DNA of 42,961 nucleotides from Oligoflexia bacterium (GCA_903845155.1 CAIMWN010000276.1:1-42961), one strand, 5' to 3'; counted from the stretch's first letter, positions 1 through 42,961 are shown. Translations and numbers: made by a program. The notes: generated from the sequence alone by a model not told the origin.

Positions 1-32
1 AGTTCAGAGACATCGACGGAGACGTTGATCAT
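1..32 (-). CDS. Possible start of a gene that leaves the window (partial)
   Basis: An ATG on the minus strand at 32-30 opens a frame that stays open to the window edge and reads MINVSVDVSE. No clear ribosome binding site precedes it. It lies about 100 bases downstream of the truncated permease gene on the same strand. Ten codons are too few to name a family, and the frame may be chance. Confidence 0.25.
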   Translation of the reverse strand, partial: MINVSVDVSE

Positions 33-131
33 AAGGGGCTCGTTTCTTTCTTTTTTTGTTTAAGCACTAAAAAAGTATCAGAAAACGGCCCTTTTTGTTT
101 TTTACTACCTGCGCAAACTACACAATTTTTT

Positions 132-542
132 TTACATCACCTCATTGGTGATGATGATTCGCAATATTTCAGAGAAACTGAGAGTAACCAAGGACAGATA
201 CGTTCCACCGAGCGGAAGACAGAGACTCCCTAACGCAAAGCCCAGGATGCCGGCACAGACGGCGCCTATTCCAAGACAGAGCGGGATGGGTAGACCAAAA
301 TGAATGGCAAAAAGCGCTGAACTATAAGCACCGATCACAGCAAATGCAGCATGAGCAAATGATACTTGTCCCGTATATCCGGCAACGAGATTCCAAGAGC
401 TCGACATCAAAACGAAAAAGAGACTAATAATCGCAATGTGAATTCCATATTCATTTGAAACCTGAGGAATAAAAAATAGCGCAATGACAGTCATGAGTAA
501 AAGCATTACGTTTAATAGTCGGGGCTTAGATTTTGTTTCCAT
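132..542 (-). CDS. LivM-like branched-chain amino-acid ABC permease, truncated to its N-terminal half
   Basis: The 136-residue product matches the start of LivM-type permeases (BPD_transp_2). It has hydrophobic segments at about residues 10-50, the family motif with AGYTGQVSFAHAAFAVIGAY at about 54-73, and the LPLGGTYLSLVTLSFSEILR stretch at about 109-128. Family members are about 300 residues or more, so the second half is missing. The frame ends at a normal TAA, followed by AT-rich DNA in which no frame continues the permease. Its start overlaps the end of livH by 17 bases, the usual coupled arrangement. No livG or livF ATPase is visible. The gene may be decayed; a rearrangement breakpoint just after 132 is the simplest explanation. 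Function of the short form is doubtful. Confidence 0.75.
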   Translation of the reverse strand: METKSKPRLLNVMLLLMTVIALFFIPQVSNEYGIHIAIISLFFVLMSSSWNLVAGYTGQVSFAHAAFAVIGAYSSALFAIHFGLPIPLCLGIGAVCAGILGFALGSLCLPLGGTYLSLVTLSFSEILRIIITNEVM

Positions 543-1386
543 ACAACCCCATCGGCTTCAATAAAATAACCCCAATCAAAAGAATGAAACCAAAAATTTG
601 ACCATACATTGACGATAAGTAAGTTGAACCAAAATTCTCAGCTAAGCCTAATAGCAATCCACCCATTAAACAGCCGCGAATCGAGCCCATCCCACCAAAC
701 ACCACTACCACGAACGCCGCAAGCGTAATTGCTTCTCCCGAAGTGGGTACCACAGGAAAAGTGGGCGCCAGCACCACTCCCGCCAGTGCCGCGAGTGCCA
801 CTGCCAAAGCAAAGGAAATAAGATTCACTTTCTTTGAATCAATCCCCATGGCCTCTGCCATCTCAGCGTCTTGGGCGACCGCCCGAATCATCAAACCAAA
901 ATGACTTTTTTTAATGAACCAGTAGAAAAATCCAAAAACTATTAGTGACACCGCTCCTGCGATGAGGCGCTGCTCTCCAAACGAAACCACCCCCAGTAAC
1001 TGGATTGAGTCTTCTGAAAACGAAGGTGGTTTTTTTGGATACGGGCCAAATGCGAGAAGCGCGATACTCTGAAGGACCATTGCCAGAATAAAAGTAGTCA
1101 TCATCGACCTCATCGGAAGGCCGTAGGTCGAACTCATGAACATCTTCTCAACGAGTAGCCCCACACAAAATAAAAGCGCTACCGATAGCATTGCCGACAA
1201 GAGCGGACTTAAGCCGAGGCTGACGCTAAAATAGTAGCTAAAATAAGCCCCTAGTATATAAAACTCACCATGAGCGAAGTTCACCACTTTCATTACGCCC
1301 GCAACTAACGAAACACCTACAGCCGAAAGTGCATAAATCGCACCCATCACCAGACCGTTTGCGAGAGTAAATAAGAAATTATCCAA
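526..1386 (-). CDS. livH: Branched-chain amino-acid ABC transporter permease, LivH family
   Basis: Inner-membrane permease of 286 residues, full length for LivH. Recognisable blocks are VSLVAGVMKVVNFAHGEFYI at about residues 25-44, the cytoplasmic coupling region around AVAQDAEMAEAMGIDSKKVN at 169-188, and VVVVFGGMGSIRGCLMGGLL late in the chain. Six to eight hydrophobic segments are apparent. It normally pairs with LivM, the LivG and LivF ATPases, and a periplasmic binding protein to import leucine, isoleucine, valine or related compounds; the substrate cannot be fixed from sequence. It follows the binding-protein gene by 12 bases and overlaps the truncated livM, so the three form one operon. 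Confidence 0.9.
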   Translation of the reverse strand: MDNFLFTLANGLVMGAIYALSAVGVSLVAGVMKVVNFAHGEFYILGAYFSYYFSVSLGLSPLLSAMLSVALLFCVGLLVEKMFMSSTYGLPMRSMMTTFILAMVLQSIALLAFGPYPKKPPSFSEDSIQLLGVVSFGEQRLIAGAVSLIVFGFFYWFIKKSHFGLMIRAVAQDAEMAEAMGIDSKKVNLISFALAVALAALAGVVLAPTFPVVPTSGEAITLAAFVVVVFGGMGSIRGCLMGGLLLGLAENFGSTYLSSMYGQIFGFILLIGVILLKPMGLYGNKI

Positions 1387-1398
1387 GAAGAAGGTGAA

Positions 1399-2574
1399 TC
1401 ATTTCGTTAATACCATTTTTCCTGTGGCGACATTTTTCGGAAAGACCACAACCTGTTGATGATTTTGCCATTGAACCGCAAGCATTTGGGGAGACCATTG
1501 ATGAAAGTGAATGACACCGGGCTTAGTTCCGAAAACGATCTTGCCGGTTGGACTACTAAAATTCGAATGTTCAAGCGCAGTAATGACGTCATTCGCTTGC
1601 AGCGACTTCGCACGAGTGAGCGCGTCTGCTGCCAAAAGAACGGTGCTGTATGCCGATCTAATCTTATAGTCACTTGGGGTTTTTCCAAATTTTTTCTGAT
1701 ATGCGCTCCAAAAAACCTTTGCTTCTGGGTTCGGTTGAACAGACTCATGCATGGGTGAAATGAAGAGTTCACCTTCGCCAGCCTTGCCCACATTGGCCCA
1801 AAACTCGGCCCAAAGACTGGGGGGTCCAGCGCCATCTAACACTAAGGCGTTTGGGCTCACACCCAACTCACGCGCTTGAGAAACAAAAGTGTGCAAACCA
1901 AAACTATAAATATAGGCGAGAACCAAATCGGGCTTTTCTGCTTTCACTTTGTTGAGAGCTGAATAGAAATCTTTTGCGTTTTGATCCACCTCAATGAGGC
2001 TATGCTCAATTTTTTCACGTTTGAGAGCAGCATCGGTCAGCGCCCCAATTCCCTTTCCCCAATCCGAATTTTCAGCAACGATACTTACTTTCTTAAAATG
2101 TCCTTCTTGAATAAATTTGGCGATAGTACTATTGACGACATCGGTGTTGTAAGGTCCCGCACGAAACACACTCGGGTAATTTTTCTCCATAATGGAATCA
2201 GCCCAGGCTTCAGCAACGATAAACGGAGTATTGTATCGCTTGGCCACTTCGATTTCTGCAAGAGCTGCCGACGAGTGACTCTCTCCGAGTACGATTGCCA
2301 CTTTATCTTTAGACACTAATTTCTCAAATGCAGCTGCCGCTTTTTCTGGGCCACCACCGGTATCCTCAAATACCACTTCGACCGGGTTTCCGTGAATGCC
2401 GCCCTTCGCTTTAATTGCATCTAGGGCAAGAGCGATTCCTTCATCAAAAGCGGTTCCCTCTGCAGCTGCCGAACCGGTACGTGGGCCCACTACTCCAATT
2501 TTAATTGTTGCGGCCGAAACTATGCCACCTTGAATAAAACACACTGATAACAACACAAAGAAAAATTTTCTCAT
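1399..2574 (-). CDS. Periplasmic amino-acid-type substrate-binding protein (LivJ-like, Peripla_BP_6)
   Basis: A 391-residue exported protein with a signal peptide at residues 1-22 (hydrophobic core then a VSAA cleavage region). The mature N-terminus IKIGVVGPRTGSAAAEGTAF and the block VEVVFEDTGGGPEKAAAAFE are typical of type I periplasmic binding proteins for branched-chain amino acids and amides. In this family the protein captures substrate in the periplasm and delivers it to LivH/LivM. It is the first gene of the liv operon, preceded by a GAGAGG-like ribosome binding site. Because LivM is truncated and no ATPases are nearby, it may now serve another transporter or be a relic; its own frame is intact. 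Confidence 0.88.
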   Translation of the reverse strand: MRKFFFVLLSVCFIQGGIVSAATIKIGVVGPRTGSAAAEGTAFDEGIALALDAIKAKGGIHGNPVEVVFEDTGGGPEKAAAAFEKLVSKDKVAIVLGESHSSAALAEIEVAKRYNTPFIVAEAWADSIMEKNYPSVFRAGPYNTDVVNSTIAKFIQEGHFKKVSIVAENSDWGKGIGALTDAALKREKIEHSLIEVDQNAKDFYSALNKVKAEKPDLVLAYIYSFGLHTFVSQARELGVSPNALVLDGAGPPSLWAEFWANVGKAGEGELFISPMHESVQPNPEAKVFWSAYQKKFGKTPSDYKIRSAYSTVLLAADALTRAKSLQANDVITALEHSNFSSPTGKIVFGTKPGVIHFHQWSPQMLAVQWQNHQQVVVFPKNVATGKMVLTK

Positions 2575-2615
2575 AAACGAGCCTCTCTATTGGAACTGTA
2601 CTTGAATCCGTTTCT

Positions 2616-2645
2616 TTATTATTTACTGAAGAGAATCAATTTCAA
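2616..2645 (-). promoter_or_regulatory. Candidate promoter of the liv operon
   Basis: On the minus strand TTGAAA (2645-2640) and TAATAA (2621-2616) are separated by 18 bases, about 40 bases upstream of the binding-protein start. The match is reasonable but lies in AT-rich DNA, so chance is possible. Confidence 0.4.
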
Positions 2646-2739
2646 AGCATAAACGAGGCTTAAGCGTCACTTCATGGCCGTCAAATCTAAAACGCAGACC
2701 TTCATTTACTTTCAAGCATGCTTTTGCTTTAATAAAGAC

Positions 2740-3108
2740 ATGGAAATGAACAAGCCCTCACCCATCGCCGAGACCCATATTCGCAATGTCGCGCTCGATC
2801 TGATTTTGACGATCCTGATGTGTGGGCTCTGGAACATGGTTCTACAACACTATCAATGCAAGACCTTGAATTATCTATTAAAGGAAGAGAAATATAGCCT
2901 TCTTAAAGTATCTATTTTCTCTATTCTCACTTGTGGTATTTATTTTATTTATTATGAATATTTAAAAGCATCCGACTTCGCCAAGCTATCCGGCAGCAAT
3001 GACACCTCAGACCCAATATTAGCACTGGTCTTAAGTATGTTTGGATTGAACTTTATTTATGATGCTATTTTACAGACGAAGATCAATGCATATCTGGCCT
3101 CCATGTAA
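2740..3108 (+). CDS. Small membrane protein, DUF4234-like
   Basis: The product has two or three hydrophobic segments. The stretch LLKVSIFSILTCGIYFIYYE resembles the core 'iiTCGIYgiyw' motif of DUF4234 membrane proteins, whose function is unknown. An upstream ATG at 2674 would add 22 residues; the ATGs at 2740 and 2746 are preferred because the charged MEMNKPSPIAETHIRN leader then directly precedes the first membrane segment. No strong ribosome binding site settles this. The gene is divergent from the liv operon and lies upstream of the acetyltransferase gene on the same strand. Confidence 0.55.
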   Translation: MEMNKPSPIAETHIRNVALDLILTILMCGLWNMVLQHYQCKTLNYLLKEEKYSLLKVSIFSILTCGIYFIYYEYLKASDFAKLSGSNDTSDPILALVLSMFGLNFIYDAILQTKINAYLASM

Positions 3109-3155
3109 CTACCATCAAATAAAGGCATGATCCAACTGAACTAAGGAGACTAAAC

Positions 3156-3656
3156 TTGAATATTAGACCCGCTACCATTCAAGACGCACAAGCCATGTTA
3201 GATATTTATGCGCCTTTCGTTTTAAACTCGGTGATCTCTTTTGAATTGGAGGTTCCCAAGCTTGCAACGTTTGCAGAAAAGATCACGAGCACCACGCAGC
3301 GGTACCCTTGGTTGGTTGCTGAACAAGATGATGCAGTAATTGGCTACGCCTACGCTTCTCCATTCAGAGAGCGTGCCGCATACGACCTTACTGCGGAATC
3401 ATCCATTTATGTATTGCCTGATTTCCATTCTAAGAAAATTGAAGGCGTATCGATTGCTGCACGCCTCTATGATGCGCTTTTTACAGAGCTCCAAAAATCA
3501 GGCTTCAAGCAAATCATCGGTGTGATCACCAGTCCAAATCGAGTCAGCGAAAATTTCCACACGAAAATGGGATTTAAATCGATCGGGATCTTCTCCGCCA
3601 TCGGCTTCAAGTTTGGGCACTGGCACGATGTACATTTTATGCAGAAACCGCTTTAA
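3156..3656 (+). CDS. GNAT-family N-acetyltransferase (phosphinothricin/MnaT-like)
   Basis: A 166-residue GNAT protein whose opening IRPATIQDAQAMLDIYAPFV and the signature around YAYASPFRERAAYDLTAESS (about 65-84) match the phosphinothricin/methionine-sulfoximine acetyltransferase branch. These enzymes transfer acetyl from acetyl-CoA to amino groups of small amino-acid-like molecules in the cytoplasm. The start is TTG at 3156, decided by an AAGGAG ribosome binding site at 3143-3148 with a 7-base spacer. One oddity: the usual pyrophosphate-binding loop (R/Q-x-x-G-x-G/A) after the YVLPDF strand is replaced by HSKKIEGVSIA at 91-101, so cofactor binding may be altered. The substrate is unknown. 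Confidence 0.85.
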   Translation: MNIRPATIQDAQAMLDIYAPFVLNSVISFELEVPKLATFAEKITSTTQRYPWLVAEQDDAVIGYAYASPFRERAAYDLTAESSIYVLPDFHSKKIEGVSIAARLYDALFTELQKSGFKQIIGVITSPNRVSENFHTKMGFKSIGIFSAIGFKFGHWHDVHFMQKPL

Positions 3657-3731
3657 GATGATTAAAACACGGACAAAACAATGAAATGCATTGATTAGTA
3701 ATTATTATATTAACATTGAATAATTAATTAA

Positions 3732-3760
3732 TTGATTTTTACACTCGGTTAATATAGTAT
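3732..3760 (+). promoter_or_regulatory. Candidate promoter of the secreted-protein gene at 3817
   Basis: TTGATT (3732-3737) and TAGTAT (3755-3760) are separated by exactly 17 bases and sit 56 bases before the next ATG. The surrounding DNA is a run of TAATTAAT-type sequence, which raises the chance of accidental matches. Confidence 0.5.
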
Positions 3761-3816
3761 GTGGCCACTGAAAGGAATAATTCGATTTTCCAAAAAACGT
3801 CGAGTTAGACAAATTT

Positions 3817-4296
3817 ATGAAAAAAATGATTTTACCAATTTTAACTATTCTCTCTTTCCAAAGTGCTTACGCAAGCGCAGAAGTAAAAATTGAAAAGATG
3901 GTCACCAAGAGCGGTGATCGACTTTTGTCTGCTTCAGTCGTAGCCGAAGACGGCACCACAATCTACTCACATCCAGTCATCCACTTTGGGAGTGATTTGG
4001 CCACCCGAAACGCCATGTACGACCAAGCAGTTGCAAAACTCCCAGCCACTACGTGTACCGCGGTAGCCAATGATAAAGAACTTCAGGTAGATCCAGATGG
4101 AATCGCGAATAATATGGTTATCTGGAGTGATCAATGGATGTATTCAGGAAATAATAAAATTTATACATCCATTGGCTGTCAAACTCAACGCCTCAAGGCG
4201 GCAGTAAAAGAGGCTGAAGAAAAGGCTGCTGAAATCGCGAGTAAAAACGCTGCAAAAACTGAGAACACCCCACATCGTTTTGAGCACATTGAATAA
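3817..4296 (+). CDS. Secreted protein of unknown function with a C-terminal helix
   Basis: A 159-residue protein with a clear signal peptide (residues 1-20, MKKMILPILTILSFQSAYAS). The mature part is mixed and contains two cysteines (C80 and C121) that could form a disulfide in the periplasm. The C-terminus from about residue 125 is rich in Lys, Glu and Ala and should form a charged amphipathic helix or coiled coil. I recognise no family. It follows a likely promoter at 3732-3760 and precedes two lipoprotein genes on the same strand, so an envelope role is plausible but unproved. Confidence 0.75.
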   Translation: MKKMILPILTILSFQSAYASAEVKIEKMVTKSGDRLLSASVVAEDGTTIYSHPVIHFGSDLATRNAMYDQAVAKLPATTCTAVANDKELQVDPDGIANNMVIWSDQWMYSGNNKIYTSIGCQTQRLKAAVKEAEEKAAEIASKNAAKTENTPHRFEHIE

Positions 4297-4305
4297 ATAG
4301 AATTC

Positions 4306-4333
4306 TTGTAAATCTAAGCCGCTGGCGTAAACT
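4306..4333 (+). promoter_or_regulatory. Candidate promoter placed against the lipoprotein start at 4343
   Basis: TTGTAA (4306-4311), a 16-base spacer and TAAACT (4328-4333) are followed after nine bases by the ATG at 4343. Initiation about seven bases past the -10 box would leave almost no untranslated leader. No ribosome binding site is visible, which fits a leaderless transcript. Confidence 0.45.
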
Positions 4334-4342
4334 AATTTTAGT

Positions 4343-4687
4343 ATGACCAGTCATTTTTTTTTACGCAGCCGCTATCGTATGCTCTCTCTCATACTCTGCT
4401 TGATCGTGGCGCTCACCAGTTGTGCCACTTCAGACCACTACAATTATAGTAACGGCGATACACCGGCAAGCACCCCCGCTCCACCCAAACCTATACCGCC
4501 ACCTCCCCCGCCCAAAACTCCTGAACTCTTTTCGCGTTGTGGGATTTCAAATGGAGAAGGCCGCATCTTCTACGCCACTGATTCCTCTCAAGATATTGCC
4601 GAAGCAAAAGCACGCAGAGAATGCGAAATGTATTCGAGGCACTGCGTTCTTTTGGATTGCAACTCCACCACCGAGTTTGATGAATGA
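4343..4687 (+). CDS. Proline-rich lipoprotein with a small Cys-rich domain (DUF4189-like)
   Basis: Export signal with the lipobox LTSC, so the mature protein should be lipidated on the cysteine at about residue 27. Next come a Pro-rich tether (PKPIPPPPPPK) and a compact domain of about 45 residues beginning CGISNGEGRIFYATDSSQDI, with three further cysteines. The pattern of G-x-G, repeated Ala and paired cysteines resembles DUF4189 domains, a family of unknown function. The ATG at 4343 is favoured over the internal one at 4379 by the promoter spacing just upstream, although the resulting n-region is long. It probably displays a small disulfide-bonded domain at the envelope. Confidence 0.65.
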   Translation: MTSHFFLRSRYRMLSLILCLIVALTSCATSDHYNYSNGDTPASTPAPPKPIPPPPPPKTPELFSRCGISNGEGRIFYATDSSQDIAEAKARRECEMYSRHCVLLDCNSTTEFDE

Positions 4688-4863
4688 TTGATTGTCAAAT
4701 TTCTGATCTTCCGTCAGCTACCATACGGGTCGGCTAACATTCGCTACTGCGTTGACTCTATTTATCGCCATTTAATTACCAGGGGCATTTTCTATTTCGG
4801 CAGTGTTAGAATTAACTTCATTACCCGTTTCTATAAATTTTAACTCAGGAAGAGGATGAATCC

Positions 4864-5505
4864 ATGAACACTCGTAATTTTAATTTACTTCGCATTGTTT
4901 TAACCGTCGCTACCATTTCAATGATTACTTCTGCGTGCGGAAAGGCAACAACTACAGCAGCAACGCCAACTCTAGCAGGTAGAAACTCTGCAATTGGATC
5001 CGCGATGACTCACGCTTCAACCGCTTATTCCAATGCATCGTTTGCGGGCTACGATCAAAACATGCTCACCACCTATACAGGTTCTGCTAATTGCCCAGTG
5101 AGCGGAACGGTCAGTGTTACTTCAACCGTTACCCCACCTACTGCAACTGGAAGTAATCCGATTACGATTGATTTTACCGGTACCTCATTTACTGCCACCT
5201 ACAATACTTGCAAAGTTGCAGGTTCCGACGGAATTACTTACACCATCACGGGCACCTTAGTGCAGACCATGGGTGGTTCAATTGTCATCACCACTAGCGG
5301 AAGTAATTATACTGAAGTCGGTACCATGACCATGGCTGCTGTTTCTAGTAATTTAGCGCTCACTTCGTCTGATGGAAGTGTAAACCTAGGAAACGGGATC
5401 AATATCAGTGAATCCGTCACGATCAATGGAACCCAATCATCGATGTCGGTATCTGGTACCTTTACCGGAACAGAATTTGGAACTACCGTGAGCGGAAGTT
5501 TTTAA
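4864..5505 (+). CDS. Thr/Ser-rich lipoprotein of unknown function
   Basis: A 213-residue protein with a signal ending in a lipobox (ITSAC, cysteine at about residue 25). The mature chain is very rich in Thr, Ser and Gly with alternating short strands, such as SGTVSVTSTVTPPTATGSNP and ITISESV-type segments, suggesting an all-beta secreted domain. Two further cysteines flank the middle. A good ribosome binding site (AGGAAGAGGA) lies about ten bases upstream of the ATG. No family is recognised. It is the last of the small plus-strand genes before the ribosomal protein region. Confidence 0.75.
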   Translation: MNTRNFNLLRIVLTVATISMITSACGKATTTAATPTLAGRNSAIGSAMTHASTAYSNASFAGYDQNMLTTYTGSANCPVSGTVSVTSTVTPPTATGSNPITIDFTGTSFTATYNTCKVAGSDGITYTITGTLVQTMGGSIVITTSGSNYTEVGTMTMAAVSSNLALTSSDGSVNLGNGINISESVTINGTQSSMSVSGTFTGTEFGTTVSGSF

Positions 5506-5532
5506 TTAATTTCGTCACTGGTTCCGTTTCTA

Positions 5533-5790
5533 TTATTTTTCGCTCAGCGGTTTAATCTTTTTCTGAGTAAGGGGAGATCCTGTGTTCATTAATAGCCGGA
5601 TTGCTTCAAAAACGGACTTAAATTTCTGATCATTTTTTTGCTCATATTAATGAAGCCGCTTAGCTAAGTCTTTATTGGTTTCCAGTATCTCCCGAAGTCT
5701 AACAAAAGTACGAACGACCGCGATACTTACTCTAACCCTCGCACTCATCCTTCCCCGAGTTTCTTGATGAGTTACAAGCAAGTATTTTTG
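5533..5790 (-). pseudogene. Remnant of an ORF6N-domain protein (C-terminal part)
   Basis: Reading the minus strand down from about 5730 gives VSIAVVRTFVRLREILETNK, then DLAKRLH, an in-frame TAA (5649-5647), then YEQKNDQKFKSVFEAIRLLM and a short basic tail ending at TAA 5535-5533. This is the characteristic C-terminal half of ORF6N/KilA-N-type proteins ('vnIaIMRtFVkLRemLa..keLa.KLeelE.kyd.qFk.VFeAIrqLM'), found on prophages and mobile elements. The N-terminal DNA-binding domain is missing and the sequence upstream of about 5740 is degraded. The frame is dead in two ways: the nonsense codon and the lost N-terminus. The 33-bp inverted repeat begins where the rest of the gene should be. Confidence 0.7.
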
Positions 5791-5793
5791 TAA

Positions 5794-5879
5794 GGTGAGA
5801 GGGGTTTAGAAAAGAATTGTATTTGCGACTTAAAGAGTCCCCAGGAGCAAATGCAATTTTTTTCTAAACCCCTCTCACC
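5794..5879 (+). repeat. Long inverted repeat: 33-bp arms, 20-base loop
   Basis: The left arm 5794-5826 (GGTGAGAGGGGTTTAGAAAA...) pairs along its whole length with the right arm 5847-5879. Thirty-one pairs are Watson-Crick and the other two (5814/5859 and 5819-5820 region, 5820/5853) are G-U in plus-strand RNA but would be A-C in minus-strand RNA. The loop can form a small inner stem (GACT 5827-5830 with AGTC 5836-5839). No U-tract follows, so it is not a simple terminator. It may be a miniature mobile element or a structured RNA. It lies between a dead ORF6N gene and the L31 terminator. Confidence 0.85.
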
Positions 5880-5906
5880 GTGCGAACGCAATTGCATGTA
5901 ACGCAT

Positions 5907-5941
5907 AAAAAAACCCGGGTAACGATTAGTCACCCGGGTTT
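5907..5941 (-). terminator. Intrinsic terminator of the L33-L31 operon
   Basis: Perfect 10-bp stem AAACCCGGGT (5911-5920) with ACCCGGGTTT (5932-5941) and an 11-base loop. On the minus strand it is followed by a run of T (plus-strand A run 5907-5913). It lies 44 bases downstream of the L31 stop codon. Confidence 0.9.
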
Positions 5942-5984
5942 AGGAGTAAACAAAGTTTAGATGGCTAAATCTAAATCTCTATCT

Positions 5985-6236
5985 CTATTTTTTAATGTTT
6001 TTGTATTTGTTCATGAATTTTTCTACGCGGCCTGTAGTATCCATACGCTTGTCTTGGCCAGTGTAGAAAGGATGAGACTTAGAAGAAATTTCCACTTTTG
6101 CAAGTGGGTACTCTTTGCCATCTTCCCATTTAATGCTTTCTTTAGTTTGAATCGTTGAACGAGTCAAAAATGAGAAATCACTAGATAAATCTTTAAACAC
6201 TACATCACGGTAAACTGGGTGAATATTTTCTTTCAT
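5985..6236 (-). CDS. rpmE2: 50S ribosomal protein L31, type B (zinc-free form)
   Basis: An 83-residue protein matching type B L31 (YkgM-like): it opens [20 protein letters not shown] and carries the [20 protein letters not shown] block at about residues 54-73. The CxxC zinc-binding pairs of ordinary L31 are absent, which defines the C-minus form. In other bacteria this form replaces the zinc form during zinc shortage and is often under Zur control; I see no confident Zur box here. The gene follows the L33 gene by 12 bases and ends at a strong terminator, so the two make a small ribosomal operon. Confidence 0.93.
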
Positions 6237-6248
6237 TTTCTTTATTCC

Positions 6249-6419
6249 TTATTTCTTCGCGTGACTTGGCATTTTGGTTTCAGTAAACATCACGTGCTTA
6301 CGAACGATTGGATCGTATTTACTTAATTGAATTTTATCGGTCTGCTTTTGTTTATTTTTGGTTGTATAATAACTATATCCAGTTTTAGCAGATGAAATTA
6401 AACGTACTTTTTCGCGCAT
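6249..6419 (-). CDS. rpmG: 50S ribosomal protein L33 (zinc-free form)
   Basis: A 56-residue frame, short but unmistakable: MREKVRLISSAKTGYSYYTT followed by KNKQKQTDKIQLSKYDPIVR and a basic C-terminus ending PSHAKK. This is ribosomal protein L33 of the large subunit. Like the adjacent L31 it lacks the CxxC pairs of zinc-binding L33 forms. The spacing (12 bases to L31) and shared terminator indicate co-transcription. A GTGAG-type ribosome binding site precedes the ATG. The 157 bases upstream (6420-6576) must hold the promoter, but no consensus pair stands out beyond a TATTAT hexamer. Confidence 0.95.
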   Translation of the reverse strand: MREKVRLISSAKTGYSYYTTKNKQKQTDKIQLSKYDPIVRKHVMFTETKMPSHAKK

Positions 6420-6576
6420 ACAGAACTCACTTTATGTTGTCCCAAAAGAGATCGCATTTTCAGATACGACCAAACGAGCTGCTGACACACAGCCTGTTAT
6501 TGATAATACAATTGGGCACCGGTTAACTATTAATAATAAGTAATAGAGATGAGACAATAGGACAAAATGAAGAAAA

Positions 6577-8070
6577 TTACAAGAATGAGAACAACAGTTT
6601 AATATCTTCGTCGTCAAATCGGAGTCCACCGCCGAAAAGGGCAGATACCTTACCATTTTGCTGGCGTATTCCTTCAAGCCCAGCTGAGAGGTAAATTGCT
6701 GAATAGGGCTGAAACATCATATAGATACGTCCGTCCGGCTGAGCAGTCCAGCTGCCATCCAAAGTATTAGGTCTAAAATAGAGCTCACCCTTAGCTTGTA
6801 GCATTTCAGGTTGGCTAGCTGGTCCAAGATTCCACCCAGCCATCGCTCCCCCATCTCCATGAATGAGCCCCACCGCCACCTCAAGACGCTTCCCAAAGTA
6901 CTTTCCAATCATGGCAGAAAAGGCAAAGCCGATCCCCTTATCCACTTGAGTGGCACTTACGGTGTTTGAGGTGCCGTTCGATTGAGTAGTAGTGATCACT
7001 TGAGAAATTCTTCCGCGTGGATCATTCGTCATCCCAATAATATAAAAACGATCTGGTTTAGGAATAATTCTCACTTCAAAAAATGATCGAGCCGCCTGAA
7101 ATGCTGAAAGCTCTTGAAGCCCCAAGGTCACAATTAATCGCAACTCATTGGCCCGATTTAAAAGATGATTTAAATTCACCATCGCTTTTTTCAATTCTTC
7201 TGCATAAACAGGGTCATTTAAAATTTTACCGACCGAACCTTCACCTTGATTAATTCGGGTCATCTGATCTCTTAATTGTTCAATTGCATCTTCGAGTTTA
7301 ATCAAAGAACGTTGAGCGGTGACAGTAAGGCCGCCCTCTGGAGACAATACTTTTGATGCGACTTCCAGAGTCTTATTCAACTGTCTAATCGTTCCGCGAA
7401 TTTCATCAGGGTTGATGGAATCCTTTAAGTTTGTCGTTACGCTTTTCACTTCTTTCATGAGTCCGTTCAATTGACTCATTACTTGTTGCATGTCAGCCGA
7501 ACTTGCAGCGACCGGAATATCTTTTCCATTTTTTGAAACGGGTTGATCTTTGACATCTGTCCGCGCGGGCTGCCCTTGTGCATCTTCAGCTCTTGCCTCA
7601 TGAATGCCAACGATTGATCCAAAAGCATTTTCCAAAAACTGCATCAGGGATGAAGTGGTCGGGATGGGAGTCGCATCAGGTTTAATTTCTTCAAGGTTGT
7701 GTGAACCAATATACTTCACTGGCTTCAATTCAAGAAAACGGTCCCCTAAAAAACCTTCGCCACGCACATAAGCGCGAGTTTCTGAACCGATTTCTACCGG
7801 TGCGGTAATGCAAAGCTTGATTTTTACGCCCGACTCCACCAAGCCAATGTCATAAATATAGCCAATTTCAAGGCCTAAGGACTTCACTGGAGATTTTGGC
7901 TTTAAGCCAGTTGCATCTTCCACCGTCACTTGAGCTAGGTTACAGGGGCGCCACCAAAAGGGGCGATTGTTAACATAAACGGTAAGCACTCCGAGCAGCA
8001 ACAATCCGCCTGCAGTAAACAGACCCACTCTGATTTTTGTTTTTGCCGTCGCTTCATTCGCGTTACTCAT
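6577..8070 (-). CDS. MlaD-like MCE-domain lipid transport protein with a C-terminal barrel-like domain
   Basis: A 497-residue protein. Residues 12-32 form a single inner-membrane anchor (IRVGLFTAGGLLLLGVLTVY); about 44-120 are an MCE domain (DATGLKPKSPVKSLGLEIGY and GEGFLGDRFLELKP). A low-complexity stretch follows, then a long helical region (about 195-320) that should project into the periplasm. The final 170 residues begin FYIIGMTNDPRGRISQV and alternate short hydrophobic strands, ending in GGGLRFDDEDIKLLFSFL. This tail resembles barrel-like C-terminal domains of deltaproteobacterial MCE proteins and ends like an outer-membrane protein, so one chain could bridge both membranes (inference). 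It is last in the operon, 40 bases after MlaE. E. coli MlaD is only about 180 residues. Confidence 0.85.
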   Translation of the reverse strand: MSNANEATAKTKIRVGLFTAGGLLLLGVLTVYVNNRPFWWRPCNLAQVTVEDATGLKPKSPVKSLGLEIGYIYDIGLVESGVKIKLCITAPVEIGSETRAYVRGEGFLGDRFLELKPVKYIGSHNLEEIKPDATPIPTTSSLMQFLENAFGSIVGIHEARAEDAQGQPARTDVKDQPVSKNGKDIPVAASSADMQQVMSQLNGLMKEVKSVTTNLKDSINPDEIRGTIRQLNKTLEVASKVLSPEGGLTVTAQRSLIKLEDAIEQLRDQMTRINQGEGSVGKILNDPVYAEELKKAMVNLNHLLNRANELRLIVTLGLQELSAFQAARSFFEVRIIPKPDRFYIIGMTNDPRGRISQVITTTQSNGTSNTVSATQVDKGIGFAFSAMIGKYFGKRLEVAVGLIHGDGGAMAGWNLGPASQPEMLQAKGELYFRPNTLDGSWTAQPDGRIYMMFQPYSAIYLSAGLEGIRQQNGKVSALFGGGLRFDDEDIKLLFSFL

Positions 8071-8110
8071 AATCTCGTTTCCTTGTCTCTCTCAATTTAT
8101 CTTTTTAGTT

Positions 8111-8935
8111 TTATCTTAAAATCATTTGATTGGCGCGAATCGGAAGAACCATCGTCCAAAAATAATCTAATAACAAAATGGTCAAACAGGTAGCCACCAC
8201 TGTTGAGCGAGTTGAAAATCCAACTGCGCGAGCTCCTCCGTTAGCACGAAATCCATAAAAGCATCCAAGTAAAGAGAGCGCACATCCAAAAGTCACTCCT
8301 TTTACAAAGCAATGAAGCATGTCTACCCAATCCACCCACACTCGAAAGGTATTCCAAAAGACAGGGTAACTCAGGCCTAAAACACTGCATGCAATCACTG
8401 AAGCTGAAATGGTGGCGATCCCACCAAAGATCAATGCAAGAAGCGGCATCATCGCCGCTCCTGCCACTACTCGAGGAAGCACTAAATATTCGTGCGGGTT
8501 CACACCCATCACTTCGAGCGCATCAATTTGTTCTGAAACTCTCATACTCGCGATCTCTGCTCCGATCGCAGCCCCAGCCCGACCCGTCACCATGATCGCA
8601 CCGATCACGGGGGCCATTTCTCTAAAAATAGAAACACCTACCGTGCCACCCACCATTCCTTGAGCGCCAAATAATTCAAATGAAGTATAAAGTTGATATC
8701 CTAGAACGGCACCCATGAAGATTGCGGCCACGGTCAAGATGCCCATGCTGCTCACGCCGATAAACTCGCACTGATTGATGAATATATTTGAACGATACCA
8801 AAAGCGCGGCAAGGCTTGAAAGATCCTTACGGTAAAGAGCGTGAGTTCGCCCATCCAATCAATGCCATTACGTACGCCAGAAATCAAAGGTGAGAAAAAT
8901 GTCACAGTAGAATGATTATGATTGAAGTTACTCAC
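8111..8935 (-). CDS. mlaE: MlaE-family ABC lipid transporter permease
   Basis: A 274-residue inner-membrane permease with the family signature REMAPVIGAIMVTGRAGAAI (about 105-124) leading into GAEIASMRVSEQIDALEVMG (125-144). It has four or five hydrophobic segments. MlaE works as a dimer with an MlaF ATPase and an MlaD hexamer to move phospholipids between the inner and outer membranes. No mlaF lies in this operon, so the ATPase must be encoded elsewhere or the permease is used differently. The gene starts 12 bases after the RND exporter gene ends. The N-terminus is slightly longer than in E. coli MlaE. Confidence 0.9.
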   Translation of the reverse strand: MSNFNHNHSTVTFFSPLISGVRNGIDWMGELTLFTVRIFQALPRFWYRSNIFINQCEFIGVSSMGILTVAAIFMGAVLGYQLYTSFELFGAQGMVGGTVGVSIFREMAPVIGAIMVTGRAGAAIGAEIASMRVSEQIDALEVMGVNPHEYLVLPRVVAGAAMMPLLALIFGGIATISASVIACSVLGLSYPVFWNTFRVWVDWVDMLHCFVKGVTFGCALSLLGCFYGFRANGGARAVGFSTRSTVVATCLTILLLDYFWTMVLPIRANQMILR

Positions 8936-8947
8936 TATCGCAAAACA

Positions 8948-11428
8948 TTATTTGTGTCTTATTTGCGAAGTGATGATGAAACTTGGAACAATGAGGACCG
9001 CCACTAACACACAGGCAACTTCCCCTAAGACCGCTATTTTTCCAAAGCTCACAAAGGCCTGATTCCCAGCGATGAGGAGTGACCCCCAACCAATAACGGT
9101 AGTGAAACTGGCCAGAACGACAGCCCCCCCGGTGTGAAAAACGGCAGCTATAGTAGCGTCAATTTTTTGTTCCCCCTTCCGCCGAAGACACTCTTCGCGA
9201 TAGCGATGGAAAACATTCACTGCATAGTCGACCCCGATTCCAAAAGTGATGGGGAGCGCAATAAAATTCAAAAAATTAATCTTGAGACCAAATAGAATCA
9301 TTGCGCCTACCATCCATAGTACTCCCAATACGAGTGCCCCCAAGACGAGCGCGGAGAAGGGAATATTCCTAAAAATCAAAATAGTAAGCAAGAGTACGGC
9401 CAAGAATGAAACTAAAGTCGCAATCGGTCCTTCCTTGAGAATGGCCGAGAGCATATCGGCAGAAACCGGCAGTCTTCCAGCTACTGGGATCCTTACCCCA
9501 TACTCAGTACCCACTTCATCTACCACTTCCCTAATTTCCTTCACAAACTGAAGCAGAAAACTCCCCTGCCTAATGTCATCACTGAGCGGTGGCTCTACGA
9601 GTACCAGATGATCAAAGCTTCCGTTTCTTTCACGAAAACGATCAAGAAGCTTCACCGGCAAATCTTTAATCCCGAAAGGGGACAGTGTTTCTGGCGAGAC
9701 AAACTCATGCACCCGTTGCTTCTCTGAAGCCGAAAGATGCCACATAATGCGTGGACTGAGCGTTTCTTGAATGGATTTAAGAATCCTGATTTTTTCCCTT
9801 TGCTCGGGTGGGATAAAATCTTGAACTTGAATGACATTCTCGATCATGGAATGGGAACCTTGACTTGCTTTCAATTTCTTTAGATTCACCGCAATCTTGT
9901 TCGCCTGCACTTCATTTTGTGCAAGCACCGCAATGGGTGAACTATAGCGTTTTAAAATCAAATCCACATCACGCGTGAGAAAGCCTGAGCCCTGCTCCAT
10001 GGAGTGGCGATCGCGCAGCTTAGTCAAATCAGATTCAATGATTCCACCATTGAGGTGAGTAAGAGAAAACAGTGATACCAGCGTAATGACGATACCTAAA
10101 ATTGCCACTAATTTCGGAACATGCGTGAGAAGACCTTTTAAAATAGACGACCACAGCACCCGCGATTCAGCTCCACGATCTTGCCCTGCGAGGGAAACCT
10201 TACGATTAAAAAGTGAAAGAATAGCGGGGAAATAAGTGTAGGCACAAATCCAGCACGAAGCCATTCCAATAAACCCAATCATTCCAAATTGACTAAAGCC
10301 CCTAAAGCTCGTGAGCATAAGTGAGCCATAAGAAAGACCTGCTGCTAATGCCGCGGTCAGTGTGGGTAATAGGGTTTCCTTTAAGGAAATCTCGAGCGCC
10401 TCTACATGCTCACGACCCCCTGTCCGTCGTTCCTCTAGGTATCGGGCCAAAATCATGATGCCAAAATTAATTCCGTTGCCCATCACAATGGAGCCTAAAA
10501 ATGCTGAATTTGCATTCAGATACCCCACTGCAAAATAAGAGATGCCGAATGTAATCGCCGTACCCACCAGCAGGCTCAAAATCAAGGCGAGGGTAGCGAA
10601 CAAACTTCTAAAATAAATGAGGAGTACGACAGAGACCAACAGTGCTACGAGCACGGTAGAGAGCGCAAGATCGGCAAGTAACGCCGCTTGCTCTTCAATA
10701 ATATCCTGAACGTTACCCGAATATTTGACCTCAATATCTCCGGTATGAAGATCATTCACGATCTTCGCCACTGCATCTTTTAAACGATGTGCAGTGATAA
10801 TGGACGAGTTGGGCGCATAAACCAGAATCAAGCGATTGAGCCCATCTTCAGTGGCATATACACCACCCGGAAAATGTGAATAGGTGTCGGATTGTGAACG
10901 GTAACGCTTCTCTAAAGTTTTAAAATCAAAAACCGGTTCATTCGGTTTATTCTCAATTACCAGATTAAGGGGATTATAAATAAATTTCTCATAATCAATC
11001 CGCTTTTGAATGAAGTTCCTGACGTCACTGAGATCATGCGTGGATATAAAAAGGGATTTGCGGCGATTAAAGAAATCGAGTTCATCCGTAATCTTGTATT
11101 CCACTTGTGCAACCGTATCGGCCGGAAGCTTGTCGAGCTCTGTCACTAGGGCTTCTTGAAATTGTGATGAAATGTCCTTATTTTTTAGCGCAGAATTTTT
11201 TGAATAAATTAAAACGGCAAGATTATCCATCGATCGTAATCGAGTGGTGACCTCTTTTAAATCCACTACACTTCGTGCAGTGGTGGGAAGCAACTCTTCG
11301 ATATCTGGCTTTAAATTTGAATACAGTTTGACGACATAAAAACAAGCAACCACGGTGAGGAGAGTAAAGAAAGAACAGGCCTTAAACGCATGGTCATTGA
11401 AAAACTTTGCCCACCCCTTAAAACTCAT
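8948..11428 (-). CDS. RND/MMPL-family exporter (HpnN-like)
   Basis: An 826-residue polytopic protein with the two-fold RND layout: an N-terminal membrane helix (about 18-36), a periplasmic loop to about 250, five helices (about 255-425, including GSIVMGNGINFGIMILARYL), another single helix, a second large loop and five C-terminal helices (including FIALPITFGIGVDYAVNVFH). The length and the GDIEVKYSGN and TLPTLTAALAAG-type blocks resemble MMPL proteins such as HpnN, which move hopanoids or other lipids. No periplasmic adaptor gene is nearby. It sits between a phospholipid-head-group synthase and the Mla genes with 9- and 12-base gaps, which points to lipid transport rather than drug efflux. 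The substrate is not known. Confidence 0.85.
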   Translation of the reverse strand: MSFKGWAKFFNDHAFKACSFFTLLTVVACFYVVKLYSNLKPDIEELLPTTARSVVDLKEVTTRLRSMDNLAVLIYSKNSALKNKDISSQFQEALVTELDKLPADTVAQVEYKITDELDFFNRRKSLFISTHDLSDVRNFIQKRIDYEKFIYNPLNLVIENKPNEPVFDFKTLEKRYRSQSDTYSHFPGGVYATEDGLNRLILVYAPNSSIITAHRLKDAVAKIVNDLHTGDIEVKYSGNVQDIIEEQAALLADLALSTVLVALLVSVVLLIYFRSLFATLALILSLLVGTAITFGISYFAVGYLNANSAFLGSIVMGNGINFGIMILARYLEERRTGGREHVEALEISLKETLLPTLTAALAAGLSYGSLMLTSFRGFSQFGMIGFIGMASCWICAYTYFPAILSLFNRKVSLAGQDRGAESRVLWSSILKGLLTHVPKLVAILGIVITLVSLFSLTHLNGGIIESDLTKLRDRHSMEQGSGFLTRDVDLILKRYSSPIAVLAQNEVQANKIAVNLKKLKASQGSHSMIENVIQVQDFIPPEQREKIRILKSIQETLSPRIMWHLSASEKQRVHEFVSPETLSPFGIKDLPVKLLDRFRERNGSFDHLVLVEPPLSDDIRQGSFLLQFVKEIREVVDEVGTEYGVRIPVAGRLPVSADMLSAILKEGPIATLVSFLAVLLLTILIFRNIPFSALVLGALVLGVLWMVGAMILFGLKINFLNFIALPITFGIGVDYAVNVFHRYREECLRRKGEQKIDATIAAVFHTGGAVVLASFTTVIGWGSLLIAGNQAFVSFGKIAVLGEVACVLVAVLIVPSFIITSQIRHK

Positions 11429-11437
11429 TTCTCACGC

Positions 11438-12397
11438 TCATTCCTTATGAACGCCATGAAGAAAGCGCTGAAGGTAATAAAGACCAATGATGAGGGAAAG
11501 AAGTGCGTAGAAAAATGCGGCTGAAAAGGCCACGAGTACGGGATGAACGAAAGGGAAAAAGTCATTGTGAAAAACACTAAGCAGCAAGAGACAAATGCTG
11601 AGCACTGATAAAATATTACCATCACCCACATATGCGGTTGCTTTGACTGCTTGCCTAAACTCACCCTTACGCGTGATGCATGCAAGCTCATTCATCAACG
11701 CCGCCTCATTCACTGCTTTTGCTTCCCAATCACTTGAGTCTTTTCGCTTCAGTACTTTTGCGTACCATTCTACGGATACAATACGAATCGTGACAGAGTC
11801 CAACCAAAACCCAAAACGATCAATGAGTCCGCCTTGCCCATTTTTTAAATTCATATAGTGCTCACGCCAACCGAGCTCTACCAGGTCCACTTCCTTGCAG
11901 ATGATAGACCCGAGTTTTCTTTTCATCAGTTGATAGACCGTGCCACTATTTGCGGTAACGAACGCAAAAATAAAAACACCGAGCGTAATTAAGGCGGCAT
12001 TATAGTTTCGGTAATCTTGTATTAACCTGAGCGCCCCAGCGAGCATGAGTGAATTAAATGTAATGGCGTCCCCGATCGTATCGAGAGTTCTTCCCATGGC
12101 ACTGGTTTGATTTTTCGCGCGGGCGAGTAGCCCATCCAAACAATCTAAGATCGTTCTCACTTCGTAAGCGAGTACTGCCAATAGGTATTGTTCATGGTAA
12201 ATCATAAATGCGGCCGACACTCCTACCAAAGTATGAGCAACGGTAATTTCATTCGCAGTCACAGGTACCGTAACTAACTTTTTGCACAAGTATGCAGCAA
12301 CGCGAAGTCGATAAACTCGATTGAGTGGATCGATTAAGGATTGAGTGAGTTTCAGGGAAAGCGCAGGTGTTTGACGAACCTGGCTGATGTTTGCCAT
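11438..12397 (-). CDS. CDP-alcohol phosphatidyltransferase family protein
   Basis: A 319-residue membrane enzyme with the complete CDP-alcohol phosphotransferase motif D-x2-D-G-x2-A-R-x8-G-x3-D-x3-D: D85, D88, G89, A92, R93, G102, D106 and D110 are all present. The aspartates hold the metal ions that attack CDP-diacylglycerol or a related CDP-alcohol. About six hydrophobic segments are visible. The middle insert (about 165-230, LGSIICKEVDLVELGWREHY and following) is longer than in PgsA or PssA and is charged. The product lipid is unknown. It is first in the four-gene lipid operon and divergent from the DUF971 gene. Phosphatidylglycerol- or inositol-type chemistry are both possible. Confidence 0.88.
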   Translation of the reverse strand: MANISQVRQTPALSLKLTQSLIDPLNRVYRLRVAAYLCKKLVTVPVTANEITVAHTLVGVSAAFMIYHEQYLLAVLAYEVRTILDCLDGLLARAKNQTSAMGRTLDTIGDAITFNSLMLAGALRLIQDYRNYNAALITLGVFIFAFVTANSGTVYQLMKRKLGSIICKEVDLVELGWREHYMNLKNGQGGLIDRFGFWLDSVTIRIVSVEWYAKVLKRKDSSDWEAKAVNEAALMNELACITRKGEFRQAVKATAYVGDGNILSVLSICLLLLSVFHNDFFPFVHPVLVAFSAAFFYALLSLIIGLYYLQRFLHGVHKE

Positions 12398-12465
12398 ACT
12401 TTATTTTAAGGTGAGTTACTCATTTTTGGGAAGAAAAATCTACCGTGAGCATGTTAAGGTGCTTC

Positions 12466-12777
12466 ATGCCCAATTTGATTCAAGTGAAACCAGTTAATCC
12501 AACCGCCTTAGCTCTTAATTTTGAAAACGGGGAGTCTTTTGTACTTTCGTACCTTGACCTCCGCTTTGCCTGCCCCTGCGCAAGCTGTGTGGACGAAATC
12601 ACGGGCCAAAGAACCCTGAAACGCGAAAGCATCAAAGCCGACATTAAACCCAATCGTGTAGACCCAGTAGGCCGATATGGGATCCAAATCGAGTGGAGCG
12701 ACGGACACCGTACCGGTATGTACCATTTTGATCGCTTGTATGAAATTGCTTCCGGCAAGACGTTAGAACAGCAATAA
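12466..12777 (+). CDS. DUF971 family protein
   Basis: A small protein whose core contains LDLRFACPCASCVDEITGQR, then a long middle block and GYHFD-like ending (GMYHFDRLYEIASG). This is the DUF971 fold, also the N-terminal domain of gamma-butyrobetaine hydroxylases and a partner of Mrp/ApbC-type iron-sulfur scaffold proteins. The CPC-x2-C cysteines suggest metal or iron-sulfur handling, but its role is not established. The start at 12466 (MPNLIQ) is preferred over 12445 because AAGGTG lies at the right distance upstream. It probably shares its intergenic region with the divergent lipid operon. Confidence 0.8.
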   Translation: MPNLIQVKPVNPTALALNFENGESFVLSYLDLRFACPCASCVDEITGQRTLKRESIKADIKPNRVDPVGRYGIQIEWSDGHRTGMYHFDRLYEIASGKTLEQQ

Positions 12778-12800
12778 ACCGGCCTCTTTTCGCCTTGTTC

Positions 12801-12828
12801 TGGACTTACGGCCAAAAAGTGTTACCCT
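12801..12828 (+). promoter_or_regulatory. Weak candidate promoter abutting the DEAD-box helicase start
   Basis: TGGACT (12801-12806), a 16-base spacer and TACCCT (12823-12828) lie seven bases before the ATG at 12836. The -10 match is poor. The absence of any ribosome binding site before this ATG is the main reason to consider a leaderless start. Confidence 0.25.
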
Positions 12829-12835
12829 GCGCTCC

Positions 12836-14125
12836 ATGGCACATTTTGATACCTTTAAGCTTCTTCCGCCCCTTAAACAAGCACTGATTGCACTCGGCTA
12901 TAAGAACCCTACGCCCATCCAAGAAAAGGCAATTCCTTCCATTATGGCGGGCGCTGACATTGTGGGTAATGCCCAAACTGGTACAGGCAAGACGGCTGCC
13001 TTTTGCATCCCAGCCCTCACTGCCCTTTTAAAAAGCCCTGAAAAAAACGCGCTAATTTTAGTCCCCACCCGCGAACTTGCACTTCAAATTGAAAAGTTTT
13101 GGCTGGGCCTCAATCAATTTTGCAAAGAAGTGGATTGCGTCAGCCTTATTGGTGGCGTGCCGATGGAAAACCAAGTCAAAAAACTTGCCAAAAATCCTCG
13201 CTTGATTATTTCGACGCCTGGGCGAATGGTGGATCACCTGCAGCATAAAAATTTAAACCTCAATAAAATTACCTTACTTGTTTTAGATGAAGCCGATCGC
13301 ATGCTCGATATGGGTTTTGCCCCGCAACTAAACGAAATCCTTCATGTGCTTCCTAAAAAACGTCAGACCTTACTATTTACTGCAACCTGGGATGCCGACA
13401 CCAACGAGTTAGCAAAAAAATTCCTCACCCATAACAGTGAACGTATCCGTGTGGGTGAAACGTCTAAAGCAGCGACCACCGTTAAACAAAAATTACTTCA
13501 CACCACTCAAGACGGAAAACGAGATTTGTTGTTAGAAGAACTGAATGCAAACCCGGGCTCGACACTCATCTTTGCTGGCACACAAGCGAAGGCAGATCGA
13601 GTCGCTGAATTTTTAGAATCATACGGAATCGAAGTGAACGCGCTCCATGGCGGTCGCTCACAAGGACAACGAAAAACGGCGCTTCGCGAACTTCGTGAAG
13701 GCAAAATCCGTGTGCTCGTTGCAACTGACGTAGCGGCACGTGGAATTGATGTTCCAGAAATCGCTCACGTCATCAATTACGATCTTCCGCAAATTGCAGG
13801 GGACTACATTCACCGTATCGGTAGAACTGGGCGCGCAGGCGTGACCGGGCTATCTACTTCCTTCTTAGCACCTGAAGATCAGCGTCGTTGGGATGAGATC
13901 GAAGCGCTGCTGAAAAAGACTGACTCTTCAGTTCCAAAAGCCGCACACGCTAAGAAACTGAGAGCAGCCAACGTTGCTGACCTCGCTCCTGAAGCGGAAC
14001 TCGTCAAAGCGCCTAAAAAACCCACTCGCTCAAATCCAAAATACAAAAGAGATAATGCATGGGCAAAGGGTACCGTGTCGGTTAAACCCGCACATGAACA
14101 GCGGATTAAACCAAAAAGTAAGTGA
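12836..14125 (+). CDS. DEAD-box ATP-dependent RNA helicase, RhlE-like
   Basis: A 429-residue helicase with every core motif: Q motif (PTPIQEKAIP, 26-35), Walker A AQTGTGKT (46-53), PTRELA (77-82), TPGR (127-130), DEAD (151-154), FTAT (181-184, usually FSAT), VATDVAARGIDVP and HRIGRTGRAG in the second domain. These enzymes unwind short RNA duplexes and act in ribosome assembly, RNA decay and cold adaptation. The last 60 residues form a basic Lys/Pro-rich tail, as in RhlE-type proteins, which binds RNA non-specifically. The ATG lacks a visible ribosome binding site. Confidence 0.95.
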   Translation: MAHFDTFKLLPPLKQALIALGYKNPTPIQEKAIPSIMAGADIVGNAQTGTGKTAAFCIPALTALLKSPEKNALILVPTRELALQIEKFWLGLNQFCKEVDCVSLIGGVPMENQVKKLAKNPRLIISTPGRMVDHLQHKNLNLNKITLLVLDEADRMLDMGFAPQLNEILHVLPKKRQTLLFTATWDADTNELAKKFLTHNSERIRVGETSKAATTVKQKLLHTTQDGKRDLLLEELNANPGSTLIFAGTQAKADRVAEFLESYGIEVNALHGGRSQGQRKTALRELREGKIRVLVATDVAARGIDVPEIAHVINYDLPQIAGDYIHRIGRTGRAGVTGLSTSFLAPEDQRRWDEIEALLKKTDSSVPKAAHAKKLRAANVADLAPEAELVKAPKKPTRSNPKYKRDNAWAKGTVSVKPAHEQRIKPKSK

Positions 14126-14162
14126 TCTTTCGGAATGAGAATCTGAAATTCACCGCTATTTT

Positions 14163-16158
14163 ATGTTAAAATCCAGCCAAACGTTCAATTATCGTCCCGA
14201 TATCGATGGGCTTCGAGCTCTGGCGATATCCCTGGTTGTTTTATTTCATGCCTATCCGACGGCCATTCACGGCGGATATGTGGGCGTTGACGTATTCTTC
14301 GTCATTTCAGGATTTTTGATTTCAGGAATTATTTTTAAAGGCTTACAAGCGGAATCGTTTCAATTTTCCAGATTTTATTTTGGTCGGGCGGCCCGCATTT
14401 TTCCGGCCTTGATCCTCACCCTTTTGTTTGTGCTTGTTTTCGGCTGGATCACGCTGGTTGCAGATGAATACCGACAACTTGGAAAACACGTAGCATGGGG
14501 AGCAGGTTTTGTTCAAAACTTCGCTCTTTGGGGTGAGTCCGGCTATTTCGACCAAGCAAAGTGAATTGAAACCGCTCATGCACTTGTGGTCGCTTGCGAT
14601 CGAAGAACAGTTTTATCTGATCTACCCCGTTTTTGTTTTTTTCCTATGGCGGGCTCGCTTGCTTTCATTTCCGATTTTGCTCGCGCTCGCTGCGATTTCG
14701 TTCGGATTAAACGCGTACGGAGTATTCATAGATTCGGTTAAAACTTTTTTTCTTCCCCACACTCGGTTTTGGGAGCTGCTAGTGGGAGCGTGCCTGGCCT
14801 ATTTTTCGGTGCAGACGAATGGCTCGCTCGTGGAGCGACCCCGAACATTGAAAAGTCTTTTATCCGTGATCGGCGTCAGCATGATTTTGTTTGCTGCTTT
14901 TTATTTAAATCAAAATGATGTATTTCCTGGCTTTTGGGCCTTGCTGCCAGTGCTGGGCTCGGTTCTCATTGTTTTAGCTGGCCCGGAAGCATTGATGAAT
15001 CGATTCATATTTTCAAATAAAGTTTTAGTTTGGGTCGGTCTCATCAGCTATCCTTTGTATCTTTGGCACTGGGTGCTTCTCTCGTTTTCTTTTATATTAA
15101 AATACGGAGATCCACCCTTTTTCATGAGAACGGCAATAGTCGTGTTCAGTGTAGCTTTATCTTGGCTCACTTATCGATTTTTCGAGCTTCCGCTTCGAAG
15201 AATAAAAACCGATCCTAGACTGGCCGTCGCTCTGACATCAGGCATGATTTTGGTCGGTGGAATGGGGTTCCAAGTTTATAGAAACGAAGGGTTTGAGAAC
15301 CGCGCTGTGATGCTGAAAAAGGATCAAGCGATTTCAGGAAATATGCATTTTGCACCTTTCTCTTTCGTCAAAGCCGGATGCGATTGGGTTAACCCTGATC
15401 CAAAATTGGCATTTCATTGCGAGACCGACATACGAAACCCGCCCCGCCACGCTCTCATCGGTGACAGTAAAGCGTTCGCATTGAAACCTGGTGTTTTTTT
15501 CGAATCAGAAAAAGGAACAGGCGGCTGGCGATTCATGGGCTTGGTTGGAGGGGCATTTCTACCCGTTTTAAGCGAGAACCCTGCATGGGCGAATGCCCAA
15601 CTGAGCGCGCATGGAATTCAGAAAAGACTACTCGGCGATCCAGACCTCAGGGTTGTCGTTTTGATGGTTGCATCGCGCCAGTTGTTTAAATTGGCTAACG
15701 AACGCTCCATCGAAGACCTACCGGCAAGTCCGTACTATGACGAACTTCTTAAAGGGATGGACGCTTTCATCGCTCCCCTCGTCGCTGCCGGAAAAAAGGT
15801 GGTGCTGACTATCGATAATCCGACGTTGCGCCCCCCCGGAGAGTGCATCGCTCGTCTGACGACCATCGAGTGGATCAATTCGGCGTTGGAATTAAAAGCT
15901 CCGCCGTCGTGTTCCGTGCCGTACGAAAAGCAATTACGGCTTTCTGCACAATATCGAAAACTCTATTTTACACTCGCCGAGCGTTATCCAAAGCAAGTTC
16001 TGGTATTTGACACGCTTCCCGAACTTTGTGATCAAAAATCACATGAATGTCGCGCTTTTTTGGATGGCAGGGCGCTTTACTCCTATTCAGATCATATGTC
16101 AGATTACGCGAGCATCCTCGTAGCGCGAAAACTTGTTCCCTTTGTCGAAGCGCTTTGA
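14163..16158 (+). pseudogene. Acyltransferase 3 (OafA-like) with SGNH domain, interrupted by a single-base frameshift
   Basis: Two overlapping frames together make one OafA/YrhL-type membrane O-acyltransferase. Frame one starts at 14163 with YRPDIDGLRALAISLVVLFH (the catalytic FH-type His motif) and VDVFFVISGFLISGII, and breaks at GYFDQAK-stop (14564). Frame two resumes with SELKPLMHLWSLAIEEQFYL. Dropping one A from the AAA at 14558-14560 restores GYFDQASELKPLMHLW, exactly the family pattern. The rebuilt protein of about 665 residues has roughly ten membrane helices, then a periplasmic SGNH esterase-like domain with GDS (HALIGDSKAF) and a D-H motif (YSDHMSDYAS). Such enzymes acetylate surface polysaccharides. 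The base may be a sequencing error; otherwise the gene is broken. Confidence 0.85.
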
Positions 16159-16159
16159 A

Positions 16160-17431
16160 CTATTCAAGCTTGCGATAGAAGTTGAGGACAGCCTGATCCA
16201 CTTTAAAACTATTCATGGTCACACCTTCAATCGTCAGATCTGCAAGCGCACGAACCCGACTTAACGCGACGTAAGCTTGGCCATGTTCCCACACACCGCG
16301 AAGATCGGCGTGAACTTTATCAAGGGTAGCGCCTTGAGCTTTATGAATCGTACAAGCCCATGCAAGATTAAGCGGAAAATTGCTGGCAGTGGCGACGACC
16401 TCACCTTCGGCATCTAAAACACTGAATGTCACAGGTTCAATCTCAATGGTTCTTCCGTTGAATAGTTCGACTGTGATTTCATCCTTCTCCATCGATTTTA
16501 CAGTGCCTAAGGTTCCATTTACAAAGCGATACTCAGGATCATTTTGCCTGAACATCACGAGTGCACCTTTTTTTAGAATAAGCACTTCAGGAATGGGAGC
16601 ATTTCTTTTTAAGTCATCAATTTTTTGCGCATTTCCAATGTAGACGGTTGGATATTCTTTTGCCGTCGCGCTTAAAGTATCTAAGCGCTCTTGATTCAAT
16701 TTTTCAACTTGGTTTCTTCGTGCGAAGAGTCGCGTGCCTTGAAACAAAAGTGGCGCTGGTTTCACTCGCTCTTTTAAAACAGCTCTCCCCTTTTCTGAAA
16801 CCAGCCCCCAGCGAAGCTCATTTAATATTTCATTCCAATCAGCATCCTCAGAGCGAACTACCTTTTTCAAATACACGGGGTTAAACTCTGAATCGTTCCA
16901 AGTAGAAGTTAAAAAGCACCAAGGTTTTTCGGGTGGCACGAGATGATCTTGGTTGAAGGAATCGAGGTCACGATTCATCCGCACTACAGGCGGTAATTGG
17001 GCAAAATCACCAACCACGATCAAACGAAGACCTCCCCAGGGAGCACTATTATTACGCGCTTTTCTGGCAATTTTTTCTGCGGCCATGAACTCCTGGGCCC
17101 CAATCATTGAAATTTCATCGAGTAAAATAGTGCCCGTTTTTCTGAGCCGCTGAACAATTCCGCGGTGTTTGAGTGCGCGCTCAATGACTTGATCTACGCC
17201 ACCTTCCATAATTCCTAAACCGAAATAACTGTGAAAGGTTCGTCCGCCCAAAAGAATCGCGGCAGTCCCCGTTGAGGCCAATACTGCCACTTCTTCGTCT
17301 CCATTTAAATGTTCACGAATATAATGTTGGATGACGGTTGATTTACCGGTGCCTGCGCCACCGGTGATAAATCCATTTTGCCGTTCCTTTAATACGTGGA
17401 GTGCTCGATCTTGATCTTGAGTCCATTCCAT
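16160..17431 (-). CDS. PIF1-like ATP-dependent DNA helicase
   Basis: A 423-residue superfamily 1B helicase. Walker A GGAGTGKS lies at 24-31, Walker B LLDEISMI at 103-110, GDFAQLPPV at 141-149 and the C-terminal GQAYVALSRVRALADLTIEG block near the end, as in PIF1 and RecD2. PIF1 helicases move 5' to 3' on single-stranded DNA and resolve G-quadruplexes and replication intermediates. The length is near the minimal bacterial form, with no extra N-terminal domain. Its ATG overlaps the stop of the upstream transporter gene (TAATG), so translation is coupled. Its stop lies one base from the stop of the convergent acyltransferase gene. Confidence 0.9.
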   Translation of the reverse strand: MEWTQDQDRALHVLKERQNGFITGGAGTGKSTVIQHYIREHLNGDEEVAVLASTGTAAILLGGRTFHSYFGLGIMEGGVDQVIERALKHRGIVQRLRKTGTILLDEISMIGAQEFMAAEKIARKARNNSAPWGGLRLIVVGDFAQLPPVVRMNRDLDSFNQDHLVPPEKPWCFLTSTWNDSEFNPVYLKKVVRSEDADWNEILNELRWGLVSEKGRAVLKERVKPAPLLFQGTRLFARRNQVEKLNQERLDTLSATAKEYPTVYIGNAQKIDDLKRNAPIPEVLILKKGALVMFRQNDPEYRFVNGTLGTVKSMEKDEITVELFNGRTIEIEPVTFSVLDAEGEVVATASNFPLNLAWACTIHKAQGATLDKVHADLRGVWEHGQAYVALSRVRALADLTIEGVTMNSFKVDQAVLNFYRKLE

Positions 17432-18861
17432 TAGGACGTAGTCACTTCTTCAGCCGTGAGGGTTACTGGTACTTTTAATTCATGTTTTTTTACCGCTTTT
17501 GGCGTTGGCTTCGCATTCCAAAGTCGAACGGCTAAGAAAAACCCAATCAAGGTAACTGGAATCATCGCTACTGGCCATGCATGCCAATTTGCCGGATCCT
17601 TCGCTGCAGGACCATTAGGAAGGACGGCACCATAGTAAAGTGATTCAAGCGCCGTACCCAAATAAACCATCCCGTCGATAATGCCGACTGCAGTCCCTAC
17701 ATTTCGCTTTCCACCGAAATCCATGCTCGCTGCGCCTGAGAGCATGCCGTGAACGCCAATAATCGCCATCGATAAAAACACCATGAGCCACCCGAGGTAT
17801 TCAGAGTGAAGCATAAAGGTAGCGAGGATCCCTCCGGTAAACATCACTGCGTACAGGAGAGCAGAAACCGGGCCACGACGAGACTGAAATACTTTATCTG
17901 AAATGGTTCCGGCCACTACTCCACCTAAAATACCGGCACAACAAAGCAATAGTCCCCAATTTTTAGGAACAAAACCTGCCGCAATTCCGGTTTGTTTAGA
18001 GAAAATCAAATACCAATGCATGATTCCGTTTCTTAAAAATCCGCTGCAAAATTCGATCAATGCAATGGTGAGAATAATCGGATTTTGAAACATCAGTTTC
18101 GCCAATTGAATTGCATTGATTGGCTTGCCGTTATGAATATGCGCGTCTCCGGTTTCAAGTTCCTTAAAACCTGCTTCGACGGGTGTGTCTTTCACGAGAA
18201 TAAATGAAAGGATGAAAAAACCAACGAGCATCAATGTTGGTATAAAAAACACCCATTGAAGAGGAAGAGACTTCACAATGATTCCGCCCCAGTCGTAAGC
18301 AAAATAGAGACCGAGTGAAATCAAAATACCAAAGATGCCGCCAAAGGTTCCGCGTTCACGCACATGGAACCAATTCGAGTTCACCTTTACGATCGAAACT
18401 GCACCGAAACTTTGAAAGAACATATTGAGGGCATAAAGTACCGAAAAAGTGACTTTGAGGTTCCCCGTGTATCCGTAGAAAGTCACAAGGCCCATCATGA
18501 GGTTCGCAAGCGCTGCCCCGAGCGCCGCAATGAGGATTGCAAGGCGTCCCCCGATTTTATCAGTGAGAGGACCATTAATGACGAAAGAAAAACCATAGAC
18601 CACGGTTCCCACACCAAAAATAGTTCCGAAATCAGCATTGCTCATGAGTGATCCAAAAGCACTTTTACTCACCGTTAAATTATAACGGCCCATATAGAGG
18701 AATGCGTAGGTAAGCCCGAGAGGCAGCCAATTCCAAAACCTGCGTTTTTTAAACGCTTCCGTGTGGCCAAGTTCAACTTTAGGGAGTCTCGACAACACCA
18801 ACCAAATGGCGAGGAGTAAGAGGACTACGGGCATGAATTGCTTCAGACTTTCTAAAAACAT
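17431..18861 (-). CDS. MFS transporter, organophosphate:phosphate antiporter (OPA/GlpT-like) family
   Basis: A 476-residue protein with about 12 membrane segments. The stretch AFLYMGRYNLTVSKSAF is the hallmark first-helix motif of the GlpT/UhpT/PgtP group; the conserved Arg in GRYN binds substrate phosphate in that family. VINGPLTDKIGGRLAILIAA is the inter-helix 2/3 signature of MFS proteins. Members exchange a sugar phosphate, glycerol 3-phosphate or phosphoglycerate for inorganic phosphate; which one is used here is not clear. It is transcribed with the PIF1 helicase gene via a TAATG overlap, a pairing with no obvious functional logic. Confidence 0.88.
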   Translation of the reverse strand: MFLESLKQFMPVVLLLLAIWLVLSRLPKVELGHTEAFKKRRFWNWLPLGLTYAFLYMGRYNLTVSKSAFGSLMSNADFGTIFGVGTVVYGFSFVINGPLTDKIGGRLAILIAALGAALANLMMGLVTFYGYTGNLKVTFSVLYALNMFFQSFGAVSIVKVNSNWFHVRERGTFGGIFGILISLGLYFAYDWGGIIVKSLPLQWVFFIPTLMLVGFFILSFILVKDTPVEAGFKELETGDAHIHNGKPINAIQLAKLMFQNPIILTIALIEFCSGFLRNGIMHWYLIFSKQTGIAAGFVPKNWGLLLCCAGILGGVVAGTISDKVFQSRRGPVSALLYAVMFTGGILATFMLHSEYLGWLMVFLSMAIIGVHGMLSGAASMDFGGKRNVGTAVGIIDGMVYLGTALESLYYGAVLPNGPAAKDPANWHAWPVAMIPVTLIGFFLAVRLWNAKPTPKAVKKHELKVPVTLTAEEVTTS

Positions 18862-18969
18862 GATCGCAAGCTACCAATACTGAATAGAAGTGGCAAGAGA
18901 TAACGCCCTGCGACGACTGTGAGATTAGTTCTTGCCGCAAAGTCAGTTTTCGGTCAGGATAACAAACCG

Positions 18970-19656
18970 ATGACCGCACTCCCACTCTTCGTAAATAAAA
19001 GGAATAAATTCATAGTTGGGGCGATCATGTTCGCGCTGGCCTACACCCTTTATTATCTCACTAATCATTACCCCGTCATAGAGCCAAAACTTTTGCCCAT
19101 GACCATGATTGATCGCGTGACGCCGTTCCTTCCGTACACCGTCTTAATTTATATTAGTGAATATATTTATTTTATATTCGTCTATTTCTCGCTCCGAAAC
19201 TACGACAATATTAATCGCTACCTCTATTCCTTTTTTCTTTTGCAATCGGTGAGTTGCTTTGTATTTGCCGTATATCCCACTATTTATCCGCGTGAGCTTT
19301 TTCCGATTAGCCAAGAATTGCCATTTTGGCTTCAAGGCGTCTGGGGCTGGCTGCGTACTCAAGACGCGCCCACCAACTGCTTCCCTAGCTTGCACGTAAG
19401 TTCAGTCTATCTTTCAGCACTCGCATTCCGCACAGACGGTCCGGACCATCAAGGAAAAGACCTCGCAAGCAAAATAAAATACTGGATTTTCATGAGCTGG
19501 GGAACTTTAATTGCGCTCTCTACCCTCACCACCAAACAACATTACCTTGCAGACATCATGAGCGGACTCACGCTCTCTTTGGCATTTCATTGGTGGTTTC
19601 ACCGCAAGCAAGCTTATAGCCGTACCGCCTTTGCGCAAGCAAGCGTAGCAAGTTAA
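18970..19656 (+). CDS. PAP2-family membrane phosphatase (inositol phosphorylceramide synthase-like)
   Basis: An integral membrane protein with about six hydrophobic segments. The catalytic motifs are PTNCFPSLHVSSVYL (PSLH type) and TTKQHYLADIMSG (His-x3-Asp), the pattern of the PAP2_3 branch that includes inositol phosphorylceramide synthase-like and dolichyl/lipid phosphatases. It should remove or transfer a phosphate-linked head group at the outer face of the inner membrane. The ATG at 18970 is preferred over 18919: the upstream extension is polar, and AGGA lies about ten bases before the second ATG. It is divergent from the OPA transporter, and its stop lies three bases from the convergent gene. 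Confidence 0.82.
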   Translation: MTALPLFVNKRNKFIVGAIMFALAYTLYYLTNHYPVIEPKLLPMTMIDRVTPFLPYTVLIYISEYIYFIFVYFSLRNYDNINRYLYSFFLLQSVSCFVFAVYPTIYPRELFPISQELPFWLQGVWGWLRTQDAPTNCFPSLHVSSVYLSALAFRTDGPDHQGKDLASKIKYWIFMSWGTLIALSTLTTKQHYLADIMSGLTLSLAFHWWFHRKQAYSRTAFAQASVAS

Positions 19657-19659
19657 GCC

Positions 19660-20904
19660 CTATTTCGGGCGTCTTTCAGGGTGAGCTTTATAATATTTTT
19701 GCAAGCTCTTGATCACGTATGCCGTTTTTGCGTTTTGATCGGGAGCGATGATAAAGCGCGATAACAGGTCACTCTGAGCTGCATAAGGTTTAGTCGCTTC
19801 ATACCAAGGTGCGTAGTGAATGTTTTTATCAGGGCCAATTTCGATGTATTTTGGCTCGCGAATGAGAGTCTCTGCGTAGAAATTAATATCCCAAATATAA
19901 AGACGGATCGATCCGTCTGGGAGGCGATCGACTTTATATGCATTCACTACATGAATATCAGCGTTCAAACCTAAGATCACGTGAGAAGGAATAAGCGAGG
20001 AGAACATGATCTTCACTTGTTCGTTCCTTGCCAGTCTGGTTTCAATATCTTGGAGGGTGCCTTCAATTTCGTCGTGGGTCATGAGGTGCGTTGCATTTTC
20101 AAAAATATGAATACTGCTCCACTGCTTGGCGCGACTTTTCCAAAGGTCCATAATATTCAATTTCATGAAAAATTCAAAATTTGGAACTTCGGACAATTCT
20201 CGAAGATTCTTAAACCCTGGAAACAGCGCGGGTTCACCCGCAAGCACTTTGGCAATTCGCTCTAAATATTCTTCCTCGGCCTTGAGTCGTGGAAGCTCAG
20301 GCGCGAAATCAGCAAGATAGTTAAAATCACCTTGTAACTCGGTCAACCCGTGGCAAACTCCGTCTTCGCGCTTACAAATTCCTTTGTATTCTTCGTCAGT
20401 GTTGACAATGGTGGAACCATTTTCAACTTGGGGTGCAAAGCGATCATGATGAATTCCAAGCAAACTCTTTGCCTCAGCCGATTGAATGAGTTGATCATTT
20501 GCGGTTTCATCATCCGCATACTCAGAAAGAATGCGATGATACGAGCCAGAAATATTTTCATCAATATGACTGAATGCCGCGCTCACTTTGCCACCTACAA
20601 TTTTAGGACTAAACAAACCACCACTCACGCCGCCAAAAAGCAAAAGATGCAACTGTGATTCCACGTGATCAAAATGAAGCTTCGTGGCTCCGATGGAAGG
20701 ATCATGCCCTTCTGATTCGCGAGAAGGGTCTGGTACTTCAGCAGTATCTGGTACCGCAATCGCAACTGCAGGCGCACCTTTAATGATGTTTAAACAAGGA
20801 TCAACTTTTAGGGATTTAAGAGGCGGCCCCCCACTCGCCAAGGCTTGACTCATGGGAATCGCGAGAACTGAACTCAAAACAATAATACGAAGTGAGAGAT
20901 TCAT
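19660..20904 (-). CDS. Secreted protein of unknown function with a possible Cys-His-Asp (papain-like) triad
   Basis: A 414-residue protein with a signal peptide (residues 1-24, ending ALASGG). I recognise no named family. The region EDGVCHGLTELQGDFNYLAD has a buried-looking Cys (C184) before a helix, and about 130 residues later DIHVVNAYKVDRLPDGSIRL (H318) is followed by YIWDINFYAE (D339). That order and spacing (CxGL helix, His in a strand, then a strand ending W/Y-D-x-N) resembles papain-like cysteine peptidases or acyltransferases. This is a pattern-based inference. Its promoter sits directly against the ATG. Confidence 0.6.
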   Translation of the reverse strand: MNLSLRIIVLSSVLAIPMSQALASGGPPLKSLKVDPCLNIIKGAPAVAIAVPDTAEVPDPSRESEGHDPSIGATKLHFDHVESQLHLLLFGGVSGGLFSPKIVGGKVSAAFSHIDENISGSYHRILSEYADDETANDQLIQSAEAKSLLGIHHDRFAPQVENGSTIVNTDEEYKGICKREDGVCHGLTELQGDFNYLADFAPELPRLKAEEEYLERIAKVLAGEPALFPGFKNLRELSEVPNFEFFMKLNIMDLWKSRAKQWSSIHIFENATHLMTHDEIEGTLQDIETRLARNEQVKIMFSSLIPSHVILGLNADIHVVNAYKVDRLPDGSIRLYIWDINFYAETLIREPKYIEIGPDKNIHYAPWYEATKPYAAQSDLLSRFIIAPDQNAKTAYVIKSLQKYYKAHPERRPK

Positions 20905-20912
20905 TTACTGTC

Positions 20913-20941
20913 TTTATACACTGTGTGTGTTGAAAAATCAA
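20913..20941 (-). promoter_or_regulatory. Promoter abutting the secreted-protein start (likely leaderless)
   Basis: On the minus strand TTGATT (20941-20936), 17 bases, then TATAAA (20918-20913), then eight bases and ATG at 20904. Both hexamers and the spacer are near consensus. Initiation seven bases downstream of the -10 box falls within a base or two of the ATG, and no ribosome binding site is present. Confidence 0.65.
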
Positions 20942-21246
20942 TTCCTGCTTTTCTATTAAACTAAACTGCTTGATAAAACTTCAATTCCATTTAACTTTCC
21001 AACTCCCCCGCGATCAGATCATCACAGCACCACTAGACCACAAGCATGCGTGCAAAAAAGAGATTGACCGAGAATTTAAAATTGCCTCCCATTCCATTCA
21101 TTCTTTATTAGCTCGCAGCGATCCAGACATTTGGAAGGCATCAAATGCAGAAGTCTTTTAGGAATTGCGATTTGGATCTCACAGTTGTTGAGTCAATGGC
21201 ATACGATATGCATCCTTACTGTTGAAGCACTCATGAAAGGGGCATT
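20942..21246. other. Gene-poor stretch between the secreted-protein promoter and the CBS gene
   Basis: I see no supported gene here. A plus-strand frame at 20970-21161 opens with TTG (reads IKLQFHLTFQLPRDQIITAP and ends KASNAEVF), but it has no ribosome binding site and no recognisable family; it could be a small gene or a fragment. The promoter of the CBS gene should lie in 21170-21240, where no clear -35/-10 pair stands out. Confidence 0.4.
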
Positions 21247-21738
21247 ATGGAACTCACAAAACAGGTATCTCAGTTTACTCAAGATTTTTTTAAACAATTC
21301 GCCACTCCGAAGGAACAAGTCGCCACGGTTGATTCAAAGGCAAGCCTTTTTGATGCGGCAAAACTCATGCGCAAAAACCATGTAGGGAATATCATTGTCG
21401 TCGAACTAAAGAATGGGAAGAAAAGCCCCGTAGGTATTCTTACCGATCGTGATTTGGTGATTGAGACTTTGGCCCAGGACGTTGATGCTAAAACTTTAAG
21501 CGTAAGAGACATTATGGCAACCGAATTAGCAACCGCCACACAAACTGACGATGTATTTAGTCTTATTGCAAAAATGAAGGAAAATGGTGTGAATCGGCTA
21601 CCCGTCGTGGATGCAGATGGAACCCTGGCCGGCATTGTGACTTCAAAAAAACTCGTGCAATGCTTGGTACAAGGGATTCAGGATCTTTCTGCATTATCGG
21701 CTCAGCAGCATGAAAAAGAAAAAGAACTTCGGCATTGA
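21247..21738 (+). CDS. Two-CBS-domain protein
   Basis: A 163-residue cytoplasmic protein made of a Bateman pair. CBS1 spans about 22-80 (ASLFDAAKLMRKNHVGNIIV, then VGILTDRDLVIETLA) and CBS2 about 88-148 (VRDIMATELATATQTDDVFS, NGVNRLPVVDADGTLAGIVT). CBS pairs bind adenine nucleotides and act as energy or redox sensors; a free-standing pair like this usually regulates partner proteins, unknown here. A good ribosome binding site (AAAGGGG) precedes the ATG. The gene converges on pfkA with an 18-base gap. Confidence 0.9.
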   Translation: MELTKQVSQFTQDFFKQFATPKEQVATVDSKASLFDAAKLMRKNHVGNIIVVELKNGKKSPVGILTDRDLVIETLAQDVDAKTLSVRDIMATELATATQTDDVFSLIAKMKENGVNRLPVVDADGTLAGIVTSKKLVQCLVQGIQDLSALSAQQHEKEKELRH

Positions 21739-21755
21739 GAAATTCAGTAAATTCT

Positions 21756-22763
21756 CTAAACTGCTAAGTTTTTTGCAATGGCGAGAAGGTCTTTCGGTAG
21801 CGTCGCTTTTTTGCCCGTGACTCTATTGAAAGACACTACTTTTACTTCTTGCCCCTGCACGCCCACCATTCCTTCTTTTACTCCGGCGAGAAGCGCATGG
21901 ACAGCAACAGCACCGAGTGTGGATGCAAGTAAGCGATCGTGCGCGCTGGGTGCTCCACCTCTTTGCGTGTGGCCCAAGATTGCAATTTTAGTGGAATAAC
22001 CACGTTTTTCAATTTCCTTTGCAAGAGGAGTTGCCCCGCCAAACTGGCAGCCTTCGGCGACTACAATAATGCTACTTGTTTTTCCGCGGCGAACACCGCG
22101 ATCGATGCTTGCACAAATGGCATCCACGGAGGTTTTCACTTCTGGAACAATAATACTTTCTGCTCCTCCACCAATACCGGTGTGGAGTGCAATCATTCCT
22201 GAATGTCGTCCCATCACTTCCACTAAAAAAATACGATCGTGCGAAGAAGCCGTGTCTCTAATTTTATCAATCAATTCAATCCCCGTATTCAGGGCAGTAT
22301 CAAAACCAATCGTGTCGTCGCTTCCGTGGATATCGTTATCGATGGTACCAGGAACGCCCATCACGGGTAGACCAGATTCTTTATGAAGTAAATGCGCACC
22401 TCGAAATGAACCATCTCCCCCCACCACGACCAGTGCATCTACCCCATGCTTTTTGAGAATTTCAAGCGCCTTCTTGCGACCCGACTTCAACATGAACTCT
22501 GGGCAACGTGAAGTCCGGAGAATAGTACCACCTCTTTGAATAATATTTGCAACTGAAGACGGAGTCATGGGATGCACTAAATCTTCAAGAAGTCCTGCGT
22601 AGCCGCGCTCAATTCCGGTTGCTTCACAGCCGCGAGCAATGGTCGTTCTTACCACTGCACGAATCGCCGCATTCATGCCTGGAGCGTCGCCTCCGCTAGA
22701 GAGAACTGCAATTTTCTTAATGTGATTTGCTTTTACCTTGAACTTTGGAACCTGGAGCATCAT
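21756..22763 (-). CDS. pfkA: 6-phosphofructokinase, ATP-dependent type
   Basis: A 335-residue phosphofructokinase that phosphorylates fructose 6-phosphate in glycolysis. Motifs are LSSGGDAPGMNAAIRAVVR (21-39), the nucleotide site VVGGDGSFRGA (113-123), the catalytic PGTIDND (138-144) and VEVMGRHSGMIA (181-192). Gly in GGDGS and in PGTIDND (rather than GGDD and PKTIDND) indicates ATP rather than pyrophosphate as donor. The N-terminus is about 12 residues longer than E. coli PfkA; GAGG spaces better to the second ATG (22760). It is the third gene of an RRM-nadE-pfkA operon, 15 bases after nadE. Confidence 0.95.
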   Translation of the reverse strand: MMLQVPKFKVKANHIKKIAVLSSGGDAPGMNAAIRAVVRTTIARGCEATGIERGYAGLLEDLVHPMTPSSVANIIQRGGTILRTSRCPEFMLKSGRKKALEILKKHGVDALVVVGGDGSFRGAHLLHKESGLPVMGVPGTIDNDIHGSDDTIGFDTALNTGIELIDKIRDTASSHDRIFLVEVMGRHSGMIALHTGIGGGAESIIVPEVKTSVDAICASIDRGVRRGKTSSIIVVAEGCQFGGATPLAKEIEKRGYSTKIAILGHTQRGGAPSAHDRLLASTLGAVAVHALLAGVKEGMVGVQGQEVKVVSFNRVTGKKATLPKDLLAIAKNLAV

Positions 22764-22778
22764 TGCCTCATTATGGGG

Positions 22779-24686
22779 TTATCGAGAACTCAACTCATCA
22801 GGTAAACGAAAATCAGATCGAGGTGATAAACTTACCTGATGAACTTTCGGGCCCGGTGGAAGAGTCGTCCGTTTGAATTGTTGAGAGAAAAATCTTTTAA
22901 AGAATATATCGATCGCTTTATCCAACTGAGAAAGGAGATCTTGATCACCTTGAAATGCCACCCTCGCCAGCGCATGAATTTTTTCTTTTGAAAAACCATA
23001 ATTCAAAAATTGATACAAGAAGAAATCATGAAGATCATAGCTCCCGATCAGGGATTCTGTTTCTTGAGCGATCTCCCCACCTTCACCCGGTGGCAGAAGC
23101 TCTGGTGAAATTGGAAGCGCAAGCACATGCTCGAGGGTTGAACGCAAAATACGAGAAGCAGCAATCTCAGCCCAATAAGAAACGAGCCCCTTCACTACGG
23201 TTTTAGGAATTCCCGAATTCACCGCATAATGGGCCATATGATCGGCGTTAAACGTGCACCATCCGAGCGCAAGCTCAGACAGATCGCCCGTTCCGACCAC
23301 CATTCCATGATGCTCATTTGCGAAATCAAACAAAAGTTGAGTGCGCTCACGGGCTTGAGTATTTTCATAGACAACACTGCGATCGCCCTGGTGCTTGCCA
23401 AGATCTTTCAAATGCTGAATGACGGCATCATTAATAGAGACTTCAATCATTTGGTCCACATCTGCTTCTTGAAGCAGGGTTCTTGATAACTGCAACGTTC
23501 TCTCTGAAGTGCCAGGCCCAGGCATGGTCACCCCAATTACCTTAAAAGGAGCTTTACCACTGAGTGCTCGAGCGCGAAGTGCGATGTAAAGCGCAAGGGT
23601 AGAATCTAAACCACCTGAAATACCAATGATTAAGCTTTTCACATTGGCACTTTGTACCCTACGCAATAAACCATTGGCTTGAATTTGTATCACGTCTTCG
23701 AAGTCTGGAATTTCAGCCAAAAATGGATAGGCTTCCACCTTACGAATCAGCTCTCCGAGTGCCGGTTTTGTAAAAGAGAAAGAATGAGTGATGACTTTCG
23801 AAGCTTCTAGTTCATCCACGGCTTCTAAGAAACATACATCCTTGCTTCGCGAATTTAAAATACGCTCAAAATCAAGATCGAGGGTGAGATGATCATCACC
23901 GATGAAAAACGGGTCAATTTCAGCCAATTTCTCACCAAGCTCGGCAACAATGGTATGTGCAGAAAACACAGTATCTTTGCTCGATTCATAATTGCCGGCA
24001 CTCACGTAAACATAGGCGCAGTGAAGTTTATCCGACTGAACCTGGACGAGCTTACGGCGATAAGCTGCCTTTCCCACGAGTTCATTACTTGCTGATAAAT
24101 TTAAAATTAAATTGGCGCCCTTAAGTGCAAGGTGGGTGGAGGGATTGATGGGGCCCCACAGATCTTGACAAATTTCTATACCGACTCTCACTGCACCCGA
24201 CGCAAAAATTTGATGAGGCGACACCCAGAAACTACCTAAGGTCGCGTGATCAATTTTCTCATGTACTTTTCGGCCACTTACAAACCAACGGCGTTCGTAG
24301 AACTCGCCCATATTGGGGAGAAAAGTTTTGGGAACGACGCCCAGTACTTTTCCTTCATGGAAAACCCAAGCCCCATTGAGCACTCGGCCGTCCATCAAAC
24401 GTAAAGGAGCGCCCACCACCCAAAGACTCATACTTGCTTTAGAAGCAGTCAGAATTTTTTGGAGCGCGAGCTCCGACTCTTGAAGTAAGGTTTCAGAATA
24501 AAATAAATCTTCGCAGGTGTACCCAGTAAGCGCGAGCTCGGGCGTTACTATTACTTTTGAACCTAAACTTGAATGACGAACAAAAAGATCGATCAGAATA
24601 TCGGCGTTCGCGAGCGGTTGACCTAATTTAATTTTAGGCAAGAGAGCACTCACACGCGAAAATCCGAAATCAGACCAATTCATCAT
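22779..24686 (-). CDS. nadE: Glutamine-dependent NAD+ synthetase
   Basis: A 635-residue two-domain enzyme performing the last step of NAD synthesis. The N-terminal nitrilase-type glutaminase (about 1-300) has the Glu-Lys-Cys triad: E50 in VTPELALTGY, K120 in VVPKTFLPNMGEFYERR and C173 in VGIEICQDLW. The C-terminal synthetase has the PP-loop SGGLDST (357-363), a GTGDLSELALGW block and the DELLPPGEGG-like SPELLPPGEGGEIAQETESL region. Ammonia released from glutamine is channelled to deamido-NAD. The ATG overlaps the end of the upstream RRM gene by four bases (ATGA), indicating coupled translation. Confidence 0.95.
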   Translation of the reverse strand: MMNWSDFGFSRVSALLPKIKLGQPLANADILIDLFVRHSSLGSKVIVTPELALTGYTCEDLFYSETLLQESELALQKILTASKASMSLWVVGAPLRLMDGRVLNGAWVFHEGKVLGVVPKTFLPNMGEFYERRWFVSGRKVHEKIDHATLGSFWVSPHQIFASGAVRVGIEICQDLWGPINPSTHLALKGANLILNLSASNELVGKAAYRRKLVQVQSDKLHCAYVYVSAGNYESSKDTVFSAHTIVAELGEKLAEIDPFFIGDDHLTLDLDFERILNSRSKDVCFLEAVDELEASKVITHSFSFTKPALGELIRKVEAYPFLAEIPDFEDVIQIQANGLLRRVQSANVKSLIIGISGGLDSTLALYIALRARALSGKAPFKVIGVTMPGPGTSERTLQLSRTLLQEADVDQMIEVSINDAVIQHLKDLGKHQGDRSVVYENTQARERTQLLFDFANEHHGMVVGTGDLSELALGWCTFNADHMAHYAVNSGIPKTVVKGLVSYWAEIAASRILRSTLEHVLALPISPELLPPGEGGEIAQETESLIGSYDLHDFFLYQFLNYGFSKEKIHALARVAFQGDQDLLSQLDKAIDIFFKRFFSQQFKRTTLPPGPKVHQVSLSPRSDFRLPDELSSR

Positions 24687-25063
24687 GCGGGCGTAGAGGC
24701 AGACTCACTGCCATTGCTTTCAGCGGATACCTCAGGTGTTGCAGCAGATACCGCAGCAGTGGATTCTGCAGCAGCATCACTGGTGCCCGCTGCATCTTTA
24801 GCGCCATCGGCCACTTGTTTTGGGGTCGCCAACTGAACAGTGAGGGGCCGTTCGTTTAAAGTTGCGCCTTCAAATTTTTGAACAGCCGCTTGTGCTAATT
24901 CTTCGGTTTCCATTTCGGCGAAACCATAGCCCTTCGAACGGCCAGTTTTCTTGTTAATAATGACTTTTGCTTCCACAACCTTGCCTACTACCTCTAAAAT
25001 AGTATTCAGATCTGCGTCATTCACATCGAATGGTAAATTTCCAATAAAAAGTTTCTTTGACAT
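24683..25063 (-). CDS. RRM-type RNA-binding protein
   Basis: A 126-residue protein with one RNA recognition motif at about 3-80. RNP2 is LFIGNL (5-10) and RNP1 is KGYGFAEM (44-51), with the aromatic residues that stack on RNA bases. The tail after residue 85 is low-complexity Ala/Ser/Glu and probably disordered. Single-RRM proteins of this type in bacteria resemble cyanobacterial Rbp proteins and often respond to cold; the target RNA here is unknown. It heads the operon with nadE and pfkA and is divergent from the HIT gene with only 32 bases between the two starts. Confidence 0.92.
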   Translation of the reverse strand: MSKKLFIGNLPFDVNDADLNTILEVVGKVVEAKVIINKKTGRSKGYGFAEMETEELAQAAVQKFEGATLNERPLTVQLATPKQVADGAKDAAGTSDAAAESTAAVSAATPEVSAESNGSESASTPA

Positions 25064-25095
25064 AATAGCTCCACCTTAGCGAAAATGGAGGCTAT

Positions 25096-25437
25096 ATGGC
25101 AACCCTTTTTACGAAGATCATCCAGAGAGAAATTCCCGCAAAGATCGTTTACGAGACCGAGCAAGTACTCGCTTTTGAGGATATTAACCCTCAAGCGCCG
25201 CACCATGTGCTCATTGTTCCCAAAGTGGAAATCCCGACGATCAATGATTTGACTCCGGAGAATGCTCATCACATTGGGGAACTTTTTCTGGCAGCAAAGG
25301 AAATCGCGCTCAAATTCGGAGTCGCTGAAGAAGGCTATCGGGTAGTAATGAACTGCAATGCGGGTGCTGGGCAGACCGTGTTTCATCTACATCTGCACTT
25401 TTTAGCAGGACGACCACTGCACTGGCCGCCGGGGTAA
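25096..25437 (+). CDS. HIT-family nucleotide hydrolase (HinT-like)
   Basis: A 113-residue histidine-triad protein. The active site is HLHLHFLAGR with H97, H99 and H101, and the upstream block FEDINPQAPHHVLIVPKVEI (27-46) is the nucleotide-binding strand region of HinT/PKCI proteins. They cleave nucleoside phosphoramidates such as aminoacyl-AMP. The length is typical. GGAGG lies four bases before the ATG at 25096, and the start region is shared with the divergent RRM gene. Confidence 0.93.
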   Translation: MATLFTKIIQREIPAKIVYETEQVLAFEDINPQAPHHVLIVPKVEIPTINDLTPENAHHIGELFLAAKEIALKFGVAEEGYRVVMNCNAGAGQTVFHLHLHFLAGRPLHWPPG

Positions 25438-25526
25438 GATTAGGTTTTGATGAACGGTGAAAAAATGACTGCCCCGATGCTTACTCTATAGATTTAAGGA
25501 GCGCGACTACAGACATTACAGTTTTT

Positions 25527-25573
25527 ATATACGTTTGATTCACGCAGTATCAATGCTATAATCAAACATATAT
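25527..25573 (+). promoter_or_regulatory. Strong promoter flanked by a 13-bp inverted repeat, abutting an AAA ATPase start
   Basis: TTGATT (25535-25540), a 16-base spacer and a perfect TATAAT (25557-25562) lie nine bases before the ATG at 25572, so the transcript should begin within about three bases of the start codon. ATATACGTTTGAT (25527-25539) is the reverse complement, with one mismatch, of ATCAAACATATAT (25561-25573). The two arms overlap the -35 and the -10/start region. This is the layout of an operator for repression; the regulator is unknown. Confidence 0.7.
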
Positions 25574-26741
25574 GCCACACCTCAGAAATCGACTTATTCT
25601 CCACCCCGTTCAAAAATTGCTCCGCTTTTGGCCTGTAATTTCATTATTGGGACCCAGACAATGCGGTAAAAGCACATTTCTTCGCGATCTTCTTTTTAAA
25701 AGCACTCACAGCTTTGATTGGGTTACCTTGGATAAAAAAGCCGATCGAAAACTGGCGAATGATAACCCTGAACTCTTCTTGAATCGTTTTGAAAAATCAA
25801 CATTGGTAATCGACGAAGCACATAAAGCGCCAGAGCTCTTTGATGAGATTAAAAGCAAAGTGGATGAAAAAAGAATACCCGGAGCATTTATTCTATCTGG
25901 AAGCGTTAACTTCTCCAGGAATATTGGCATACAGGAATCTCTTACCGGACGAAGTGCTTTAATTCGGATGGACACGATGACCATACCCGAAACGCTTTCA
26001 AAAAAAGATTATACTCTGAAAGAAATGGATTTTTATCTTAAAAAGGGAGGCATGCCCGGGGTGTGCTTCACGCGCAACGAAGAAACCTCGCAAGACTACT
26101 GGGAGCAATGGATCGAAACCACCTGTCACCGCGACCTACAAATTTTTTCAAAAGGTAAATTATCTGGAGATTTAGCTGAGGAAGTACTTGCACAAAGCGC
26201 AAAGTTGCCACTGCCCCAAATTGCCGAAATCGCGAAAACCATTGGTGTAGACGCAAGAAGGGTGAAAACACACATCGAGGCTCTCACTGAGCTTTTTATT
26301 TTAAGAAAAATTGAAGCAGCTGGTACCGGTATCGGTAAAGCGATTTACCTGCCATTCGATACCGGGCTCGCAATGCATTTCGGGGCCTCCCTGAAGCGAC
26401 GTTGGCAAACTGGCTTCTTAGTTCACTACTTCAATCAATCTCAATTTATGAGTCAAAAGGCCAAACCAGTAAAATACTACCTGACCAGTAGACATTCTTT
26501 TATTGATTTTGAGATCGGACTCAACGAGTTTCATCTTTTTTGTGACAAACCAAATCCAGGTAGATCTGAACTCATGACCATAAAGGCCGCCAAAAAAGCC
26601 AATCCGAACCACACGATTTATGTTCACTGCGCGACTGACTCCTTCCAGGAATTAAAACATGAACATTCGCGATGGCTAGGATGGGTATATGGGTGGCAGA
26701 TGCTCTTTACTAAAACCAAGATTAAAACTGGACACGCTTAA
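25572..26741 (+). CDS. AAA_14/DUF4143-type ATP-binding protein (copy 1)
   Basis: A 389-residue ATPase. Walker A GPRQCGKS is at 27-34, Walker B TLVIDEAH at 77-84, the sensor-like FILSGSVNFSR at 106-116 and ESLTGR at 122-127 with a possible arginine finger. The C-terminal third (KYYLTSRHSFIDFEIGLNEF and beyond) corresponds to the DUF4143 domain, in which some members keep a PD-(D/E)XK nuclease-like core. The family is common, patchily distributed and of unknown function. A second member lies at 28271-29488; both share the ILSGSVxF...ESLTGR block. No ribosome binding site is visible, in line with the leaderless promoter layout. Confidence 0.85.
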   Translation: MPHLRNRLILHPVQKLLRFWPVISLLGPRQCGKSTFLRDLLFKSTHSFDWVTLDKKADRKLANDNPELFLNRFEKSTLVIDEAHKAPELFDEIKSKVDEKRIPGAFILSGSVNFSRNIGIQESLTGRSALIRMDTMTIPETLSKKDYTLKEMDFYLKKGGMPGVCFTRNEETSQDYWEQWIETTCHRDLQIFSKGKLSGDLAEEVLAQSAKLPLPQIAEIAKTIGVDARRVKTHIEALTELFILRKIEAAGTGIGKAIYLPFDTGLAMHFGASLKRRWQTGFLVHYFNQSQFMSQKAKPVKYYLTSRHSFIDFEIGLNEFHLFCDKPNPGRSELMTIKAAKKANPNHTIYVHCATDSFQELKHEHSRWLGWVYGWQMLFTKTKIKTGHA

Positions 26742-27129
26742 AGCAAACATTCGCCATGATTTCATTCATGGTTTGAATTCTGACCTGTGAAAGAAGTACG
26801 CCCTCCCCCCTTTCGTGTACCATCACATGATTTACTGAGCGTTCAATTTGATGATATAGAAGAGAATGATCATCAAACTCTTGAGTTTGATCGATATAAG
26901 GTTGAAGCGACTGTAAAGAAAATGAAAAAGCATCATTCAAGCTCGACGAAAAAAGGAAACCCGCTAAAGAAGGTAAGAAAAAAGCAGCTTAGAGAATAGT
27001 ATTTTTTAAGGCCTTCCCCCATGAGCTCCGACTCCTAAATTCCTAAAAATTCGCCGCCGGCTCTCGCCGTGATTGCCTTATAAATGATTTAGCCGCTGCG
27101 GCTGGGCTCCGCTCATTAGATTATATTAA
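26742..27129. other. Gene-poor stretch with degraded sequence
   Basis: No supported gene. A GTG-initiated plus frame at 26787-26999 (reads KEVRPPPFRVPSHDLLSVQF and ends in a Lys-rich tail) has no ribosome binding site and no recognisable family; it may be a fragment. A small inverted repeat (CCATGA/TCATGG near 26756-26773) is present. The segment leads into the winged-helix remnant at 27130. Confidence 0.4.
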
Positions 27130-27246
27130 AAGGTTATCGGCAAAATATCTACCGCGACTGCAAGTCGAGATTTAAAGTTTGGAGTAGATAATAAAATTCT
27201 TACTGAAAGCGGCGATAAGAGAACAACACTTTATAAGTTTAAATAG
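27130..27246 (+). pseudogene. Remnant of the C-terminal winged helix of a Fic-family-type protein
   Basis: One plus-strand frame reads KVIGKISTATASRDLKFGVD then NKILTESGDKRTTLYKFK-stop. This is the signature of the C-terminal winged helix of Fic-domain and RecG-like ATP-binding proteins ('YqkltGiS.ATASRDLk.LVekgIL...G.gRsT.Y.l'). Directly upstream in frame is TAA (27127-27129), probably a CAA-to-TAA change, and nothing recognisable before it. Only about 38 codons survive, so the gene is dead. It converges on the permease remnant. Confidence 0.6.
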
Positions 27247-27266
27247 CCGGTATACTGCAATGCGGT

Positions 27267-27455
27267 TCAGAATCGCTTAAAGCTCACCCACATGCAAATG
27301 ATCGCCATAAAAATCAAAGCGGAAACATGAATCAACACATAATGCATTCCACCGCCTTTGAGCATAATGTTTCTGAGCAATCCCAGATAGTGTTCGAGGG
27401 GAACACAATAGGCAATCCATTTTAAATAGTTAAAACGAACACGTTTTTTCCATGA
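27267..27455 (-). pseudogene. Remnant of an ABC-2-type permease C-terminus
   Basis: The minus strand reads FNYLKWIAYCVPLEHYLGLL then RNIMLKGGGMHYVLIHVSAL and a last hydrophobic segment ending WVSFKRF-stop (27269-27267). The P-L-E-H-Y-x4-R-x2-M-L-K-G pattern followed by a final membrane helix is the usual end of ABC-2 (YhhJ/YbhR-type) permeases. An in-frame TAG lies just upstream (27458-27456) and no start is available, so this is a fragment of about 60 codons from a gene of roughly 370. Confidence 0.55.
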
Positions 27456-27529
27456 CTATATCAAATCAAAGTTCTATTTTTTCGAATATTTGAGTTACAC
27501 ACATACATTGAAAAAGATGAACTATATGA

Positions 27530-27569
27530 GTGAGCGGCCAGGAACAAGCCCTAGCCACTCACATTTTTT
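27530..27569 (+). terminator. Hairpin with U-tract (direction uncertain)
   Basis: GTGAGCGGCCAGG (27530-27542) pairs with CCTAGCCACTCAC (27550-27562) around a seven-base loop, followed on the plus strand by TTTTTT (27564-27569). The two imperfect pairs are C-A in plus RNA but G-U in minus RNA, so the stem is better on the minus strand, where it would lie downstream of the secreted-protein gene ending at 27639. The sequence resembles the hairpin at 33385-33418. Confidence 0.55.
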
Positions 27570-27638
27570 ATTAAGATCATACTTCTAGTTTCTGCTTGGA
27601 TAGCATTCCTAAGTTAACTCATCGGTCAAAGAAGGCAC

Positions 27639-27935
27639 TTATTTGCCATCCTCAGTAATAATACAAGACTCGCCAGATCTAAGGGAAGGACAGTCACCCC
27701 CGTCCAACCAGCCGCTAGTAGGGTAGATAGTTCCATCACTTCTAATTTGCACAGTGCGGTGATGCAGCTTCGCGCTATGCCCCGGCACTGCACTCGGATT
27801 TCCCTTTGTTGGTTTGACGCTCACAGGAGCAGTAATAATAGGAATGGGCGTTGGCGACGATTTCGGTGCGGCAAACGAAACACCACTAATCATCACCCCA
27901 AGCATCATCATAACAATTAAATTATTTTTCATCAT
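27639..27935 (-). CDS. Small Pro-rich secreted protein (family member A)
   Basis: About 98 residues. A signal peptide (MMKNNLIVMMMLGVMISGVS, then FAAP) is followed by a Pro/Ser/Thr-rich segment (SSPTPIPIITAPVSVKPTKG) and a short C-terminal domain with two cysteines (GGDCPSLRSGESCIITEDGK). The signal and linker closely resemble the protein at 29885-30358 (SGVSFA...STPxPII.AP.S), so they are paralogs. The start is an ATG at 27935, spaced by a GAGGGGG ribosome binding site; a TTG three bases upstream is less likely. No function is known. The conserved leader and a G9 tract lie upstream. Confidence 0.7.
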   Translation of the reverse strand: MMKNNLIVMMMLGVMISGVSFAAPKSSPTPIPIITAPVSVKPTKGNPSAVPGHSAKLHHRTVQIRSDGTIYPTSGWLDGGDCPSLRSGESCIITEDGK

Positions 27936-27949
27936 CAAACCCCCTCGGC

Positions 27950-28053
27950 ATTAAAAACAAAAGTTTTCCCTCAACATTAAAGTAGCAAAACTTGCAACAT
28001 CAACTGAGATTATGTATATATTACCCCCCCCCAATTTTTTACAAGTGTGTCAA
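27950..28053 (-). promoter_or_regulatory. Conserved leader and promoter region of secreted-protein gene A, with a G9 tract
   Basis: This region aligns along most of its length with the leader of gene B (30372-30478). Shared blocks on the plus strand are CCTCAnCAT, ATCAACnGAGATT, TACCCC and ATTTTTTACAA. A probable promoter reads, on the minus strand, TTGTAA (28044-28039), 15 bases, TAATAT (28023-28018). Nine consecutive G (plus-strand C 28024-28032) fill most of that spacer. The leader between promoter and ATG is about 80 bases. An alternative -35, TTGACA at 28053-28048, is perfect but 24 bases from the -10. Confidence 0.6.
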
Positions 28054-28270
28054 AAATGACGACGTGTCTTTTTGTTTACAGCGCTGTGAACGAACAGGTA
28101 AGAATAGGATTTTCAATGACCGTCACTCCCATACGCGGGCGACCGAAGTGAGTATCTGGGGATATCAAATTACAGACATGAAAGTTAATTAAGTATTTGA
28201 TACATTTACATCATTAAATTTTTTATTTTATTCCCTGGAATTTTCAGTAATTTTCGGAGAGGGAATGGGA
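28054..28270. other. Intergenic stretch without a supported gene
   Basis: I see no gene between the promoter of secreted-protein gene A and the end of the second AAA ATPase gene. A frame at 27992-28192 on the plus strand overlaps the conserved leader and has no family match. The part nearest 28271 is AT-rich. Confidence 0.4.
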
Positions 28271-29488
28271 CTACAGCACTGCGCCCATGGGTGCCAACAA
28301 CACTCTGCCATTGACTGCTTCGTATTCATTTTTAGAGCCAGGATGGAGGACTATCATTTTTGAGTTTTCATAAGTGGCGAGAAAGCTTTTGATTGAACCG
28401 GAATGGTGGGAGATAGAATCAATTTTCTCTATCGGTAGAATTCCAACGATTCCTTGTTGATGCCTAAATGCCAGGGGAATGTAGGCACCACCCCTGGTAC
28501 GATATTGAAAAGCCTTCACTTGCTCTCCGATTGCATATGCAAATTGTGCTCGCAAGTGGGTAAAACAGAGATGCTCCAACTGATTTAATCTATTCGGTTT
28601 TTTTGAACAAAGGTGTCGATGCTCACCCTGATCTTCAAAATACAATACAAAGCCTTGCGATGAACCCTCAATTGATACACGACGGATAAGAAAGACTGCT
28701 TCAAAAACATCAATTAGTTTTTTTATAGTTGGGGTAGAGATACCCGTCTGTTTTCTTAATTGGGTGTAGTCAATGGGTATTCCTTGAATATCTGCTAATG
28801 CAATTATTAATTTATAAATATCGGTATAAGATACATTTATTTTTCGAACCAAATGAAGATCACGTTCCAATATTGTTTTGAGTTGTTCATTGAATTTAAG
28901 ATTTCGTTGCTTTTGGTCTCGAAGAAAACACACCCCGGGTAGCCCGCCCTGTTCAAAATATTGATTGATCCGCTTATGGATTACATTGATTCGAACTGCA
29001 TTTGCAGGATGATCTGCAGTAAATCGAGTAAGGTTATTTGCCTTCAGAAATTTGATCAAAATATCACTTAAGGGAATTTCCTCTTGCTCTGAAATAGTCA
29101 TGGGTAGTAGTTCAAGATTTATAATTCTCCCAGTAAGCGATTCCTTAATCACTTCCCTACTGGTAAATCTAACGGATCCACTTAAAATAAACTGGCCGGG
29201 TGTTTTATGGGTGCGCACCCATTCTTTCAGTTCTGGAAAAAGTTCTGGCACTATTTGGCACTCATCCAGTGCTGTAGCTTTTCCAGCACGTTTTTTCAGA
29301 TAGGCATAAGGATCTGCTCTTGCCTCTTGCGATTCTGATTTTGTATCAACCACATAGTATGCGCCACAGTTAGATTCAATAAACGTGGTTTTGCCCACTT
29401 GGCGATGACCAACCACTCCCACCAACGGTGAAAGCTTCATACTGTTTTGAAATAGATTGTACAGATACCTTTTTCTCTCGTGCGCCAT
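28271..29488 (-). CDS. AAA_14/DUF4143-type ATP-binding protein (copy 2)
   Basis: A paralog of the ATPase at 25572. Counting from the ATG chosen here (about 405 residues), Walker A GHRQVGKT is at 27-34, the Walker B-like ATALDECQ at 71-78 and FILSGSVRFTSREVIKESLT with the following GR at about 100-121. The C-terminal part has a winged-helix-like stretch (DYTQLRKQTGISTPTIKKLI), which fits the DUF4143 architecture. The frame is open upstream to 29536, but the extra 16 codons run through the promoter and its repeats, so the ATG at 29488 (MAHERKRYLYNLF) is preferred. It is divergently placed relative to copy 1, and the two bracket the accessory region. Function unknown. Confidence 0.83.
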   Translation of the reverse strand: MAHERKRYLYNLFQNSMKLSPLVGVVGHRQVGKTTFIESNCGAYYVVDTKSESQEARADPYAYLKKRAGKATALDECQIVPELFPELKEWVRTHKTPGQFILSGSVRFTSREVIKESLTGRIINLELLPMTISEQEEIPLSDILIKFLKANNLTRFTADHPANAVRINVIHKRINQYFEQGGLPGVCFLRDQKQRNLKFNEQLKTILERDLHLVRKINVSYTDIYKLIIALADIQGIPIDYTQLRKQTGISTPTIKKLIDVFEAVFLIRRVSIEGSSQGFVLYFEDQGEHRHLCSKKPNRLNQLEHLCFTHLRAQFAYAIGEQVKAFQYRTRGGAYIPLAFRHQQGIVGILPIEKIDSISHHSGSIKSFLATYENSKMIVLHPGSKNEYEAVNGRVLLAPMGAVL

Positions 29489-29493
29489 CATTA

Positions 29494-29548
29494 CAATAAT
29501 AACATATCCTGTTGTTTTTGTAAACTTTGCAATCATAACAGGTCCTGT
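29494..29548 (-). promoter_or_regulatory. Promoter with two 19-bp direct repeats, abutting the second AAA ATPase start
   Basis: On the minus strand TTTACA (29524-29519), exactly 17 bases, then TATTAT (29501-29496); the ATG at 29488 follows seven bases later, the position expected for the transcript's first base. Two 19-bp direct repeats (29530-29548 and 29494-29512, 16 of 19 identical, minus-strand core ACAGGA..TGTTAT.ATTG) lie 36 bases apart. One overlaps the -10 box and the other sits just upstream of the -35. The upstream copy contains the perfect palindrome ACAGGACCTGT. This suggests a repressor binding both sites. Confidence 0.65.
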
Positions 29549-29657
29549 ATTTTTTTGCTATAAAACCAATAATTCGTTATTATTTTCAGCGGACCTAATT
29601 AAAAACGCTCTACCCCCAACATGCTTACCTGTGGGCTTTACTGATTTTACAGTATAC

Positions 29658-29834
29658 TTACCAGTTACCAGCACCACAAAGTCGATTTGCAGCACCGGCA
29701 AGTACTGAATAGTTTTCATTATCTCCCTGAATGTATCCGCCACCTTTATTGCAAGTAATAGTTACCGCACCGCCACTGTTTATAAAAACCTTTGCACCCG
29801 GATGATGGATCAAAATATAAAAAAATATTCGATT
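29658..29834 (-). pseudogene. Fragment of a secreted Cys/Gly-rich protein
   Basis: The minus strand reads GAKVFINSGGAVTITCNKGG then GYIQGDNENYSVLAGAANRL and CGAGNW-stop (29660-29658). The frame is open back to a TGA at 29837-29835 but has no ATG and no signal peptide. The composition (Gly, Asn, paired Cys) resembles the C-terminal domains of the small secreted proteins on either side, so it is probably the tail of a lost member of that family. The rest of 29549-29884 holds nothing else I can support. Confidence 0.4.
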
Positions 29835-29884
29835 TCAAAACTTATTAAAAAATAGGTCTTTAGTTCTTTTAAAACGCCAGATCG

Positions 29885-30358
29885 TTATTTTGAACAAGTG
29901 AAATTCATGCCGTTTACTGTACAGCTTTTACAAGGAACATAAACGTCGATGGGCATTTTACCGATAGGATACGCGCAAATTGCCTGTGAAGCAGACGAGC
30001 ACCACGCCGAAGTGGCTGACATATTTTGTCCATTTCCGCTATAACCATCAGCGATTGTCCAACCATTATTGGCACCCGGCGGATTAGCACTCATCGTACC
30101 CGGTGGGAGCGAGTAAGCTACTTGCAACACAGGACAACTAAAAGTACTTAGCGCAGGTGTTGGGCTTGGGGTTGGCGTCGCCACTGGTGTTGGTACTGGA
30201 GTTGAATAGCTAGATGCTGTTCCACTACCCGATCGCGGAGTGGAAGTAGGAGCCGCAACAATAATAGGCATTGGTGTTGATGCTGGACGAACTGCAAACG
30301 AAACCCCACTCACCATCGTCACCAGCACTATCATCAAAAACAAATGCTTCTTCTTCAT
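29885..30358 (-). CDS. Pro/Thr-rich secreted protein with a Cys-rich C-terminal domain (family member B)
   Basis: A 157-residue protein. The signal peptide (residues 1-22, MKKKHLFLMIVLVTMVSGVS, then FA) closely matches member A. A linker of about 50 residues repeats Thr-Pro (TPVPTPVATPTPSPTPALST), typical of extended, often glycosylated spacers. The C-terminal 85 residues carry six cysteines (FSCPVLQ, WCSSASQAICAYP, CKSCTVNGMNFTCSK), suggesting a disulfide-stabilised domain. GGGGGG lies four bases upstream of the ATG. I recognise no catalytic motif. Sequence upstream (30372-30478) is shared with member A. Confidence 0.72.
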   Translation of the reverse strand: MKKKHLFLMIVLVTMVSGVSFAVRPASTPMPIIVAAPTSTPRSGSGTASSYSTPVPTPVATPTPSPTPALSTFSCPVLQVAYSLPPGTMSANPPGANNGWTIADGYSGNGQNMSATSAWCSSASQAICAYPIGKMPIDVYVPCKSCTVNGMNFTCSK

Positions 30359-30371
30359 CTATCCCCCCTAG

Positions 30372-30478
30372 TCTAAATATCAAAATTTACACCTCAGCAT
30401 AAAATTGTGCAATTACACAATCAACCGAGATTCCAAATAATGGTACCCCTCTTATTTTTTTTACAACAGCGTTAAAAT
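30372..30478 (-). promoter_or_regulatory. Conserved leader and promoter region of secreted-protein gene B
   Basis: Homologous to the leader at 27950-28053. On the minus strand TTGTAA (30466-30461), 15 bases, TACCAT (30445-30440): the same element order and spacing as in leader A, but with only a GGGG run where A has nine G. The block complementary to ATCAACnGAGATT (plus 30420-30432) is the best conserved part of the untranslated leader. Confidence 0.55.
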
Positions 30479-30567
30479 TAACCGTTGAAAATGAGCGCCA
30501 CTTCCTTGACTCTTGAATATTTCCTGACGTGCGGCCCCTTTCTGCGCTACACTTTCTCTAATCCACC

Positions 30568-30909
30568 ATGAGTCTAAAGCACTGCTTCATCAGCGTATTA
30601 TTGGTTTTAAACCTGCCTCTTTACTCACACGCCCTCACTCAGTGCGGCCCTGAGTGTCCTGACCTAGGAAAACGGGCATCAGAGAAACAAGTAGAGCTTG
30701 CACGCATTCGAATCATTCTCGCGAAGAACGAAGATCTGCTCAAAGCCAATGCTGCGGCTTCGCCTTCTCTCTTAGTCAAATTGCGCTCTAGTGCAATCAT
30801 GTCAAAACTTAGAATCGAAACTCTCCAAAATGAAAACCAAGTCATCGGAGATCAACTGAAAGCTAAAGGATGCCAATCATGTCTAGTAAAAACTATCAGC
30901 GGCAGTTAA
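30568..30909 (+). CDS. Small secreted protein with a helical core
   Basis: A 113-residue protein with a signal peptide (residues 1-22, ending YSHA). The mature start has a Cys pair (TQCGPECPDLG) and the C-terminus another (KGCQSCLVK), enclosing a helix-rich segment (EKQVELARIRIILAKNEDLL and following) that could be a disulfide-clamped helical hairpin. No family is recognised. The next gene begins inside its last 31 bases in another frame, so the two are translated together and probably work in the same envelope process. Confidence 0.72.
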   Translation: MSLKHCFISVLLVLNLPLYSHALTQCGPECPDLGKRASEKQVELARIRIILAKNEDLLKANAAASPSLLVKLRSSAIMSKLRIETLQNENQVIGDQLKAKGCQSCLVKTISGS

Positions 30910-31322
30910 AGAATCTGATCATCAATCCGAAATTTCAACTCCGTTATACCTTGTGGGTTACCGGCACGGGCCTTACGCTCATCACGGTAAATGCAATTGT
31001 GATCTACCACTATATTAGTGAAAATTATCTCACCTTAGTTGACTTAAGCCCCATGACCGACGAGGCAAAGGCCCAACTCTACTCAGAGCTTCATCATTTT
31101 ATTTACATTTTGGGAGGCATCTCCATCGCATTTATTATTCTGGTGGCTTTTTTCGGCCTCATCTTTTCTCACCGTACTGCAGGCCCGCTCTTTCATATGA
31201 AGCGGGTGTTCGAAGAAATTCGTAAGGGTAATAAAAATCAACGCATTCGTCTGCGTCCAAAAGATGAGTTTCGTGACGTTGCCGACTCATTCAATAAAAT
31301 GATGGACACTCTACAAAAATAA
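30879..31322 (+). CDS. Membrane protein with two helices and a HAMP domain, no output domain
   Basis: About 147 residues from the ATG at 30879 (MSSKNYQRQL); an ATG nine bases upstream (30870) is an alternative. Two membrane helices flank a periplasmic loop of about 50 residues, followed by FSHRTAGPLFHMKRVFEEIR and DEFRDVADSFNKMMDTLQK, a HAMP signalling module. In sensor kinases and chemoreceptors HAMP passes a signal to a C-terminal output domain, but here the protein stops right after it. It overlaps the previous gene, and its TAA directly touches the ATG of the TolC-like gene, so it may relay periplasmic stimuli to an unknown partner or act as an assembly factor. Confidence 0.82.
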   Translation: MSSKNYQRQLKNLIINPKFQLRYTLWVTGTGLTLITVNAIVIYHYISENYLTLVDLSPMTDEAKAQLYSELHHFIYILGGISIAFIILVAFFGLIFSHRTAGPLFHMKRVFEEIRKGNKNQRIRLRPKDEFRDVADSFNKMMDTLQK

Positions 31323-32720
31323 ATGCGAAATCGATTTTCGTTTTTTAGAATCTCGCTGTTTACACTTCTGTTCATAGGATCCACATCGTGGGCGCTCCCA
31401 GCCCCCGTCGCTGAAGTGGCAAGAAAGATCAGCCTTAAAGAGGCAATTGCGCTCGCGCAAGCTCAAAACTTAGATGTCGCTCAAGCCGCTCGTGGTTTTG
31501 AGCTCGCACAAATTAATTACGATAATGCATGGAGAACATTTTTTCTGCCTGCCGTGACCCTCACTTCAACCAGCGCCTCCGCCTACACCTTAGGGGCCAT
31601 TCCGGGCACTCCGGCCGCAGACAACTGGCATCAAAATCAAAATCACGGCTATCCAAGTTCAGCCCTAAAACTTTCGGTCGCACAATACACCCTCTTTAAC
31701 TTTTGGCGTGATCGCATCGCTTTTGACGGGTCAAAACTTACCTTTGAACGTTCTCAACAACTTTATCAAGAAGCGAAACGAAACAATAAAATTCAAATCA
31801 TCAACGCCTACTTTCAATCCAAGTTCAATCAAGAATCGCTCGAAGCCGCTAATCGTTCTTACCAAATTGCTCAGACCGTTTTGCAATTAGTAAAATCAAG
31901 GGTTCCGCTTAAACTCGCAACCCAAAATGAAGTCGATTCTGCCACCGTTGACATGAACGATGCTTTAGTACAGATGGAAGCTGCAAACACCCAATATCAA
32001 ACCGGCCTTTATAATTTGAACGTGCTGCTCAATTTACCGGTCACCTCACTCCTCGACCTTACAACGCCGCTAGAAACGAAACCGATTTCTTTAAACGTGA
32101 ATCAAGCACTTTCTCAATACCGACTCACATCGCCTACCATTCGCTCATCAAAACTAGCACTTCAACTCGCGCAAAATAGCGTGGAATTGGCCGAAAAGAA
32201 CCGTTTACCTTTACCCACCGTGAGTTTCACGGGACTCAATATTAGTTACGGAAGCACTTACAGTGGCGGTTACACTAACGAACAAAGCACCAGTTCCGTA
32301 CCGGGCGGACAAATTGAACTTCAGGCTGCAATCAATCTCACCTTGCCCATTTTTGGGCCAGGCGGCTTATTCGGCAAAGATACGGTAAGGACCGCATATA
32401 TTCAGGCAGAACTTGCCGACCTTCAACTTCAATCGGCAAACTTGAATGGTGAAAGCCAAGTGCGCTCATTTTTCGTGCAGATTAAACAAGTTCAAGATCA
32501 ATTAAAAACGATTCAGCAATCATTTGAAAGTTCAGCACAATTGCTTGATCGCGTGGTGAGCCAACTCTCCAGTAAACCTGCGAACCGACTTGAACTCCGA
32601 GACGCGCTTTCGTCCGCACGCGCGAGCGAACTTTCTTTTCTACAAATCACCTTCTCCTATATTTCCGTAAAGAATTCGCTTTTCCAACTCATCGGTATAG
32701 ATCCTGAGGATGGCACATGA
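31323..32720 (+). CDS. TolC-family outer-membrane channel protein
   Basis: A 465-residue exported protein with a signal peptide (about 1-26) and the OEP repeat layout: ISLKEAIALAQAQNLDVAQA near the N-terminus and a second helical repeat starting about residue 250 (SLNVNQALSQYRLTSPTIRS). Two strand-rich segments (around 60-90 and 290-320) would form the barrel. TolC-type trimers span outer membrane and periplasm as exit ducts for type I secretion or efflux pumps. No adaptor or pump gene is adjacent; instead the partners are a HAMP protein and a barrel-like protein. The start abuts the previous stop, and the end overlaps the next ATG by four bases. Confidence 0.9.
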   Translation: MRNRFSFFRISLFTLLFIGSTSWALPAPVAEVARKISLKEAIALAQAQNLDVAQAARGFELAQINYDNAWRTFFLPAVTLTSTSASAYTLGAIPGTPAADNWHQNQNHGYPSSALKLSVAQYTLFNFWRDRIAFDGSKLTFERSQQLYQEAKRNNKIQIINAYFQSKFNQESLEAANRSYQIAQTVLQLVKSRVPLKLATQNEVDSATVDMNDALVQMEAANTQYQTGLYNLNVLLNLPVTSLLDLTTPLETKPISLNVNQALSQYRLTSPTIRSSKLALQLAQNSVELAEKNRLPLPTVSFTGLNISYGSTYSGGYTNEQSTSSVPGGQIELQAAINLTLPIFGPGGLFGKDTVRTAYIQAELADLQLQSANLNGESQVRSFFVQIKQVQDQLKTIQQSFESSAQLLDRVVSQLSSKPANRLELRDALSSARASELSFLQITFSYISVKNSLFQLIGIDPEDGT

Positions 32721-33376
32721 AAAATTATTTAATCAACTTAGGATTCGTCGCGGCACTCATCACCATCACCATCACCGCGCCTGTCGCGCTTGCAGTAAGC
32801 ACTCCACCGAGTGGAATTACCCTAGCGCCATTTTACAAAGAAAATACAAGCTATACCATCCTCGCCCGACCAGGGCGGATCAGTCACTTTGTACATATTG
32901 ACCTCAATCCCACCAGCGGTTTTGCAAAGGGTGCGGGTTACCGCTTTCAATATTCATTGGGCATGACCCAAGTTGATTTGGGGACTCAATATTTACGAGG
33001 AGGTCTCAGAAATTTTTCTCCTGAACCCAGTTACACCGATGGCTCGAATTCTTTTTTAGATCAGAACCATTCTGCAACTTCGCCTTGGTCGCTCGCTACC
33101 GCTGAACTCGGGTTTTCAGTACGAGGCCGGATTTTTCCTTACGCAGAACGGGATTGGATTCAATATGCACGTGTGTCGGTAGGATATGGCGCACTAAAAG
33201 ATGAAACTGCAAATTCAAATTATCCCGGGTATATTTTTGGCGTAGAAGCTGGCCTTCAGCGCGCCATGAACTCCCGGTTTTCTTATGCTCCCTACCTTGC
33301 GTGGCGTTTTGGATCGCTCGCTTCTGTTCCGCTTTCGAGCATTGTGCTTGGGGTGGGTATTGGATTTGGGGGATGA
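32717..33376 (+). CDS. Secreted protein, probably an outer-membrane beta-barrel
   Basis: A 219-residue protein with a signal peptide (about 1-26, ending ALAV). The mature chain alternates short amphipathic strands with aromatic ends (GAGYRFQYSLGMTQVDLGTQ; ATAELGFSVRGRIFPYAERD; ARVSVGYGALKD) and finishes with SSIVLGVGIGFGG, the pattern of small eight- to ten-stranded barrels. The ATGA overlap with the TolC-like gene shows co-translation. Family unknown; this looks like the terminal gene of a four-gene envelope operon. Confidence 0.7.
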   Translation: MKNYLINLGFVAALITITITAPVALAVSTPPSGITLAPFYKENTSYTILARPGRISHFVHIDLNPTSGFAKGAGYRFQYSLGMTQVDLGTQYLRGGLRNFSPEPSYTDGSNSFLDQNHSATSPWSLATAELGFSVRGRIFPYAERDWIQYARVSVGYGALKDETANSNYPGYIFGVEAGLQRAMNSRFSYAPYLAWRFGSLASVPLSSIVLGVGIGFGG

Positions 33377-33384
33377 GTGAGCAT

Positions 33385-33418
33385 AAAAAAATGGTGACCG
33401 AGACAAGCTCAGCCACCA
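33385..33418 (-). terminator. Intrinsic terminator of the dockerin-protein gene
   Basis: On the minus strand TGGTGGCTGAG (33418-33408), a five-base loop and CTCGGTCACCA (33402-33392) make an 11-bp stem with two G-U pairs, followed by seven T (plus-strand A 33391-33385). It lies 48 bases after the stop at 33466. On the plus strand the same pairs become A-C, but a TTTTT run follows, so weak termination of the convergent operon is also possible. Confidence 0.78.
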
Positions 33419-33465
33419 AAATTTTTACCTTTAATTTGATCAATCAAACCAGATTCAAAGTATTA

Positions 33466-34260
33466 CTAATTGCACTTGCCTAAAATAGCATTTTTAAGCG
33501 CTTGAACATCATTTTCATCCACTGTTCCATTTCCATCCACATCGCCAGTAATCAACAAATTAGAGCATGCCCGAATGGCCGCTTTTCCATTGATATAAGT
33601 TTGTAATAAGGCAACGTCAATTGCGCTTAATTTGCCATCACAATTCATATCACCACGAAGTGTCGCTCCGGGTACCGATTTTGCAGGACAAAGCACTTGG
33701 GCCGCTGAAGAAGTACTAGATGGTGACGCTAATGGGAAATAAGCACTGCCAGTTCCATAGCCAGAAGCGGGTTGTGCTGGCACTGGAGTACTGGTCGGAG
33801 CAGCAGTCATCGGCTTAGGGGTAGCAAGCGGAATACCTGCACCACTCGCGTTGCCATTCCCTGCAACCGAACCGCCAAGAACGCACTGATCAACTTGTTT
33901 ACCTGATCCGTCTGGGACCTGCGTATATCCAGGGCTACAGATCGCAGATTGCAAAGGAGTGGTCACTTGAGCACTCTTGTCTGACCAGCCTTCTAAATGA
34001 CATTGATCTTTTCCTGGAACATGACACAACAGTACTCGGAAACAACTGATACCCATCGGCGGTGCAATAGATGGGCAATGTAAATCGCCCGCACTAAAAC
34101 CCATCGAGCTTCCGCCCTTCTGTCCATTTTGACTGCTCACCAGTTCGCAACCCATGGGAGTCCCTTGGGTCACCACTGGGCAAACAAATGTGCCAGCATG
34201 GACGCTTCTTATTCCCAATGCACACAAAACTAAAAATACCGAACTCAATTTATTCATCAT
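33466..34260 (-). CDS. Secreted protein with a C-terminal type I dockerin
   Basis: A 264-residue protein: signal peptide (about 1-22, ending VHAG), a Cys-rich region to about 135, a Pro/Thr/Ala-rich linker (about 140-190, MTAAPTSTPVPAQPA) and a complete dockerin. Repeat one is RGDMNCDGKLSAIDVALLQT (202-221) and repeat two GDVDGNGTVDENDVQALKNA (239-258); both have the D-x-D/N-x-D/N-G calcium loop and the following helix. Dockerins bind cohesin domains; in cellulosomes they dock enzymes, but isolated dockerins occur widely outside cellulolytic bacteria. No cohesin is in the window. The layout (signal, Cys domain, Pro/Thr linker) parallels secreted proteins A and B. Confidence 0.85.
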   Translation of the reverse strand: MMNKLSSVFLVLCALGIRSVHAGTFVCPVVTQGTPMGCELVSSQNGQKGGSSMGFSAGDLHCPSIAPPMGISCFRVLLCHVPGKDQCHLEGWSDKSAQVTTPLQSAICSPGYTQVPDGSGKQVDQCVLGGSVAGNGNASGAGIPLATPKPMTAAPTSTPVPAQPASGYGTGSAYFPLASPSSTSSAAQVLCPAKSVPGATLRGDMNCDGKLSAIDVALLQTYINGKAAIRACSNLLITGDVDGNGTVDENDVQALKNAILGKCN

Positions 34261-34446
34261 TTCCCCTCATTTAATGGTTAGTGTTTAACAATAACAAGGA
34301 AGATAGAGGGTGTAAATGCGTCAAAAAAGTGGTCACGCATAGTTAAACAAAGTTAATTTAATCTATTTTAAAAAAGTCAAAAAAATGTGAATTTCTTGCT
34401 TCTATTTCTCAATCACGGTAGACTCTGCCCTGATTTAGGAGGCTCG

Positions 34447-34857
34447 ATGAATAAAACTTTTTTGTTAATTCTATTTCTGCTTTCCTCTCCCTCTCAAGCT
34501 TCGCACTTTAGCGGAAACGTCGTTACGCCTCCCCTCACCATTAGTGTGAAAGACTTATCCGGTAAAATTACGGAATACCCTCTGCCCAAAGAAGATGACA
34601 TTTGGGGAGAGCTTGATGGAAGTTCCATTCACCTTGCTCGTGGCGGATTATTTGCGGATTGTGAGGGCCCTTATTTAGGCGAACTCGCCTCTGACTTCGC
34701 CATCACTCTCCAAGGCGAGAACGATTTAAAAAAGACAGTCGTTTTTTCTCCCGGTACGAAGAATCGAAAAGTTGAAGTTCGCGGAGAATGTGGAAATGGG
34801 GCCGCCCTGATCAAAGAATTTTACATTGCGAGCTCATTTAATCCGTCTATCAAATAA
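34447..34857 (+). CDS. Small secreted protein of unknown function
   Basis: About 136 residues from the ATG at 34447, chosen because a perfect AGGAGG (34437-34442) lies four bases upstream and the protein then opens with a clean signal peptide (MNKTFLLILFLLSSPSQASH). The mature chain is probably beta-rich, with two cysteines in FADCEGPYLG and RGECGNGAAL. No family is recognised. It converges with the prolyl oligopeptidase gene (seven bases between stops). Confidence 0.78.
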   Translation: MNKTFLLILFLLSSPSQASHFSGNVVTPPLTISVKDLSGKITEYPLPKEDDIWGELDGSSIHLARGGLFADCEGPYLGELASDFAITLQGENDLKKTVVFSPGTKNRKVEVRGECGNGAALIKEFYIASSFNPSIK

Positions 34858-34864
34858 GAGAAAA

Positions 34865-37066
34865 CTATTTCACGAGCCCTAGGGTAGTGAGCATAAACCC
34901 AAAATACTGGGCTGCATCTTCATTCGCGCCCTCATAGGTCCCGTCATGATCACCTTGATCGGCTCCCAGTACGGTCAGTAACAAAGGATTGCTACTCTTC
35001 CGAATGACTCTGAGCTTTGCCACAAACTTCACGCCTTCGCTGAACATTACATTCTCATCATCCAGCGCTGCACGCACATAAAGTGGTGGATAATCGAGCG
35101 CCCGAATATTATCTTGCGGTGAAAGTGGTAGCATCCAATTAAAATCATTTACGTCTCTGGGGTTTCCGTGGAGGTCCCATTCCAGTTTAGTGAAAGGGAT
35201 CTGAGGATTAAGCATGGAGCCAATATAATCCGTGAAGCCCATATGAATCACTGCGGAACCCCAATAGTCTGGAAACATGGAAATCATATTACCGATAATA
35301 AACCCGCCTGCACTATAGCTACTGATTGCGATCCATTTTTTCTTCGTCACACCAAACCGCACTAAATATTCCGCACCTGCAATGAAATCCTCAAGCACAT
35401 GAAGCCGGCTCTGATAACGGCCGCCTAGGTACCAATGAAGCCCCAAATCTCCCCCACCGCGAACATGTGCAATGGCGATGATCATTCCACGGTCCATCAA
35501 ACTAGTGGCGGTGTTGAACGTAAACCCATGTCCATAATTCAAATCATAATCTGAGCCGTAACAACCGTAAGCAACATAATGCACGGGATGCGGCTTTGAA
35601 AAGTCTAAGCCCTTTTTGTAAACCAAGGTGAGCGGCACTTGAGTTCCATCCCGGGAGGGATAAGCGTACTGTTTTGCAGTATAAGCATCAATATTGAGGT
35701 GTGGCAGCTTCACTTCGTTCGCTTTTTTGAGCCCATGGGTGCGATCAAAACTGTAAAGGACTTCAGGGACGAGGACACTCCTTTTTATGATTCGGGCACG
35801 AGTATTAAGGTACTCAGAAGTATTGGAAGTATGATGCGGCAGTATCGATAGCCCATACGACGCTTCGTTAAAGGTGAGCGTTTTAAGTAAATGAAAATCG
35901 AGATCGGTGATTTCAATTTTCTCATTCCCTTCCAGGGTCCTTCTGACGAGTAATACAAAATTTTCGAATAAATTCACAGAGTCGATATCAGAATCACGTT
36001 GGCCGTGAAGCAGCGGCAAAACTTTTTGTGAATCGTCGACGTCTTGAATTTCATACAAGCTGTAAAAATCTTCATTTCCGTTAGTCCGAATGATAAAACG
36101 ACCATGGTCGTGATCTGCAAACGAAAAACGAAGTGTAGCTTCTGGCACGAGCAATTTGAGCGAGGGCGGAGAAATTGGGTTTGCCAGCAACCCCGATGCA
36201 CCGAGTGCGTATACTTCATGATGCGCGTAGGATGAAACGCCAATCAAGAAATACAAGTCATCTTGACTCTTCATCAACTCAACAGTCGACCGTTCATTCG
36301 TTTGGGTAAAAACAACAAACACGCGTGTGTTTGGATTCAAAGCTTCACGAATGAGCACGCGAGAGGTGCTCGCCTGCGAATGGTTAATCGTGTGAAGAAA
36401 AGCCTTACTATCGGGAGTCCACTCCACATTGAATTCCTCTGTGGGCGCTTCTTTCGTAATTTCCACTAGTCGACGAGATGCGGAATGATAAATAAACACT
36501 CGACTTTTCAGATGTGCTTGCATGAAGATCACTGCCTTTTCATGATCAGGGCTGATCCGGAACTCAGTAATAGTAAAGGCCCCCAGGCCTTGTGGAAGAT
36601 CTGCACCTAAACGAGTGGAAAACTCTGCCGGATTGAAGAAAACTTCTTTTTTAACTCCACCCGGAAGATAGCGCACAATTGCATTTTCTGAACCTGGCGC
36701 AGGCCCTAACTGATATTGATATCCATCGAGTTCGCGCGGAATTGCTGCTGAAAGGAGGGTATAATCTTTATGCTTAAATTCTTTTAGTAAGATATTTGAA
36801 ATGTCGGTTTTGGAATGGATGAATTGTTCAAACCATTGAGCGGTATAAGCATTCTCTTCGTCCACATAAGTAGTGAGTGCGCTCGGAATTGCCCGACCTG
36901 GGTAGGTATCCATCCAATGAAAAGGATCACTCCACGTATGCGAACCTATTTGAACTGAATAAGGAACTTGAGAAGGAATGGGTTCACGCACAGTTGATGC
37001 AATTTCGTAACTCGAAGCCACATTCGCCATCAGTAATAAAATGGAAAAAGTCCCAATCCAGCGCAT
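34865..37066 (-). CDS. Prolyl oligopeptidase family serine peptidase (S9A), exported
   Basis: A peptidase of about 733 residues from the ATG at 37066, which gives a good signal peptide (MRWIGTFSILLLMANVASSY); the open frame reaches 37114. Counting from that upstream ATG, the N-terminal beta-propeller spans roughly 90-450 and the alpha/beta-hydrolase domain follows, with nucleophile S601 in SSYSAGGF, Asp 685 or 686 in RAALDDENV and His 723 in GDHDGTYEG. The motif around the nucleophile is S-Y-S-A-G-G, one residue different from the common G-G-S-x-G-G. These enzymes cut short peptides after proline. It probably works in the periplasm or outside, consistent with protein-degrading habits. Confidence 0.88.
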   Translation of the reverse strand: MRWIGTFSILLLMANVASSYEIASTVREPIPSQVPYSVQIGSHTWSDPFHWMDTYPGRAIPSALTTYVDEENAYTAQWFEQFIHSKTDISNILLKEFKHKDYTLLSAAIPRELDGYQYQLGPAPGSENAIVRYLPGGVKKEVFFNPAEFSTRLGADLPQGLGAFTITEFRISPDHEKAVIFMQAHLKSRVFIYHSASRRLVEITKEAPTEEFNVEWTPDSKAFLHTINHSQASTSRVLIREALNPNTRVFVVFTQTNERSTVELMKSQDDLYFLIGVSSYAHHEVYALGASGLLANPISPPSLKLLVPEATLRFSFADHDHGRFIIRTNGNEDFYSLYEIQDVDDSQKVLPLLHGQRDSDIDSVNLFENFVLLVRRTLEGNEKIEITDLDFHLLKTLTFNEASYGLSILPHHTSNTSEYLNTRARIIKRSVLVPEVLYSFDRTHGLKKANEVKLPHLNIDAYTAKQYAYPSRDGTQVPLTLVYKKGLDFSKPHPVHYVAYGCYGSDYDLNYGHGFTFNTATSLMDRGMIIAIAHVRGGGDLGLHWYLGGRYQSRLHVLEDFIAGAEYLVRFGVTKKKWIAISSYSAGGFIIGNMISMFPDYWGSAVIHMGFTDYIGSMLNPQIPFTKLEWDLHGNPRDVNDFNWMLPLSPQDNIRALDYPPLYVRAALDDENVMFSEGVKFVAKLRVIRKSSNPLLLTVLGADQGDHDGTYEGANEDAAQYFGFMLTTLGLVK

Positions 37067-37166
37067 TTTTTTTAAATTATCGCAGCTTCTCGGCCCTGAC
37101 AACTCAATTCCCACTCATTAAAATTTCTTAACTTGCACCCCAATTTAGGCCGTCTGAACGCCCGAC

Positions 37167-38618
37167 TTAGTCGTGGCTTGGGCGGCCCATGAGTTGGTTA
37201 TACGCATTGAATGCGGCCGACTTGTAAGCCTCAGCTAACGTAGGATAATTAAACACGCTTCTAATGAAATACCTTAAATCGCCCTCAAGCTGCATGACTG
37301 CTTGGCCAATGTGAATTAAATCGGCGGCATTATCTCCGATAATATGAACACCTAAAATTTTCATGGTCTCTTTGTGAACCAGGATTTTCAACATCCCCCA
37401 CTCATCACCTACAATTTGACCGCGCGCAATTTCTTTGTAACGAGCCCGGCCGACGACAAAGGGAATATTTTTTTGCATGAGTTCTTCTTCGCTCATGCCA
37501 ATCGTGGAGATTTCAGGGATCGTATAAATTCCGTACGGGTAAACTTCAAATCCACTCAATTGTTCATTCAATTTAAATGCATCACAAACCGCAATTCTAC
37601 CCTGCTCCATACTGGTGGACGCGAGCGCCGGAAACCCGATGACATCACCGACGGCATAAATCCATGGTACCTCAGTAGCATACGTAGAATTCACCTTCAG
37701 TTGTCCACGTGCATCGGCTTTCAGCCCCACCTTTTCCAATTGAAGTTGATCTGTATTTCCTTGTCTTCCCATGGCCACTAAACAAACTTCAGCTTCGAGG
37801 ACTCTGCCGGTAGAAAGGGTAATTTTCACGCCATTCGGTAATACTTCAAACTGCTTGGCTTCCGCTTCCAGAACTAGATCCATCCCGAGGCTGACAAAAC
37901 GATCCACCATATGGAAAACAATTTCGCGATCTACAGTATTCAAAATTTCTTTTCGCTTATCTACTAATATAACTTTCGTTCCTGCTGCCTGAAAAATACT
38001 AGCAAACTCGCAACCAATAATTCCCGCGCCGAGAACCACCATCGTCTTAGGAGTATGGGTCAGCCCGATTACCGACGTACTGTCGATCACCCTGGTTCCG
38101 TCGACCTTGCAATAGCCCGGTGATATGGGGCGAGCACCCGATGCAATAATTGCGATTTTAGTCTTAAGAGTACTAGTCGTGCCATCATGATGAACAACCT
38201 GAAGCTCATGATCTCCATTAAATTTACCTTCACCCAAGAACGTATGAACCTGGTTTCGCTCAAGCTGGTGTTCCACAATTTTTGATTCGTTTTCAATCAC
38301 CCGCTCTTTTCGTCGCAAGAGGCGATTCATATCTGGAAGTTCAACGTCGGTGAGATCGCATACAAAACTGCCCTGATCCATGCGACCCAATATACCTTTA
38401 GACCCAAGCGACCAACGATAAACGGACTCTCTGAGTGATTTCGACGGAAGGGTTCCCCAGTGAACACAACCTCCACCCATTTTTTCGTATTTTTCAATAA
38501 GTGCGACACTCTTGCCAGATTTCGCAGCTTGAACGGCGGCACGCTGACCTCCTGGGCCTGAACCAATGACGACTAAATCAAAATCGTACTGCTGACCACC
38601 GGTGCTAATGACACTCAT
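37167..38618 (-). CDS. sthA: Soluble pyridine nucleotide transhydrogenase (SthA-like flavoprotein)
   Basis: A 483-residue flavoprotein disulfide-reductase-fold enzyme. The FAD site GSGPGGQRAA is at 19-28, and a second Rossmann site (VVLGAGIIGCEFASIF) binds NAD(P). The region GGGCVHWGTLPSK (48-60) keeps one cysteine (C51) but has Thr where dihydrolipoamide dehydrogenase has its second redox Cys, which is the SthA pattern (E. coli GGGCTHxGTIPSK). SthA balances NADPH and NADH in the cytoplasm. It is the last gene of a three-gene operon, three bases after the CpaF gene. Confidence 0.9.
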   Translation of the reverse strand: MSVISTGGQQYDFDLVVIGSGPGGQRAAVQAAKSGKSVALIEKYEKMGGGCVHWGTLPSKSLRESVYRWSLGSKGILGRMDQGSFVCDLTDVELPDMNRLLRRKERVIENESKIVEHQLERNQVHTFLGEGKFNGDHELQVVHHDGTTSTLKTKIAIIASGARPISPGYCKVDGTRVIDSTSVIGLTHTPKTMVVLGAGIIGCEFASIFQAAGTKVILVDKRKEILNTVDREIVFHMVDRFVSLGMDLVLEAEAKQFEVLPNGVKITLSTGRVLEAEVCLVAMGRQGNTDQLQLEKVGLKADARGQLKVNSTYATEVPWIYAVGDVIGFPALASTSMEQGRIAVCDAFKLNEQLSGFEVYPYGIYTIPEISTIGMSEEELMQKNIPFVVGRARYKEIARGQIVGDEWGMLKILVHKETMKILGVHIIGDNAADLIHIGQAVMQLEGDLRYFIRSVFNYPTLAEAYKSAAFNAYNQLMGRPSHD

Positions 38619-38621
38619 AAT

Positions 38622-39794
38622 TTAAGCTGCTTTTTTATCGGCTTCCTTCATTTTCACGTACCAGTCAGGTGCCGCGAATTTGTCTCTCGTGAACGGAAGG
38701 CGATTGGTTTCAATTTCGTGCATGAAGGAAGGAATATACCCTGTAGGAATGAATTCTCCAACAATTTTTCCATCCTGTGTTCTACCTCGTTGAATAAATT
38801 TGTAAATGTCATGAATGACGTAACGTCCGAAATCATCCACTTCAGGAATCACTTCACTGATATTGGTAATTTTACGCGTACCATCGGCTAGCCGTTTAAT
38901 TTGAACCACAATGTGAATTGCTGAAGCGATCTGTCTTCGGATGGCCGCAGGTGGAACATTGGATTCCCCCATCATGGCCAAGGTTTCAAGCCTCACCAAT
39001 GCATCATAGGGCGTATTCGCATGTGCGGTTCCCATAGATCCTCCGTGACCGGTATTCATGGCGCTAATGAGGTCGAGGGCTTCGGGGCCGCGAACCTCAC
39101 CCACCACAATTCGGTCAGGGCGAAGCCTGAGTGCCGAACGAATCAAATCACGAATGGTAACTGCGCCATTCCCATTCTCATCACCATGCTTGGTTTCAAA
39201 AAACACCACGTGATCGGTATTAATTTTCAATTCAGATGAATCCTCAATCACGAGGACGCGCTGATTATTGGGAATGCGTGACCCTAAAACGTTTAAGAGT
39301 GTGGTTTTACCTGAACCGGTCCCACCCGAGATAATGGTGTTCTTAGCAAGAAAGATGCATACATCTAAGAATCGTGCGGCTTCTTTAGTTACTGAACCGC
39401 GATTAATCAGATCGACAAAAGTGGGATTGCCTTTTTGGAACTTACGAATCGACATCGTCGTACCCTTGCGAGAACAAGGCGGCAAAACTGCACAAATCCG
39501 GCTTCCATCGGGAAGTCTTGCGTCGAGCGTCGGATGATCTTCATCAATTCTTCTACCCACAAACTGGGCAATATTTCTTACTGCTGCTTGCAAGGCCTGT
39601 TCATCTCGAAAAAAGGCGGGAGTTTTTTCAATCAAGCCTTTCCGTTCAATAAAAATTTCTTGGGGTCCATTGATCATGACCTCCGATACACTGTCGTCTG
39701 CCAAATAGGCGGTCACAGGACTAAGAAAGGTCCCGATCGAGTCTTCAAAAACAGTGCTATCTTTTTTAACATCACTCATCGGTGACCCCGCCAT
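38622..39794 (-). CDS. CpaF/VirB11-family secretion ATPase (orphan)
   Basis: A 390-residue type II/IV secretion ATPase. Walker A GGTGSGKT lies at 157-164, and the blocks RIVVGEVRGPEALDLISAMN and TGHGGSMGTAHANT are the Walker B and His-box regions of the CpaF/TadA group. CpaF hexamers power tight-adherence (Flp) pilus assembly. Here no tad, rcp or prepilin gene is near; the neighbours are a cupredoxin-like protein upstream (TAATG overlap) and SthA downstream. Start at 39794, coupled to the upstream stop; an internal ATG at 39779 is possible. Its machinery may be elsewhere in the genome. Confidence 0.88.
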   Translation of the reverse strand: MAGSPMSDVKKDSTVFEDSIGTFLSPVTAYLADDSVSEVMINGPQEIFIERKGLIEKTPAFFRDEQALQAAVRNIAQFVGRRIDEDHPTLDARLPDGSRICAVLPPCSRKGTTMSIRKFQKGNPTFVDLINRGSVTKEAARFLDVCIFLAKNTIISGGTGSGKTTLLNVLGSRIPNNQRVLVIEDSSELKINTDHVVFFETKHGDENGNGAVTIRDLIRSALRLRPDRIVVGEVRGPEALDLISAMNTGHGGSMGTAHANTPYDALVRLETLAMMGESNVPPAAIRRQIASAIHIVVQIKRLADGTRKITNISEVIPEVDDFGRYVIHDIYKFIQRGRTQDGKIVGEFIPTGYIPSFMHEIETNRLPFTRDKFAAPDWYVKMKEADKKAA

Positions 39795-40552
39795 TATTTT
39801 TCGAAATTCGATTCGTTGTTACTCTTATCGCCATGCTCTTCTTCTTGGTCTTGATCTTCACTATCGGCTTTGCTTACGGAAACAGAGGCGGGCAAACGAC
39901 CCACATCAATCTCTTTCACCATCACGATCCCTTTTGCTCCATTCATAGGGCATGAAAAGGCAAAGCTTCCGCTTTGATCAGGAGTAAAAGTGATCTCTTC
40001 GATTTTTTGGCTATGAATTTGCCTGCGAACGCCAAAAGCATCGAGCATAAAACACTGTGATTTTGCTGAAGCACCGGTGACATAGATTTTTACAGGCACC
40101 CCTTGGGTGACAAATACGGTAGAAGGAAAGAAGCCAAGATCATTCGCGATGATGGCCACCTCTTGATAAACTTTTCTTTTCGCCAAGGTTCTCGTCCACG
40201 CTTTAGGAAGAACGCCGTGATCAGTGGGCGCAACGGTTGCAACCGTCGCGGGCCCACGATTCGAGGTGCCCCCTTCAGCAACCGATGCAGGAGATCTGCC
40301 ATGAGACCCATTATTTTCAAAACTAGCTTCAGAGATGGGGGCCAAGGGTACCGCTCTCAAAACCTTTTGCGATTTTTTCGATTTCGTATTTTCCTTACTC
40401 CATCGCGATACTGCATCCATGTTTTCATTCTCACTCGTCGACATCATCATTTCGCTCGCTTCTTGATCCGAATTGGCGAAAGCCGAAATCGGCATGAGCA
40501 CAGATTTCGACACGATTAAAAAAACAGCCACTATTTGAAATGAGTTCATCAT
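39794..40552 (-). CDS. Exported cupredoxin-like protein with altered metal ligands
   Basis: About 252 residues from the ATG at 40552, preceded by GAGGAAA; the open frame reaches a TTG at 40579. The signal peptide ends near ISAFANS; a long polar, Ser/Asn-rich region follows. Counting from that TTG, residues 140-222 form a cupredoxin fold: VYQEVAIIANDLGFFPSTVF, then VPVKIYVTGASAKSQCFMLD, and SGSFAFSCPMNGAKGIVMV. The position normally holding the first copper-ligand His (in H-x-F) is Cys 176; C210 and M212 remain. The tail is acidic (EDQDQEEEHGD). Copper binding is therefore uncertain. It opens the operon with cpaF and sthA. Confidence 0.75.
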   Translation of the reverse strand: MMNSFQIVAVFLIVSKSVLMPISAFANSDQEASEMMMSTSENENMDAVSRWSKENTKSKKSQKVLRAVPLAPISEASFENNGSHGRSPASVAEGGTSNRGPATVATVAPTDHGVLPKAWTRTLAKRKVYQEVAIIANDLGFFPSTVFVTQGVPVKIYVTGASAKSQCFMLDAFGVRRQIHSQKIEEITFTPDQSGSFAFSCPMNGAKGIVMVKEIDVGRLPASVSVSKADSEDQDQEEEHGDKSNNESNFEK

Positions 40553-40784
40553 ATTTTCCTCATAGAGCGTGTCGGACAAAACCGGGCAAAAGTTGAATTT
40601 CCTAAAGATAACATAGTGAAAGCGTCAAACTTTGATCGTACGTGCACCAGACACATTTTGAATTTTTTCCCGAGACCGATCTTTTCACACAGGTATAGTG
40701 TACTCAAAAACAAGGGGCAAGCTTTTGTTATGTAATGATTATTTAATAATTGATCGCTGACACAATCCTGGCATAGACCTTGTA

Positions 40785-40799
40785 TATAATAGAAACAGT
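40785..40799 (+). promoter_or_regulatory. -10 element abutting the start of the 40800 gene (likely leaderless)
   Basis: A perfect TATAAT (40785-40790) is followed by nine bases and the ATG at 40800, predicting a leader of about three bases. No ribosome binding site precedes the ATG. The -35 is unclear (GCATAG/GACACA-like sequence), but TG four bases upstream of the -10 box may help. Confidence 0.5.
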
Positions 40800-41120
40800 A
40801 TGTTGAAACACCAAGAGAATGTCATCGATCTAGTAGCAGAAAGAAACAAGCGGGGTAGCGCCCAACACGATCCGTATTATCAGGTACGGATTGGCAGAAT
40901 GAATAAGATTGAACTCCTCGAAGAGATGGTTCGCTTTCAAGAAGAGCGTTCATCCAAAGGGAATCTCAGTCTTACCATGATGGTTCGGGGCCGTATCCTA
41001 TTCAGTGCACTTGAAAGGTGCGCTGAAACAGATGAGTTGCGTTTACTCGCCAGCTCATACCGCCGTCATCTTGAGCATGAAATCGATCTTAGCATGAAAA
41101 AACCGAGCCAGAATCAGTAA
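40800..41120 (+). CDS. Small protein of unknown function
   Basis: A 106-residue cytoplasmic protein, charged and mostly helical: IGRMNKIELLEEMVRFQEER, then LSLTMMVRGRILFSALERCA and LASSYRRHLEHEID. No signal peptide, membrane segment or known domain is seen. Alternating hydrophobic and charged residues suggest a helical bundle or coiled-coil dimer. Its ATG stands directly behind a perfect -10 element. It is convergent with phoH, separated by a short hairpin. Function unknown. Confidence 0.7.
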   Translation: MLKHQENVIDLVAERNKRGSAQHDPYYQVRIGRMNKIELLEEMVRFQEERSSKGNLSLTMMVRGRILFSALERCAETDELRLLASSYRRHLEHEIDLSMKKPSQNQ

Positions 41121-41127
41121 GTAAAAC

Positions 41128-41145
41128 GGGTGGCGCAAACCACCC
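41128..41145. terminator. Small hairpin between convergent genes
   Basis: GGGTGG (41128-41133) pairs with CCACCC (41140-41145) around the loop CGCAAA. No U-tract follows on either strand, so any termination would be inefficient or factor-assisted. It overlaps the phoH stop codon by one base. Confidence 0.4.
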
Positions 41146-42494
41146 TATAGCAGATTACTTGCGAGTTCGCTCAATTTAGACCGCTCACCCTTCGTGAAGG
41201 TGACATGGGCTGCAATTGGTTGATCTTTAAAACGATCGACCAGATAAACAAGCCCATTGTTAGCCGCATCCACGTATGGATTGTCGATTTGAAATGAGTC
41301 TCCGGTCAAAACAATTTTTGTATCATCGCCCGCACGGGTGATGATCGTTTTGATTTCGTGAGGGGTTAAGTTCTGAGACTCATCCACAATTAAATATTGT
41401 TGTGGGATCGTTCGTCCGCGAATGTAAGTCAAAGGCTCAATCTGTAACAAACCCTGATTCATGAGCTCCTGAGCACCCTTCCCTGCACCACGGCGGGCAC
41501 GATTTGCCGTACTTCCAAATAAGAAATCAATATTGTCATAGATCGGCTGCATCCACGGATTGAGTTTTTCCTCAATCGTACCGGGCAAAAACCCGATATC
41601 TTTTCCGAGTGGAAATACGGGACGAGACACCAGTAAGCGATGGTAAATGCCTTCATCCACCGTCTTCGCCAACCCTGCCGCAATCGCAAACAAGGTTTTA
41701 CCTGTTCCCGCTTTACCGAGCAAGCTCACTAATTTCACTTCATCGTTTAAAAGCGCATCAACCGCAAATGCTTGTTCAGCATTTTTAGGAAAAATACCCC
41801 AAAGCCCCTCAGCAGGTTTCACGAGAGGAACAATCGATTCTAATTCTTTTGAATAACGGCCCATCGCAGTGTGTGTAGGATTTGCGTAATCTTTTAAGAT
41901 CACATATTGATTTGGATAAAGGGATTTTACAGCCTCTTTATCATTTTCAAATATCTTCTCTGAGTAGGGAATACGTTTATTTGCATAAAATTCATCCACG
42001 AGTTGTGGATCCACTTTAATAGTCGCGCTTCCTTGATAGAGCTGATCCGGCTCTACGTTAGAAGGTTCATAATCTTCGGCAGGAATGCCGAGTGCATCTG
42101 CCTTAATTCTTAAGTTGGCGTCCTTAGTGAGAAACACCAACGGCCTGCGTGGCTGCTCTTTCTTGAGCATGAGCGCCAAACCTAAAATTTTATTGTCGGC
42201 TTTATCCATTTGAAGCTCAGATGGCAATGGGACATCACCACCACCAAGTTCAACCGAGAGGACCGCACCATTCGAAAGCTTCACGCCTTTAGACAGTTCG
42301 CCGTCTTTTCTCATATCATCAATGAGACGGGTAAAGTGACGAGCGTGACGGCCATTCTCACTCATTTCTCTCTTGAAGCGATCGATTTCCTCGATCACCA
42401 CAATAGGAATAATAATGTCATTGGCGCCGAGTTTGAAGATAGCAAGCGGGTCAAAAAGTAATACGTTGGTGTCGAGAATGAATGCTTTTTTCAT
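41145..42494 (-). CDS. PIN-PhoH fusion ATPase/ribonuclease
   Basis: A 449-residue protein with an N-terminal PIN nuclease domain (about 1-140; D8 in ILDTNVLLFD, E36 and VFLTKDANLRIKAD later) and a C-terminal PhoH ATPase (about 225-445) with Walker A GKAGTGKT (260-267) and Walker B YLIVDESQNLTPHE. The PIN-PhoH (YlaK/PhoH2) type couples an RNA helicase-like motor to an RNase. A good AGGGGG ribosome binding site lies 9-10 bases before the ATG. It diverges from the SWIM-domain gene with a 67-base gap. Confidence 0.93.
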   Translation of the reverse strand: MKKAFILDTNVLLFDPLAIFKLGANDIIIPIVVIEEIDRFKREMSENGRHARHFTRLIDDMRKDGELSKGVKLSNGAVLSVELGGGDVPLPSELQMDKADNKILGLALMLKKEQPRRPLVFLTKDANLRIKADALGIPAEDYEPSNVEPDQLYQGSATIKVDPQLVDEFYANKRIPYSEKIFENDKEAVKSLYPNQYVILKDYANPTHTAMGRYSKELESIVPLVKPAEGLWGIFPKNAEQAFAVDALLNDEVKLVSLLGKAGTGKTLFAIAAGLAKTVDEGIYHRLLVSRPVFPLGKDIGFLPGTIEEKLNPWMQPIYDNIDFLFGSTANRARRGAGKGAQELMNQGLLQIEPLTYIRGRTIPQQYLIVDESQNLTPHEIKTIITRAGDDTKIVLTGDSFQIDNPYVDAANNGLVYLVDRFKDQPIAAHVTFTKGERSKLSELASNLL

Positions 42495-42561
42495 AAGTTG
42501 GATACCCCCTAATGAAAAAGTATCATAGGAATTTTGACCCTACCAGAATAAGATAGAGTTC

Positions 42562-42961
42562 ATGGAAGATTTCATTCGCGCTTTAAAAGAAGAAGCATTG
42601 CCTGGAATTTGGTCGAGAGGGGTTCAACTTTCAAGAAGTCCAAAAAGCATCGAGCAATTGGGTGCGCTTGCGCAGAATTCAATATCAGGTGAGTTAAAAT
42701 TTAAGATTCAAACGACAGAACGCATGGTCGCTTTTCAAGTGACCCTCTGGCCAGATGATGGCGACTCTCATTGTAATTGTGGCAGCAAAATAGAGCCCTG
42801 TCACCACATTGTTGCGGTCGCGCTCGCGTACCAAAGCGGCCAGATCGAAAAGCCAGAATTACGTGTGGGTGCGACACTCACCTACAGCTGGATTTTAGAC
42901 CAAAAACAAAATCCACCTGTACTTTCCTTAAAAAGAGAAATTGTTTCAAATGAGGGCAGAG
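42562..42961 (+). CDS. SWIM-zinc-finger protein, probably the N-terminus of a SNF2-family helicase (partial)
   Basis: The frame opens at ATG 42562 (MEDFIRALKEEALPGIWSRG) and stays open to the window end (133 codons). Residues 71-82 read CNCGSKIEPCHH, a SWIM zinc finger (C-x-C-xn-C-x-H) that usually binds nucleic acid or protein. In bacteria this N-terminal layout is typical of large SNF2/DEAD-type helicases, so the remainder probably encodes an ATPase; that part is outside the window. A TAAGAT hexamer ends seven bases before the ATG, and no ribosome binding site is visible. Confidence 0.8.
   Translation, partial: MEDFIRALKEEALPGIWSRGVQLSRSPKSIEQLGALAQNSISGELKFKIQTTERMVAFQVTLWPDDGDSHCNCGSKIEPCHHIVAVALAYQSGQIEKPELRVGATLTYSWILDQKQNPPVLSLKREIVSNEGR

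Follow-up and report, generated by a model that had tools for sequence, protein, structure and literature searches.

How can a lipid transporter operate when its operon lacks an ATPase gene, and why should a head-group enzyme be encoded beside it? Both questions are raised by an operon in a MAG of an Oligoflexia bacterium, a relative of predatory bacteria, that belongs to Bdellovibrionota; the window, i.e., the whole stretch of DNA analyzed here, comprises 42,961 nucleotides. The ATPase MlaF is usually, though not universally (e.g., MceG), encoded in the same operon as the other components of MlaE-family lipid ABC transporters, and both the native cargo and the direction of transport of MCE lipid transporters are debated.

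The operon starts with the gene for a CDP-alcohol phosphatidyltransferase (PT; 11438..12397, 319 aa; Pfam CDP-OH_P_transf, 4e-13), in which the motif DCLDGLLARAKNQTSAMGRTLDTIGD is intact. It is followed by genes for an HpnN-like RND (MMPL) transporter (8948..11428, 826 aa; Pfam MMPL, 1.2e-38), an optional member of the operon, for an MlaE permease of an orphan clade (8111..8935, 274 aa, GTG start; Pfam MlaE PF02405, 2e-67) with a conserved EQIDALEVM coupling-helix stretch, and for an MlaD-like MCE protein (6577..8070, 497 aa; Pfam MlaD PF02470, 3.5e-11). All four ORFs are on the minus strand and are separated by 9, 12, and 40 bases, and their four domains each score above the curated Pfam cut-offs; the ORF coordinates and Pfam matches agree with the gene content and spacing given in a preliminary description of the locus. 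Two neighbors are outside the proposed mechanism: rpmE (L31; 5985..6236, minus strand), downstream of the MCE gene, and a divergent GBBH-like_N gene (12445..12777, plus strand), which serves as a marker of this locus in sister families too. Neither ORF reading nor neighborhood comparison revealed MlaF in the window operon or its neighborhood. No Rfam match was obtained anywhere in the window, and promoter and terminator scans of the window yielded no more sites than shuffled sequences.

Gene order was compared within f1, the GTDB family of the window genome (12 genomes of the window genus and G012 from a sister genus), and across the 55 genomes of the order (G000-G054). The order PT-MlaE-MCE-rpmE is kept in all 13 f1 genomes, and only four of them (G000, G006, G008, and G012) carry an RND gene between PT and MlaE; thus the arrangement is not unique to this genome, an outcome that the preliminary description had named as contrary to its own reading. 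In 12/12 genomes of the window genus PT immediately precedes MlaE or RND-MlaE, and in G012 it stands one gene before RND-MlaE; the intra-operon gaps across the window genus are 10 to 85 bases or overlaps in nearly all cases (201 in one). PT of the window kind is restricted to f1, and an MlaE of the orphan clade (E below 1e-87) is found, one per genome, in 41 of the 55 genomes of the order. As judged from the compared genomes, the MlaE-MCE pair is far older than its association with PT. In all 26 neighborhoods inspected outside f1 the pair lacks an adjoining MlaF, and in 16 of these it is divergent from an adjoining RND gene.

The RND transporter was previously described as HpnN-like, and this likeness is confirmed at the level of the RND subfamily (TIGR03480, E 2.9e-68); its scores against the HpnN equivalog models, 230.7 bits with a cut-off of 751.85 and 137.7 with a cut-off of 1100, are nevertheless far too low for assignment to HpnN proper, the hopanoid transporter. 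In the RND tree, a duplication is placed at the base of f1, with one copy linked to PT-MlaE and the other located elsewhere, sometimes beside INO1, and the gene is absent from the operon in nine of the 13 f1 genomes. The duplication tree and the neighborhoods together indicate that RND belonged to the locus ancestrally and that the operon can do without it.

Where, then, is the ATPase? Contigs C282 and C97 of the window genome carry MlaE-MlaF-MCE sets. When nine genomes were searched for MlaF, an additional MlaF-like ATPase was found that has no adjoining MlaE or MCE. A profile built from this solo MlaF (A4) and searched across the 55 genomes of the order gave 350 bits or more in 50 of them, the next-best ATPases scoring at most 265. 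Of the 41 genomes that have an orphan MlaE-MCE pair, 40 also have solo MlaF, the exception being the window genome, where the copy is cut; this co-occurrence gives a Fisher p of 0.012, or 0.003 if the cut copy is counted, with kinship of the genomes ignored. Seven genomes (G014, G016, G017, G021, G037, G040, and G044) have solo MlaF with neither a detected orphan MlaE nor an intact operon, possibly because their assemblies are incomplete.

The typical solo-MlaF locus consists of nadB, a gene whose product weakly matches a Cache domain, the alanine racemase gene alr, mlaF, and genes for a small GYF-like protein (a likeness judged by eye only) and an LptE-like protein. At the same nadB locus, two genomes of family f6 (G051 and G052) have an intact alr-MlaE-MlaF-MCE arrangement; in a third (G053), MlaE-MlaF-MCE is on a contig cut upstream of MlaE. 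Sets of this type are also found across Bdellovibrionales, in Bacteriovoracaceae, and in an Oligoflexia MAG. In the window genome, the nadB/alr locus is on contig C110, where, after alr, an ATG and 45 codons (MNEHESKFAIELKGVHKYFRGGKDHILKGVNIQFERGKLTYILGP) reach the contig end. This fragment is identical to the solo MlaF of G015 at 29 of 45 positions, versus 13 of 38 for the other MlaFs of the window genome. The solo and f6 operon MlaFs form one clade (SH-aLRT 98) inside a Bdellovibrionota clade (98), and solo MlaF keeps the Walker A, signature, Walker B, and H-loop motifs. A true loss of MlaF is ruled out by its solo copies in the relatives and by its start on C110. The earlier statement that MlaF is absent thus holds for the operon and not for the genome, which has MlaF on C282 and C97 and the start of the solo copy on C110. 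As far as gene order and phylogeny can tell, the operon is without MlaF and the system is with it, mlaF having remained at the ancestral alr/nadB locus.

The simplest reading of these data is that, in the order of the window genome, MlaE and MCE relocated together and mlaF stayed beside alr. The orphan and operon MCE proteins were aligned over 421 columns, the C-terminal barrel included (hhalign probability 100, E 1.5e-60), and the aligned region contains the terminal DDEDIKLLF-like motif; this homology is stronger evidence for relocation than the MlaE tree. Orphan MlaE forms a single clade (support 100) on a long stem, and a tree grouping it with the Bdellovibrionota operon MlaE outperforms the free quick tree; the AU test does not reject this grouping (p-AU 0.898), an outcome that permits, without proving, a common origin of orphan and operon MlaE. 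Acquisition of the orphan pair from elsewhere is not favored, given the full-length homology of MCE and the MlaE grouping allowed by the AU test; the data leave room for outside acquisition of MlaE alone, without MCE. The window MlaE passes the TIGR00056 model (214.5 bits, cut-off 212.2) and is under the cut-off of the strict MlaE_1 model (195.3 versus 315). Its stretch around EQIDALEVM (residues 126-156) is the best-conserved part in the orphans (0.85), with the operon consensus kept. This conserved coupling stretch and the intact motifs of solo MlaF speak for an ATP coupling that has persisted in trans, and we infer that solo MlaF pairs physically with the orphan MlaE-MCE.

The structure of the MCE protein was modeled by AlphaFold2 on 33 orthologues; this model replaced an 11-sequence one that was poor outside the barrel. 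It contains a TM helix (residues 9-33), an MCE domain (44-120, pLDDT about 90), helices (194-308), and twelve strands (311-486) that form a C-terminal beta-barrel with block-mean pLDDT mostly 76-96. A fold search with the 33-sequence model retrieved MlaD and mycobacterial Mce proteins, and a search with the 11-sequence model, in which the barrel alone was confident, retrieved outer-membrane barrels such as Ail, OprF, PcoB, and FapF. The window MCE is thus a predicted transenvelope protein with a TM helix, an MCE domain, a coiled coil, and a 12-stranded barrel. In Veillonella MlaD, the MCE part localizes to the inner membrane and the barrel part to the outer membrane (PMC10665443). Since the modeled MCE bears a predicted outer-membrane barrel, delivery of lipid to the outer membrane is plausible.

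The catalytic motif D-x2-D-G-x2-A-R-x8-G-x3-D-x3-D is complete in the window PT (residues 85-110), and the protein scores below every NCBIfam cut-off, including those of the named head-group families PssA, PgsA, and PIPS. Separate genes of the window genome encode PgsA and PssA, both over the cut-offs, which rules out PT as the PS or PG synthase of this genome, as well as an INO1-linked PIPS-like PT. An inositol-phosphate transferase (PIP synthase) is suggested by the nearest PDB entries, which are PIP synthases, and by the best NCBIfam matches, which are inositol-phosphate synthases; these matches are, however, all below cut-off, the genome has the distinct INO1-linked enzyme, and INO1 is lacking in two near-complete PT-bearing relatives (G003 and G011), so that we regard this assignment as quite unlikely. 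The separate PgsA, PssA, and INO1-linked PT and the relatives without INO1 indicate that the window PT probably makes another product, different from those of these three enzymes. In G004, the first two Asp residues of the motif are gone and the operon is retained, the sole loss among ten rows checked, which implies that PT activity is not always needed.

Other head-group enzymes occupy the same locus in relatives. In G012, from the sister genus, genes upstream of RND-MlaE-MCE encode a PEP mutase-nucleotidyltransferase fusion (TIGR02320, 390 bits, cut-off 319.55; motif EDKLFPKTNS), a phosphonopyruvate decarboxylase (Ppd; TIGR03297, over the cut-off), and an AEP transaminase (AEPT; 350 bits, just under the cut-off of 360.8). 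A second nucleotidyltransferase and a PT with a fused DUF2062 domain are encoded there as well. This set plausibly encodes an aminoethylphosphonolipid pathway; formation of CMP-AEP by related nucleotidyltransferases is documented (PMC6697681). No PEP mutase with a score comparable to that in G012 was found in the window genus, the best match in the window genome reaching 55 bits over 142 positions versus 217 bits in G012, and synthesis of aminoethylphosphonolipids by this genus via its own PepM is therefore unsupported. In the sister family f5, INO1 (inositol-phosphate synthase) is less than 5 kb from MlaE in five genomes (G026, G031, G032, G045, and G046). Four more have it at a distance of up to about 17 kb, and several genomes have a PIPS-like PT next to INO1; the GBBH-like gene that flanks the window PT is also near the f5 locus. 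A repeated, lineage-wide link between head-group enzymes and the lipid transporter is thus supported by the gene neighborhoods, with three different sets at one locus. In the preliminary description the operon was viewed as a lipid synthesis-and-export cassette: the association of head-group enzyme and transporter does recur in these three forms; as to the rest of the proposed set, RND is dispensable and MlaF was not lost.

On balance, we favor the reading that the operon encodes the permease and the envelope-spanning parts of an ATP-driven MCE transporter, together with a head-group enzyme, and that MlaF is supplied in trans. PT would use a CDP-activated precursor to form a minor phospholipid with a lineage-specific head group in the inner membrane, as its intact motif suggests. 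As in the family, a presumed MlaE dimer would exchange this lipid with a presumably hexameric MCE ring, whose helical stalk is predicted from the monomer structure to span the periplasm and whose C-terminal barrel would be anchored in the outer membrane. The energy would come from ATP hydrolysis by the MlaF encoded beside alr at the nadB locus, the former site of MlaE and MCE according to synteny and trees. Where it is retained, the HpnN-like RND probably helps to export the same lipid, and the direction is probably from the inner to the outer membrane. The presence of different head-group enzymes at one site suggests that the module deals with whatever special lipid a given cell produces, whether based on inositol, the PT product, or aminoethylphosphonate. 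As a tentative extension, we propose a transenvelope MCE exporter dedicated to a lipid class, with its cargo set by exchangeable head-group enzymes and with MlaF apart since the split.

The cargo specificity of this extension has a rival explanation. MlaE-MCE could be a generic phospholipid bridge, with head-group genes co-located through shared envelope regulation and no specificity for cargo; this explanation, possible though somewhat doubtful, accords with the order-wide presence of the pair and with the fact that many genomes have varied head-group genes, or none, next to it. It also accords with the persistence of the pair in G004 next to a degenerate PT, and with the fact that this type of MCE barrel is known from general phospholipid trafficking (PMC10665443). 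It does not readily account for the recurrence of three head-group gene sets at one locus, nor for the position of PT immediately upstream of MlaE or RND-MlaE throughout the window genus and one gene away in G012.

The source of energy may also be explained otherwise. The MlaE-MlaF-MCE sets coexisting in the window genome could provide the orphan pair with the MlaF of C282 or C97, or several sets could share one MlaF, as documented for the ATPase common to Mce1 and Mce4 (PMC9947336); the solo MlaF of the ancestral operon, conserved in 40 of the 41 and detected in part in the window genome, makes this rather unlikely. It is very improbable that the orphan pair is a passive conduit lacking any ATPase, with proton-driven transport provided by RND. 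Such a conduit would fit an operon without MlaF and the RND adjoining in many f5 genomes and in four of the 13 f1 genomes, and it is contradicted by the coupling-helix stretch being the most conserved part of MlaE, by the retention of solo MlaF, and by the nine f1 genomes with no RND in the operon.

Comparison with the known systems reveals both shared and distinctive features. With MlaFEDB of E. coli and Acinetobacter the locus shares an MlaE over the TIGR00056 cut-off that aligns in full length to the solved MlaE, and an MCE domain matching MlaD in the fold search, whereas here MlaF is unlinked, the operon has no other Mla gene, and MCE bears a stalk and a barrel. A similar architecture is known from the transenvelope bridge of Veillonella parvula MlaEFD (PMC10665443), whose MlaD likewise has a TM helix, an MCE domain, a long helical part, and a C-terminal outer-membrane barrel, the last being predicted here; Veillonella has MlaF in the operon and a 10-stranded barrel, in contrast to 12 predicted strands, a split-off MlaF, and an added head-group enzyme in our case. 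In mycobacterial Mce1 and Mce4 (PMC9947336), the permease and MCE genes also form operons with the ATPase, MceG, in trans; MceG is common to two importers, whereas the solo ATPase and its presumed partners share an ancestral operon. The phosphonolipid clusters (Ppm/PntC) of PMC6697681 resemble G012, where the PEP mutase-nucleotidyltransferase fusion, Ppd, and AEPT are upstream of RND-MlaE-MCE; the window genome differs by having no comparable PEP mutase, and the accessible part of that paper describes no linked transporter. Brucella Mpc, a chimeric Mla-Pqi system, has likewise been proposed as an MCE bridge between two membranes and shows a lipid phenotype in vesicles; it differs in composition and lineage, and its abstract mentions no head-group enzyme (PMC12436622).

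A literature search, covering mostly non-subscription papers, found no paper on an operon that unites MlaE, RND, MCE, and a phosphatidyltransferase. An ATPase in trans (MceG, PMC9947336), a barrel-bearing MlaD (Veillonella), and RND transporters of the HpnN type are already known; what appears to be new is the gene combination, a split in which mlaF stayed behind at the ancestral site, and the swapping of head-group enzymes at a single transporter locus. In the survey of PMC10665443, MlaF was sought by synteny, within five genes; surveys of this kind will score split systems as ATPase-less. The different head-group enzymes beside one orthologous transporter mean that its cargo can be guessed from the neighboring gene and compared across lineages.

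A second copy of the HpnN-like RND transporter gene was found on another contig of the same genome (C234, L330:2784-10199), located about 3 kb from INO1, the inositol-phosphate synthase gene, and from a gene for a PIP synthase-like phosphatidyltransferase; thus, an RND gene lies near a head-group enzyme twice in this genome. The sister-genus genome G012 carries a single run of genes on contig C11 (L032:6246-16863) that encodes a PEP mutase-nucleotidyltransferase fusion, Ppd, AEPT, a PT-DUF2062 protein, and an NTP transferase (an apparent gene set for aminoethylphosphonolipid synthesis) together with RND-MlaE-MCE. In the family relative G004, the orthologous phosphatidyltransferase (L030:7056-8021) has lost the CDP-alcohol motif (DCLDG is replaced by SALGS, and the third Asp by Glu) and is likely a pseudoenzyme; the rest of the operon around it is intact.

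Near the operon, the window contains small secreted or lipoprotein-like ORFs (3817-5505, upstream of the operon region), which have no Pfam matches over the cut-off, and a long inverted repeat (5743-5930; arms of 84 nt, 80% complementary, spacer of 20 nt) between the 4864-5505 ORF and rpmE.

A tandem MlaF-MlaF-MlaE-MlaE-MCE locus followed by a signal peptidase gene is present on contig C97 of the window's genome (L034, 50-4845), and its two permeases and two ATPases recall the actinobacterial YrbEA/YrbEB arrangement. MlaE genes were also observed in Nautiliaceae and Aquificota (L040, L041, L050, L055, L059, L068, and L088), and MlaF was not detected in the ORFs neighboring them; the separation of MlaF from MlaE may be more widespread.
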